From contig CP070633.1 in assembly GCA_020356085.1 (NCBI GenBank), positions 1,570,706 to 1,609,367 of the forward strand: a stretch of 38,662 nt of DNA, given 5' to 3'. A program made the translations under genes and the position numbers. Positions 1-38,662 of the stretch are shown piece by piece (the first letter of the stretch is position 1; each line of letters begins with the position of its first letter). The DNA comes from Candidatus Coatesiibacteriota bacterium. Its GTDB lineage: Bacteria > RBG-13-66-14 > B26-G2 > WVWN01. The notes beneath the pieces were generated by a model. The model did not search any database, was not told where the DNA came from, and saw nothing but the letters and a program-made list of their open reading frames with translations.

Positions 1-1046
1 TTGCGTTCGTATTCCTCGGTCGTATATTGGAAATCGACGACGAGCCGGTCCTGGGCCGTAACCGGTTGCCGCACGGTGAACGTTATCGTGGCCACGTCGG
101 CGTCAACGACGAAGTCGTTGTTCTCGCCCTCGCGGAGGGGGAGTCCGTTCTTCCACACCGACACCGTGCCGGGGAGGACGATGATGTCCTCCTCGCCGCG
201 CGCGGTGAGTTGGTACGGCCCCTGGACGCCGTCGACGCCGTAGAACTCGTTGGAGGCGTAGCGGCCGCGCGCCCGGGCGCCGTAGGCTTCGGCGTTCCAG
301 GCGGGGTAGAACGCCTCCCCCTTAATCCCCGTCAGGCGCCGGTCGTAGGAGGCGAAGCGCCGGCCGCCGACGCTCGCGTCGTAATCGCCGAACGTGCCCG
401 CCAGGTGCCGCCCCTCCACCCGCACGCTGACCTTGTCCAGCGCCTGCAACTCCTCCGTGACGCCGCCCTCCTCCACCGGCAAATCCTGGTCCGAGATCTC
501 GCCGGTTATCTTCACCTCTCCCACCTGGCCCCGGATCGAGAGGCGGAGCGACTGGTCGAACTCCGCCCCCTCCTGGGCGTTGCCGGCCGCCACCGTGAAC
601 GTCTTAGAGCCGGTAATGTCGAGCTGGGAGGGCGCGGCCGCCGCCTCCTCCAGCCGCTCCAGCGCCTCCGCCTCCTCCTCTCCCTCCAGCGCCTCCCGGT
701 AATCCTCGGTCTGGAGGAACGGCAGGTAATCGTATTCGATAACGAGGGGCCCCTCGTAGGGCGGCGGCGCCAAGACCGTTAGCGTCCCCGTGTCGTACTC
801 CAATCGGTAGTCGCGGCCGCGCTCCCACGCGACCTCGCCCAGGCGAACGGTCTCGGAGGCGACGAAGAGGAATTTGTGGGGGAGGCGGTAACTCTCCCCC
901 TCCAGCGGCGCCGGGAGGTGGAACGTGGCGTGGGAGGCGGCGAGCTTACCGTGCCAGCGCGGCGCCTCCTCCGCCGGAGAGGCGGGAGACGCGGCGGCCG
1001 CCAACGCGACGGCGAGCAATACCGGCCGCGCATGAGGGATACGCAT
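1..1046 (-). CDS. SprA-like surface/outer-membrane protein, N-terminal part (cut by window edge)
   Basis: The frame is open from ATG at 1046 to the window edge with no stop, giving 348 codons of a longer protein. It begins with a signal peptide (residues 1-20, MRIPHARPVLLAVALAAAAS). Next come a beta-rich segment with GTLTVLAPPPYEGPLVIEYDY, an acidic helix around residues 110-130, and a stretch with LDITGSKTFTVAAG, SLRLSIRGQVGEVKITGE, ISDQDLPVEEG, ELQALDKVSVRVEG and GTFGDYD. From memory, this order (GSKT, QSL, SDQ-P, ELD-V-V, GDYD) resembles the N-terminal region of SprA-like proteins of lineages with type IX secretion. A direct role in the translocon is inference. It is the last visible gene of a minus-strand run after the NHL and PorV-like genes, which fits an envelope operon. 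Confidence 0.7.
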   Translation of the reverse strand, partial: MRIPHARPVLLAVALAAAASPASPAEEAPRWHGKLAASHATFHLPAPLEGESYRLPHKFLFVASETVRLGEVAWERGRDYRLEYDTGTLTVLAPPPYEGPLVIEYDYLPFLQTEDYREALEGEEEAEALERLEEAAAAPSQLDITGSKTFTVAAGNAQEGAEFDQSLRLSIRGQVGEVKITGEISDQDLPVEEGGVTEELQALDKVSVRVEGRHLAGTFGDYDASVGGRRFASYDRRLTGIKGEAFYPAWNAEAYGARARGRYASNEFYGVDGVQGPYQLTARGEEDIIVLPGTVSVWKNGLPLREGENNDFVVDADVATITFTVRQPVTAQDRLVVDFQYTTEEYER

Positions 1047-1113
1047 AATATGAAAACGCCCCCTCCGGGGGGGTCGTGTCGGCCGGAGGCCGGCCGGGAG
1101 GCGGCGCCGGCCG

Positions 1114-2145
1114 TTAATTTTCGTCCCTTCCCGGCGGCGCGGGCACCCGCGGCGGCTTTTCGACCCGGTCGGGAGCGCGATACTCGATCTCCAATACTTT
1201 TATTACGTTATTGTACGTATCCGCTACATACAGATTCCCGGCGGGGCCGAACGCCAGCCCTCCCGGGTGGTTGAAGTCCTTCCCCCCGCGGCCGAACTTG
1301 CCGTACGCGAACAGGAACCGGCCGTCGGCGTCGAATACGGCCAGCCGGTCGTTTCCCGTATCCGAGACGAAAATGTTGCCGAAGCGGTCGAAACTCACGG
1401 CGGTGGGATTTTTTAAGGTCCCGTCGCCGGTTTGCAGGATTACGGCCAGCGGGCTGCCGAAGCGGTCGAAGTACTGGAGGCGCGAGTTGCCCGCCTCGGC
1501 CACGAGCGGCCGGCCGTGCGCGTCCAGCGCCACGTCCGCGGGGAGGTTAAACTTGCCCAGTTCGGTCCCGTAGTAACCGACTTCGAGCGTCGTCTCGCCG
1601 AGCGCGTTGAGGCGTTTGACCTTATGGTTGTCGGTGTCGGCCACCCACAGGTTGCCGAGGTTATCCACGGCCAGGCCGCCGGGATTTTCGAATTGTCTCG
1701 TGATCGCGGGGGTCTGACCGTACGATTTCAGGTATTTTCCGTAAATATCGTACTGGTGGAGGAGGTTGCGTTCGCGGTCGCTAACGTAGATGTAGAGCTC
1801 TTGGGCCAGCGCGAGGGCGTACGGGGAAACCAAACCCTCCCCCTCCCATCCGAAGCGGCCGAAGGAGTATTCGAACACGCCTCCCGGCTGGAACCGTTGG
1901 AGGCGGAAGTTGCGGCTGTCGACGACGTACAGGCGGCCGGAACGGTCGAAGGCGACGTCGGTCGGCTCGTTGAACTGGCCGTCCTCCCGGCCCGCCTCCC
2001 CCAGAAAGCCCACGACTTTCACGCTCGCCGGAACAGAGGCCCCCTCCTCGCCGCCGATCGTGACGGCGCCCGCGCAGTATGCGAAAGCCGCCGCCACCAG
2101 GGCGGTGACGACGGCTCTTGGGTTTATGAATCGTTCGGCCGTCAC
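1114..2145 (-). CDS. NHL-repeat beta-propeller protein, secreted
   Basis: The protein has 343 residues. An N-terminal hydrophobic segment (residues 9-28, VVTALVAAAFAYCAGAV) acts as signal or anchor. It is followed by about six NHL repeats of the type FNEPTDVAFDRSGRLYVVDS, FENPGGLAVDNLGNLWVADT and FNHPGGLAFGPAGNLYVADT, spaced about 45-50 residues, forming a six-bladed propeller. Such propellers bind proteins or ligands; no catalytic motif is seen. The tail after residue 325 is proline-rich and charged. The start is GTG and no good ribosome site precedes it. The gene follows the PorV-like gene by 20 bp, so translation is probably coupled. The exact role is unknown; an extracellular or periplasmic scaffold is the best guess. 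Confidence 0.85.
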   Translation of the reverse strand: MTAERFINPRAVVTALVAAAFAYCAGAVTIGGEEGASVPASVKVVGFLGEAGREDGQFNEPTDVAFDRSGRLYVVDSRNFRLQRFQPGGVFEYSFGRFGWEGEGLVSPYALALAQELYIYVSDRERNLLHQYDIYGKYLKSYGQTPAITRQFENPGGLAVDNLGNLWVADTDNHKVKRLNALGETTLEVGYYGTELGKFNLPADVALDAHGRPLVAEAGNSRLQYFDRFGSPLAVILQTGDGTLKNPTAVSFDRFGNIFVSDTGNDRLAVFDADGRFLFAYGKFGRGGKDFNHPGGLAFGPAGNLYVADTYNNVIKVLEIEYRAPDRVEKPPRVPAPPGRDEN

Positions 2146-2165
2146 GGCGTCGCGCGGGGCCGCGT

Positions 2166-3149
2166 TTAGAACGCGTACCCGACGGCGAACCGGTTAACGT
2201 CGCCGAACAGGTCGCCCTCCGGAATCCGGGCGTAGTCGAAGCTGAATCCCCGGTACGCGAAGCCGAAGCCGAGCGTCAGGCCGTCGATCTCGCCGGCCTT
2301 GTCGCGGTAGTAGCCGGCGCGGACGGCGACCATTTTGGCGTACACGTATTCGGCGCCGCCGGAGTATACGGCCTGGCCGAACTCGTCGCCGAGGCCGTCG
2401 TCGAGGTTCATGAGAAGTTTCGACATGTCGCCGACGACGGTAACGTCGTTGAGGTCGTTCGAGAAGACGTTGTACCCGACGCCGAAGCGTAGGCTGCGAG
2501 GAGGCGCCCACGTCGTCTCGATTTGTTCATTTCCGCCCGTGGTGCGCGTCGCCGTCTCGTCGGCGCCGAGCCTCATGAACGCCAGGCCGGCCGTAAGGCC
2601 TTTAACAGGCGTTTGATAGTAGGCCGCGGCGTTGAACAAGAGCTTAGAGGGTGTGTCCTCGTCGGTAAGGTGTTCGTACGCGTACGTTAACCCGGCGGCC
2701 ACGCCGAGGTCTTTCCGGACAGGGTAGCTCCAGTACAGCGACGGCGCCGCCATGTAGCTGTGCAGCATCCCCGTTGTGCGACCCTCTTCGTCTTTGCGTT
2801 CGCTTTTGCCGGCGTCAAGATATACGACGTCGAAGCCGAAGGCGCCGAATTTACCGGTCCGATAGGAAAACGCGGCGTAATCGTAGAACATGTCGTCGAT
2901 TCCCTCGATCCCTCGGGGTTCGTGCATGAGCGTGACGCCGTTTTTCTCGTGTAGGGCGAGCGCGCCCGGGTTGTAGTAGGGCGCGTTAACGTCGTCCGCC
3001 AGGCCCGTAAAGGTTTTGCCCATCCCTCCGGGCCTAGAGCCCGGCTCGATGAGGAGGAAAACGAATTTCGGAACGTCTTCCGTCGCAGCCCACAACGCGC
3101 AGGGCGCGGCCACGGCTAAAATCGTTATTATTATGGTGGACTTTCTCAT
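2166..3149 (-). CDS. PorV/UPF0164-family outer-membrane beta-barrel protein
   Basis: The mature protein begins FVFLLIEPGSRPGGMGKTFTGLADDVNAPYYNPGALA, the typical opening of UPF0164/PorV barrels (G-R--GMG-A--GLADD--A-YYNPAGLA). It ends in VNRFAVGYAF with a terminal aromatic, as outer-membrane barrels do. A signal peptide follows the start (MRKSTIIITILAVAAPCALWA). Start choice: two adjacent ATGs lie at 3152 and 3149. AAGGGGG at 3157-3163 is 7 nt from the ATG at 3149, and an upstream ATG at 3170 lies almost at the transcription start, so 3149 (327 aa) is preferred. PorV proteins shuttle type IX substrates in Bacteroidetes. A similar role here is inference, supported by the T9SS-tailed protease at 19699-22323 and the SprA-like gene downstream. 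Confidence 0.85.
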   Translation of the reverse strand: MRKSTIIITILAVAAPCALWAATEDVPKFVFLLIEPGSRPGGMGKTFTGLADDVNAPYYNPGALALHEKNGVTLMHEPRGIEGIDDMFYDYAAFSYRTGKFGAFGFDVVYLDAGKSERKDEEGRTTGMLHSYMAAPSLYWSYPVRKDLGVAAGLTYAYEHLTDEDTPSKLLFNAAAYYQTPVKGLTAGLAFMRLGADETATRTTGGNEQIETTWAPPRSLRFGVGYNVFSNDLNDVTVVGDMSKLLMNLDDGLGDEFGQAVYSGGAEYVYAKMVAVRAGYYRDKAGEIDGLTLGFGFAYRGFSFDYARIPEGDLFGDVNRFAVGYAF

Positions 3150-3171
3150 CATCCAACCCCCTTGCGCCATG

Positions 3172-3201
3172 ATTATAACACCGTACCGGCTTTGAAATCA
3201 A
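3172..3201 (-). promoter_or_regulatory. Sigma70-type promoter for the PorV-NHL-SprA-like operon
   Basis: On the minus strand, TTGATT (3196-3201), an 18-bp spacer and TATAAT (3172-3177). The predicted start near 3165 gives a leader of about 15 nt that holds just the ribosome site. Confidence 0.75.
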
Positions 3202-3283
3202 GGGTAAAGGCCCCCTCCTTCGGCCCCTCCGTATACGTGGTCCCCCGCGCGGAGGCGTTACACCTCCGGCCCCGGAGGGGGGA

Positions 3284-3312
3284 TTGACTAACCGGCGGCG
3301 GAGTGTTACTTT
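3284..3312 (+). promoter_or_regulatory. Sigma70-type promoter for glyA-rpiB
   Basis: TTGACT (3284-3289), 17-bp spacer, TACTTT (3307-3312). The leader is about 25 nt and carries GGGAGG at 3331-3336, 6 nt before the glyA ATG. The leader is too short for a riboswitch. Confidence 0.7.
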
Positions 3313-3342
3313 AAAAACCCACCCCCACGCGGGAGGTTTGCG

Positions 3343-4629
3343 ATGAGTCACTTGTGGGAGACGGACGCCGAGGTCGCGGCCGCGGTTCTGGGCGAGATCC
3401 GGCGCCAGGACGAGACGTTGGAGATGATCGCCTCCGAGAATTTCGTGAGCGAGGCCGTCCTGGAGGCCGTCGGCTCCGTGATGACCAACAAGTACGCCGA
3501 GGGCTATCCGGGCAAACGTTATTACGGCGGCTGCGAGTACGTCGACGCCGCCGAGCGGTTGGCCCGGGAGCGCGCCGCCGAGCTCTTCGGCGCCGAGCAC
3601 GTCAACGTCCAGGCGCACTCCGGGACGCAGGCCAACATGGCGGTCTACTTCACGGTGCTCGAGCCCGGCGATACGATGTTCGGCATGAACCTCAGTCACG
3701 GCGGCCACCTCAGCCACGGCCACCCCATCAACTTTTCCGGCCGCTACTTCAACGTCGTCCAGTACGGCGTCCGGGAGGACGACGAGACCGTCGACTTCGA
3801 CGCTCTGCGCGAACTCGCCCGCGAGCACAAGCCGAAGTTGATGATGGTCGGCGCGAGCGCCTACCCCCGCACCCTCGACTTTACGAAATTCCGCGCGATT
3901 TGCGACGAGGTGGAGGCCGTCCTGGTCGCCGACATCGCCCACATCGCCGGCCTGGTCGCGACCGGCCTCCATCCCACTCCCGTGGGCGTGGCCGACTTCA
4001 TCACGACGACGACGCACAAGACGCTCCGCGGCCCCCGCGCCGGCATGGTCATGTGCAGCGAGAAGTGGGCCAAGGACCTCGACCGCCTCGTCTTCCCCGG
4101 TATTCAGGGCGGGCCGCTCATGCACGTCATCGCCGCCAAGGCCGTGTGTATGGCGGAGGCGCTGAAGCCCGAATTCAAGACCTACCAACAGCAGATCGTG
4201 GCGAACGCCCGGGCGTTGGCGGAGCGGCTGGCCGCTAACGGCCTGCGCATCGTTTCCGGCGGGACCGATACCCACCTGATGCTCGTCGACCTGAGGCCCG
4301 TCGGCCTGACCGGCAAGGTGGTCGAACGGCGCCTGGAGGAGGCCGGTATAACGGTCAACAAGAACACTATCCCGTTCGACCCCGAGAAGCCGTTCGTTAC
4401 GTCGGGCGTCCGCATCGGCACGCCGGCGCTCACGACGCGCGGCATGCAGGAGGCGGAGATGGAGCAGATCGGCGATATGATCGCGCGCGTCGTGAAGGAC
4501 ATCGAGAACGACGCGGTAGTCGCGCAGGTCCGGGAGGAGGTCCGGGCGCTCTGCGACCGGTTCCCCCTCTACGCGGAGATGAAGGCCCGCTACACGGCCG
4601 AGGCGAAGAAGCGGGGGGTGGAAGCATGA
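3343..4629 (+). CDS. glyA: Serine hydroxymethyltransferase
   Basis: The PLP enzyme interconverts serine plus tetrahydrofolate with glycine plus 5,10-methylene-tetrahydrofolate in the cytoplasm and is the main source of one-carbon units. Its 428 residues match the family length. Visible hallmarks are [60 protein letters not shown] and the PLP motif [14 protein letters not shown] with the Schiff-base lysine at residue 226. ATG at 3343 has GGGAGG 6 nt upstream. The stop overlaps the rpiB start (ATGA), so the two are translationally coupled. It also connects with the MTHFR gene at 28234, which consumes its product. Confidence 0.97.
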
Positions 4630-5075
4630 AAGTCGCGTTCGCGGCCGACCATCGCGGCTACCCGCTGAAAGAATACTTGAAGGAGGTCGCGGCCGAGCTG
4701 GGCCACGACGTCGTCGACTTCGGCACCGATTGCGAGGACTCGTGCGACTACGTCGACTTCGGCCGGGAGGCGGCGGAGGCCGTCGCCCGGGGGGAGGTCG
4801 ACCGCGGCGTGCTCGTGTGCGCCACCGGCCTGGGCATGGCCATGGCGGCCAACAAGGTGCCCGGCGTCCGCGCGGCGTTGTGCTGGACGGTCTACATGGC
4901 CCGCCTCACGCGCCTCCACAACGACGCCAACGTACTCGTCCTCTCGGGAGACCAGACCGGTTTCCAGTACGCCCGGGAGATGTTCGCCGTGTGGCTCGAA
5001 ACGCCGTTCGAGGGCGGCCGCCACGAGCGGCGAGTGGGGAAGATAAAAGCGATTGAGGAAGACTACGCGAAATGA
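4626..5075 (+). CDS. rpiB: Ribose-5-phosphate isomerase B
   Basis: It interconverts ribose 5-phosphate and ribulose 5-phosphate in the non-oxidative pentose phosphate pathway. At 149 residues it has the normal RpiB/LacAB length. Motifs are [13 protein letters not shown] at the N-terminus (Asp-His pair), the catalytic cysteine at residue 65 in [20 protein letters not shown], and [16 protein letters not shown] with the catalytic histidine. It overlaps glyA by 4 bp and is followed at once by an intrinsic terminator. The glyA-rpiB pairing is common in many bacterial lineages. Confidence 0.95.
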
Positions 5076-5105
5076 AAAAGCCGGCCGCAAGGCCGGCTTT
5101 TTTTT
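5075..5105. terminator. Bidirectional intrinsic terminator between rpiB and the lipoprotein gene
   Basis: Stem GCCGGCC (5080-5086) and GGCCGGC (5091-5097) with a GCAA loop, five A on the left and eight T on the right. It serves rpiB rightwards and the convergent gene ending at 5104 leftwards. Confidence 0.9.
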
Positions 5106-6135
5106 ATCGTGCCGGGTTTCGGCCGTAAATTTCGCCGCCGACGGCCCAACCCCCGCCGCCGCCGCAGAAGCCGAGGTCGAACGCGCGGGTCGCCGTTCCG
5201 GTATCGTTGACGACCGCGGCCTCCGTCCACGCCTCGCCGTCCCAGTAGAGGATTTTATAGTTTTGGCCGCCGGAGGCGTACGGCGCCGCCGCGACCCACA
5301 GGTGGCCTTCGGGCGTTACGTAGGCCGCTCGATAAGAATAATCGTCGGGGGAGGGGGTGCCGGGCGTTATGTCGCGGACGCCGCCCGGGGCCAGCTGATA
5401 CACGGCGCCTCGTTCGGTCGCGCTCGGCCGCTCCTCGCCGACGGCGAAGGCGTACCCGCCGCAGGCCGCGACGTCGAAGAAGCGCAAAGCCCGGTCGAAG
5501 GTAAGCGGCGAACCCCAGGTCGTCCCGCTTAGGCGGAGGACCTTGTCGCCGGTATCGTTACGGCCCACGAGGTACCCGCCGCCGGAAGTTACGACGACCG
5601 GGCCGAAGCTGGCGTACCCGGCAGGCTTGTCGGCCTCGCGCCACTGACCCCCCTCGTAGTACAGAATTACGGGCTCATATCCCCGAGGGTATACGGGCCC
5701 CTGGCCGATCGCCCATACGCGGTCGGGGGAGGCGGCGCCGAGATAGTAGTAGTGGAGGTTATTGAAGGGCCGGTGCAGTTTCCACTCGCCCTCCCGGTGT
5801 TCCAACAGCGCGCCGTTGCTGCCTCCCGCCCATCCGGAACCGTCGTCGAACATCAGGAGGGCCTCCAGCGCCTCCGTAACCGACGGTTCGAATTCTTGTT
5901 TGGACCACGCCTCGCCGTCGTAGCTCACGATCGCGGTGCGCCGGGACGCTTCCAGTTGGACCGTTGCCCAGAACGTGCCGTCCCGCTGTACGGCGCAGTG
6001 CGTTAACGCGCCCTCGTACGGCGAGTCGTAGAACGTCCACGCGCCGACCTCGGGCGCCGTCGGTCCCTCCTCGCCGCAGGAAACGGCCAGCGCCCCCAGC
6101 GCCAGCGCTCCCAGGAAAATCCTAACCGTTTTCAT
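5104..6135 (-). CDS. Secreted lipoprotein with WAVG-type propeller repeats (paralog of 6351-7382)
   Basis: 343 residues from ATG at 6135, which follows AAGGAGGGGCG. The N-terminus is a lipoprotein signal, MKTVRIFLGALALGALAVSC, with the lipid-acceptor cysteine at residue 20. The body has repeats such as GSGWAGGSNGALLEH, DRVWAIGQG, GYLVGRNDTGDKVLRL and GHLWVAAAPYASGG, ending GGGGGWAVGGEIYGRNPAR. This W-A-V/A-G pattern is seen in beta-propellers like YCF48-type and kelch-like sensors, but no function can be assigned. The frame stays open upstream to 6759, but that extension is a shadow of the neighbouring gene and lacks a signal peptide. Same length and same repeat order as the next gene mark a tandem duplication. 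Confidence 0.85.
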   Translation of the reverse strand: MKTVRIFLGALALGALAVSCGEEGPTAPEVGAWTFYDSPYEGALTHCAVQRDGTFWATVQLEASRRTAIVSYDGEAWSKQEFEPSVTEALEALLMFDDGSGWAGGSNGALLEHREGEWKLHRPFNNLHYYYLGAASPDRVWAIGQGPVYPRGYEPVILYYEGGQWREADKPAGYASFGPVVVTSGGGYLVGRNDTGDKVLRLSGTTWGSPLTFDRALRFFDVAACGGYAFAVGEERPSATERGAVYQLAPGGVRDITPGTPSPDDYSYRAAYVTPEGHLWVAAAPYASGGQNYKILYWDGEAWTEAAVVNDTGTATRAFDLGFCGGGGGWAVGGEIYGRNPAR

Positions 6136-6258
6136 CGCCCCTCCTTGTAGCTCGGCCGCGGGCCGCCGGGCGGCCGCGGAGCCCTCGTAACGTAAAACGG
6201 GACCGGCGGGGGCCGATCCCGGGGAATAACTACGGTCGATGGTAAAGACCCCCGTCTC

Positions 6259-6293
6259 GTTGGTATTATACCAACTCCCGGCGGCGGCGGCAA
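6259..6293 (-). promoter_or_regulatory. Promoter of the 5104-6135 gene with a perfect palindrome over its -10 box
   Basis: On the minus strand, TTGCCG (6288-6293), 17 bp, TATAAT (6265-6270). The -10 lies inside a perfect inverted repeat GTTGGTAT-T-ATACCAAC (6259-6275), the layout of a repressor operator. The leader would be about 125 nt. No regulator gene is next to it. Confidence 0.65.
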
Positions 6294-6316
6294 CCCTTTT
6301 CCGGGGGGGGCGGGCC

Positions 6317-6346
6317 AAAAAAGGCCGCCGCGCGGCCGGCTTTTTT
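6317..6346 (-). terminator. Intrinsic terminator of the 6351-7382 lipoprotein gene
   Basis: Read leftward, six A, a GC-rich inverted repeat centred on GCCGCGCGGC, then six T, starting 4 nt after the stop. One position in the outer stem is mismatched. Confidence 0.75.
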
Positions 6347-6350
6347 AGGT

Positions 6351-7382
6351 TTAAGGTTCGCGGTAGCGCGCGTAGGCCGCGCCGCCGACCGCCCAACCGG
6401 CGCCGGCGGCGAAATCCAGGTCGAAGAAGCGGGGGATCGCGGAGGTGGTATTTTCGATCGTCGCCCGCCGCCATTCCGCGCCGTTCCAATAAAGGAGTTC
6501 GAACGGTTCGGTCGTAATCCGGTACGGCGCCGCCGCGACCCACAGGCCGCCGCGGGCGTCCACGAAACACGCCCGGTAGTCGTAGTCCTCGGCGGGGAGC
6601 ACGGCCGGCGTAAGGTCGACCACCGCCGGCGTGATCTGGTAGACGCGCCCCTCCCTCATCGGGCCGAGCCGCCGTTCGCCCACGGCGTACGTCACCTCGC
6701 CGGCGCCGCCGATATCGTAAAAGTGGAGCGGTTCGCTGAAGGTTATCGCCGCCTCCCACCCGGCGTTCCCCAATCGGAGGATTTCGTCGCCGAATCGCGT
6801 CCGGCCGATCATGTAGCCGTCGAGCGGCCCCGACATATAGAGGGGGCCGTAGCTGCTATATCCCGGCGGTTGGACCGCCTCGTGCCATCCGGAGCCGTCG
6901 TTGTGCAACAACGCGGGACCATTGTAAGGCCGGGAAATGCCGTTGACCCACACGTTGTGGGAGTCGACGCCGCCGAGGTGGAAGTATTCGACGTTATAGA
7001 GCGGCCGTTCGAGAAACCACCGGCCGCCGCGGTATTCCAACAGCGCGCCGGCGTTTCCGACGGCCCACCCCCGGTCGTCGTCGAACATGCGAATGTCGTT
7101 GAGCGCCTCCGTAGTCTCGGCCTCGAATTCTTGGATTGACCAACCGCCCTCGCCGTGCCGGACGATAGCCGCCCGTTTCGACCCGTCGCGGATAATCGTC
7201 GCCCACAACGTGCCGTCGCTCTGAAGGTCGCAGTGCGTCCAGGCGCCGGCGTAGGGAGGCGTATGTACCTCCCACGTGCCGATCGACGTCGTATTCGGCG
7301 TCGGCGTCGTCCCCTCGTCGGCGCACGCGAGCAGGAGCGCCGCCGCCGCGGTTACCCAAACTAAGTATTTTGCATTCGACAT
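6351..7382 (-). CDS. Secreted lipoprotein with WAVG-type propeller repeats (paralog of 5104-6135)
   Basis: 343 residues, exactly the length of its neighbour. Signal MSNAKYLVWVTAAAALLLAC ends in the lipid-acceptor cysteine at residue 20. Shared landmarks in the same order are WEVHTPPYAGAWTHCDLQSDGTLWA (neighbour: WTFYDSPYEGALTHCAVQ then DGTFWA), RGWAVGNAGALLEYRGGRW, YMIGRTRFGDEILRLGNAGW and GLWVAAAPYRITTEPFELLYW near the end. The two differ at many positions, so the duplication is old or fast-evolving. An extracellular binding or sensing propeller is plausible; no enzyme motif is present. It has its own promoter (7447-7475) and its own terminator. Confidence 0.85.
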   Translation of the reverse strand: MSNAKYLVWVTAAAALLLACADEGTTPTPNTTSIGTWEVHTPPYAGAWTHCDLQSDGTLWATIIRDGSKRAAIVRHGEGGWSIQEFEAETTEALNDIRMFDDDRGWAVGNAGALLEYRGGRWFLERPLYNVEYFHLGGVDSHNVWVNGISRPYNGPALLHNDGSGWHEAVQPPGYSSYGPLYMSGPLDGYMIGRTRFGDEILRLGNAGWEAAITFSEPLHFYDIGGAGEVTYAVGERRLGPMREGRVYQITPAVVDLTPAVLPAEDYDYRACFVDARGGLWVAAAPYRITTEPFELLYWNGAEWRRATIENTTSAIPRFFDLDFAAGAGWAVGGAAYARYREP

Positions 7383-7446
7383 ATCCCGCCCCCTGGAAAG
7401 TGCTCCGGGGTTAATCCTCAGCCTATATATGATTCTTTTAATAATA

Positions 7447-7475
7447 ATTATACGCTATTCGCCGGCGCGGCGCAA
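7447..7475 (-). promoter_or_regulatory. Sigma70-type promoter for the 6351-7382 gene
   Basis: On the minus strand, TTGCGC (7470-7475), 17 bp, TATAAT (7447-7452). The leader of about 58 nt is AT-rich near the -10, in contrast to the surrounding DNA. The upstream gene (7496-8266) shows no intrinsic terminator before it. Confidence 0.7.
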
Positions 7476-7495
7476 CCGAATTCTACGGCGGAGGG

Positions 7496-8266
7496 TTAAT
7501 AATCGAAGCGCCACCCCGCGCCGAGGTATATCCCCTCCAGGCTGGTGTCGTATTCGTACCCCGCGATTTTATGTTTCCGGAACTGGTGGTCGGCGTTGTA
7601 TTCGGCGAGCAGGAAAAAGTGGTCCCCCAGGTTGGCTTGCAGGCCGGCGCCCCATAGGTAGTCGAACGAATATTGTTGGACCTTACCGTCCTCCAAAAGG
7701 AGGGATTTATCCCTCTTTTCGATTTCGAGGTCCGAGATGTCGTCGATCAAACGCATAACTGTTGAGTTCCCGCCCAGGCCGGCGGCGACGTACGGTTTAA
7801 GGAACCACTCCCACGGCGCCGTATATTTTAACGTGATTTTATAATCGACGTTCTGGAAGCGATAGGCCACCTTCTCTTCTATATTTATCCGCGCCCACTT
7901 CCAATCAACTTCCGCCGGGTATTTGACCGAGGCCTCTTTGAACGTCCCGATAGCGTGCCCCAATTTAAGGCCCGCGCTCAAACCGCCCCATAAGTATAAA
8001 TCCACGCCGAACCCGAAAGCCGGGATTTGGCCGATGTCGGCGAGGCGTTCGGTCGAACCCGTCGCCTCGGCTAGTGCCGATATGCGGTTCGCGGCGTCGT
8101 ACGTCGGCCCCTCCACGACGCCTCCGAAAACGTACGCCGCCGGGTAGATCGAGGCCGGGAGGTAACCGCGTTTCTCCTCCGTCGTTTCCGTCCCCTCGCC
8201 CTGGGCAGAGGAGAGAGCCGGGAGCGCGGCGAGGGCGCCGGCGAGTATAAAAGAAAAGGTCCGCAT
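7496..8266 (-). CDS. Small outer-membrane beta-barrel protein (porin-like)
   Basis: 256 residues from ATG at 8266. A signal peptide MRTFSFILAGALAALPALSSA is followed by YLPASIYPAAYVFGGVVEG, alternating strands such as GVDLYLWGGLSAGLKLGHAIG, YKITLKYTAPWEWFLKPYVAAG and LWGAGLQANLGDHFFLLAEYN, and a barrel-type C-terminus GIYLGAGWRFDY. This matches general OmpW/outer-membrane beta-barrel domain proteins, without a specific substrate. A longer frame from 8308 exists, but it would place 14 polar residues before the signal peptide and overlap the -35 box, so it is not used. GAGG directly abuts the start codon, which is too close for a normal ribosome site. Confidence 0.8.
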   Translation of the reverse strand: MRTFSFILAGALAALPALSSAQGEGTETTEEKRGYLPASIYPAAYVFGGVVEGPTYDAANRISALAEATGSTERLADIGQIPAFGFGVDLYLWGGLSAGLKLGHAIGTFKEASVKYPAEVDWKWARINIEEKVAYRFQNVDYKITLKYTAPWEWFLKPYVAAGLGGNSTVMRLIDDISDLEIEKRDKSLLLEDGKVQQYSFDYLWGAGLQANLGDHFFLLAEYNADHQFRKHKIAGYEYDTSLEGIYLGAGWRFDY

Positions 8267-8279
8267 CCTCAATTCTGAA

Positions 8280-8308
8280 CAAATAACATACCGTGGGTAC
8301 GCGGTCAA
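8280..8308 (-). promoter_or_regulatory. Probable promoter of the small barrel protein gene
   Basis: On the minus strand, TTGACC (8303-8308), 17 bp, TATTTG (8280-8285). The -10 ends 13 nt before the ATG, so the mRNA would have a leader of only about 7 nt. Confidence 0.5.
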
Positions 8309-8333
8309 GCCGATACGTTTCGTTAATTTTAAC

Positions 8334-8362
8334 TTGACACGGGAGGGGGCCTTGCATACAAT
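8334..8362 (+). promoter_or_regulatory. Strong sigma70-type promoter for the dprA-topA operon, leaderless layout
   Basis: TTGACA (8334-8339), 17-bp spacer, TACAAT (8357-8362). The GTG start of dprA begins at 8372, nine bases after the -10, where transcription itself should begin. Confidence 0.8.
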
Positions 8363-8371
8363 CCGGCCAGC

Positions 8372-9490
8372 GTGGGACCCGGAAGGGACGAAATCGTACG
8401 TAGCTCCTTGGCCTTGGCGCGCGTCGCCGGCGTCGGCAGCGTTCTTTTCCAGCGGCTATACGACGCGTTCGGCAGCGCCGCCGCCGCGTTTACGCAGCCG
8501 GCCGAGGCTTTGGGGTCCGTCCCCGGCGTAACGGAGGAGCGCGCGCGGGCTATAGTTGCCTTCGACGGTTGGGAGGAGGTAGAGGCGGAGCTGGCCCGCG
8601 CGGAGTCCCTCGGCCTACGCTGCCTGGTCTGGGGGGAGGCGCCGTATCCGCCCCTCCTCGCCGCGATCTACGACCCGCCGCCGGTGTTGTACTACAAGGG
8701 GACCGTCGATCCCTGGCCGCCGGTGGCCGTAGCCGTCGTGGGTACGCGCCGGCCCACGGACTACGGCGAGCGCGCCACGGCCCGCCTGGCCGGGGAACTC
8801 GCGGAAGGAGGCGTGGCCGTCGTCAGCGGCATGGCCCGCGGCATCGACGCCTCCGCTCACCGCGCCGCGCTGGAGGCGGGTGGTTTTACGATCGCCGTGC
8901 TGGGCAGCGGCGCCGACGTCGTATATCCGCCGGAGAACGGCGAGCTGTACGAGGCGATTTGCGAGCGCGGCGTCGTCCTTTCCGAGTTCCCGCCGTCGAC
9001 GCGGCCGGAAGCGCCCCACTTTCCGCGCCGCAACCGGATTATCAGCGGCCTGGCGGCCGGCGTGCTGGTCGTGGAGGCGGGCGTCAAGAGCGGCGCGCTC
9101 ATCACGGCGGCCCTCGCCGCGGACCAGGGGCGCGAGGTCTTCGCCGTCCCCGGCAGCATCTTCTCGGCGGCCAGCGACGGCTGCCGTCACCTGATCGCCC
9201 GCGGCGCGAAACCGGTCGGGACGTTAGAAGAAATCCTGGAGGAGATCGCGCCGCAGTTTATGCCGGAGGCCGACCGCGCTCCCGCCGGGCCGCCGGCGCC
9301 GCCCCCCGACCTCGGGCCGGACGAGACCGAAATCCTCCCCCACGTGGGCGTGGAGCCGATTACGGCCGACGACCTCGCCGCTCGCGCGGGGTGGGACCCG
9401 GCCCGAGCCGCGGCGGCGCTGTTAAACCTGGAGATCGCCGCCTTGGTCGAAAAACTTCCCGGAAACTGCTATCGACGCCTTTTCGTATAG
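8372..9490 (+). CDS. dprA: DNA-processing protein DprA (Smf)
   Basis: DprA binds incoming single-stranded DNA in natural transformation, shields it and loads RecA. Of 372 residues, 1-60 form a helix-hairpin-helix/SAM-like region (ARVAGVGSVLFQRLYDAFGS, SVPGVTEERARAIVAF). Residues 85-295 form the Rossmann-like DprA core with VAVVGTRRPTDYGE, VVSGMARGIDASAHRAAL, VLGSGADVVYPPENGEL, SEFPPSTRPEAPHFPRRNRI and VVEAGVKSGALITAALAADQ, followed by VFAVPGS. The C-terminal 60 residues form the winged-helix domain (GVEPITADDLAARAGWDPARAAAALLNLEI). The GTG start sits at the predicted transcription start with no ribosome site, so the mRNA is probably leaderless. topA follows after 8 bp, a common pairing. Confidence 0.95.
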   Translation: MGPGRDEIVRSSLALARVAGVGSVLFQRLYDAFGSAAAAFTQPAEALGSVPGVTEERARAIVAFDGWEEVEAELARAESLGLRCLVWGEAPYPPLLAAIYDPPPVLYYKGTVDPWPPVAVAVVGTRRPTDYGERATARLAGELAEGGVAVVSGMARGIDASAHRAALEAGGFTIAVLGSGADVVYPPENGELYEAICERGVVLSEFPPSTRPEAPHFPRRNRIISGLAAGVLVVEAGVKSGALITAALAADQGREVFAVPGSIFSAASDGCRHLIARGAKPVGTLEEILEEIAPQFMPEADRAPAGPPAPPPDLGPDETEILPHVGVEPITADDLAARAGWDPARAAAALLNLEIAALVEKLPGNCYRRLFV

Positions 9491-9498
9491 GAATCTAC

Positions 9499-11745
9499 AT
9501 GGGTAAGAAACTGGTCATCGTCGAATCGAACGCGAAGGTTAAGACCATCGCGAAAATCCTCGGCCGGGATTACGTCGTGAAATCCTGCCAGGGTCACGTT
9601 ACCGACTTGCCGAAGTCGTCGCTCGGCGTCGACGTCGCCGACGACTTCAAGCCGACCTACGAGCCGACCGCGGCGCAGGAGAAGACCTTGAAGAGCCTCG
9701 CCAAGGCCGCGGCCGGCGCGGAGGTCATCTACCTCGCGACCGACCCCGACCGGGAGGGCGAGGCCATCGCCTATCACCTGGCCCAGCACTTGGACGGTAA
9801 GCGCGCCCGGCGGATTTCCTTCAACGAGATAACGCCGGAGGCGGTCCGCGCGGCCGTGGCCGAGCCCCGCGAGCTCGACCTCCGCCTCGTCGCGGCCCAG
9901 CAGGCGCGCCGCATCCTCGACCGGCTGGTCGGGTACCAGGTCAGCCCGGTTTTGTGGAAGAAGGTTACGACCGGCCTTTCGGCCGGCCGCGTCCAGTCCG
10001 TGGCCGTGCGCCTTATCTGCGAGCGCGAGGAGGAGATCGAGAACTTCGTCCCGGAGGAGTATTGGACGATCGGCGCCGAGTTCGAGGCCGCCTCCGGCGA
10101 ACGGTTCGAAGCCGCGCTCCTCTCCATCGCCGGCGAAACGTTGATGGCGCCGCGCCGCCTGGAGAAGTACGGCCGCCGGTTGGCCACGGAGAAAGAGGCT
10201 GCCGCCGAGAGCGAGCGGATTCGCGCGCAGGCGTTTAACGTCACCTCCTTCGAGCGCGGCGAAAAACGGCGCTCGCCGCCGCCGCCCTTTACGACGAGTA
10301 AGCTCCAGCAAGCGGCCGCCCGCCAGTTCGGCTTCACCGGGAAGAAGACGATGGCCGTAGCGCAGACGCTCTACGAGGGCGTCGACGTCGGCGACGGCGA
10401 CCGCGTCGGCCTCATCACTTATATGCGCACCGACTCGGTACGGGTCGCCCGCGGCGCGGTCGCCGCGTGCCGCCGGTACGTCGAGAAGGAGTTCGGCGCC
10501 GAGTACCTCCCGCCGAAGCCCCGTGCCTACCGCTCGCGGAAAGGGGCGCAGGAGGCCCACGAGGCCATCCGGCCCACCGACGTGGCGCGAACGCCGGAGC
10601 GACTTAAGGGAGTCCTCACGCCCGACCAGCTTAAACTCTACGGCTTGATCTACCGCACCTTCGTGGCCTCCCAGATGGCGGACGCGGTGTACGATACGGC
10701 GGCGGCGACGCTGGAGGGCGGAGACTACCTCTTCCGCGCCTCCGCTCAAGCGCTAAAGTTCCCCGGGTTCCTGCGCGTGTCGCCCCGCGACGACGTCGCC
10801 GAATCGACGTTGCCGACGCTAACGGTCGGCGAAGGCGTCGACCTCCGCGACGTAACCTCCGAGCAGCACTTCACGAAGCCGCCGCCCCGGTACAACGACG
10901 CCTCGCTGGTCCAGGCGCTGGAGGAGTACGGCATCGGCCGTCCCAGCACCTACGCGCCGACGGTGGCGACTATTATCGACCGCCAGTACGTCGAGCGGCG
11001 CCGCCGCACCTTTTACCCGACCGAGTTGGGCAAGCTCGTAAACGCGCTGCTCGTCGCCTCCTTTCCGGACATCTTCAACGTCCAGTTCACGGCGCAGGTG
11101 GAGTCGCAGCTCGACGCCGTGGAGGAGGGGGACGCCGCCGGGGAGGCGGTGTTGCGCGAGTTCTACGACCCCTTCGCCGCGGACCTGGCCCGGGCGGAGG
11201 AGGTTATGGACGCCGTCCGGGACGAGGCCTCGGAGCGGACCGACGTCCGCTGTCCGAAATGCGACGGCGTCATGGAAATCAAGTGGGGCCGGTTCGGCAA
11301 GTACCTCCGCTGCGAGAATTACCCCGACTGCGCCGAAACGATGAACTTCGAGCGGGACGAGGAGGGGAAGGTCGTCCCGGTGGAGCCGGAGGATACCGGC
11401 GAGAAGTGCGACAAGTGCGGCGGCCCGATGGTGATTAAGCGCGGCCGGTACGGCGAGTTCCTCGCGTGCGGCAACTACCCGGAGTGCAAGAATACGCGGC
11501 CGCTGCGGAAAAAGGTGGACGCCAAATGCCCGCAATGCGGCGGCCAAATGGTCCAACGCCGCGGGAAGCGGGGAAAGCCGTTCTACGGCTGCGAGAAGTA
11601 CCCGGACTGCGACTTCACCTCCAACGCCGTCCCCGTTAACGAGCCGTGTCCCAAGTGCGGCTCGCCGTACCTGCTCCGCGGCCGGAAATACAACCGGTGT
11701 CCGAAAAAAGAGTGCGGCTATCGCGCCGGCCGGGAGGAGGAGTAG
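9499..11745 (+). CDS. topA: DNA topoisomerase I (type IA)
   Basis: It relaxes negative supercoils through a transient 5'-phosphotyrosine link. The 748 residues begin MGKKLVIVESNAKVKTIAKI (Toprim domain with ATDPDREGEAIAYHL). GLSAGRVQSVAVRLICERE and the catalytic tyrosine at residue 308 in LITYMRTDS follow, then EAHEAIRPTD and YGIGRPSTYAPTVATIIDR. The C-terminus carries four cysteine zinc-ribbon modules from about residue 580 on: CPKCDGVMEIKWGRFGKYLRC, CDKCGGPMVIKRGRYGEFLAC, CPQCGGQMVQRRGKRGKPFYGC and CPKCGSPYLLRGRKYNRC. The frame is open far upstream, but that part overlaps dprA; the ATG at 9499 gives the conserved N-terminus. Confidence 0.97.
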   Translation: MGKKLVIVESNAKVKTIAKILGRDYVVKSCQGHVTDLPKSSLGVDVADDFKPTYEPTAAQEKTLKSLAKAAAGAEVIYLATDPDREGEAIAYHLAQHLDGKRARRISFNEITPEAVRAAVAEPRELDLRLVAAQQARRILDRLVGYQVSPVLWKKVTTGLSAGRVQSVAVRLICEREEEIENFVPEEYWTIGAEFEAASGERFEAALLSIAGETLMAPRRLEKYGRRLATEKEAAAESERIRAQAFNVTSFERGEKRRSPPPPFTTSKLQQAAARQFGFTGKKTMAVAQTLYEGVDVGDGDRVGLITYMRTDSVRVARGAVAACRRYVEKEFGAEYLPPKPRAYRSRKGAQEAHEAIRPTDVARTPERLKGVLTPDQLKLYGLIYRTFVASQMADAVYDTAAATLEGGDYLFRASAQALKFPGFLRVSPRDDVAESTLPTLTVGEGVDLRDVTSEQHFTKPPPRYNDASLVQALEEYGIGRPSTYAPTVATIIDRQYVERRRRTFYPTELGKLVNALLVASFPDIFNVQFTAQVESQLDAVEEGDAAGEAVLREFYDPFAADLARAEEVMDAVRDEASERTDVRCPKCDGVMEIKWGRFGKYLRCENYPDCAETMNFERDEEGKVVPVEPEDTGEKCDKCGGPMVIKRGRYGEFLACGNYPECKNTRPLRKKVDAKCPQCGGQMVQRRGKRGKPFYGCEKYPDCDFTSNAVPVNEPCPKCGSPYLLRGRKYNRCPKKECGYRAGREEE

Positions 11746-11749
11746 CGCG

Positions 11750-12682
11750 GTGGCCGAAAGCCACGCCCACTCCCACGACGCCGGCGGCCGGGAGGTCCCC
11801 TCCGGGAAGGCCGCGCGCCGGCTGGTTCTGGCCGTAGCGCTGACCTCCGTGGTCCTGGCCGGGGAGGTCGTCGGCGGCCTGTGGGCCGGGAGTCTGGCGC
11901 TGCTCTCCGACGCCGCCCACGTCTTCATGGACGTCTTCGCGCTGGCGCTGTCGCTCGGCGCGCTGTTGTTGGCGCGGCGGCCGGCAGACGACCGCCGGAC
12001 CTTCGGCTGGCATCGCGCGGAGGTCTTCGCCGCGCTGATTAACGGCCTGACGCTAATCGTCGTTGCCGCGGTAATTTTCGTCGAGGGGATAGAGCGGCTG
12101 GTCGATCCGACGCCGGTGCGGGGCGTCGGCTTGTTGGTTATCGCCTCCGTGGGCCTGGTGGCCAACGCCGCCGTCGCTCTCCTGCTCCGGCGGCACGTGG
12201 GCGCCGACATCAACCTCCGCGCTGCGCTGTGGCACGTCGTCGGCGACGCCGTCGCCTCCGTGGGCGTAATCGTCGGCGCCGTCGTTGTGATCCTGACCGG
12301 GTGGTACGTCGTCGACCCGATATTGGCGCTCGCCATCGGCTGCCTGCTCTTCTGGGGCGCGGGGCGCGTGGTGCGGGACGCCGTACGGATCCTCTTGGAG
12401 GGGACGCCGCCCGGCATTAAACCGCGGGAGGTGGCCGCGGCGCTGGCGGGGGTGGAGGGCGTAACGTCGGTCCACGACCTCCACATCTGGGCGCTCTGCT
12501 CGCACATCACCAACCTGTCGGCGCACCTCGTCGTGTGCGAGGGCGCCGGGGAGGAGGCGCGCCGCGCCGCCGAGACAACCTTGGCCGAGGAATATCACAT
12601 CAAACACACGACGCTCCAGCTCGAGGAGGAACCCTGCGAGACCGGGGCGGACGAGGTTTTCTGCGAAAAGTTGAACCATTAG
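11750..12682 (+). CDS. Cation diffusion facilitator (CDF) zinc/cobalt-type efflux transporter
   Basis: 310 residues with six predicted membrane helices and a C-terminal cytoplasmic domain. The N-terminus is histidine-rich (ESHAHSHD). The transmembrane metal site is seen in LLSDAAHVFMDVFALALSLG (helix 2, Asp/His and Asp) and NLRAALWHVVGDAVASVGVI (helix 5, His and Asp). The HxxxD pairs suggest Zn(II) selectivity as in CzcD/ZitB. The C-terminal domain has VEGVTSVHDLHIWALCSHITNLSAHLVV, the usual CDF ferredoxin-like dimer domain with metal-binding histidines. The GTG start is 4 bp after topA, so it sits within the same operon. Confidence 0.93.
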   Translation: MAESHAHSHDAGGREVPSGKAARRLVLAVALTSVVLAGEVVGGLWAGSLALLSDAAHVFMDVFALALSLGALLLARRPADDRRTFGWHRAEVFAALINGLTLIVVAAVIFVEGIERLVDPTPVRGVGLLVIASVGLVANAAVALLLRRHVGADINLRAALWHVVGDAVASVGVIVGAVVVILTGWYVVDPILALAIGCLLFWGAGRVVRDAVRILLEGTPPGIKPREVAAALAGVEGVTSVHDLHIWALCSHITNLSAHLVVCEGAGEEARRAAETTLAEEYHIKHTTLQLEEEPCETGADEVFCEKLNH

Positions 12683-12706
12683 CGGCGCCGCCTCGGCGCC
12701 GTCGTT

Positions 12707-14209
12707 ATGGCCGCCGATAAAAAGCCTACGATCGACCGTCGTTCGGACCTCCTCGCCGCGGAGGTCTTTTTATCGCCGCCCCCGCCCGCGGCGGCGGGCG
12801 AGCTGCGCGCCGCCCTCTGTTACCCGAACAGCTACCGCGTCGGCATGGCCAGCCTCGGCTTCCAGCTCGTCTGGGGAGCAGCCGCCTCCCACCCGGCCTT
12901 CGCCGTCGAGCGGTATTTCGCGAGCTACGCCGGCCGCGCGCCGCGGGGGCTGGTACCGAATCCTCGGGGGCTCGAACGCGGGACGCCGCTGGCGGAGGCC
13001 GACGTGATCGCGTTCGCCGCGTACTACGAACCGGACTATTTGCGCCTTTACGGCATGTTGCAGGGCGGGGGCGTGCGGCCCTGGGCCGCGGAACGCGGCG
13101 AATATGACCCGTTCGTCGTCGTGGGGGGGCCGGCCGCGACGGCCAACGCCGAGCCGGTAGCGCCCTTCGCCGACGCCGTCGTCCTCGGCGACGCGGAGGA
13201 GGCGTGGCCCGCTCTCCTGGAGGCGGTGGCGGCGCACGCCGGCGCGCCTCGCCGCGCGGTCTTGCGGGAGTTCGCGGGAATCGCCGGCGTCTATGTCCCC
13301 TCCCTCTACAAAGCGCTCTACGGCGCGCCGGGGTCGCCGGTCGCGATCGCACCGAAGGCGGAGGCGCCGCCGTACCCCTCAATTACCCGCTTGGGCGACC
13401 TCTCGCCTTACCGCGGCGGTTCGTGGATCGCCACCTCCCACGCCGAATTCGGCAAACTCCTCTTGCTGGAGCCGATTCGGGGGTGCGGCCGGGGCTGCGC
13501 GTTCTGCGAGACGACCGTGATAAGTTCGCCGCCGCGCGAACGGCGTCTGGAGTCCTTAGAACCGCTGGTGGAGGAGGCGGCCGGCGTCGTAAAGAAGGTG
13601 GGCCTGGTCGGCGCGGCCGTGGCGGATTACAACGCCGTCGGGCCGCTGGCGCGGGACGTCGTCGAGCGGGGGATGCTGCTGAGCGTGAGTTCCCTCGCGC
13701 TCGCCTCGCCGGGGACGACGGAACTCCTGCAGGCGCTGGGCGCTTCCGGCCAGCGGGGGGTCGCGCTGGCGCCGGAGGCGGCGACGGAGGAGGGGCGGGC
13801 GCGCCTCGGCAAGCCGCTCCCGCCCGGACGGCTGGAGGCGGCGTTGGAGGAGGCCGCGACGGCCGGCCTGTCGAAAATCAAGCTGTATTATGTAGTGGGC
13901 GCTCCCGGCGAGACGAAGGCGGAGGTCGCGGCGATCGGCGAGGAGCTGGCGCGGCTGAACGGCCGCTTCCGGACGCTGACGCTGGAGGCGCGCGTAAATC
14001 CGCTCGTGCCGAAGCCGCGGACGCCGCTGGCGGCGGCGGCGCTCCTCTCCCGCGCCGATTTCCGGCGGCTCCTCGGCGTAATAAAAGCGAAGGCCCGCGG
14101 CGCAAAGGTCGTGGGCGGAAGCTGGCGGGAGGCTAAGTTGCAGGCCGATTTGGGAAAAGGCGACCGCACCGCGGCGCGCTGGATCGCGCACGCCGCGGAA
14201 AGGGCGTAG
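12707..14209 (+). CDS. B12-binding-domain-like radical SAM protein
   Basis: 500 residues. The N-terminal 170 residues contain ALCYPNSYRVGMASLGFQLVW and FVVVGGPAATANAEPVAPFADAVVLGDAEE, typical of radical SAM proteins with a cobalamin-binding-like Rossmann domain. The radical SAM core carries the cluster motif GCGRGCAFCETT (C-X3-C-X2-C) near residue 265, followed by GLVGAAVADYNAVGPL, ALAPEAATEEGRARLGKPLP and LYYVVGAPGETKAEV. It resembles the TIGR03960-type group of uncharacterised radical SAM proteins, from memory. The substrate is unknown. The gene begins 24 bp after the CDF gene and ends the dprA operon; no clear terminator follows. Confidence 0.88.
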   Translation: MAADKKPTIDRRSDLLAAEVFLSPPPPAAAGELRAALCYPNSYRVGMASLGFQLVWGAAASHPAFAVERYFASYAGRAPRGLVPNPRGLERGTPLAEADVIAFAAYYEPDYLRLYGMLQGGGVRPWAAERGEYDPFVVVGGPAATANAEPVAPFADAVVLGDAEEAWPALLEAVAAHAGAPRRAVLREFAGIAGVYVPSLYKALYGAPGSPVAIAPKAEAPPYPSITRLGDLSPYRGGSWIATSHAEFGKLLLLEPIRGCGRGCAFCETTVISSPPRERRLESLEPLVEEAAGVVKKVGLVGAAVADYNAVGPLARDVVERGMLLSVSSLALASPGTTELLQALGASGQRGVALAPEAATEEGRARLGKPLPPGRLEAALEEAATAGLSKIKLYYVVGAPGETKAEVAAIGEELARLNGRFRTLTLEARVNPLVPKPRTPLAAAALLSRADFRRLLGVIKAKARGAKVVGGSWREAKLQADLGKGDRTAARWIAHAAERA

Positions 14210-14245
14210 CCGACCGGGAGCTTCCGCCCCGAGGGGATTTTACCC

Positions 14246-14274
14246 TTGAAATATACGGCCCGCGGTGGTAATTT
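14246..14274 (+). promoter_or_regulatory. Promoter of the protease-YbjN-NfeD-SPFH-pyr gene run
   Basis: TTGAAA (14246-14251), 17 bp, TAATTT (14269-14274), giving a leader of about 45 nt. No further promoter or terminator is obvious until 19641, so seven genes may share it. Confidence 0.65.
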
Positions 14275-14325
14275 CGGCGTACTCGGCGCCGCCGGCGCCC
14301 CTCCCCGAAAGAAGGCGAGTATAGA

Positions 14326-15090
14326 GTGACGGTTCCACTTTCGTTACCGGTTATGGTCGACCAGGTTCGGGCCTCGGTCGTTAGCGTGGAGGCGCCCGAC
14401 GGGACCGGGACCGGGTTCGTCGTGGACTCGCGCGGCCTAATCGTTACGAACCGCCACGTCGTGGGGATGGCGCCGGAGGTCAAGTTGAAGACGGCGGACG
14501 AGAACTCGCTTACGGGCCTCGTTATCCGCGCCGACGCGAACGTCGACTACGCGCTCGTGCGGGCCGATCTGCCGGGGGCCACGCCGATCCCGTGGAACGA
14601 CGAGCCGGTCCGGGAGGGGATGACCGTCGTCGCCATCGGCCACCCGCTCGGCTACGATTTTACCGTGACGAAGGGAATCGTGAGCGCGGCGCGGCGCCTC
14701 ATCCACGGCGTCGAGTACATCCAGACCGACGTCCCGATCAACCCCGGGAACAGCGGCGGGCCGCTCCTCGACGAGGAGGGGGAGGCCCTCGGCGTCAACA
14801 CCTGGGTCCGGAGCGACGCCCAGAACATCGGCTTTGCCATCCCGGTCCGGTATATCCAAGAGGTTTTGGCCGAAGTAGAACCCAAACTCGCCGACTGGGA
14901 GACGAGATATTATTGCCCGTTGTGCGGGTTTTTAAACGAGAAACGCGGGAAGTACTGCGAGAGCTGCGGCCGGCGCCTCGAAGATCCGAAAACCGAAACC
15001 GAGGAACGCGCGTGCCACGCGTGCCAAACGCCCAACCCCGTGCGGGCGCAGTTTTGCAAGAAGTGCGGCGCCGCGCTCGCCGCGCCGTAA
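14326..15090 (+). CDS. Cytoplasmic trypsin-like (HtrA-type) serine protease with two C-terminal zinc ribbons
   Basis: 254 residues from GTG at 14326. Residues 10-185 are a chymotrypsin-fold protease: GTGFVVDSRGLIVTNRHVV (catalytic His), ADANVDYALVRAD (Asp) and QTDVPINPGNSGGPLLDEEG (Ser). There is no signal peptide and no PDZ domain, unlike periplasmic DegP/DegS. Instead the C-terminus carries two C-X2-C pairs twice: CPLCGFLNEKRGKYCESCG and CHACQTPNPVRAQFCKKCG, the double zinc-ribbon type. This domain order is unusual and suggests cytoplasmic proteolysis with zinc-dependent protein contacts. It starts the run that continues with YbjN and the NfeD/SPFH pair. NfeD relatives cooperate with proteases in other systems, so a membrane quality-control link is an inference. 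Confidence 0.9.
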   Translation: MTVPLSLPVMVDQVRASVVSVEAPDGTGTGFVVDSRGLIVTNRHVVGMAPEVKLKTADENSLTGLVIRADANVDYALVRADLPGATPIPWNDEPVREGMTVVAIGHPLGYDFTVTKGIVSAARRLIHGVEYIQTDVPINPGNSGGPLLDEEGEALGVNTWVRSDAQNIGFAIPVRYIQEVLAEVEPKLADWETRYYCPLCGFLNEKRGKYCESCGRRLEDPKTETEERACHACQTPNPVRAQFCKKCGAALAAP

Positions 15091-15103
15091 CGAGGAGCGA
15101 ATT

Positions 15104-15562
15104 ATGGCGGAAGAGACCCCCCAAGCGAAGCCCGGCGATTTGAAACCGTATTACGATATTATCCACCAGGTAATATCGAAGCTCGGATTGGACCCGAAGG
15201 AATGTTACAAGGAGGAGGGCCGGTACTGGAGCTTATGCAAGGGCTCGGCCGACGTCTTCATCACCTTGTTCATCCTCGGCGAGGGCGAGGAGGCCGAATG
15301 GTACGTGGAGTTCTCCTCGCCGCTCATGAAGATCCCCTCCACCAACCTGCTGCCGTTCTACCGCCGCCTGCTGGAGGAGAACGCGAAGTGGGTCGCGACG
15401 CGGTTCTCGCTCCGCGAAGACACCGTATGGTTGGATACGACCCGCGAGCTCGCGGGGATAGACTACGACGAATGCTACCGTTCGCTGACGCGCATCGGCG
15501 AGGTGGCCGACCAGCTCGACGACGAGCTGCGCGCCGAGTTCGTCGGCGAGGAGGGCTCGTAA
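15104..15562 (+). CDS. YbjN-domain protein
   Basis: 152 residues, no signal peptide, acidic. The middle holds CYKEEGRYWSLCKGSADVFI, WYVEFSSPLMKIPSTNLLPF, YRRLLEENAKWVATRFSL and DTVWLDTTRELAGIDYDEC, matching the YbjN/type III secretion chaperone-like fold with its conserved sequence of strand, helix LL--N, and later strand. The C-terminal helix DDELRAEFVGEEG is acidic. Members bind other proteins and modulate them; no enzyme activity is expected. The gene lies 13 bp after the protease gene and 7 bp before the NfeD-like gene, so it probably acts with them. Confidence 0.8.
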   Translation: MAEETPQAKPGDLKPYYDIIHQVISKLGLDPKECYKEEGRYWSLCKGSADVFITLFILGEGEEAEWYVEFSSPLMKIPSTNLLPFYRRLLEENAKWVATRFSLREDTVWLDTTRELAGIDYDECYRSLTRIGEVADQLDDELRAEFVGEEGS

Positions 15563-15569
15563 CGCAATC

Positions 15570-15794
15570 ATGGCCGGGCCGCGCAGAACCAACGTCGAGG
15601 CGCTAATCGGCCTGAAGGGGGTCGTTATCGACGAGGTGGCGCCCCTCAAGTACGGCCGCGTCAAGGTGCGCGGCGAGGATTGGGCCGCGATCCCGGCCGC
15701 CGAGGTCTCGATTCCGGCCGGCGCCGTCGTGATCGTCCAGGGGTATGAGGGCGTGAAGCTGATCGTAGCGGAGGTGGATTCGAACAATGCTTGA
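15570..15794 (+). CDS. NfeD-like OB-fold protein (soluble domain only)
   Basis: 74 residues. The sequence has the NfeD C-terminal OB-fold pattern: LIGLKGVVIDEVAPLKYGRVKV, GEDWAAIP and IPAGAVVIVQGYEGVKLIVAEV. Usual NfeD proteins have membrane helices before this domain and often a ClpP-class protease domain; this one is only the OB domain. It overlaps the SPFH gene by 8 bp, the classical NfeD-SPFH operon arrangement, and likely binds that protein at the membrane. Confidence 0.88.
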   Translation: MAGPRRTNVEALIGLKGVVIDEVAPLKYGRVKVRGEDWAAIPAAEVSIPAGAVVIVQGYEGVKLIVAEVDSNNA

Positions 15795-16800
15795 GTTAAC
15801 GGCACTTGGGTGGTGCGTGTTACTGGCGGCGGCGGGGGCCGGCTTCGTCGTCTTCCTGATTATCATGCGGAGCTTCCGGATCGTCCGCCAGGCGGAGGCC
15901 CTCGTCGTCGAGCGGTTGGGGAGGTACAACCGTACGATGGACAGCGGCCTGCGCCTCTTGATTCCCCTTGTCGAAAAACCGCGCCACGTGAATTGGCGCT
16001 ACCGCGACCCGCAGGGCCGGTCTTACTTCCGCGACGTCTACCGGATCCCGCTGCGGGAGACGGTCTACGACTTTCAACCGCAAAACGTCATTACGCGCGA
16101 CAACGTCATCACCGAGATCAACGGCCTGCTGTATTTCCAGATCACCGACCCGGTCAGCGCCATTTACGAGGTCGAGAATTTGCCGGTGGCCATCGAGAAG
16201 CTGACGCAGACCAGCCTCCGGAACATCTGCGGCGAGATGGACCTCGACGAGATGCTGACCTCCCGCGACGTCATCAATACGAAGCTGAAGGCGATTCTGG
16301 ACGAGGCCTCCGACAAGTGGGGCGTCAAGGTAAACCGCGTCGAGATCCAGGACATCAGCCCCCCGGGCGATATCCTCCAGGCGATGGAGAAGCAGATGCG
16401 CGCGGAGCGCGAGCGCCGCGCCGTCGTCTTGGAGGCGGAGGGGGCGAAGCAGTCGGCCGTCCTCCGGGCGGAGGGCGAGCGCGAGGCCCGGATCCGCCGC
16501 GCGGAGGGTGAGAAAAAGGCCGCCATCCTCGGCGCGGAGGGCGAAGCCCAAGCCCGGCTTAAAGTCGCCGACGCGGAGGCGCAGGCGCTGCAAATGGTGG
16601 GGAAGGCGCTGGCCAAGGTCAGCGACCCCGCCCAGTACTTAGTGGCCGTCCGTTATATCGAGGCCTTAAAGGACATTACCAGCGGCGCCGGGAACAAGTT
16701 GGTCTTCATGCCGTACGAGGCGCAAGGGTTGATTGCGAGCGTCGGCGCCCTCAAGGAGCTGTTCAAGGAGGGCGGCGGGGGAAAAGGCGATGGTCGATAA
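15787..16800 (+). CDS. SPFH/Band 7 protein (slipin/QmcA-type)
   Basis: 337 residues. One N-terminal membrane helix (residues 5-27) precedes the SPFH domain with RIVRQAEALVVERLGRYNRTMDSGLRLLIP, VYDFQPQNVITRDNVITEI, LYFQITDPVSAIYEVEN, RNICGEMDLDEMLTSRD and KVNRVEIQDISPPGDILQAM. A long charged coiled coil (AEGEREARIRRAEGEKKAAI) and FMPYEAQGLIASVGALKELF close the protein. SPFH proteins oligomerise into membrane microdomain cages and recruit proteases. The NfeD-like partner overlaps upstream, and pyrR starts inside its last codons, so the group is one transcription unit. Confidence 0.93.
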   Translation: MLELTALGWCVLLAAAGAGFVVFLIIMRSFRIVRQAEALVVERLGRYNRTMDSGLRLLIPLVEKPRHVNWRYRDPQGRSYFRDVYRIPLRETVYDFQPQNVITRDNVITEINGLLYFQITDPVSAIYEVENLPVAIEKLTQTSLRNICGEMDLDEMLTSRDVINTKLKAILDEASDKWGVKVNRVEIQDISPPGDILQAMEKQMRAERERRAVVLEAEGAKQSAVLRAEGEREARIRRAEGEKKAAILGAEGEAQARLKVADAEAQALQMVGKALAKVSDPAQYLVAVRYIEALKDITSGAGNKLVFMPYEAQGLIASVGALKELFKEGGGGKGDGR

Positions 16801-17347
16801 ACCGCGCGACGTTCAGGAACTCCTCTCTCCCGCGGATACCGCGCACGCCGTTACGCGGATCGCGAGCGAGATTGTCGAGGAGAACGGCGGCGGCGCCGAG
16901 GTGGCCATAGTCGGAATCCACACCGGCGGCGTACCCCTCGCCGACCGGCTCGTCGCGGCGCTGGGGCAGTTGGGCGAACCGCCGGCGGCCACCGGGACCG
17001 TCGACATCACGCTCTACCGCGACGACTTATCGCAGATCGGCCCCGCGCCCGTCGTGCGCTCCACCGACGTCGCCTTCGACGTAGCCGGAATGACGGTCGT
17101 GCTCGTCGACGACGTGGTCTTTACGGGCCGGACGGTCCGCGCGGCGATTGACAACCTCATCGATCTCGGCCGGCCCCGCCGCATCGAACTCGCGGTGCTC
17201 ATCGACCGCGGCGGCCGTGAACTGCCCATCCAACCGGATTTCGTGGGCAAACGCGTCGACCTCGGGTCCGACCGCATCATCGAGGTCGTCTTCGACGAGA
17301 GCGGCGACCGCGTCATAAGCTACCTTAACCCGGCCGGCCCGCCTTAG
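16790..17347 (+). CDS. pyrR: PyrR-type pyrimidine regulator / uracil phosphoribosyltransferase
   Basis: 185 residues from ATG at 16790, which has AAAAGG upstream and overlaps the SPFH gene. Family landmarks are GTVDITLYRDDLSQIG, the PRPP loop VVLVDDVVFTGRTVRAAIDNLIDLGRPRRIELAVL and DRGGRELPIQPDFVGK. PyrR binds pyr mRNA in response to UMP and often has weak uracil phosphoribosyltransferase activity. Two usual positions differ: GIHTGG in place of GI-TRG, and DRGGRELP in place of DRGHRELP. No PyrR-binding hairpin is visible in the 24 bp before pyrB. Confidence 0.9.
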   Translation: MVDKPRDVQELLSPADTAHAVTRIASEIVEENGGGAEVAIVGIHTGGVPLADRLVAALGQLGEPPAATGTVDITLYRDDLSQIGPAPVVRSTDVAFDVAGMTVVLVDDVVFTGRTVRAAIDNLIDLGRPRRIELAVLIDRGGRELPIQPDFVGKRVDLGSDRIIEVVFDESGDRVISYLNPAGPP

Positions 17348-17371
17348 GGCCAAGGTTTGTAGGGGAGGACC

Positions 17372-18298
17372 GTGACCTTACGCTCGAAAGATTTACTCGG
17401 GATCCAATCCCTCTCGGAAGGCGAGCTGCGCGTCATCTTGGACACGGCCGCCAACTTCGCGGCCGTGGCCGCGCGGCCCGTTAAGAAAGTCCCCACCCTC
17501 CGCGGCCGGACCGTCGCCAACCTCTTCTACGAACCCTCCACCCGGACCCGCATTTCCTTCGAATTGGCCGCCAAGCGCCTCTCGGCCGACTTCATCAACA
17601 TTACCGCCGCGACCTCCTCCGCCGCGACCGGCGAAACGCTGACCGATACGGCGAAGACGGTGGAGGCCATGAACGTCGACTTCCTCGTCGTGCGCCACTC
17701 CATGGCCGGCGCCGCCCACCAGCTCGCGCGCCAGGTAGAGTGTTCCGTCATCAACGCCGGCGACGGCCCCCACGAGCACCCGACGCAGGCGCTCGTCGAC
17801 CTGTTCACGATTTGGGAGCACCAAAAGCGCTTCGCCGGCCTAAAAATAGCGATCGTCGGCGACCACCCCCGCAGCCCGGTGACGATATCGAATATATACG
17901 GGTTGAAAAAGATGGGCGCGGAGGTGACGCTCGTCGGCCCCTCCACCCTCCTCCCGCCCGGTATCGAGCAACTCGGCGTCGGTACGGCGACGCGGATGGA
18001 GGAGGGGATCGCGGAGGCGGACGTCATACTGCTGTCGCGGGTGGAGATCACGGAGGCCAACCGGCTGCAGATTCCCTCGCTGCGCGAGTACGCCCGCTTC
18101 TATTGCCTTACGCGGCGCCGGCTCGCGCTCGCGGCTCAGGGGGCGTTGGTCCTCCACTCCGGTTCCATGAACCGCGGCGTCGAGATCTCGCCGGAGGTGG
18201 CGGACGACGCTTTCCCGCTGATGGTCGAGCAAGTGACCAACGGCATCGCCGTTCGGATGGCGGTGCTGTACCTGCTGGCGGGAGGGGACCGCGCATGA
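17372..18298 (+). CDS. pyrB: Aspartate carbamoyltransferase-like protein with altered aspartate site
   Basis: 308 residues with the full carbamoyltransferase fold. GTG at 17372 follows GGGGAGG. The carbamoyl-phosphate motifs are intact: YEPSTRTRISFE, VVRHSMAGAA and NAGDGPHEHPTQALVDL. Several residues that hold aspartate in E. coli ATCase differ: K84 is Thr86 (SSAATGETL), R167 is Pro169 (GDHPRSPV instead of GDI-HSRV), Q231 is Glu225 (LSRVEITE), and the HPGP loop is HSGS (residues 262-265). Length and other motifs are preserved, so this is not a decayed pseudogene. It may be a non-canonical carbamoyltransferase, or need its PyrC-like partner. Alignment is from memory of canonical sequences. The ATGA overlap with the next gene indicates tight coupling. 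Confidence 0.88.
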   Translation: MTLRSKDLLGIQSLSEGELRVILDTAANFAAVAARPVKKVPTLRGRTVANLFYEPSTRTRISFELAAKRLSADFINITAATSSAATGETLTDTAKTVEAMNVDFLVVRHSMAGAAHQLARQVECSVINAGDGPHEHPTQALVDLFTIWEHQKRFAGLKIAIVGDHPRSPVTISNIYGLKKMGAEVTLVGPSTLLPPGIEQLGVGTATRMEEGIAEADVILLSRVEITEANRLQIPSLREYARFYCLTRRRLALAAQGALVLHSGSMNRGVEISPEVADDAFPLMVEQVTNGIAVRMAVLYLLAGGDRA

Positions 18299-19608
18299 CG
18301 CTGCTGATCCGGAACGGCCGCGTACTCGACCCCTCTCAGGAACTCGACGCCGTGTGCGACCTCCTGTTGGAGGAGGGCCGCGTGGCCGCCTGCGGCGAGA
18401 ACCTCGCCTCCCCGCCGGGGGCCGAGGTTTACGATGCCTCCGGCCTGTGGGTCTTCCCCGGCGTCGTCGACCTCCACGTCCATATCTCGGAGCCGACCCG
18501 GGCCGACCGCGAGACCGTCGCGAGCCTGTCGCGCGCGGCCGCCGCCGGGGGCGTGACGACGGCGGTGTGCCGGCCGAACGACGACCTCCCGTTGGATAAC
18601 ATTACGCTGGCCGAGTTCCTGCACAGCAAGAACCGGCGGGAGGGGCTGGTCCGGTTGCAACCGGTGGCGGCGCTGACGCGCGGCCTGCGCGGCGAGAGCC
18701 TCACGGACGTCGGCGACCTGGTTACGGGCGGGGCGGTTGCGCTGGGCGACGACCGGCCGGTAATGAACTCCCAGGTTATGCGGCGGGGGCTGGAGTACGC
18801 GCGGACCTTCGGCGTCCCGGTGCTGTCTTTCGCCCAGGACGAGTCGCTGGCCGCGGGGGGCGTGATGAACGAGGGTTTCGTCTCGACCGCGTTGGGCCTG
18901 CGGGGCATCCCCTGGTCGGCGGAGGAGGTTATGGTCATTCGCGACGTCATCCTGGCGCGGATGAGCCGCTGGCGGATCCACCTCTCGCCGGTCACGGTGG
19001 CGGGGTCGGTGGAGCTTATCCGGCGCGCCAAGGCGGACGGGATCCGCGTGACCTGCGACACCTCGCCGCACTATTTCTGGCTGACGGAGCGCGCCGTGGA
19101 GGGGTACAACACCTACGCGAAGGTGGCGCCGCCGTTGCGGGGCGAGCGGGACGTGGAGGCGGTGAAGGCGGGCCTGGCCGACGGCACCATCGACGCAGTC
19201 GCCTCCCACCACGTCCCGCTGTCGATAGTCGACAAGGACGTCGAGTTCAACGACGCCGCGTTCGGGATCGCGGGCATCGAGACGCTCGTGCCGCTCACGT
19301 ATACGGCGTTGGTGGAGCAGGGGGGCACGGCGCCGCTCGACTTCGTCCGGTTGCTTGCGACCGGCCCCGCCTCGCTGTTCGGCCTGGGCGGCGGGACGCT
19401 CCGGCCCGGCGCGCCGGCGGACGTAACGGCGATCGACGTCGCCGCGCGGCGCTCGGTGGCCGCCGGCTCCTTTTTCTCGCGCGGGAAGAACACGCCCTTC
19501 GAGGGCCGGGAGGTGACGGGGTGGCCGGTGCTAACCGTCGTCGGCGGCGAGGTGGTCCTGAAGGATGGCCGGATCGGCTCTCCCCCCAACCCGGCGCTGG
19601 CCTCCTAG
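18295..19608 (+). CDS. pyrC: Dihydroorotase homolog lacking metal-site residues (pseudo-dihydroorotase)
   Basis: 437 residues, class I dihydroorotase fold with RNGRVLDPSQELDAVCDLLL, FPGVVDLHVHISEP, AAGGVTTAVCRPND, GGVMNEGFVSTALGL, DGTIDAVASHH and GRIGSP. Relative to Aquifex aeolicus PyrC, H61, H63 and D153 are kept. R65 is Ser65, H180 is Phe179 (LSFAQDES), H232 is Pro232 (HLSPVTVAG) and D305 is His305 (ASHHVPL instead of ATDHAPH). With three metal or catalytic ligands and the substrate arginine gone, the usual hydrolysis is very unlikely. Comparable inactive PyrC' subunits support ATCase assembly in Pseudomonas. Here the partner PyrB is altered too. Confidence 0.88.
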   Translation: MTLLIRNGRVLDPSQELDAVCDLLLEEGRVAACGENLASPPGAEVYDASGLWVFPGVVDLHVHISEPTRADRETVASLSRAAAAGGVTTAVCRPNDDLPLDNITLAEFLHSKNRREGLVRLQPVAALTRGLRGESLTDVGDLVTGGAVALGDDRPVMNSQVMRRGLEYARTFGVPVLSFAQDESLAAGGVMNEGFVSTALGLRGIPWSAEEVMVIRDVILARMSRWRIHLSPVTVAGSVELIRRAKADGIRVTCDTSPHYFWLTERAVEGYNTYAKVAPPLRGERDVEAVKAGLADGTIDAVASHHVPLSIVDKDVEFNDAAFGIAGIETLVPLTYTALVEQGGTAPLDFVRLLATGPASLFGLGGGTLRPGAPADVTAIDVAARRSVAAGSFFSRGKNTPFEGREVTGWPVLTVVGGEVVLKDGRIGSPPNPALAS

Positions 19609-19640
19609 CGGTTTCGCCTCCAAAGCGTATAAAAGCAAGT

Positions 19641-19673
19641 AAAAAAAAGCCCCGGCTCGCGCCGGGGCTTTTT
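19641..19673. terminator. Bidirectional intrinsic terminator between the pyr run and the C25 protease gene
   Basis: Eight A, stem GCCCCGGC (19649-19656), loop TCGC, stem GCCGGGGC (19661-19668), five T. It ends the plus-strand run and the minus-strand gene ending at 19699. Confidence 0.9.
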
Positions 19674-19698
19674 GTTTGGCGTTGATACGTCGGGGCCG

Positions 19699-22323
19699 TT
19701 AGCGCGATACGATGCAGCGCTTGGTCGCGGCGAACGCCGGCGTGTCGAGGCGGTAGAGGTAAACCCCCGCCGGGACGGACCGGCCGGCGTTGTCCGTGAG
19801 GTTCCATTCGAACTTCACGACGCCCGCTTCTTTGGTCCCGAAGTTAACCGTTTTAATCTCGCGGCCGGAGAGGTCGAAGACGCGGAGCGCGACGTTGGAG
19901 GTCGTGACCGGGAGGCCGAAGCTGATCGTAGTGGAGGTGCGGGCCGGGTTCGGGTAGTTCTGGCTCAGGACGAAGGACTTCGGCGCGAGTTGGCTGTCGA
20001 CGCGGATCGGGCCGGCGAAGACCGGCTCGGCGATCGTCACGGCTTCCAGCCGGTAGCTGTAGCTGCCCGGGCCCACGCCGTCGAAGTACTCGTACGGGCC
20101 GCGGCCGGTTATCAACTCGCCGTTGATTTTGACCCACGACGGGTTGGAGGTGGCTCCGGCGCCGCCCGGGGCGGTGAACGCCTCCGCCTCGGCGAGTTCC
20201 TTCCGCCAGAGGTTGAAGCCCAGGAGTTCGCCGTCGTGGCGAGCGTTCCAGGAGACGCGGACGCCTTCCTCGACGCGGCGAGCGGAGAAGCCCGAGATCT
20301 TGATGTCCGAGCTATTTTCTACCGTGCACGTGCCCCAGTAACCGAGGTAGCCGTCTTTGGTCGCCGTAACGTACATCGTTCCGGCGGAACCAATGCGCGG
20401 GATCGGTTCGAGCGAGACTTGGCCGGAGGAGTCGGTCGTACCGGCGCAGTAGATGTCGTCCTTCTTGTACAGGCCGACCAGCGCGCCCTCCACCGGCGCG
20501 TCGCCGTCGTCCGTGACGGTGACGTTGAACTTGTTCCCGGGACCCGGCTTGAAGTTCGAGGGATGGGCGCCCTTGAGCGTCATGGTAGGCGTCTTCATCC
20601 ACATGCGCGTGAACGGGTCGCCGTTCCACATGTACATGTAGACGTTCTTAATGTAGGTGTGGTAGGGGCCGTAGATCTGGATGAGGCGGGTGTTGCCGTA
20701 GTTGGAGACGCGGCCTACGTTCAAGATTCCCTGATCGTAGACGGCCTTGTACATCTCCTTCATGTAGTCGTGGTTGGGGACGGTGTAGGAGGGGTCGGAG
20801 GCGCTGTTGGAGGCGACGCCGGCCTTGCCGGTGGCGTTCAGGTTCGACTCGATGAAGCACTCGCCGCCGTACGCGAAGTTGCCGTTCAGGCAGCAGATGT
20901 TGAGCCAGATGGAGGTCTTGTCGCCGTTGGCAAGGGCGTGCACGTCGCTGGTTCTATAATATTCGCGGTAGATATTCCAGGCTTGCCAGGAGGTCGCGTC
21001 GCCGTGGCCGCGGTAGGAGGTGATGTTCACGCCGGCGTTTATGGCGTTGGAGATGTCCGTATTACGCTTTCCTTGCGAGCCGTAGACCTTGACGAAGGTC
21101 GGTTGAAATTTGCTGTAATTGTAGTTCGCGACTTCCTCGCAGCACCCTTCGTATTTTCCGGGAGCGTTTTCGTAGTTCGCGACGAGAAGCGCCTTGTCCA
21201 GCCAGCCGCCGCCCAGTTCCGGGTCCTTCTGGTACTTTATGTTCTTTTGGATGAAATAAGTAAGTTTGTTCGCGTCTTTAGTGCTGTAGCGGCCGACGTT
21301 CACGTCCGGATAGGGGTCCTGTTGGCCGCCGTTGAGGCAGCTGTACCAGTAGTCCGCCACCATGCTGTAGCCGGGCCAGTACCCCGCCGCGACGTAGTCG
21401 ATGTCGCCCACGAGCAGCACGTACTTCAGGACGGCCGGCGAGGCCTCGTCGTAGGTCGTTTGGATGTAGGCCTTAATGTTCTCCTTCGACGTCCCGGTGG
21501 TGCCGGTGTCCACTACTTTCGTGTAGTAGCCCATCTTGTTGTAGAACTCGGCCAGCACTTCGGCCTCATCTTTGTAGTCCGGGTAGCAGACGAAGAGGAT
21601 TTCGGCCTTCGTGAGGTTGGTGTCGAATTTGGGCGGAGCGAACCCCGGTTTGTAGTTAACCACCGTGCCGCGGTAGAGCGGCTCGAAGTCGGGATCGCGG
21701 TAGCCCGTGTCGCGGAGCGTATTTACCGAGCCGGTGCCGTAGTACGTGAGTTTAACGGTGACCTTGGTCGCGACCGTAAGTTCCTTGGTCGCCGGGTTCC
21801 ACCGGAACGGGTAGACGCTCAGCGGGATGACGCGGAGGTCGCGGAAGATGGCGGGCGTGCCGAGCTCGACCTTCATCTCCGGATACGTCGCGCCGCCGGC
21901 GTAGTATGCTTCCTCCCGTACGAACGGAAGCTCGTAGTCGAAGTCCGTGGCCGGCGTCTGGAACGGCCAAACGTTATACCCGCCCAGCGTCGTTTCCTCC
22001 CACGCGACGAGATCCACGCGGACCTTCCGGTCGCCCGGGATCATTACCGTCTCGTTGACGGCGGGCAGTTCGGGGTACCCGATTTCGTCCAGCGTGCCCC
22101 GGCTCTCCAGGAGGATGCGGTCGTACGTTACGCCCTCCGCGGTCTCCTTCTCGCGGACGAAGCCGTTAATCGAGAAGGTGAGGACCGTTTCGGAGGGAGT
22201 ATCCGAAATGACCCGGGTTACGGCCTCCGGCGTCCCGGCGCCGCTAAGGGCTACCGTTTCGGCCGAGGCGGCCGTACCCGCCACGAGCGCGACACTGGCG
22301 AATAAAATTAGCGATTTTTTCAT
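19699..22323 (-). CDS. Gingipain-type C25 cysteine protease with type IX sorting domain
   Basis: 874 residues, secreted. A signal peptide (MKKSLILFASVALVAGTAASA) and a propeptide of about 210 residues (PELPAVNETVMIPGDRKVRV) precede the C25 domain: KYVLLVGDIDYVAAGYWPGY, PYPDVNVGRYSTKDANKLTY, catalytic His440 in YRGHGDATSW and Cys478 in ICCLNGNFAYGGECFIE. Next come an Ig/carboxypeptidase-regulatory-like domain (VTVTDDGDAPVEGALVGLY, about 600-690), an FN3-like unit (SWNARHDGELLGFNLWRKE), and a C-terminal sorting domain (VLSQNYPNPARTSTTISFGL, GVYLYRLDTPAFAATKRCIV). The last is the type IX secretion/FlgD-Ig-like tail that is cleaved or anchored at the surface. Cysteine-rich stretches (EGCCEEVANY, NICC) are unusual. 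It likely degrades extracellular protein. Confidence 0.93.
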   Translation of the reverse strand: MKKSLILFASVALVAGTAASAETVALSGAGTPEAVTRVISDTPSETVLTFSINGFVREKETAEGVTYDRILLESRGTLDEIGYPELPAVNETVMIPGDRKVRVDLVAWEETTLGGYNVWPFQTPATDFDYELPFVREEAYYAGGATYPEMKVELGTPAIFRDLRVIPLSVYPFRWNPATKELTVATKVTVKLTYYGTGSVNTLRDTGYRDPDFEPLYRGTVVNYKPGFAPPKFDTNLTKAEILFVCYPDYKDEAEVLAEFYNKMGYYTKVVDTGTTGTSKENIKAYIQTTYDEASPAVLKYVLLVGDIDYVAAGYWPGYSMVADYWYSCLNGGQQDPYPDVNVGRYSTKDANKLTYFIQKNIKYQKDPELGGGWLDKALLVANYENAPGKYEGCCEEVANYNYSKFQPTFVKVYGSQGKRNTDISNAINAGVNITSYRGHGDATSWQAWNIYREYYRTSDVHALANGDKTSIWLNICCLNGNFAYGGECFIESNLNATGKAGVASNSASDPSYTVPNHDYMKEMYKAVYDQGILNVGRVSNYGNTRLIQIYGPYHTYIKNVYMYMWNGDPFTRMWMKTPTMTLKGAHPSNFKPGPGNKFNVTVTDDGDAPVEGALVGLYKKDDIYCAGTTDSSGQVSLEPIPRIGSAGTMYVTATKDGYLGYWGTCTVENSSDIKISGFSARRVEEGVRVSWNARHDGELLGFNLWRKELAEAEAFTAPGGAGATSNPSWVKINGELITGRGPYEYFDGVGPGSYSYRLEAVTIAEPVFAGPIRVDSQLAPKSFVLSQNYPNPARTSTTISFGLPVTTSNVALRVFDLSGREIKTVNFGTKEAGVVKFEWNLTDNAGRSVPAGVYLYRLDTPAFAATKRCIVSR

Positions 22324-22341
22324 GCGGACTCTCCTCTTCGG

Positions 22342-22386
22342 TTAATTTGGTAACCGATTGGCGGTTGTTAGGCGTTGGTAAGGCAA
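22342..22386 (-). CDS. Possible 14-residue leader peptide in the C25 protease mRNA
   Basis: On the minus strand, TTG at 22386 opens MPYQRLTTANRLPN and stops at TAA (22342-22344), 18 nt before the protease ATG. GGGAGGTGATC (22388-22398) complements the 16S 3' end over ten bases and its GGAGG lies 6 nt from the TTG, a better ribosome site than the one of the protease itself. Translation may regulate the downstream gene. A hairpin AACCG-CCAAT-CGGTT lies within it. Purely a sequence-pattern inference. Confidence 0.4.
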   Translation of the reverse strand: MPYQRLTTANRLPN

Positions 22387-22421
22387 CGATCACCTCCCTA
22401 GATATTATTCTACCTCTTACC

Positions 22422-22451
22422 ATTTTACCCCGTCGGAACCGCCGGTGTCAA
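22422..22451 (-). promoter_or_regulatory. Strong promoter of the C25 protease gene
   Basis: On the minus strand, TTGACA (22446-22451), 18 bp, TAAAAT (22422-22427). The leader is about 92 nt and includes the possible leader peptide. Confidence 0.75.
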
Positions 22452-22465
22452 GTTTAAAAAAGCCG

Positions 22466-23830
22466 TTACGGATTCCGCTCGGAGACCAGGATTTCCTGCA
22501 GCGTCGCCTCCACCTCGGCGCGAATTTCGTCGCGTCGCGCCTCGCTTTCCGCTTCGAACCGCAAAACGAGCGCCGGCTGCGTATTGGAGGCCCGGACCAA
22601 GCCCCAGCCCCCGTCGAACAGGATCCGCGCGCCGTCGACGGCGATTATTTCGTGATCGGCGAATCGCCTCTTTATTTCCTCCACGGCCCTAAACTTCACC
22701 TCGTCGGGGCAGTCCACGCGGAGCTCGGGCGTGGCGTAGTAGGTCGGGATCCGGTCGACGAGCGCGCTCAACGGCTCGCCGGCGGCCGCGAGCAGCTCCG
22801 CTAGCCGCAGCGCCGCGTACAGCGCGTCGTCGTAACCGAAATAGCGGTCCGCGAAATATATGTGGCCGCTCATCTCGCCGGCGAGGAGCGCTCTCTCCTC
22901 CCGGATTTTCGCCTCGATTAAGGAGTGGCCCGTCTTCCACATCACCGGCGTCCCGCCCCGCCGCGCGACCTCCTCCGCTAACGCCTGCGAACATTTGACC
23001 TCGAAGATTATTTTGGCCCCCGGGTTGGCTTCCAGGATCGGCCCGGCGTACAGCGCCAGGAGTTTGTCACCCCATATCAACCGGCCCTGGTCGTCGACGG
23101 CGCCGAGGCGGTCCGCATCGCCGTCGAAGGCCACGCCCGCCGCCGCGCCGGTCTCGCGAACGCGCGCGGCCAGCGCCTCCATATTCTCGGGGACCGTGGG
23201 ATCCGGCCAGTGATGGGGAAACGTTTCGTCCAGCTCGCAATACAGGCCCTCCGCCTCGCACCCCGCCTCCGTCAACAAGTCCGGCATGAGCAGCGAGGCC
23301 ATGGCGTTCCCCGCGTCCGCCACGAGCTTCACCGGTCGGCTCACGTTCACGCGCTCGAGTAGCGCCCGGCGGTAGTCGTCGAGGACCTCCCGCTGCCCGT
23401 AGCTCCCGGCGCCGGAGGCGTAGTCGCCGCGCTCGATGATCTCGGCGAGGCTACGGATCTCGTCTCCGTAGATCGTACCCTCGCCGCACGCGATTTTAAA
23501 GCCGTTGAACTGCGGCGGGTTGTGGCTCCCGGTGACCATAACGCCTCCCTCGCCGGGGGCGTAGTGGCGCGTGGCGAAGTAGAACGCGGGCGTGGGCGCC
23601 AGGCCCAGGTCGACGACGTCGACGCCGCACCCTTGCAACCCCTCTGCGATCAGGGCGGCGTACGGTTCGGAGGAGGGCCGGTTGTCGCGTGCCACCAGCG
23701 CCGTTTTCTTGCCGTGCCGGGCCAGGTACGTCCCCACGGCGCGGCCGAGGGCGGCGACCACCTCCTCCGTCAACTCCTCGCCGACGGTGCCGCGGACGTC
23801 GTATTCGCGAAAAATATTTTTAGGGATCAA
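22466..23830 (-). CDS. Phosphomannomutase/phosphoglucomutase (ManB/AlgC type)
   Basis: 454 residues. It moves phosphate between C1 and C6 of mannose or glucose phosphates for polysaccharide and LPS precursors. The start is TTG at 23830: AAGGAGG lies 6 nt upstream, and the protein then opens with the canonical IPKNIFREYDVRG. The four active-site loops are visible: phosphoserine Ser102 in VMVTGSHNPPQFNGFKI, metal loop FDGDADRLGAVDD, sugar loop EMSGHIYF, and the phosphate loop GWGLVRASNTQPALVLRFEA. It reads into the C25 promoter region, with only a weak CCGTAACGG hairpin and a T run after its stop. Confidence 0.95.
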   Translation of the reverse strand: MIPKNIFREYDVRGTVGEELTEEVVAALGRAVGTYLARHGKKTALVARDNRPSSEPYAALIAEGLQGCGVDVVDLGLAPTPAFYFATRHYAPGEGGVMVTGSHNPPQFNGFKIACGEGTIYGDEIRSLAEIIERGDYASGAGSYGQREVLDDYRRALLERVNVSRPVKLVADAGNAMASLLMPDLLTEAGCEAEGLYCELDETFPHHWPDPTVPENMEALAARVRETGAAAGVAFDGDADRLGAVDDQGRLIWGDKLLALYAGPILEANPGAKIIFEVKCSQALAEEVARRGGTPVMWKTGHSLIEAKIREERALLAGEMSGHIYFADRYFGYDDALYAALRLAELLAAAGEPLSALVDRIPTYYATPELRVDCPDEVKFRAVEEIKRRFADHEIIAVDGARILFDGGWGLVRASNTQPALVLRFEAESEARRDEIRAEVEATLQEILVSERNP

Positions 23831-23856
23831 AACGAGCCTCCTTAGATCGGGAGGCC

Positions 23857-23885
23857 AGTATATCAAATATCGCCGGAGGTGTTAA
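23857..23885 (-). promoter_or_regulatory. Promoter of the phosphohexomutase gene
   Basis: On the minus strand, TTAACA (23880-23885), 17 bp, TATACT (23857-23862), leader about 20 nt. Confidence 0.75.
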
Positions 23886-23917
23886 TATCTTATCTCGCCC
23901 CGCCCCGTTTTAAAGGG

Positions 23918-23946
23918 TTGAGGTCAGGCGAAGGCTGTGTTAATAA
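23918..23946 (+). promoter_or_regulatory. Probable promoter of the small lipoprotein gene
   Basis: TTGAGG (23918-23923), 17 bp, TAATAA (23941-23946). It points away from the phosphohexomutase promoter, with only 32 bp between the two -35 boxes. Confidence 0.5.
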
Positions 23947-23981
23947 TGCGCCATCGTAAACGCATTCCTTGGAGGTGCGAA

Positions 23982-24431
23982 TTGCACAGGCGCGTGAGTT
24001 TTATGATACTGGCGATAGCCGCCGCGGCATGGGTCGCGTTCGCCGGTTGCGGCAAGAAGGCCGAAGAGGCGGAGACGGTCGCGACGGCCGAGACGCCGGC
24101 CGAAGTCGAGGGCACCGCGGAGGTCCCGGAGGACTTCGGCGCCGCGTTCGAGGCTAAGGTCGCGGAAGTGGACGAGTACATGAAGGCTCATAACGTCGAG
24201 AACACGCCTAAGGAAGAAATCGCCTCTACGCTCGACGGGTTTAAAACGGAGTTCGAGACGTTGGCGGAGAACGCGGCCGCCGACGAGGCGCTGGCCGCGC
24301 AGTGTCGCCTCGCCGCGGAGAGTATGGGCCTCTATGCCGACAGTTTGCGCGACGACCCGCTGCTCTCCATCGACGCCGAGGTGAAGTGGAACCAGGTTAA
24401 AGAAGGCCTCGCCGGCGGACCTCCCTCCTAG
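23982..24431 (+). CDS. Small acidic lipoprotein
   Basis: 149 residues from TTG at 23982. GGAGG lies 6 nt upstream, which decides this start over the ATG at 23946 in the longer frame. The signal MHRRVSFMILAIAAAAWVAFAGC ends in a lipobox cysteine at residue 23, followed by KKAEEAETVATAETPAE, an acidic linker, then a mostly helical domain (FGAAFEAKVAEVDEYMKAHN, STLDGFKTEFETLAENAAAD). The linker after the cysteine closely resembles that of the lipoprotein at 33985-34296 (KKKEEAPTAETVETAETAVE), so both may share a tether. No family is recognised. Confidence 0.75.
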   Translation: MHRRVSFMILAIAAAAWVAFAGCGKKAEEAETVATAETPAEVEGTAEVPEDFGAAFEAKVAEVDEYMKAHNVENTPKEEIASTLDGFKTEFETLAENAAADEALAAQCRLAAESMGLYADSLRDDPLLSIDAEVKWNQVKEGLAGGPPS

Positions 24432-24507
24432 CGCGGTTTTGCCGTAAAATCGGTTCGGCCGTCGCTTTCCGGCGTCTGGCCACGCCGGAAGCCAATGAAT
24501 GTTATCT

Positions 24508-24536
24508 TTGACATATTAAGTTAAGCAAGATATTAT
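24508..24536 (+). promoter_or_regulatory. Strong promoter upstream of a short terminated transcript
   Basis: TTGACA (24508-24513), 17 bp, TATTAT (24531-24536), in an AT-rich island. It drives the predicted small RNA, not ribonucleotide reductase, since a strong terminator lies between. Confidence 0.75.
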
Positions 24537-24542
24537 TAGGCG

Positions 24543-24617
24543 ACCGGGACCGGCGGGAGGAGGGGCGCGGGTGGTTCGGCGGCGCGGGCGGGCCGCCTCC
24601 GCCCGCGCGTTTTTTTT
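24543..24617 (+). ncRNA. Predicted small RNA of about 75 nt
   Basis: A consensus promoter ends at 24536, and a textbook terminator closes at 24617: stem GCGCGGGCGG (24582-24591) and CCGCCCGCGC (24599-24608), 7-nt loop, eight T. Between them lies a G-rich stretch (GGGAGGAGGGG at 24555-24565) that could pair with C-rich or anti-ribosome-site sequences. No sensible ORF fits inside. It ends 2 bp before the next promoter, so the region holds two tandem transcription units. No known RNA family is recognised. Confidence 0.6.
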
Positions 24618-24619
24618 AC

Positions 24620-24648
24620 TTGACACCCAACATATTGGGGTGTAAAAT
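24620..24648 (+). promoter_or_regulatory. Promoter of the ribonucleotide reductase gene
   Basis: TTGACA (24620-24625), 17 bp, TAAAAT (24643-24648). The leader to the ATG at 24786 is about 130 nt. The two NrdR-like boxes sit in the spacer and at the transcription start. Confidence 0.75.
24625..24640 (+). promoter_or_regulatory. NrdR-like box 1
   Basis: ACCCAACATATTGGGG matches the NrdR box consensus (ACACwATATmTwGTGT, from memory) at about 12 of 16 positions and lies between -35 and -10. Flanks extend it to an ACACCC/GGGTGT inverted repeat. Confidence 0.6.
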
Positions 24649-24656
24649 CCTTAAGG

Positions 24657-24672
24657 ACACGATATGTAGGAT
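24657..24672 (+). promoter_or_regulatory. NrdR-like box 2
   Basis: ACACGATATGTAGGAT matches the NrdR consensus at about 12 of 16 positions. It begins 32 bp after box 1 (three helical turns), the spacing typical of paired NrdR boxes, and covers the transcription start. Confidence 0.6.
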
Positions 24673-24785
24673 ATGGGGTGGAAGAAGGCCCGGAATAGGC
24701 GTCGTACGGGGAGGCTCCGGGCGCGGCTGTGGGAGCGCCGGTTCGCGGGGGCGGGGGCGCGCAGAGCAAGGGATATCGTTACGTA

Positions 24786-27302
24786 ATGGCGGTTGGAACT
24801 GGAAGGAAAACGGCCCGGGTTAAAGCCCGCCTCCGGGCGCGGGCGTTGCTAAACGAGCAGGGCGTTCGCGGGTCCCAGGCCGAGAAAATTATAATCGAAG
24901 CGTTGGACGAACTCGACGACCGGGGCGATTTTTCGGCCGCCGCGTTGGAGGAGGTCGTCGCGGCCAAAGTGGAGGAGGCCCAGGCCGGCTGGGAGCGGAA
25001 CGTTCCCGCGGAGGGACAAGACGACTGGGAAGAACCTGAGATCGAACTCTCGGCTAACGCCTACGAGGTTCTGACGCGGCGGTATTTACGCCGGGACGCG
25101 GAGGGGAACCCGGTCGAGGAACCGCGGGAGATGTTCTGGCGCGTGGCGTGGGCGGTCGCGGAGGCGGAGCGCAAATACAACCCGATGGCGGACCTCGAAC
25201 CGGTGGCGCGCGAGTTTTTCGGGATCATGGCGCGGCGGGAGTTTATGCCCAACTCGCCGACGCTGATGAACGCGGGCCGGGAGCTGGGCCAGCTCGCGGC
25301 CTGTTTCGTTTTGCCGGTCGAAGACTCGATGGACTCCATTTTCGAGGCCATCAAGGATACGGCGTTGATCCACAAAAGCGGTGGCGGGACCGGCTTCTCG
25401 TTCTCGCGCCTCCGGCCCAAGAACGACGTCGTCATGTCGACCAAGGGCGTCTCCAGCGGCCCCATTTCCTTTATGCAGGTCTTCGACGCCGCCACGGAGG
25501 CGATTAAGCAGGGGGGAACGAGGCGCGGCGCCAATATGGGCATCCTCCGCGTCGACCACCCCGACATCCTGGAGTTCATTACCTGTAAGGCGGAGGAGCA
25601 CCGTTTCAACAATTTCAACATCTCCGTGGCTCTGACGGAAGAGTTCATGACGGCGCTCGCGGACGAGGAGACCTACGCGCTCCTCAATCCGCGCACCGGC
25701 GAGGAGTCCGGCCGCCTCCCCGCGGCCCGCGTATTCTCCCAAATCGTCTCCATGGCCCACGGCAACGGCGAGCCGGGCATTATATTCCTCGACCGCATGA
25801 ACGCCTCTAACCCTACGCCCCACGTCGGCGAGATCGAGTCGACCAATCCCTGCGGCGAGCAGCCGCTGTTGCCCTACGAGTCGTGCAACCTCGGCTCGGT
25901 CAACCTCGGCCTGATGGTCCGGGAGGAGAAGGGCCGGCGCCTCGTCGATTGGGACCGCCTCGCCGGTACCGTCCACACCGCGGTCCGCTTCCTCGACGAC
26001 GTCATCGACGTCAACCGGTACCCGCTTCCCAAGATAGAGGAAAATACGAAGGCCAATCGTAAAATCGGCCTCGGCGTCATGGGCTTCGCCGACCTGTTGA
26101 TCGAACTCGGCCTTCCGTACGATTCCGAGGAGGCGGTGGAGCTCGCCTCCCAGGTGATGGAGTTCGTCGACCTCGAGTCGAAACGGGCCTCCCAACAACT
26201 TGCCGAGGAACGCGGCGTGTTCCCCAACTTCCGCGGCAGCCTCTACGACCGCCCGGGCGGCGCCCGCCTCCGCAACGCGACGACGACGACCGTCGCCCCC
26301 ACCGGGACCATCAGCATTATCGCGGGGGCCTCCAGCGGGATCGAACCGATCTTCGCGCTCTGTTTTTACCGCCGCGTCCTCGACGACGACAAGCTGGTGG
26401 AGGTCAACCCCCTCTTCGCGGCGGCGGCGGAGCACGCCGGCCTGGCCGGCGAGGAGTTATTCGAGGGCCTGGCCCGCGGCGAGTCGATCCAGGAGCGCGA
26501 CGACGTCCCGGAGGAGCTCCAGCGCCTCTTCGTCACGGCCCACGACGTCTCGCCGGAGTGGCACCTCCGCATTCAGGCGGCGTTCCAAAAACACACCGAC
26601 AACGCCGTCTCCAAAACCGTCAATTTCCCCCGCGCCGCGGCGCCCGAAGACGTCGATCGCGCGTACCGGCTCGCGTACGAGCTGGGTTGCAAAGGCGTCA
26701 CCATCTACCGCGACGGCTCGCGTTCGGTGCAAGTGCTGAACGTCGGCACGGCGACGGAGGAGGAGGAGGAAACCGCCCTCCGGGGCCGCGGCGTGGCGCC
26801 GCGGGCGCGCCCGGACGTAACCCACGGCATTACCGAAAAAGTCGCGACCGGGTGCGGGAACCTGTACGTCACGCTCAACTGGGACGAGGAGGGGCTATGC
26901 GAGGTCTTCGCCAAAATGGGCAAGTCCGGCGGCTGCATCTCCTCCCACTCGGAGGCCTCCTCCCGCCTTATCTCGCTCGCGCTGCGGGCGGGCGTGACGG
27001 TGAGGTCCATAGTGAAGCAACTCCGGAGTATTCGGTGCCCGATGCCGACGTGGCAGAACGGCGAGGCCATATTGAGCTGCCCGGACGCTATCGGCATCGT
27101 CATCGAACGCCACATGGCGGCGCGGATGACGCCGCTGTTCGATGCTGCGCCCGCCGAGGAGGAACTGGAGGCGCTCCGGCGCGAGCGGATGTTGAAGGAG
27201 CTCGCCAACATCGGGCCCCAGTGTCCGGAGTGTTCCGGCCTGCTCGAGATTGCGGAAGGTTGTTTAACGTGCCGTTCCTGCGGGTTTACGAGGTGCGGCT
27301 AG
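24786..27302 (+). CDS. nrdJ: Class II (adenosylcobalamin-dependent) ribonucleotide reductase
   Basis: 838 residues from ATG at 24786; an in-frame GTG at 24729 is possible but gives no recognisable sequence. It reduces ribonucleotides to deoxyribonucleotides using a thiyl radical made with B12. Visible: Cys173 ([11 protein letters not shown]) paired with Cys367 ([10 protein letters not shown]), radical residues Asn354-Cys356-Glu358 in [46 protein letters not shown] and [26 protein letters not shown] domain follows ([29 protein letters not shown]), and a zinc-finger end CPEC then CLTCRSCGF carries the redox cysteines. The first 70 residues ([15 protein letters not shown], acidic helices) are not the usual ATP cone. 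Class II use fits a facultative or anaerobic lifestyle. Confidence 0.95.
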
Positions 27303-27344
27303 CGGCTAGGCTAGGCCGCACGAGAGGAGGTGAAAGGACCCGCT

Positions 27345-27419
27345 ATGGGCTGCGCGAAGAAAACTACGAAGAAGAAGACGACGAAGAAAGCTCCAGCTAA
27401 GAAGAAGAAAAAGAAGTAG
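27345..27419 (+). CDS. Lysine-rich microprotein 1 (24 residues)
   Basis: ATG at 27345 opens MGCAKKTTKKKTTKKAPAKK and runs for four more lysines to TAG at 27417-27419. More than half of the residues are lysine. AAGGA (27334-27338) lies 6 nt before the ATG, and GAGAGGAGGTGA (27322-27333) lies further upstream. It starts 42 bp after nrdJ, probably on the same mRNA. The composition is that of histone H1-like nucleic-acid-binding tails. Its reality rests on the ribosome site and on similarity to the two following ORFs. Confidence 0.6.
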   Translation: MGCAKKTTKKKTTKKAPAKKKKKK

Positions 27420-27535
27420 CTTTTCTTACGGCCGGCCCGTCCGCCTCGCCCGATACGTCGCGGCGGGGAGGCCGGGGGGTGCTCGGGCGGCCGCGGGCGG
27501 CTCGTGCCCGGATTTCCCCGGAAGGGGGTGAGACC

Positions 27536-27739
27536 ATGCCCGTAAGAAAGACGGCAGCGAAGAAGACGACGCGGAAAAAGGCGGCGACGAAGAAGAAGGC
27601 TCCGGCCAAGAAGAAGACCACGGCCCGGAAAACCGCTGCTAAGAAGAAGACTACCGCTAGGAAAACCACGGCTCGGAAGAAAGCCCCGGCCAAGAAGAAG
27701 ACCACGGCCCGGAAAAGGACGACGACGCGTAAGAAGTAA
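27536..27739 (+). CDS. Histone H1-like lysine/alanine-rich protein
   Basis: 67 residues from ATG at 27536, preceded by GGAAGGGGGTGAGACC. The whole protein is built of repeats such as KKTTARKTAAKK, KAPAKKKTTARK and TTRKK, like the C-terminal domains of eukaryotic histone H1 and chlamydial HctB. It should be disordered and bind DNA or RNA non-specifically. An in-frame earlier start at 27479 would add 19 residues of unlike composition and ignore the ribosome site. The KAPAKK unit also ends microprotein 1, so the genes are related. The codons are repetitive (AAG AAG, GCC CGG), so slippage can change the repeat number. Confidence 0.8.
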   Translation: MPVRKTAAKKTTRKKAATKKKAPAKKKTTARKTAAKKKTTARKTTARKKAPAKKKTTARKRTTTRKK

Positions 27740-27764
27740 CTAGGCCGCAGCGGCAGGTGCCGCG

Positions 27765-27784
27765 GGGGCCGCCTAGGCGGCCCC
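27765..27784. repeat. 20-bp perfect palindrome after the H1-like gene
   Basis: GGGGCCGCC-TA-GGCGGCCCC. A second hairpin CCTTCC/GGGAAGG (27783-27802) follows, and seven T (27810-27816) come 7 nt later. It may terminate the H1-like gene. The T run overlaps the next promoter's -35. Confidence 0.5.
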
Positions 27785-27814
27785 TTCCGTATCGAGGGAA
27801 GGCGTACGATTTTT

Positions 27815-27843
27815 TTGCACGGACGCTCTTTTTCTGCTATACT
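27815..27843 (+). promoter_or_regulatory. Promoter of a structured transcript ending in microprotein 3
   Basis: TTGCAC (27815-27820), 17 bp, TATACT (27838-27843). It drives transcription through 27850-28126. Confidence 0.75.
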
Positions 27844-27849
27844 AACGCG

Positions 27850-28024
27850 TAGTGGCGCTGGTGGAGTCCTGAATTAGGGCTTGGCCGGCGCCTAATAAGT
27901 GAGGGCTTCCCGAACCCCTTTGGCCCGGTTTGAGGGGAGAAGGTTGCCTGCAACGTTCGCTTAATTGCGGGTCGACGGCGCGGCCGGCAATGGCCGGCGG
28001 CGCGAGAGGAGGTGAGTGCCCGCA
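27850..28024 (+). ncRNA. Structured RNA leader or non-coding RNA, family unknown
   Basis: About 175 nt between a clear promoter and the 16-residue ORF at 28025. Self-complementary pieces include AGTCCT/AGGGCT (27875-27891, loop GAATT), CCCCT/AGGGG (27915-27936), GTTG-CCTG-CAAC (27943-27954) and GCCGGC-AATG-GCCGGC (27983-27998) just before the ribosome site GAGGAGG. The length would suit 6S RNA or a riboswitch, but none of the conserved motifs I know (6S, RNase P, SRP, tmRNA, SAM, cobalamin) is present. It could be a small RNA whose 3' part encodes a peptide. Confidence 0.4.
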
Positions 28025-28075
28025 ATGGCGACCAAGAAGAAGTCGAAGACCAAGAAATCGACGCCTAAGAAGTAG
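28025..28075 (+). CDS. Lysine-rich microprotein 3 (16 residues)
   Basis: ATG at 28025 encodes MATKKKSKTKKSTPKK and stops at TAG (28073-28075). Upstream is the same GAGAGGAGGTGA block (28004-28015) that precedes microprotein 1, again followed by CCCGC and one base before the ATG, which argues for a shared origin and real translation. An intrinsic terminator follows 24 bp later. Function unknown; polycationic and likely nucleic-acid-binding. Confidence 0.5.
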   Translation: MATKKKSKTKKSTPKK

Positions 28076-28098
28076 CGCGCGTACTCGCGACCTTTCGA

Positions 28099-28126
28099 GC
28101 CGCCCTCCGGGGCGGCGTTTTTATTA
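28099..28126 (+). terminator. Intrinsic terminator after microprotein 3
   Basis: Stem GCCGCCC (28099-28105), loop TCCG, stem GGGCGGC (28110-28116), then a T-rich run (28118-28126). Confidence 0.85.
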
Positions 28127-28162
28127 TCCCGCCTAACCGGGTTCGCGCGCGGCGGTTTTTTT

Positions 28163-28171
28163 TGTTATAAT
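28163..28171 (+). promoter_or_regulatory. Extended -10 promoter of the methyltransferase/MTHFR gene
   Basis: TGTTATAAT is an extended -10 (TG-N-TATAAT, the hexamer at 28166-28171). No good -35 is visible at 17 bp. The leader is about 55 nt and lacks SAM- or B12-riboswitch motifs. Confidence 0.6.
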
Positions 28172-28233
28172 GTTCAACCGCTTCGGTACCGTGGCGGCCG
28201 GGCCGGCCGGCGCGATCCGTAGGTATTGACCTT

Positions 28234-30084
28234 ATGTTCGACCAGACGCTACAGGAATATCTCGCGACCCGCGTCCTCCTCGCGGACGGCGCGATGGGCA
28301 CTTATTTGTACGCCCGCGGCGCCGAGCCCGGGCGGTGCCTGGAGGAGCTCAACGTTACGCGCCCCGACGTCGTCGCCGCCGTCCACCGGGAATACCTCGC
28401 CGCCGGCGCGCGCCTCCTGGAGACCAACACCTATTCGGCCAACGGCGTCAAGCTCGAGCGGTACGGCCTCGCCGCGCGCGTCGCCGAGTTGAACGAGCGC
28501 GCCGCGGCCCTTGCGCGGGAGGCCGTCGGCGAGGCGGAGGCGTTCGTCGGTGGGTCGGTGGGGCCGCTGGGCGCGGCGCTCAAGCCGTTCGGGTATCTTT
28601 CGGAGGAGGAGGCCCGGGCGTTTTTCCGCGCTCAGATGGCGGGGCTGCTGGAGGGCGACGTCGACCTCGCCGTCGTCGAGACGATGTCGTCGCTGGCGGA
28701 GGCGGAGCTGGCGCTGGCGGTATGGCGGGAGTTGACGGACCGGCCCGCGCTCGTGTCGCTTACGTTCCTTCCGGATGGCACGACGAAGTTCGGCGACGAC
28801 GTCGCCGTCGCGTTCCAAACGCTGGTGCGCGCGGGCGCCGACGTCGTCGGCTTGAACTGCAACCTCGGCCCCAAAGAGACCTACGACCTCCTTACCGAGC
28901 GGATCGCGGCCGAGCCGCCGCCCCCTAACTCGTGGTTCGTTAGCGCGATGCCGAACGCGGGCTATCCGGCCGACGACCGCGGCCGGCCCGTCTACGGCGC
29001 CACGCCCGAATATTTCGGCGAGTACGCCCGCCTGTTCGCGCAGGCCGGCGTCCGCGTCGTCGGCGGCTGTTGCGGGACGACGCCGCGCCACGTGGCCGCC
29101 ATGGCGGAGGCGCTCGCGGAGGAGGCCGCGCCGCCGCCGCGCCTCGCCGTCGCCGCCGCCGGTCCGCCGGCGGAGCGGGCCGTCGTCGTGGAGGCGCCGG
29201 TTGAACGCCGGGGATTAGCCGACAAACTCGGCCGCGAGTTCGTCGTGACCGTGGAGGTCGACCCGCCGCGGGGTCCGGATTACGGCCGCGCGTTGGAGGC
29301 CGCGGCCCGCCTCCGGGACCTCGGCGTCGACGCCGTCAACGTCGCGGACAATCCGCTGGCGCGCGTCCGGATGTCGTCGGTCGCCCTGGCGCACATTATC
29401 CAGGCCGAAGTCGGCCTGGAGCCCATCCTCCACTTCACCTGCCGCGACCGGAACCTCCTCGGCCTGCAATCCGAACTCGTCGGCGCGGCCGCGTTGGGCA
29501 TCCGCACGCTCCTCGCGTTGACCGGCGACCCCTCCGAGGTCGGCGACTACCCGAAGGCCAAGTCCGTATTCGATCTCGACTCCACCGGCCTGGTGGGCCT
29601 GGTCGCGAAGTTGCGGTCGGGAACCGATCTCTCCGGCAAGCCGATCGGCGAGCCGTTCGAGATGACCGTGGGCGTGGCGCTCAACCCCGGCGCGGCCGAC
29701 CCCGCGCGGGAATCCGAGCGGCTCGGCGAAAAGGTCGAGGCCGGCGCCGACTTCGCGATGACGCAGCCGTTCTACGATCCCGCCGTGTGGCTCAAATTCC
29801 TGGAGCGGTACGGCGAGCCGCCGATCCCCGCGATCGTGGGGCTGTTGCCCTTCCGGACCTTCCGCCACGCGCAGTTCCTGCACTACGAGGTCCCCGGCAT
29901 CGACGTCCCGCCGGAGGCGCTGCAGCGGATGGAGGAGGCCGCCGCCCGCGGCAAGGAGGCGGAGGCCGCGGAGGGCGTGGCCCTCGCGCGCGAAATACTG
30001 GCGCGGGTACGGGAGGCGTGCGCCGGCGTGTACGTCGTGCCGCCGTTCGGGAACGTCGACGTCGTGGCGGAGGTGCTGGCCTAA
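28234..30084 (+). CDS. Bifunctional homocysteine S-methyltransferase / 5,10-methylenetetrahydrofolate reductase
   Basis: 616 residues. Residues 1-290 are a zinc homocysteine methyltransferase domain (LLADGAMGTYLYARG, LLETNTYSANGVKL) with the zinc cysteines Cys209 (GLNCNLGP) and Cys279-Cys280 (VVGGCCGTTPRH). Residues 315-616 are the FAD-dependent MTHFR barrel (FVVTVEVDPPRGPDYGRAL, CRDRNLLGLQSELVGAAALG, LALTGDPSEVGDYP, ADFAMTQPFYDP). The layout equals the B. subtilis YitJ-type fusion. It makes methyl-THF and may move the methyl group to homocysteine, feeding methionine synthesis downstream of glyA. The B12-binding and activation domains of full MetH are absent, so a separate corrinoid protein may be needed. 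Confidence 0.94.
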   Translation: MFDQTLQEYLATRVLLADGAMGTYLYARGAEPGRCLEELNVTRPDVVAAVHREYLAAGARLLETNTYSANGVKLERYGLAARVAELNERAAALAREAVGEAEAFVGGSVGPLGAALKPFGYLSEEEARAFFRAQMAGLLEGDVDLAVVETMSSLAEAELALAVWRELTDRPALVSLTFLPDGTTKFGDDVAVAFQTLVRAGADVVGLNCNLGPKETYDLLTERIAAEPPPPNSWFVSAMPNAGYPADDRGRPVYGATPEYFGEYARLFAQAGVRVVGGCCGTTPRHVAAMAEALAEEAAPPPRLAVAAAGPPAERAVVVEAPVERRGLADKLGREFVVTVEVDPPRGPDYGRALEAAARLRDLGVDAVNVADNPLARVRMSSVALAHIIQAEVGLEPILHFTCRDRNLLGLQSELVGAAALGIRTLLALTGDPSEVGDYPKAKSVFDLDSTGLVGLVAKLRSGTDLSGKPIGEPFEMTVGVALNPGAADPARESERLGEKVEAGADFAMTQPFYDPAVWLKFLERYGEPPIPAIVGLLPFRTFRHAQFLHYEVPGIDVPPEALQRMEEAAARGKEAEAAEGVALAREILARVREACAGVYVVPPFGNVDVVAEVLA

Positions 30085-30110
30085 ACCGTTAACTACCGCG
30101 GGAGGTGCGT

Positions 30111-30620
30111 ATGACGGACGGAAACGAGCTCAACCGCGAGGAGGCGCTGTTCCTTTCAATTATGTACTCGTTCCACGCTGCCGCCATGCAGCAGATGGGC
30201 AAGATCGCCAATCCCCTCACCGGGAAGGTCGAACGCGACCTGGCCGGCGCGCGCGGGACCATCGACGTGCTCCTTATGTTCCAGAAGAAGACGGAGGGGA
30301 ATTTGACGGACCGCGAACGCCGCGTGCTTAGCAACCTGGTTACCGAGCTGCAGCTGAATTACGTCGACGAGAGCGAACGGGCGCCGGAAGCGCCGGCGGC
30401 GGCCGAGGCGCCGGCCGCGGCCGAGCCGGAACCGGCGGCCGAGCCCGAAGCGCCGGTCGAGGAAGAGGCCGCGCCGGCCCCCGAAGCTCCTGCGGCGGAG
30501 GAGGCGCCGCCGGCGGCCGCCGAGGCGGAGGCCCCCGCGGAGGAGGCGCCGCCGCCAGAGGCCAAGCCGAAGAAAAAGAAAAAGAAGGCGGCGGGCGGTA
30601 AGAAAAAGAAAGAGGATTAA
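30111..30620 (+). CDS. DUF1844-family protein with a lysine-rich tail
   Basis: 169 residues from ATG at 30111, with GGGAGG 5 nt upstream. Residues 1-82 match the DUF1844 pattern: EALFLSIMYSFHAAAMQQMG, then VERDLAGARGTIDVLLMFQKKTEGNLTDRE and LSNLVTELQLNYV, giving a helical bundle. The rest is an Ala/Glu/Pro-rich low-complexity linker and ends KPKKKKKK, AAGGKKKKED. The acidic-then-basic tail echoes the lysine-rich microproteins nearby. Function of the family is unknown. Confidence 0.88.
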   Translation: MTDGNELNREEALFLSIMYSFHAAAMQQMGKIANPLTGKVERDLAGARGTIDVLLMFQKKTEGNLTDRERRVLSNLVTELQLNYVDESERAPEAPAAAEAPAAAEPEPAAEPEAPVEEEAAPAPEAPAAEEAPPAAAEAEAPAEEAPPPEAKPKKKKKKAAGGKKKKED

Positions 30621-30621
30621 C

Positions 30622-31590
30622 GTGCCCGTTTACGACGGCTTGCGCATCCACCAGGTCCGCGACGACCTCTACTTCGCGCGCGGCCTGCGCGACGCCGCCC
30701 CTCTCCGGGACCTGCTCGCCCAACTAGATTGCGCGAAGGGCCCCGTACTCCTCAAACCCAATTGGTTCAGCCCCTACCCCGGCCAATTCACCGAGGCGGC
30801 GACGCTCGCGCTGTTCTGCGACGCTATTGACGGCGAGAAGATAGTCGTCGAGGGGCACGCCTCGCGCCGCAACGACGGCTCCCGCGAGATAACGCCCGAC
30901 AACGGCCGCGAGAACTGGGCGTGGATCCGCGAGCAGGAGGCGGCCTACTTCGCCCGCTTCGGCCTCGACGAAGTACTCGCGCGCGACGACGTCACGTACG
31001 TCAACGTGACGGAGGAGGTGTGGGAGGGGCGGACGGTCCCGGCGGCGGAAGTAGGGGAGGCGCTGGAGGGGGCAAGCGCCTCGCTCCTCTACCAGGAGTT
31101 GTACGAGGCGCTGCCGGCGAAACTTATGGCCTGGCGCGGCCGGCCGCTCCTTAGCCTCGCGCGGGTTAAAATCGCCGACCCAGGCTCGGGCGCGGCGGGC
31201 TTCAGCCTCTCGCTCAAGAATATGTTTGGGCTTCTGCCGGAACCGAGCCGCGCGGCCTACCACGACCGCCTACCGGAGGCGATAACGGACGCCTGTCTGT
31301 TGTACGGGGCGTATTTCCGTCTCCTCGGCGCGTGCGAGGCGATATTCCACGCCGTCCGCGTCCGGGAGACGGGAGAGCACGAGACCGACTGGGGGGACCG
31401 CTACGACGACCTCGAGGGGCTCGGCGTCGTCGTCGCCGGCGCGCGGCCGGCGGAGGCGGACGCCTTCGCCGCGGCGCTCTTCGGCGTGGACGTGAGTTCG
31501 CGGCGGTTAATGGTGGAGGCGGCGGCGCGCCTCGGCCCTTGGGACAAGATGGTCGTGCTGGAGGCGGGCAGGTACGGCCTGGAGACGTAG
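30622..31590 (+). CDS. DUF362-domain protein
   Basis: 322 residues from GTG at 30622, one base after the DUF1844 stop, so translation is coupled. Landmarks are VLLKPNWFSPYPGQFTEAAT (DUF362-type opening, usually LIKPN), KIVVEGHASRRNDGS, LLSLARVKI, SLKNMFGLLPEPSRAAYH and a C-terminal domain. The ferredoxin modules seen in some DUF362 proteins are absent. Members are often linked to metal or redox maturation, but no substrate is known. A bidirectional terminator follows. Confidence 0.8.
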   Translation: MPVYDGLRIHQVRDDLYFARGLRDAAPLRDLLAQLDCAKGPVLLKPNWFSPYPGQFTEAATLALFCDAIDGEKIVVEGHASRRNDGSREITPDNGRENWAWIREQEAAYFARFGLDEVLARDDVTYVNVTEEVWEGRTVPAAEVGEALEGASASLLYQELYEALPAKLMAWRGRPLLSLARVKIADPGSGAAGFSLSLKNMFGLLPEPSRAAYHDRLPEAITDACLLYGAYFRLLGACEAIFHAVRVRETGEHETDWGDRYDDLEGLGVVVAGARPAEADAFAAALFGVDVSSRRLMVEAAARLGPWDKMVVLEAGRYGLET

Positions 31591-31610
31591 CCGGTCTCGA
31601 TGCTAGGGAT

Positions 31611-31643
31611 AAAAAAACGCCGGCCCTGCGAGGCCGGTTTTTT
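31611..31643. terminator. Bidirectional intrinsic terminator
   Basis: Seven A (31611-31617), stem CCGGCC (31620-31625), loop CTGCGA, stem GGCCGG (31632-31637), six T. It ends the DUF362 run rightwards and the selenoprotein operon leftwards. Confidence 0.9.
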
Positions 31644-31663
31644 CTATCGAGAGAGAAGAGGTC

Positions 31664-31849
31664 TTACCTTCGGATAATGAGTAACGCGAGGAGCGCGCCG
31701 ACGATTCCGACGATAGCCCCGGTAACCCAGGGCGAACCCTGGCTCGCTCAAGTGGCGTAGCCCGCCGGTACGAGCGCGAGTTGGTGGAAGAAGTACCCGG
31801 CGGCGAAGCCGGCCGCGGCCAAAGCGGCCGCCAGCGAGGCCTTCAACAT
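31664..31849 (-). CDS. Predicted selenoprotein B: 61-residue membrane protein with in-frame TGA (Sec34)
   Basis: ATG at 31849 starts directly after the stop of selenoprotein A (TAGATG). The frame reads MLKASLAAALAAAGFAAGYF, then FHQLALVPAGYAT, TGA (31748-31750, Sec34), ASQGSPWVTGAIVGIVGALL and LALLIIRR before TAA at 31664-31666. Two membrane helices flank the Sec. Six residues after Sec comes Pro40, as in DUF6132 proteins (C-P-I-T-S-K-P). The cysteine that usually precedes Sec by five residues is Ala29 here. If TGA were a stop, a 33-residue stub and an unstarted second half would remain, although both are conserved with paralog A. A SECIS-like hairpin follows the TGA. Confidence 0.85.
31716..31733 (-). 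promoter_or_regulatory. SECIS-like hairpin B
   Basis: On the minus strand, stem GCCCUGG, loop GUUA, stem CCGGGGC (one G-U pair). It begins 15 nt after the UGA, and the loop starts at nt 22 with G, as in bacterial SECIS elements. A competing hairpin CCAGGG-UUCG-CCCUGG is also possible. Confidence 0.65.
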
Positions 31850-32026
31850 CTACCGCCACCCCGCCGTTACGAACAACAATCCGATTATGGCGCCGAGGCC
31901 GCCCGTGAGCCACGGGCTCGACCCCACCGCTCAAGAGGAGCCGACGCACCGGATCAGGTAACCCCACCCCACGCCGAGCACGCCGCCGGCCACCATCCCC
32001 AGCAGGATTTTAACAACCGGCGCCAT
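31850..32026 (-). CDS. Predicted selenoprotein A: 58-residue membrane protein with in-frame TGA (Sec32)
   Basis: ATG at 32026, with GGAGG 5 nt upstream, overlaps the end of trxB by 17 bp. The frame reads MAPVVKILLGMVAGGVLGVG, WGYLIRCVGSS, TGA (31931-31933, Sec32), AVGSSPWLTGGLGAIIGLLF and VTAGWR, then TAG at 31850-31852. Two membrane helices surround the motif C-V-G-S-S-U-A-V-G-S-S-P. It aligns without gaps to the DUF6132 motif GCTSGTCPITSKP known from Bacteroidetes, Sec replacing the second Cys and the Pro and downstream G-A-x-x-G matching. Cys27 and Sec32 could form a redox pair. The operon with thioredoxin reductase fits a membrane thiol/selenol redox role, which is inference. Confidence 0.88.
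31901..31917 (-). promoter_or_regulatory. SECIS-like hairpin A
   Basis: On the minus strand, perfect stem GCCCGUG, loop GCU, stem CACGGGC. It begins 14 nt after the UGA and its loop starts at nt 21 with G, nearly the same geometry as hairpin B. Confidence 0.7.
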
Positions 32027-32966
32027 AAGGTCCTCCGGTCAGGTATTCTTGCGCCGAGAAGGCCGCGGCCGCGCCCTCGCCGACCGCCGTCGCCACTTGC
32101 TTCAGCGTCTTGGACCGGCAATCGCCCGCCGCGAAAATCCCCGGAACGTTGGTCGCCATGTCGTTGTCGGTGATTATTAGGCCGGCGTCGTCCAGCGCGA
32201 CCAGCCCCTCCACCATGTCGGTATTGGCCAGCACGCCCACGTAGAGGAAGACGCAATCGACGGCGAGCTCGCTCGCCTCCTCCGTCTTGACGTTCTGGAG
32301 CGCGAGGCCCGTCAGGCCGCTTTCGGCGTCGCCGAGCATCGCCGTCACGACCGTATCCCAGCGGACGTCGATCTTGTCGTTCGCCAGCGCCTGCTCCTGA
32401 ATAACTGTTTCGGCGCGGAGGCGGTCGCGGCGGTGGAGGAGGTATACCACGCTCGCAAAGTTCGTGAGGTAGACGGCCTCCTTGACGGCGCTGTCGCCGC
32501 CGCCGACAACCGCCACCGGCTTATCGCGGTACAGCGGGCCGTCGCAGGTGGCGCACGTCGTCACGCCCATTCCCCAGAATTCCTTTTCGCCGGGGACGCC
32601 GAGCCGGCGGGGCTCCGTCCCGGTGGCGACGATCACCGCCCGGGCCAAATAACTCGTCCGTGCGCCTTCGAGCAGGAAGCCGTCGTCGCGGGGCGTTATC
32701 TTCGTAATGTCGGCGGTAGCGAAGGGGAGGCCGAAGCGCTCCGCCTGCTTCCGCATCCGGTCCATTAGTTCGGCCCCGGATACCGGTTCCGGGAACCCGG
32801 GGTAGTTTTCGACGATGTCGGTGGTGGCGATTTGCCCGCCGGTGAGGGGCTTCGCCTCCAGCAGGATCACGTCGAGGCGGCCGCGCGCGGCGTAGATGCC
32901 GGCGGTCAAACCCGCCGGGCCGCCGCCCAATATAACGAGCGCGTGCTCCTCGGGTGCCGCCGTTAT
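32010..32966 (-). CDS. trxB: Thioredoxin reductase
   Basis: 318 residues if translation starts at ATA (32964-32966). It moves electrons from NADPH through FAD to thioredoxin. Landmarks: FAD motif ALVILGGGPAGLTAGIYAARG, GGQIATTDIVENYPGFPEPV, the redox pair CATC in GVTTCATCDGPLY, the NADPH motif VAVVGGGDSAVKEAVYL and FAD-binding VPGIFAAGDCRSKTLKQVATA. Start problem: no ATG, GTG or TTG lies before the first FAD strand; the first TTG (32930) would remove it. ATA overlaps the TAA stop of the upstream gene (ATAA, like the usual ATGA) and has GGGGGG just before it, so an ATA start is likely. It may reduce the selenoproteins encoded downstream. Confidence 0.92.
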   Translation of the reverse strand: MTAAPEEHALVILGGGPAGLTAGIYAARGRLDVILLEAKPLTGGQIATTDIVENYPGFPEPVSGAELMDRMRKQAERFGLPFATADITKITPRDDGFLLEGARTSYLARAVIVATGTEPRRLGVPGEKEFWGMGVTTCATCDGPLYRDKPVAVVGGGDSAVKEAVYLTNFASVVYLLHRRDRLRAETVIQEQALANDKIDVRWDTVVTAMLGDAESGLTGLALQNVKTEEASELAVDCVFLYVGVLANTDMVEGLVALDDAGLIITDNDMATNVPGIFAAGDCRSKTLKQVATAVGEGAAAAFSAQEYLTGGPYGAGC

Positions 32967-33412
32967 TTAACCCCCCGTTTGAGGACCAGTCGCTCGTATT
33001 CTTTTTTCATGCACCGGTCCATCACGACTTCGAAGCCCGCCTCCTGCGCCTGGCTGGCGAATTCCTCGTTTATGATCCCGAGTTGGAGCCAGAGGACCTG
33101 CGCGCCGACGTGTTGGGCGTCTTCGATTAACCCGCGGAGGTGCTCGGGGCGCCGGAAGACGTCCAATATCCCCACGGGTTCCGGGATATCCTTTACGTAG
33201 GGATACGCCACCTCGCCCAGGACCGAGGCGTAACGCGGGTTGACCGGGTGAATACGGAAGCCGTGCCGTTTCAAGAACCGCGCGATGCGGTTCGCGGGGG
33301 ACTCCTGTTTCGGCGTCAAGCCTACGATGGCCACGCTTTTATGCGCGGAAAGGATTTCCGTTAACCGGTCGTCGGGGGGGTTCGTGAAGTTTTCGAATTT
33401 AGCTTCCGCCAT
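32963..33412 (-). CDS. CoA-binding (YccU-type) protein
   Basis: 149 residues with the CoA-binding Rossmann fold: KSVAIVGLTPKQESPANRIA, FRIHPVNPRY, YVKDIPEPVGILDVFRRPEH, QVLWLQLGIINEEFASQAQE and VVMDRCMKKEYERL. It matches the YccU group, with the conserved C-terminal Asp-Arg-Cys. It is about 140-150 residues in most bacteria, as here. YccU binds CoA, and the cysteine suggests thiol or CoA-redox work, in keeping with the thioredoxin reductase downstream. Its ATG lies two codons after the preceding FmdB stop, in the same frame. Confidence 0.93.
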   Translation of the reverse strand: MAEAKFENFTNPPDDRLTEILSAHKSVAIVGLTPKQESPANRIARFLKRHGFRIHPVNPRYASVLGEVAYPYVKDIPEPVGILDVFRRPEHLRGLIEDAQHVGAQVLWLQLGIINEEFASQAQEAGFEVVMDRCMKKEYERLVLKRGVK

Positions 33413-33415
33413 GGA

Positions 33416-33646
33416 TCACTGCTCCCACGGGCAATGGTGGTGGCACGGCGCCTCGGACGAGCAAGTCGTCTCGGGCGCCCCGGGGCATGCGGCGGCCTTC
33501 GCCGTGGCGACCGCGAAGACCGAAAAGAGCTTCGTCGCGCGGCGCGAACCACACGACGGGCACGGTCCGGGCGCCGTCCCGGGTTCTCGGACCAGGATTT
33601 CAAAACGGGCGCCGCAGGCGGCGCATTCGTATTCGTATACGGGCAT
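33416..33646 (-). CDS. FmdB-type zinc-ribbon protein with Cys/His-rich tail
   Basis: 76 residues. MPVYEYECAACGARFEILV, then CPSCGSRRATKLFSVF, is the FmdB regulatory-domain zinc ribbon (C-X2-C, C-X2-C). The C-terminus, CPGAPETTCSSEAPCHHHCP, adds four more cysteines and three histidines and could bind a second metal. The gene belongs to the minus-strand run leading into trxB. Confidence 0.9.
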   Translation of the reverse strand: MPVYEYECAACGARFEILVREPGTAPGPCPSCGSRRATKLFSVFAVATAKAAACPGAPETTCSSEAPCHHHCPWEQ

Positions 33647-33683
33647 TACTTTCGGCGGCGTTCCGCCGCCCGGGTTAGGCGCC

Positions 33684-33875
33684 TCAACCGGTTTTAATAT
33701 TGCACGCCGCGCCCGCCGAGGGGTCCGGAGAGGAGGAGGTGGCGAAGCGCGATATAAGCTTGCGGCAGTCCTGGGCCCGGCAGGCGGGGCACGTTACGGG
33801 TTCTTCTTCCTCCGGGCGACGGAGCCGCTCGAACTCGGCGCCGCACTTCTCGCATCGGAATTCGTAAATCGGCAT
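33684..33875 (-). CDS. FmdB-type zinc-ribbon protein (second copy)
   Basis: 63 residues from ATG at 33875: MPIYEFRCEKCGAEFERLR, then CPACRAQDCRKLISRF, the FmdB zinc ribbon in tandem with the next gene. GAGG lies 10 nt upstream. The protein ends with a short flexible tail that has one more cysteine (AACNIKTG). A GTG at 33899 would extend it by eight residues that are not conserved in FmdB. Confidence 0.88.
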   Translation of the reverse strand: MPIYEFRCEKCGAEFERLRRPEEEEPVTCPACRAQDCRKLISRFATSSSPDPSAGAACNIKTG

Positions 33876-33984
33876 CGCGGGTAGTCCTCGGCGCTTCACT
33901 ACAACCCCCGGGCGGCGGCCTAATTCGTCGGCCGTTCCGCCCGGGAGTAGCCCGGAATGCCCGGGGGAGGGAATAGGTTAAGAG

Positions 33985-34296
33985 CTATTCGGTGCTTTCC
34001 CCGCCCGGTTCGCCTTCGCGCAGCTCCCAGAATTTATCTTTCATCTTTCCCCACTTCTCGGGATGGGTCCCCTCCATGTGGCCGGCGTATTCCTCGTCCG
34101 TCATGAAGAGCGTCTCGCATTCCTCGCAGATGAGGTCGTCGCCGGGAGCCGGGCAAGCGATTTCTTCCTCTACTGCGGTCTCGGCGGTCTCGACCGTCTC
34201 CGCCGTCGGCGCTTCCTCTTTCTTCTTGCACCCGTAAAACGCGAACGTCAGGGCGCCCAAGCATACGACTACGGTAATTAGGTATAAACGCTGCAC
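33985..34296 (-). CDS. Lipoprotein with a C2H2-spaced zinc-finger motif
   Basis: 103 residues from GTG at 34296, with GGAGG 7 nt upstream. The signal MQRLYLITVVVCLGALTFAF ends at lipobox FYGC (cysteine 23). A short acidic, threonine-rich linker follows. The mature part contains C-E-E-C, 12 residues, H, 4 residues, H (ICEECETLFMTDEEYAGHM then EGTH), the exact spacing of a classical C2H2 finger. A C2H2 finger in a bacterial lipoprotein is uncommon and suggests metal binding outside the membrane. It is the first gene of the operon that includes FmdB, YccU, trxB and the two selenoproteins. Confidence 0.85.
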   Translation of the reverse strand: MQRLYLITVVVCLGALTFAFYGCKKKEEAPTAETVETAETAVEEEIACPAPGDDLICEECETLFMTDEEYAGHMEGTHPEKWGKMKDKFWELREGEPGGESTE

Positions 34297-34327
34297 GGTG
34301 TACCTCCTCCGATTTTAAATATCCGAT

Positions 34328-34356
34328 ATTTTATCATAAAAGACAACTTTTTGCAA
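34328..34356 (-). promoter_or_regulatory. Promoter of the redox/selenoprotein operon
   Basis: On the minus strand, TTGCAA (34351-34356), 17 bp, TAAAAT (34328-34333). No terminator is seen until 31643, so lipoprotein, FmdB, FmdB, YccU, trxB and both selenoprotein genes can form one mRNA. It lies immediately after the miaA stop. Confidence 0.7.
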
Positions 34357-35283
34357 CTATGCCTCCCATAATCGCAGGACCTCCGCCCGCAGCGCCTCCG
34401 GGCCGGCGGCGGCGTCCCGCCGGGCCGCCCGCCGCTCGCGCTTGAACCACGTCCGCTGCCGTTTGGCCAGCCGCAGCGTATCGCGCACCAGTCGGGCGAA
34501 GGCCTCCTCCTCCGTCCACTTGCCCTGAAGGTATTGAACCAGGTGGCGGTATCCGACGGCCGTCAGCGGCGGCGCCGTCGGGCGCTCGACCTGCCCCAGA
34601 AGCTTGCGGGTTTCGGCGAGCAGGCCGGCCTCCCGCATCCGGCGCGTCCGTCGCTCCACGCGTTCGGCCAGCCACGCGCGCGGGGCATCGAGCGAAACGA
34701 CGACAATTTTGTCTACGGCGAAAGGTTCCGCGCCGCGCCGGTGCACCTCCGATAGCGGGAGGCCGGTAATTTCGTAAACCTCCAGCGCGCGGATTATCCG
34801 GTGGGCGTCGGCGGGCGCGATTTTCGCCGCCGCCTGCGGGTCGACGGCCTGCAACGAGGCGTGCAGGTCCTCCCCGGCCGCGCGGCGGGCAAGCAACGCT
34901 TGGCGGACGGCGTCGTCGGCGGGGGGAGCGTCGCTCAGGCCGTCGAGCAGGGCGCGGAAGTACAGGCCCGTTCCGCCCACGACGACGGGAAGGCGGCCCC
35001 GCTGCCAGAGCGCCTCGCACGCCTGGCGGCCCTCCTGCTGGTAGCGGCCCGCGCTGTAGGGGACGCCCGGGTCGACGATGTCGACGCCGAAGAAGTCGAA
35101 CCCGCGCCTCGCCTCGCCGGTTAACTTCGCCGTACCGATGTCGGCGCCGCGGTATACCTTCGCCGAATCGCAGGCGAGGAGAGAGACGCGTTCCGGGCCG
35201 CCGAGGGCTTCGGCGACGTCGAGCGCCAGTTGGCCCTTTCCGGTGGCCGTCAGCCCCACGATGGCAAGCAGCTCGCACCTCAT
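34357..35283 (-). CDS. miaA: tRNA dimethylallyltransferase (MiaA)
   Basis: 308 residues. It prenylates A37 of tRNAs that read codons starting with U. Landmarks: P-loop GLTATGKGQLALDVAEAL, CDSAKVYRGADIGTAKL, DIVDPGVPYSAGRYQQE, VVVGGTGLYFRALLDGL, HRIIRALEVYEITGLPLSE, TAVGYRHLVQYL and LAKRQRTWFKRE at the end. The usual P-loop Ser/Thr (GKT/S) is Gly17, which is odd because that residue contacts Mg-nucleotide. The -10 box TACATT ends 6 nt before the ATG, so the mRNA is probably leaderless. Confidence 0.95.
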   Translation of the reverse strand: MRCELLAIVGLTATGKGQLALDVAEALGGPERVSLLACDSAKVYRGADIGTAKLTGEARRGFDFFGVDIVDPGVPYSAGRYQQEGRQACEALWQRGRLPVVVGGTGLYFRALLDGLSDAPPADDAVRQALLARRAAGEDLHASLQAVDPQAAAKIAPADAHRIIRALEVYEITGLPLSEVHRRGAEPFAVDKIVVVSLDAPRAWLAERVERRTRRMREAGLLAETRKLLGQVERPTAPPLTAVGYRHLVQYLQGKWTEEEAFARLVRDTLRLAKRQRTWFKRERRAARRDAAAGPEALRAEVLRLWEA

Positions 35284-35289
35284 CGCGTA

Positions 35290-35318
35290 AATGTACTATG
35301 TACGCCCCGGGATTTCAA
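35290..35318 (-). promoter_or_regulatory. Leaderless-type promoter of miaA
   Basis: On the minus strand, TTGAAA (35313-35318), 17 bp, TACATT (35290-35295), only 6 nt from the ATG. It is divergent from and close to the selA promoter. Confidence 0.7.
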
Positions 35319-35335
35319 CCGGCCCGGTATTTAAT

Positions 35336-35364
35336 TTGACATCGCCGCGCGCGGTTATTATACT
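35336..35364 (+). promoter_or_regulatory. Strong leaderless-type promoter of selA
   Basis: TTGACA (35336-35341), 17 bp, TATACT (35359-35364). The GTG start of selA begins 7 nt after the -10, at the expected transcription start, with no ribosome site. Confidence 0.8.
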
Positions 35365-35371
35365 GCGGCCA

Positions 35372-36562
35372 GTGCTCCTCCGTCGCATAGTCAACGCCAC
35401 CGGCGTCGTTTTGCACACCGGCGCGGGCCGGGCGCCGTTCGGGCCGGCCGTAGTCGACCGCCTCCGCGAGCTGCTGGAGGGATATACCAACCTGGAGGTC
35501 GATCTAGACTCCGGCGAGCGCGGCCAGCGGAACGCGCTGATCGCCGGGCCGTTGCGGGAGCTTACCGGCGCGGAGGAGGCGCTCGTCGTGAATAACAACG
35601 CCGGCGCGGTGCTACTCGCCTTGCGGGCGCTGGGAGAGGGTCGCCCCGCCGCGGCGAGCCGCGGTCAGCTTGTCGAGATCGGCGGCGCCTTCCGCTTGCC
35701 GAACGTGATGGCCGCCGGCGGCGTCGAGTTGCGCCCGGTCGGGACCGTCAACGTAACGCGCCTCGCCGATTTTCGCCGGGCCCTCGACGACGGCGCCTCG
35801 CTGATCGTACTGGCCCACCGGAGTAACTTCTACTTCCGCGGCCGGTACGAGGAGCCGCGGCCGGAGGAGGTCGTGGAACTCGCCGCCTCCTACGGCCGGC
35901 CGGTGCTGTACGACCTCGGCAGCGGCCTGCTCCGCACCTCCTTGTATCCCGATTTGGTTTCGGCCGAAGAACCGTCCGTCGAGAACCTGCTGGACGCGGG
36001 CGTCGACGTCGTGTGCTTTTCGGGCGACAAGCTGCTGGGCGGGCCCCAGGCGGGGATCGTCGTCGGGAAGGCGGCGGCGGTGGGGAAAATGCGCGGCGAC
36101 AGCCTCTACCGCGCGCTCCGCGTCGGCAAGGAGACGTACGCGCTGTTGGCGGCGGTGCTGGAGTGCTACCTCGGCGAGGAGGAGGCGCTGGCGGCGGTCC
36201 CGGTGTACCGTCTACTCAAACGCTCGGAGGCGGAGCTCGACGCGCTGGCCGGCGAGGTGGCTACCTATTTTACGGGCGCTGGCGTTGCCGGCCTGGAGGT
36301 CGCGACGGAGCGGGCCACCTCCTACGTCGGCGGCGGGACGCTGCCCTACGTACAGCTGCCCACGGCGGCGGTGGCGTTGCGGCACGCGCGCCTCTCGCCG
36401 CACGCGCTAAGCGCGGCGCTGCGACGCCTTACGCCGCCGGTTCTCGCGCGGGCGACGGGGGAGGCGGTGTTGGTGGACGTGCGGAGCGTATTGGAAGAGG
36501 ACCTCCCGGCGCTGCGGCAGGCCGCGGCGGCGCTAGCGGCGGAGGTGGGTGCGGGCGATTGA
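35372..36562 (+). CDS. selA: L-seryl-tRNA(Sec) selenium transferase, short form
   Basis: 396 residues from GTG at 35372. SelA is a PLP enzyme that turns Ser-tRNA(Sec) into Sec-tRNA(Sec). Landmarks: RRIVNATGVVLHTGAGRAPF, VNNNAGAVLLAL, SRGQLVEIGGAFRLPNVM, LYDLGSGLL, the PLP lysine Lys220 in FSGDKLLGGPQAGIVVG, and RALRVGKETYALL. E. coli SelA has about 463 residues and an N-terminal domain of some 60 residues that contacts tRNA(Sec). This protein begins right at the catalytic core, and the in-frame upstream codons (from 35291) cross the promoter and do not resemble that domain. SelA in the window supports the reading of the TGA codons in 31664-32026 as selenocysteine. Confidence 0.93.
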   Translation: MLLRRIVNATGVVLHTGAGRAPFGPAVVDRLRELLEGYTNLEVDLDSGERGQRNALIAGPLRELTGAEEALVVNNNAGAVLLALRALGEGRPAAASRGQLVEIGGAFRLPNVMAAGGVELRPVGTVNVTRLADFRRALDDGASLIVLAHRSNFYFRGRYEEPRPEEVVELAASYGRPVLYDLGSGLLRTSLYPDLVSAEEPSVENLLDAGVDVVCFSGDKLLGGPQAGIVVGKAAAVGKMRGDSLYRALRVGKETYALLAAVLECYLGEEEALAAVPVYRLLKRSEAELDALAGEVATYFTGAGVAGLEVATERATSYVGGGTLPYVQLPTAAVALRHARLSPHALSAALRRLTPPVLARATGEAVLVDVRSVLEEDLPALRQAAAALAAEVGAGD

Positions 36563-36564
36563 CC

Positions 36565-36593
36565 TTGACTCCGGCCGCCGGCGCCGCTATTAT
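36565..36593 (+). promoter_or_regulatory. Promoter of the PorV-TPR gene
   Basis: TTGACT (36565-36570), 17 bp, TATTAT (36588-36593), starting 2 nt after the selA stop. Confidence 0.7.
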
Positions 36594-36624
36594 CTGAAAT
36601 ATAAGGGGGGGCGAGGCGACCGAA

Positions 36625-38604
36625 GTGCTTGCGAACGCTAGAGATATGACGAGAATATTAGGAAAATCGGCCCGGGTGGCGCTCGCGGCCGCGGCGGCGG
36701 CGACGACGGCCCTTGCCGCGGGCGGGCGGACGACGGCGACCTTTTTGACGTTGGGCGTCGGCGGCCGGGCCGCGGCGATGGGCGAGGCCTATACCGGCCT
36801 GGCGGAGGGCGTTAACGCGTGGGCGTACAATCCGGGGGGCGTGGCCTCCCTGGAGGCGCCGGAAGTCACGGCCACCCACGCGGAGTGGTTGTTGGATACG
36901 CGGTACGAGTATGTGGCGTTAGCCTATCCGACGTCGTGGGGGACTTTCGGCCTCGACGCCCGGGCCCTCACGATGGGTAGCCTGGAGCTGCGGACGTCGC
37001 CGACGACGCCGCCTCCCGAGCCGGAGGGGACCTTCGGCGCGAACGCGTTCGCCGTCGACCTCGGCTACGCGTACCCCGTGTTCGATACGCTGGGCGCCGG
37101 AGTCAACGCCAAATTCCTCCGCCAAAAAATCTACGACACGGCGGCGACGGGGTTCGCCGGCGACGCCGGCCTGTATTGGGCGCCGTGGCCGTCGTTCAGC
37201 GCGGGGTTGGCCGCGCGGAACCTCGGCCCCGAGATTACGTTCGTGGAGGAGGCGAGCCCCCTCCCCATGACCGGCGAGTTGGGTTTGGCCTACCGTCTGT
37301 GGGACCGGCAGCTCGTCCTGGCCGCCGCTGGCGAACAGCCGTTCGACGGCGACCCGCTCTACAAGGGAGGGGTCGAGTACAACCCGTTCCGGTTCCTCTC
37401 CGGCCGGGTCGGGTACATCTACGGCCTCGATACGGGCGGTAATACGGGCATTACCGGCGGCGTGGGCGTGAACGTCGGCGGCTTCTCCTTCGACCTCGCC
37501 GTCGCGCCGTACGGCGACCTGGGCATGACCTACCGCGCCGGGTTCACGTACGTTCTGGGCCGCGAGCGGCGGCGGATTACGGCCGAAGTCGCGGCCGAGA
37601 TGCGGGAGGAGTTCGAGCGGCAGAAAAAACAGATGATCGCCGCCCTCTCCGCGAAGGCCGAGCGCTACTACGAGGCCGGCAACTTCCAGGAGGCGGTCGA
37701 GACGTGGGACCTGATCCTGGTTTGGGACCCCGAGAACGCGGAGGCCGCGCGCCGGCACGAGGAGGCGCAAGAGCGCTCGAACGAGCAACTTGTCGCGGAA
37801 CATACCGGCCGGGCGGAGGCGTTCGAGGCGGAGGGTAAATACAGCGAGGCCGCGCTCGAGTATTCGCTGGCCCTCGGCGTGGACCCGACGCACACCGGCG
37901 CGTTGGCCGGGCTTTCCCGGGCGGAGGAAGGTTTGGCCCGCGAGGAGGCTCGCCAGCGCGAAGAAATAGCCAAGCTACTCGAACAGGCGCGCGCCGCCTA
38001 CAGCCGCGGCGAGTACTTAAACGCCGTGACGAAGTGGGAGGCGGTACTGGAGCTCGAGCCGGCCAGCGCCGAGGCGGCGGCCAACCTCGAGGACGCGCGG
38101 GCACGGCTGGAGGCGATGGCGGATAAATACCGGACGAGCGCGCGGCGCTACGAGACCGCCGGCAATTGGGGGTCCGCGCTGGCCTCCTGGAACCGCGTGC
38201 TTCGCCTGGCGCCGGGAGATGAGGAGGCCGCCGCCGGCCGCCGGAAAGCGCTGGCCGCGGTGAGCCGGGAGGCGGAGGCGCTGGTGACCTCCGGCGTCGC
38301 GCTGTACGAGCGTGGCGACTTGGACGGCGCCGAGAAGAAGTTCGCCGCCGCGCTCGACCTCCAACCAGACCACACTCGCGCGAACGCGTATTTGGGGAAG
38401 ATCAAAGAGCGCCGCGCCGCCCAACGCAAAGCTATGGATTATACGAAAGTTTACCTCAACGGCATCCAGGCGTATACCAACCACCAGTACCGCGCCGCCA
38501 TCGCGTACTGGGAACAGATCCCCTCCGCCGACCCGCTCTATTCCAAGGCGCGTACCAATATCCGCCGTGCGAAGGCGGTCCTCAAAGATCTCGAAAGTAA
38601 GTAG
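36625..38604 (+). CDS. PorV/UPF0164-type barrel protein fused to TPR repeats
   Basis: 659 residues if the GTG at 36625 is used (GAGG 8 nt upstream); an ATG at 36646 is also possible and gives a cleaner signal peptide. After the signal comes the UPF0164/PorV barrel opening FLTLGVGGRAAAMGEAYTGL and AYNPGGVASLE. The barrel ends near residue 310 (GMTYRAGFTYVLGRERRR). From about residue 340 there are six TPR-like units, for example AERYYEAGNFQEAVETWDLI, AFEAEGKYSEAALEYSLALG, AYSRGEYLNAVTKWEAVLEL, GVALYERGDLDGAEKKFAAA and YTNHQYRAAIAYWEQI. TPRs bind proteins, so the fusion may gather secretion substrates in the periplasm; that function is inference. Confidence 0.88.
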   Translation: MLANARDMTRILGKSARVALAAAAAATTALAAGGRTTATFLTLGVGGRAAAMGEAYTGLAEGVNAWAYNPGGVASLEAPEVTATHAEWLLDTRYEYVALAYPTSWGTFGLDARALTMGSLELRTSPTTPPPEPEGTFGANAFAVDLGYAYPVFDTLGAGVNAKFLRQKIYDTAATGFAGDAGLYWAPWPSFSAGLAARNLGPEITFVEEASPLPMTGELGLAYRLWDRQLVLAAAGEQPFDGDPLYKGGVEYNPFRFLSGRVGYIYGLDTGGNTGITGGVGVNVGGFSFDLAVAPYGDLGMTYRAGFTYVLGRERRRITAEVAAEMREEFERQKKQMIAALSAKAERYYEAGNFQEAVETWDLILVWDPENAEAARRHEEAQERSNEQLVAEHTGRAEAFEAEGKYSEAALEYSLALGVDPTHTGALAGLSRAEEGLAREEARQREEIAKLLEQARAAYSRGEYLNAVTKWEAVLELEPASAEAAANLEDARARLEAMADKYRTSARRYETAGNWGSALASWNRVLRLAPGDEEAAAGRRKALAAVSREAEALVTSGVALYERGDLDGAEKKFAAALDLQPDHTRANAYLGKIKERRAAQRKAMDYTKVYLNGIQAYTNHQYRAAIAYWEQIPSADPLYSKARTNIRRAKAVLKDLESK

Positions 38605-38626
38605 CGGCGCCGCCGGCCGCGCGTTA

Positions 38627-38662
38627 ATGCCCCTCCGATTCAAAATCGCGCTCTTCGTCGTC
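38627..38662 (+). CDS. Start of a further gene (cut by window edge)
   Basis: ATG at 38627 opens MPLRFKIALFVV and remains open to the end. The hydrophobic beginning suits a membrane or signal-anchored protein. It starts 23 bp after the PorV-TPR stop. Only 12 codons are visible, so this is tentative. Confidence 0.35.
   Translation, partial: MPLRFKIALFVV

Follow-up and report, generated by a model that had tools for sequence, protein, structure and literature searches.

Lysine-rich low-complexity regions of prokaryotic proteins have been linked to the binding of both DNA and RNA (PMC6821194), and chlamydial Hc2 and Bordetella BpH1 vary in length from one relative to another through the gain and loss of repeats (PMC2848022). 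Here we describe three short lysine-rich open reading frames (ORF1, ORF2 and ORF3) of Candidatus Coatesiibacteriota bacterium, for which Hc2 (HctB) and BpH1, both histone H1-like and lysine-rich, appear by analogy to be the nearest known designs. The literature yielded nothing relevant on histone-like peptides of this kind that are linked to nrdJ or come from Zixibacteria. We analysed a 38,662-nt stretch (henceforth 'the window') of the source genome, a single contig of 2.34 Mb (G000), and compared it with the sister species G001, G002 and G003 of the same genus.

A cluster of short reading frames behind nrdJ

The three ORFs lie on the + strand between nrdJ and a fusion gene of the metH/metF type. 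The initial annotation had reported lysine-rich frames of 24, 67 and 16 residues here, and all three proved to be there just as it had stated; it had also pointed out correctly that two of them (24 and 16 residues) fall under the usual annotation size. The features of the locus are:

24623..24643, no strand: 21-bp palindrome ACACCCAACATATTGGGGTGT (also given as ACACCCAAYATRTTGKGGTGT) within the promoter of nrdJ, resembling an NrdR box; present once in each genome for 4/4 species of the genus
24729..27302, + strand: nrdJ, adenosylcobalamin-dependent ribonucleotide reductase (NCBIfam NF006417, 1207 bits; TIGR02504, 732 bits; both over cut-off)
27345..27419, + strand: ORF1, Lys-rich 24-residue microprotein MGCAKKTTKKKTTKKAPAKKKKKK; G001 and G002 have a 24-residue ORF at the equivalent place, G003 a decayed one
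27536..27739, + strand: ORF2, 67-residue protein rich in Lys, Arg, Thr and Ala, net charge +32; same place in four species
27765..27784, + strand: stem-loop GGGGCCGCCTAGGCGGCCCC 3' of ORF2, likely end of an nrdJ-ORF1-ORF2 operon; equivalents with changed loops after ORF2 in G001-G003
28025..28075, + strand: ORF3, Lys-rich 16-residue microprotein MATKKKSKTKKSTPKK; counterpart MATKKKSKPKKTTPKK in G001
28166..28171, + strand: TATAAT, putative -10 box from which the downstream gene would be transcribed separately; TATAAT likewise stands before the next gene in G001-G003
28234..30084, + strand: bifunctional homocysteine S-methyltransferase / methylenetetrahydrofolate reductase (NCBIfam NF006396, 677 bits, over cut-off)

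ORF1 starts 42 nt after the nrdJ stop, and a further 116 nt separate ORF1 from the start of ORF2. In G001 all three ORFs are found in unchanged order (24, 56 and 16 residues). In G002 ORF1 (24 residues) and ORF2 (68 residues) are followed directly by the fusion gene and ORF3 is absent, and in G003 ORF2 (68 residues) remains next to a decayed ORF1 region, the downstream gene differs and ORF3 was not seen at the locus. ORF2 is found in 4/4 genus genomes examined (67, 56, 68 and 68 residues), ORF1 in three of the four, always with 24 residues, and ORF3 in two (G000 and G001), with 16 residues in each. Conservation of frame in relatives, on which the initial annotation had staked its proposal, was found. 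Distant phylum members carry no such ORFs behind nrdJ in the available stretches, some of which end at contig ends or a gap, and a search for wider relatives by the C-terminus of nrdJ matched only two sister genomes and two distant genomes. In the nearest outgroup (G004) nrdJ runs into an assembly gap (L051:285-384), and the nrdJ match of G002 (G002:C95:20928-23495) contains one internal TAG, which may reflect either an error in the MAG sequence or a genuine interruption.

This arrangement suggests that ORF1 and ORF2 form the tail of an nrdJ operon and would be produced together with deoxynucleotide synthesis. The 20-nt stem-loop behind ORF2 is perfect and has counterparts in all three sister species; because it carries no T run, we infer, rather than recognize, its role as a terminator. 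In each of the four species some 85-105 bp separate the palindrome from the nrdJ match downstream of it, and the palindrome may be an NrdR box that controls the operon. About 31 bp downstream of it lies a second half resembling ACACGATATG, which suggests paired NrdR boxes.

ORF2 is preceded by the Shine-Dalgarno (SD) sequence GGAAGGGGGTGA, unlike the leader of ORF1 and ORF3, and is built of tandem units of 15-18, 33 and 84 bp. Alignment of the G000 and G003 copies revealed a synonymous excess (P about 0.0005), and plasmids gave no match to ORF2. ORF1 (net charge +13) retains its length and its Lys, Thr and Ala content across the species carrying it; its residue conservation alone was not above random substitution (P 0.16, G001 versus G002).

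The ORF3 mini-gene and the leader element shared with ORF1

ORF3 (net charge +8) is accompanied by signals of its own, and a predicted RNA element precedes both ORF1 and ORF3:

27280..27347, + strand: ORF1 RNA element; stem GCGGGT 27280-27285 / ACCCGC 27338-27343, hairpin 27294-27320, SD 27322-27333, AUG 27345 (MFE folds, 3 species; model R1, 92 bits)
27814..27843, + strand: predicted promoter of the ORF3 mini-gene, TTTGCA-18-TATACT with extended -10; sole promoter-like site in 1.1 kb, TTTGCA...TTTTTCTGCTATA kept in G001
27844..27962, + strand: 5' portion of the ORF3 leader; no conservation (the alignment scored -8.5, less than shuffled controls)
27964..28027, + strand: ORF3 RNA element; stem AUUGCGGG 27964-27971 / CCCGCAAU 28019-28026, hairpin, SD 28004-28015, AUG 28025 (model R1, 72 bits; G001 counterpart, 77 bits)
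28099..28121, + strand: predicted intrinsic terminator of the ORF3 mini-gene; 91% identical in G001, similar sequences elsewhere in the genome

The ORF3 copies of G000 and G001 differ at 13 of 51 bases, nine of them third positions, and 14 of the 16 residues are kept, with one Ser-to-Ser change that involves all three bases. When the same number of changes was placed at random, such conservation with an open frame had a simulated P of about 5e-6. Values of pN and pS were 0.12 and 0.80, respectively, and the alternative frames keep 6/16 residues, with stops in one of the two. This pattern of change clearly points to purifying coding selection on ORF3. We also considered whether the ORF3 transcript, which has a leader of ~180 nt in total, is a known RNA (6S, tmRNA or riboswitch) and rejected this: Rfam 15 returned no matches in the window and only matches below the gathering score for the locus and its G001 counterpart, no tmRNA was found, and the upstream leader is unconserved.

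Exact copies of GAGAGGAGGTGA, the SD part of the element, stand at 27322 and 28004, against 0.12 matches expected in the window (at most one mismatch). G000 holds three copies of GAGAGGAGGTGA in its 2.34 Mb, two of them at the starts of ORF1 and ORF3, and both copies in G001 are at these starts. The initial annotation had noted GAGAGGAGGTGA and a CCCGC-N-ATG junction common to two ORFs, and these do mark ORF1 and ORF3. Its wider picture of a leader for the whole cluster holds, with conservation, for these two and fails for ORF2 with its different SD. A repeat that it had also listed, CTAGGCCGCA, is present at 27311 and 27740 in G000, yet nothing can be demonstrated for it, and we attribute it to chance because it is unconserved in the sister species.

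The complete element spans 64-71 nt (GCGGG stem, hairpin, SD and CCCGC-N-AUG) and precedes only ORF1 and ORF3. In 5/5 copies the predicted MFE fold is closed by a GCGGG/CCCGC stem beside the AUG, encloses a hairpin and leaves most of the SD unpaired; part of the SD is paired in the predicted fold of the G001 ORF3 copy, and the G000 stem is less certain when folded in longer context. Stem pairing is consistent, but covariation across the five sequences did not exceed that of shuffles. In 14 phylum genomes, covariance model R1 gave strong matches only at the leader sites of ORF1 and ORF3; next came the decayed G003 copy (34.6 bits), and the remainder, at 25 bits or less, look like chance. Searches elsewhere in the genomes for further leader copies or SD-led KKK short ORFs returned none that belongs to the ORF1-3 family.

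In the ORF1 element, the last nrdJ codons (Cys-Gly-Phe) make up the 5' strand of the stem. Since the G001 ORF3 leader retains TTGCGGGTTTAC, 12 bases identical to the terminal coding sequence of nrdJ, ORF3 was most likely born by duplication of the nrdJ-end/ORF1 junction, the copy of which would have become an independent mini-gene equipped with a promoter and a terminator. The survival of both stem strands after the duplication, set against an upstream leader in which no similarity is recognizable any more, favours a role for the stem. We propose that translation of ORF1 and ORF3 is set by the leader, in which the stem would hold the bases just 5' of the AUG and leave the SD mostly open, and that at ORF1 the ribosomes completing nrdJ would open the stem and thereby couple translation. 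A bolder version, to which we attach little probability, would make the duplicated nrdJ 3'-end element a module devoted to controlling the translation of polylysine microproteins; the peptides might bind it themselves in a feedback loop, and it would co-regulate ORF1 and ORF3 and so match the supply of nucleic-acid counter-ions with DNA synthesis.

What the peptides may be

At the level of sequence, the retention of place and reading frame, the purifying selection seen on ORF3 and the restriction of the leader element to ORF1 and ORF3 indicate that the three ORFs are real, conserved, lineage-restricted microprotein genes, two of which (ORF1 and ORF3) have a common structured start region. The peptides are most likely disordered, H1-tail-like polycations that bind DNA or RNA and would act as counter-ions with no sequence specificity; this reading is drawn from composition only, which is itself no proof of binding. 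We regard as reasonably probable the account as a whole, that is, a genus-restricted family of polycations, encoded by an nrdJ operon tail and a duplicated mini-gene, with translation set by the leader and a function as nucleic-acid counter-ions.

ORF1 and ORF3 might instead go untranslated or be dispensable, as by-products in the form of drifting low-complexity AAG tracts near real SDs; the loss of ORF1 in G003, the lack of ORF3 in G002 and the poor residue-by-residue conservation of ORF1 speak for this. The coding signature of ORF3 (P about 5e-6), together with the fixed lengths, strong SD and conserved promoter and terminator, makes such a reading very doubtful. A different proposal would see in ORF3, and perhaps ORF1, an attenuation leader peptide, with stalling at Lys or Thr codons choosing between the terminator and read-through into the methionine/folate gene; ORF3 does have eight Lys codons, an intrinsic terminator directly behind it and then a biosynthetic gene. 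However, in G000 and G001 a TATAAT promoter-like site of its own precedes the downstream gene past the terminator, and in G002 this gene occurs without ORF3. No conserved antiterminator was seen between the ORF3 stop and the terminator (spacer 39% identical, G000 versus G001), ORF1 has the leader but no terminator, and the amino-acid identity of the whole ORF3 peptide through synonymous change exceeds what codon content would need. We consider attenuation highly improbable.

The peptides could also be lineage-specific ribosomal or ribosome-associated microproteins that do not bind DNA, given that some genuine basic bacterial peptides of 24-30 residues are ribosomal, bS22 for example, and that lysine-rich low-complexity regions bind RNA as well (PMC6821194, PMC10618245). 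Yet ORF1 and ORF2 had no match among solved chains, bS22 chains included (the 16-residue ORF3 is too short for this search), a separate 29-residue bS22 is present elsewhere in the genus, and low-complexity repeats that change in length are a poor fit to a defined rRNA pocket. A ribosomal role is unlikely, and both the attenuation and the bS22 readings are disfavoured relative to the polycation account.

Other short basic peptides were encountered in the phylum. The 29-residue peptide MGCPKKKKRKKIAKHKRKKKSRANRHKKK (L081:1509-1598 in G003; also L121, L123, L127 and G000:C1:1723738-1723761 on the - strand) matches the bS22 chains 7jil_5 (E 5.5e-5) and 8fmw_V, its core pattern occurs once per genome in 8/14 phylum genomes, and this bS22-like peptide probably often goes unannotated. 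A short basic 24-residue ORF, MPKKRAKKKAKKGVGSLS..., follows GGTGA in three other phylum genomes (L072, L074 and L087, each at 1511) and may belong to some other feature of the opposite strand.

If the polycation account is right, H1-tail-like polycations can occur as free microproteins linked to deoxynucleotide synthesis. A 16-codon gene with promoter, leader and terminator could be recognized in an uncultured bacterium from comparative evidence alone, and similar genes may be widely missed because they fall below annotation limits and are subject to low-complexity filters.

Comparison with known systems

Attenuator leader peptides share with this locus a short ORF, a repeated codon type and a downstream terminator; they differ in that here the downstream gene has a separate promoter-like site, no conserved antiterminator was seen and the peptide sequence is conserved. 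The likeness to bS22 (mS38/AURKAIP1-like) is one of very short length and of about half Lys/Arg, whereas the fixed sequence motif of bS22 is absent from ORF1-3. We know of no nrdJ linkage or structured leader for Hc2 or BpH1, and Hc2 has 165-237 residues compared with 56-68 in ORF2, 24 in ORF1 and 16 in ORF3. The histone-H1-like character that the initial annotation had suggested was not borne out by the Hc2 profiles, since ORF2 scored far below the curated cut-offs of Pfam PF07382 (12.7 versus 40 bits) and of NCBIfam NF038052 and NF038053 (16.1 versus 135 and 15.2 versus 80 bits), so that ORF2 at most works like Hc2 and BpH1. Composition-matched shuffles of ORF2 gave no Hc2 match, and its resemblance is therefore slightly more than composition. 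The likeness itself consists of short repeats that combine Lys/Arg with Ala, Thr and Pro, and ORF2 shows the Hc2-type trait of Lys-rich repeat units containing Ala, Thr and Pro that vary in length (56-68 residues in four species).
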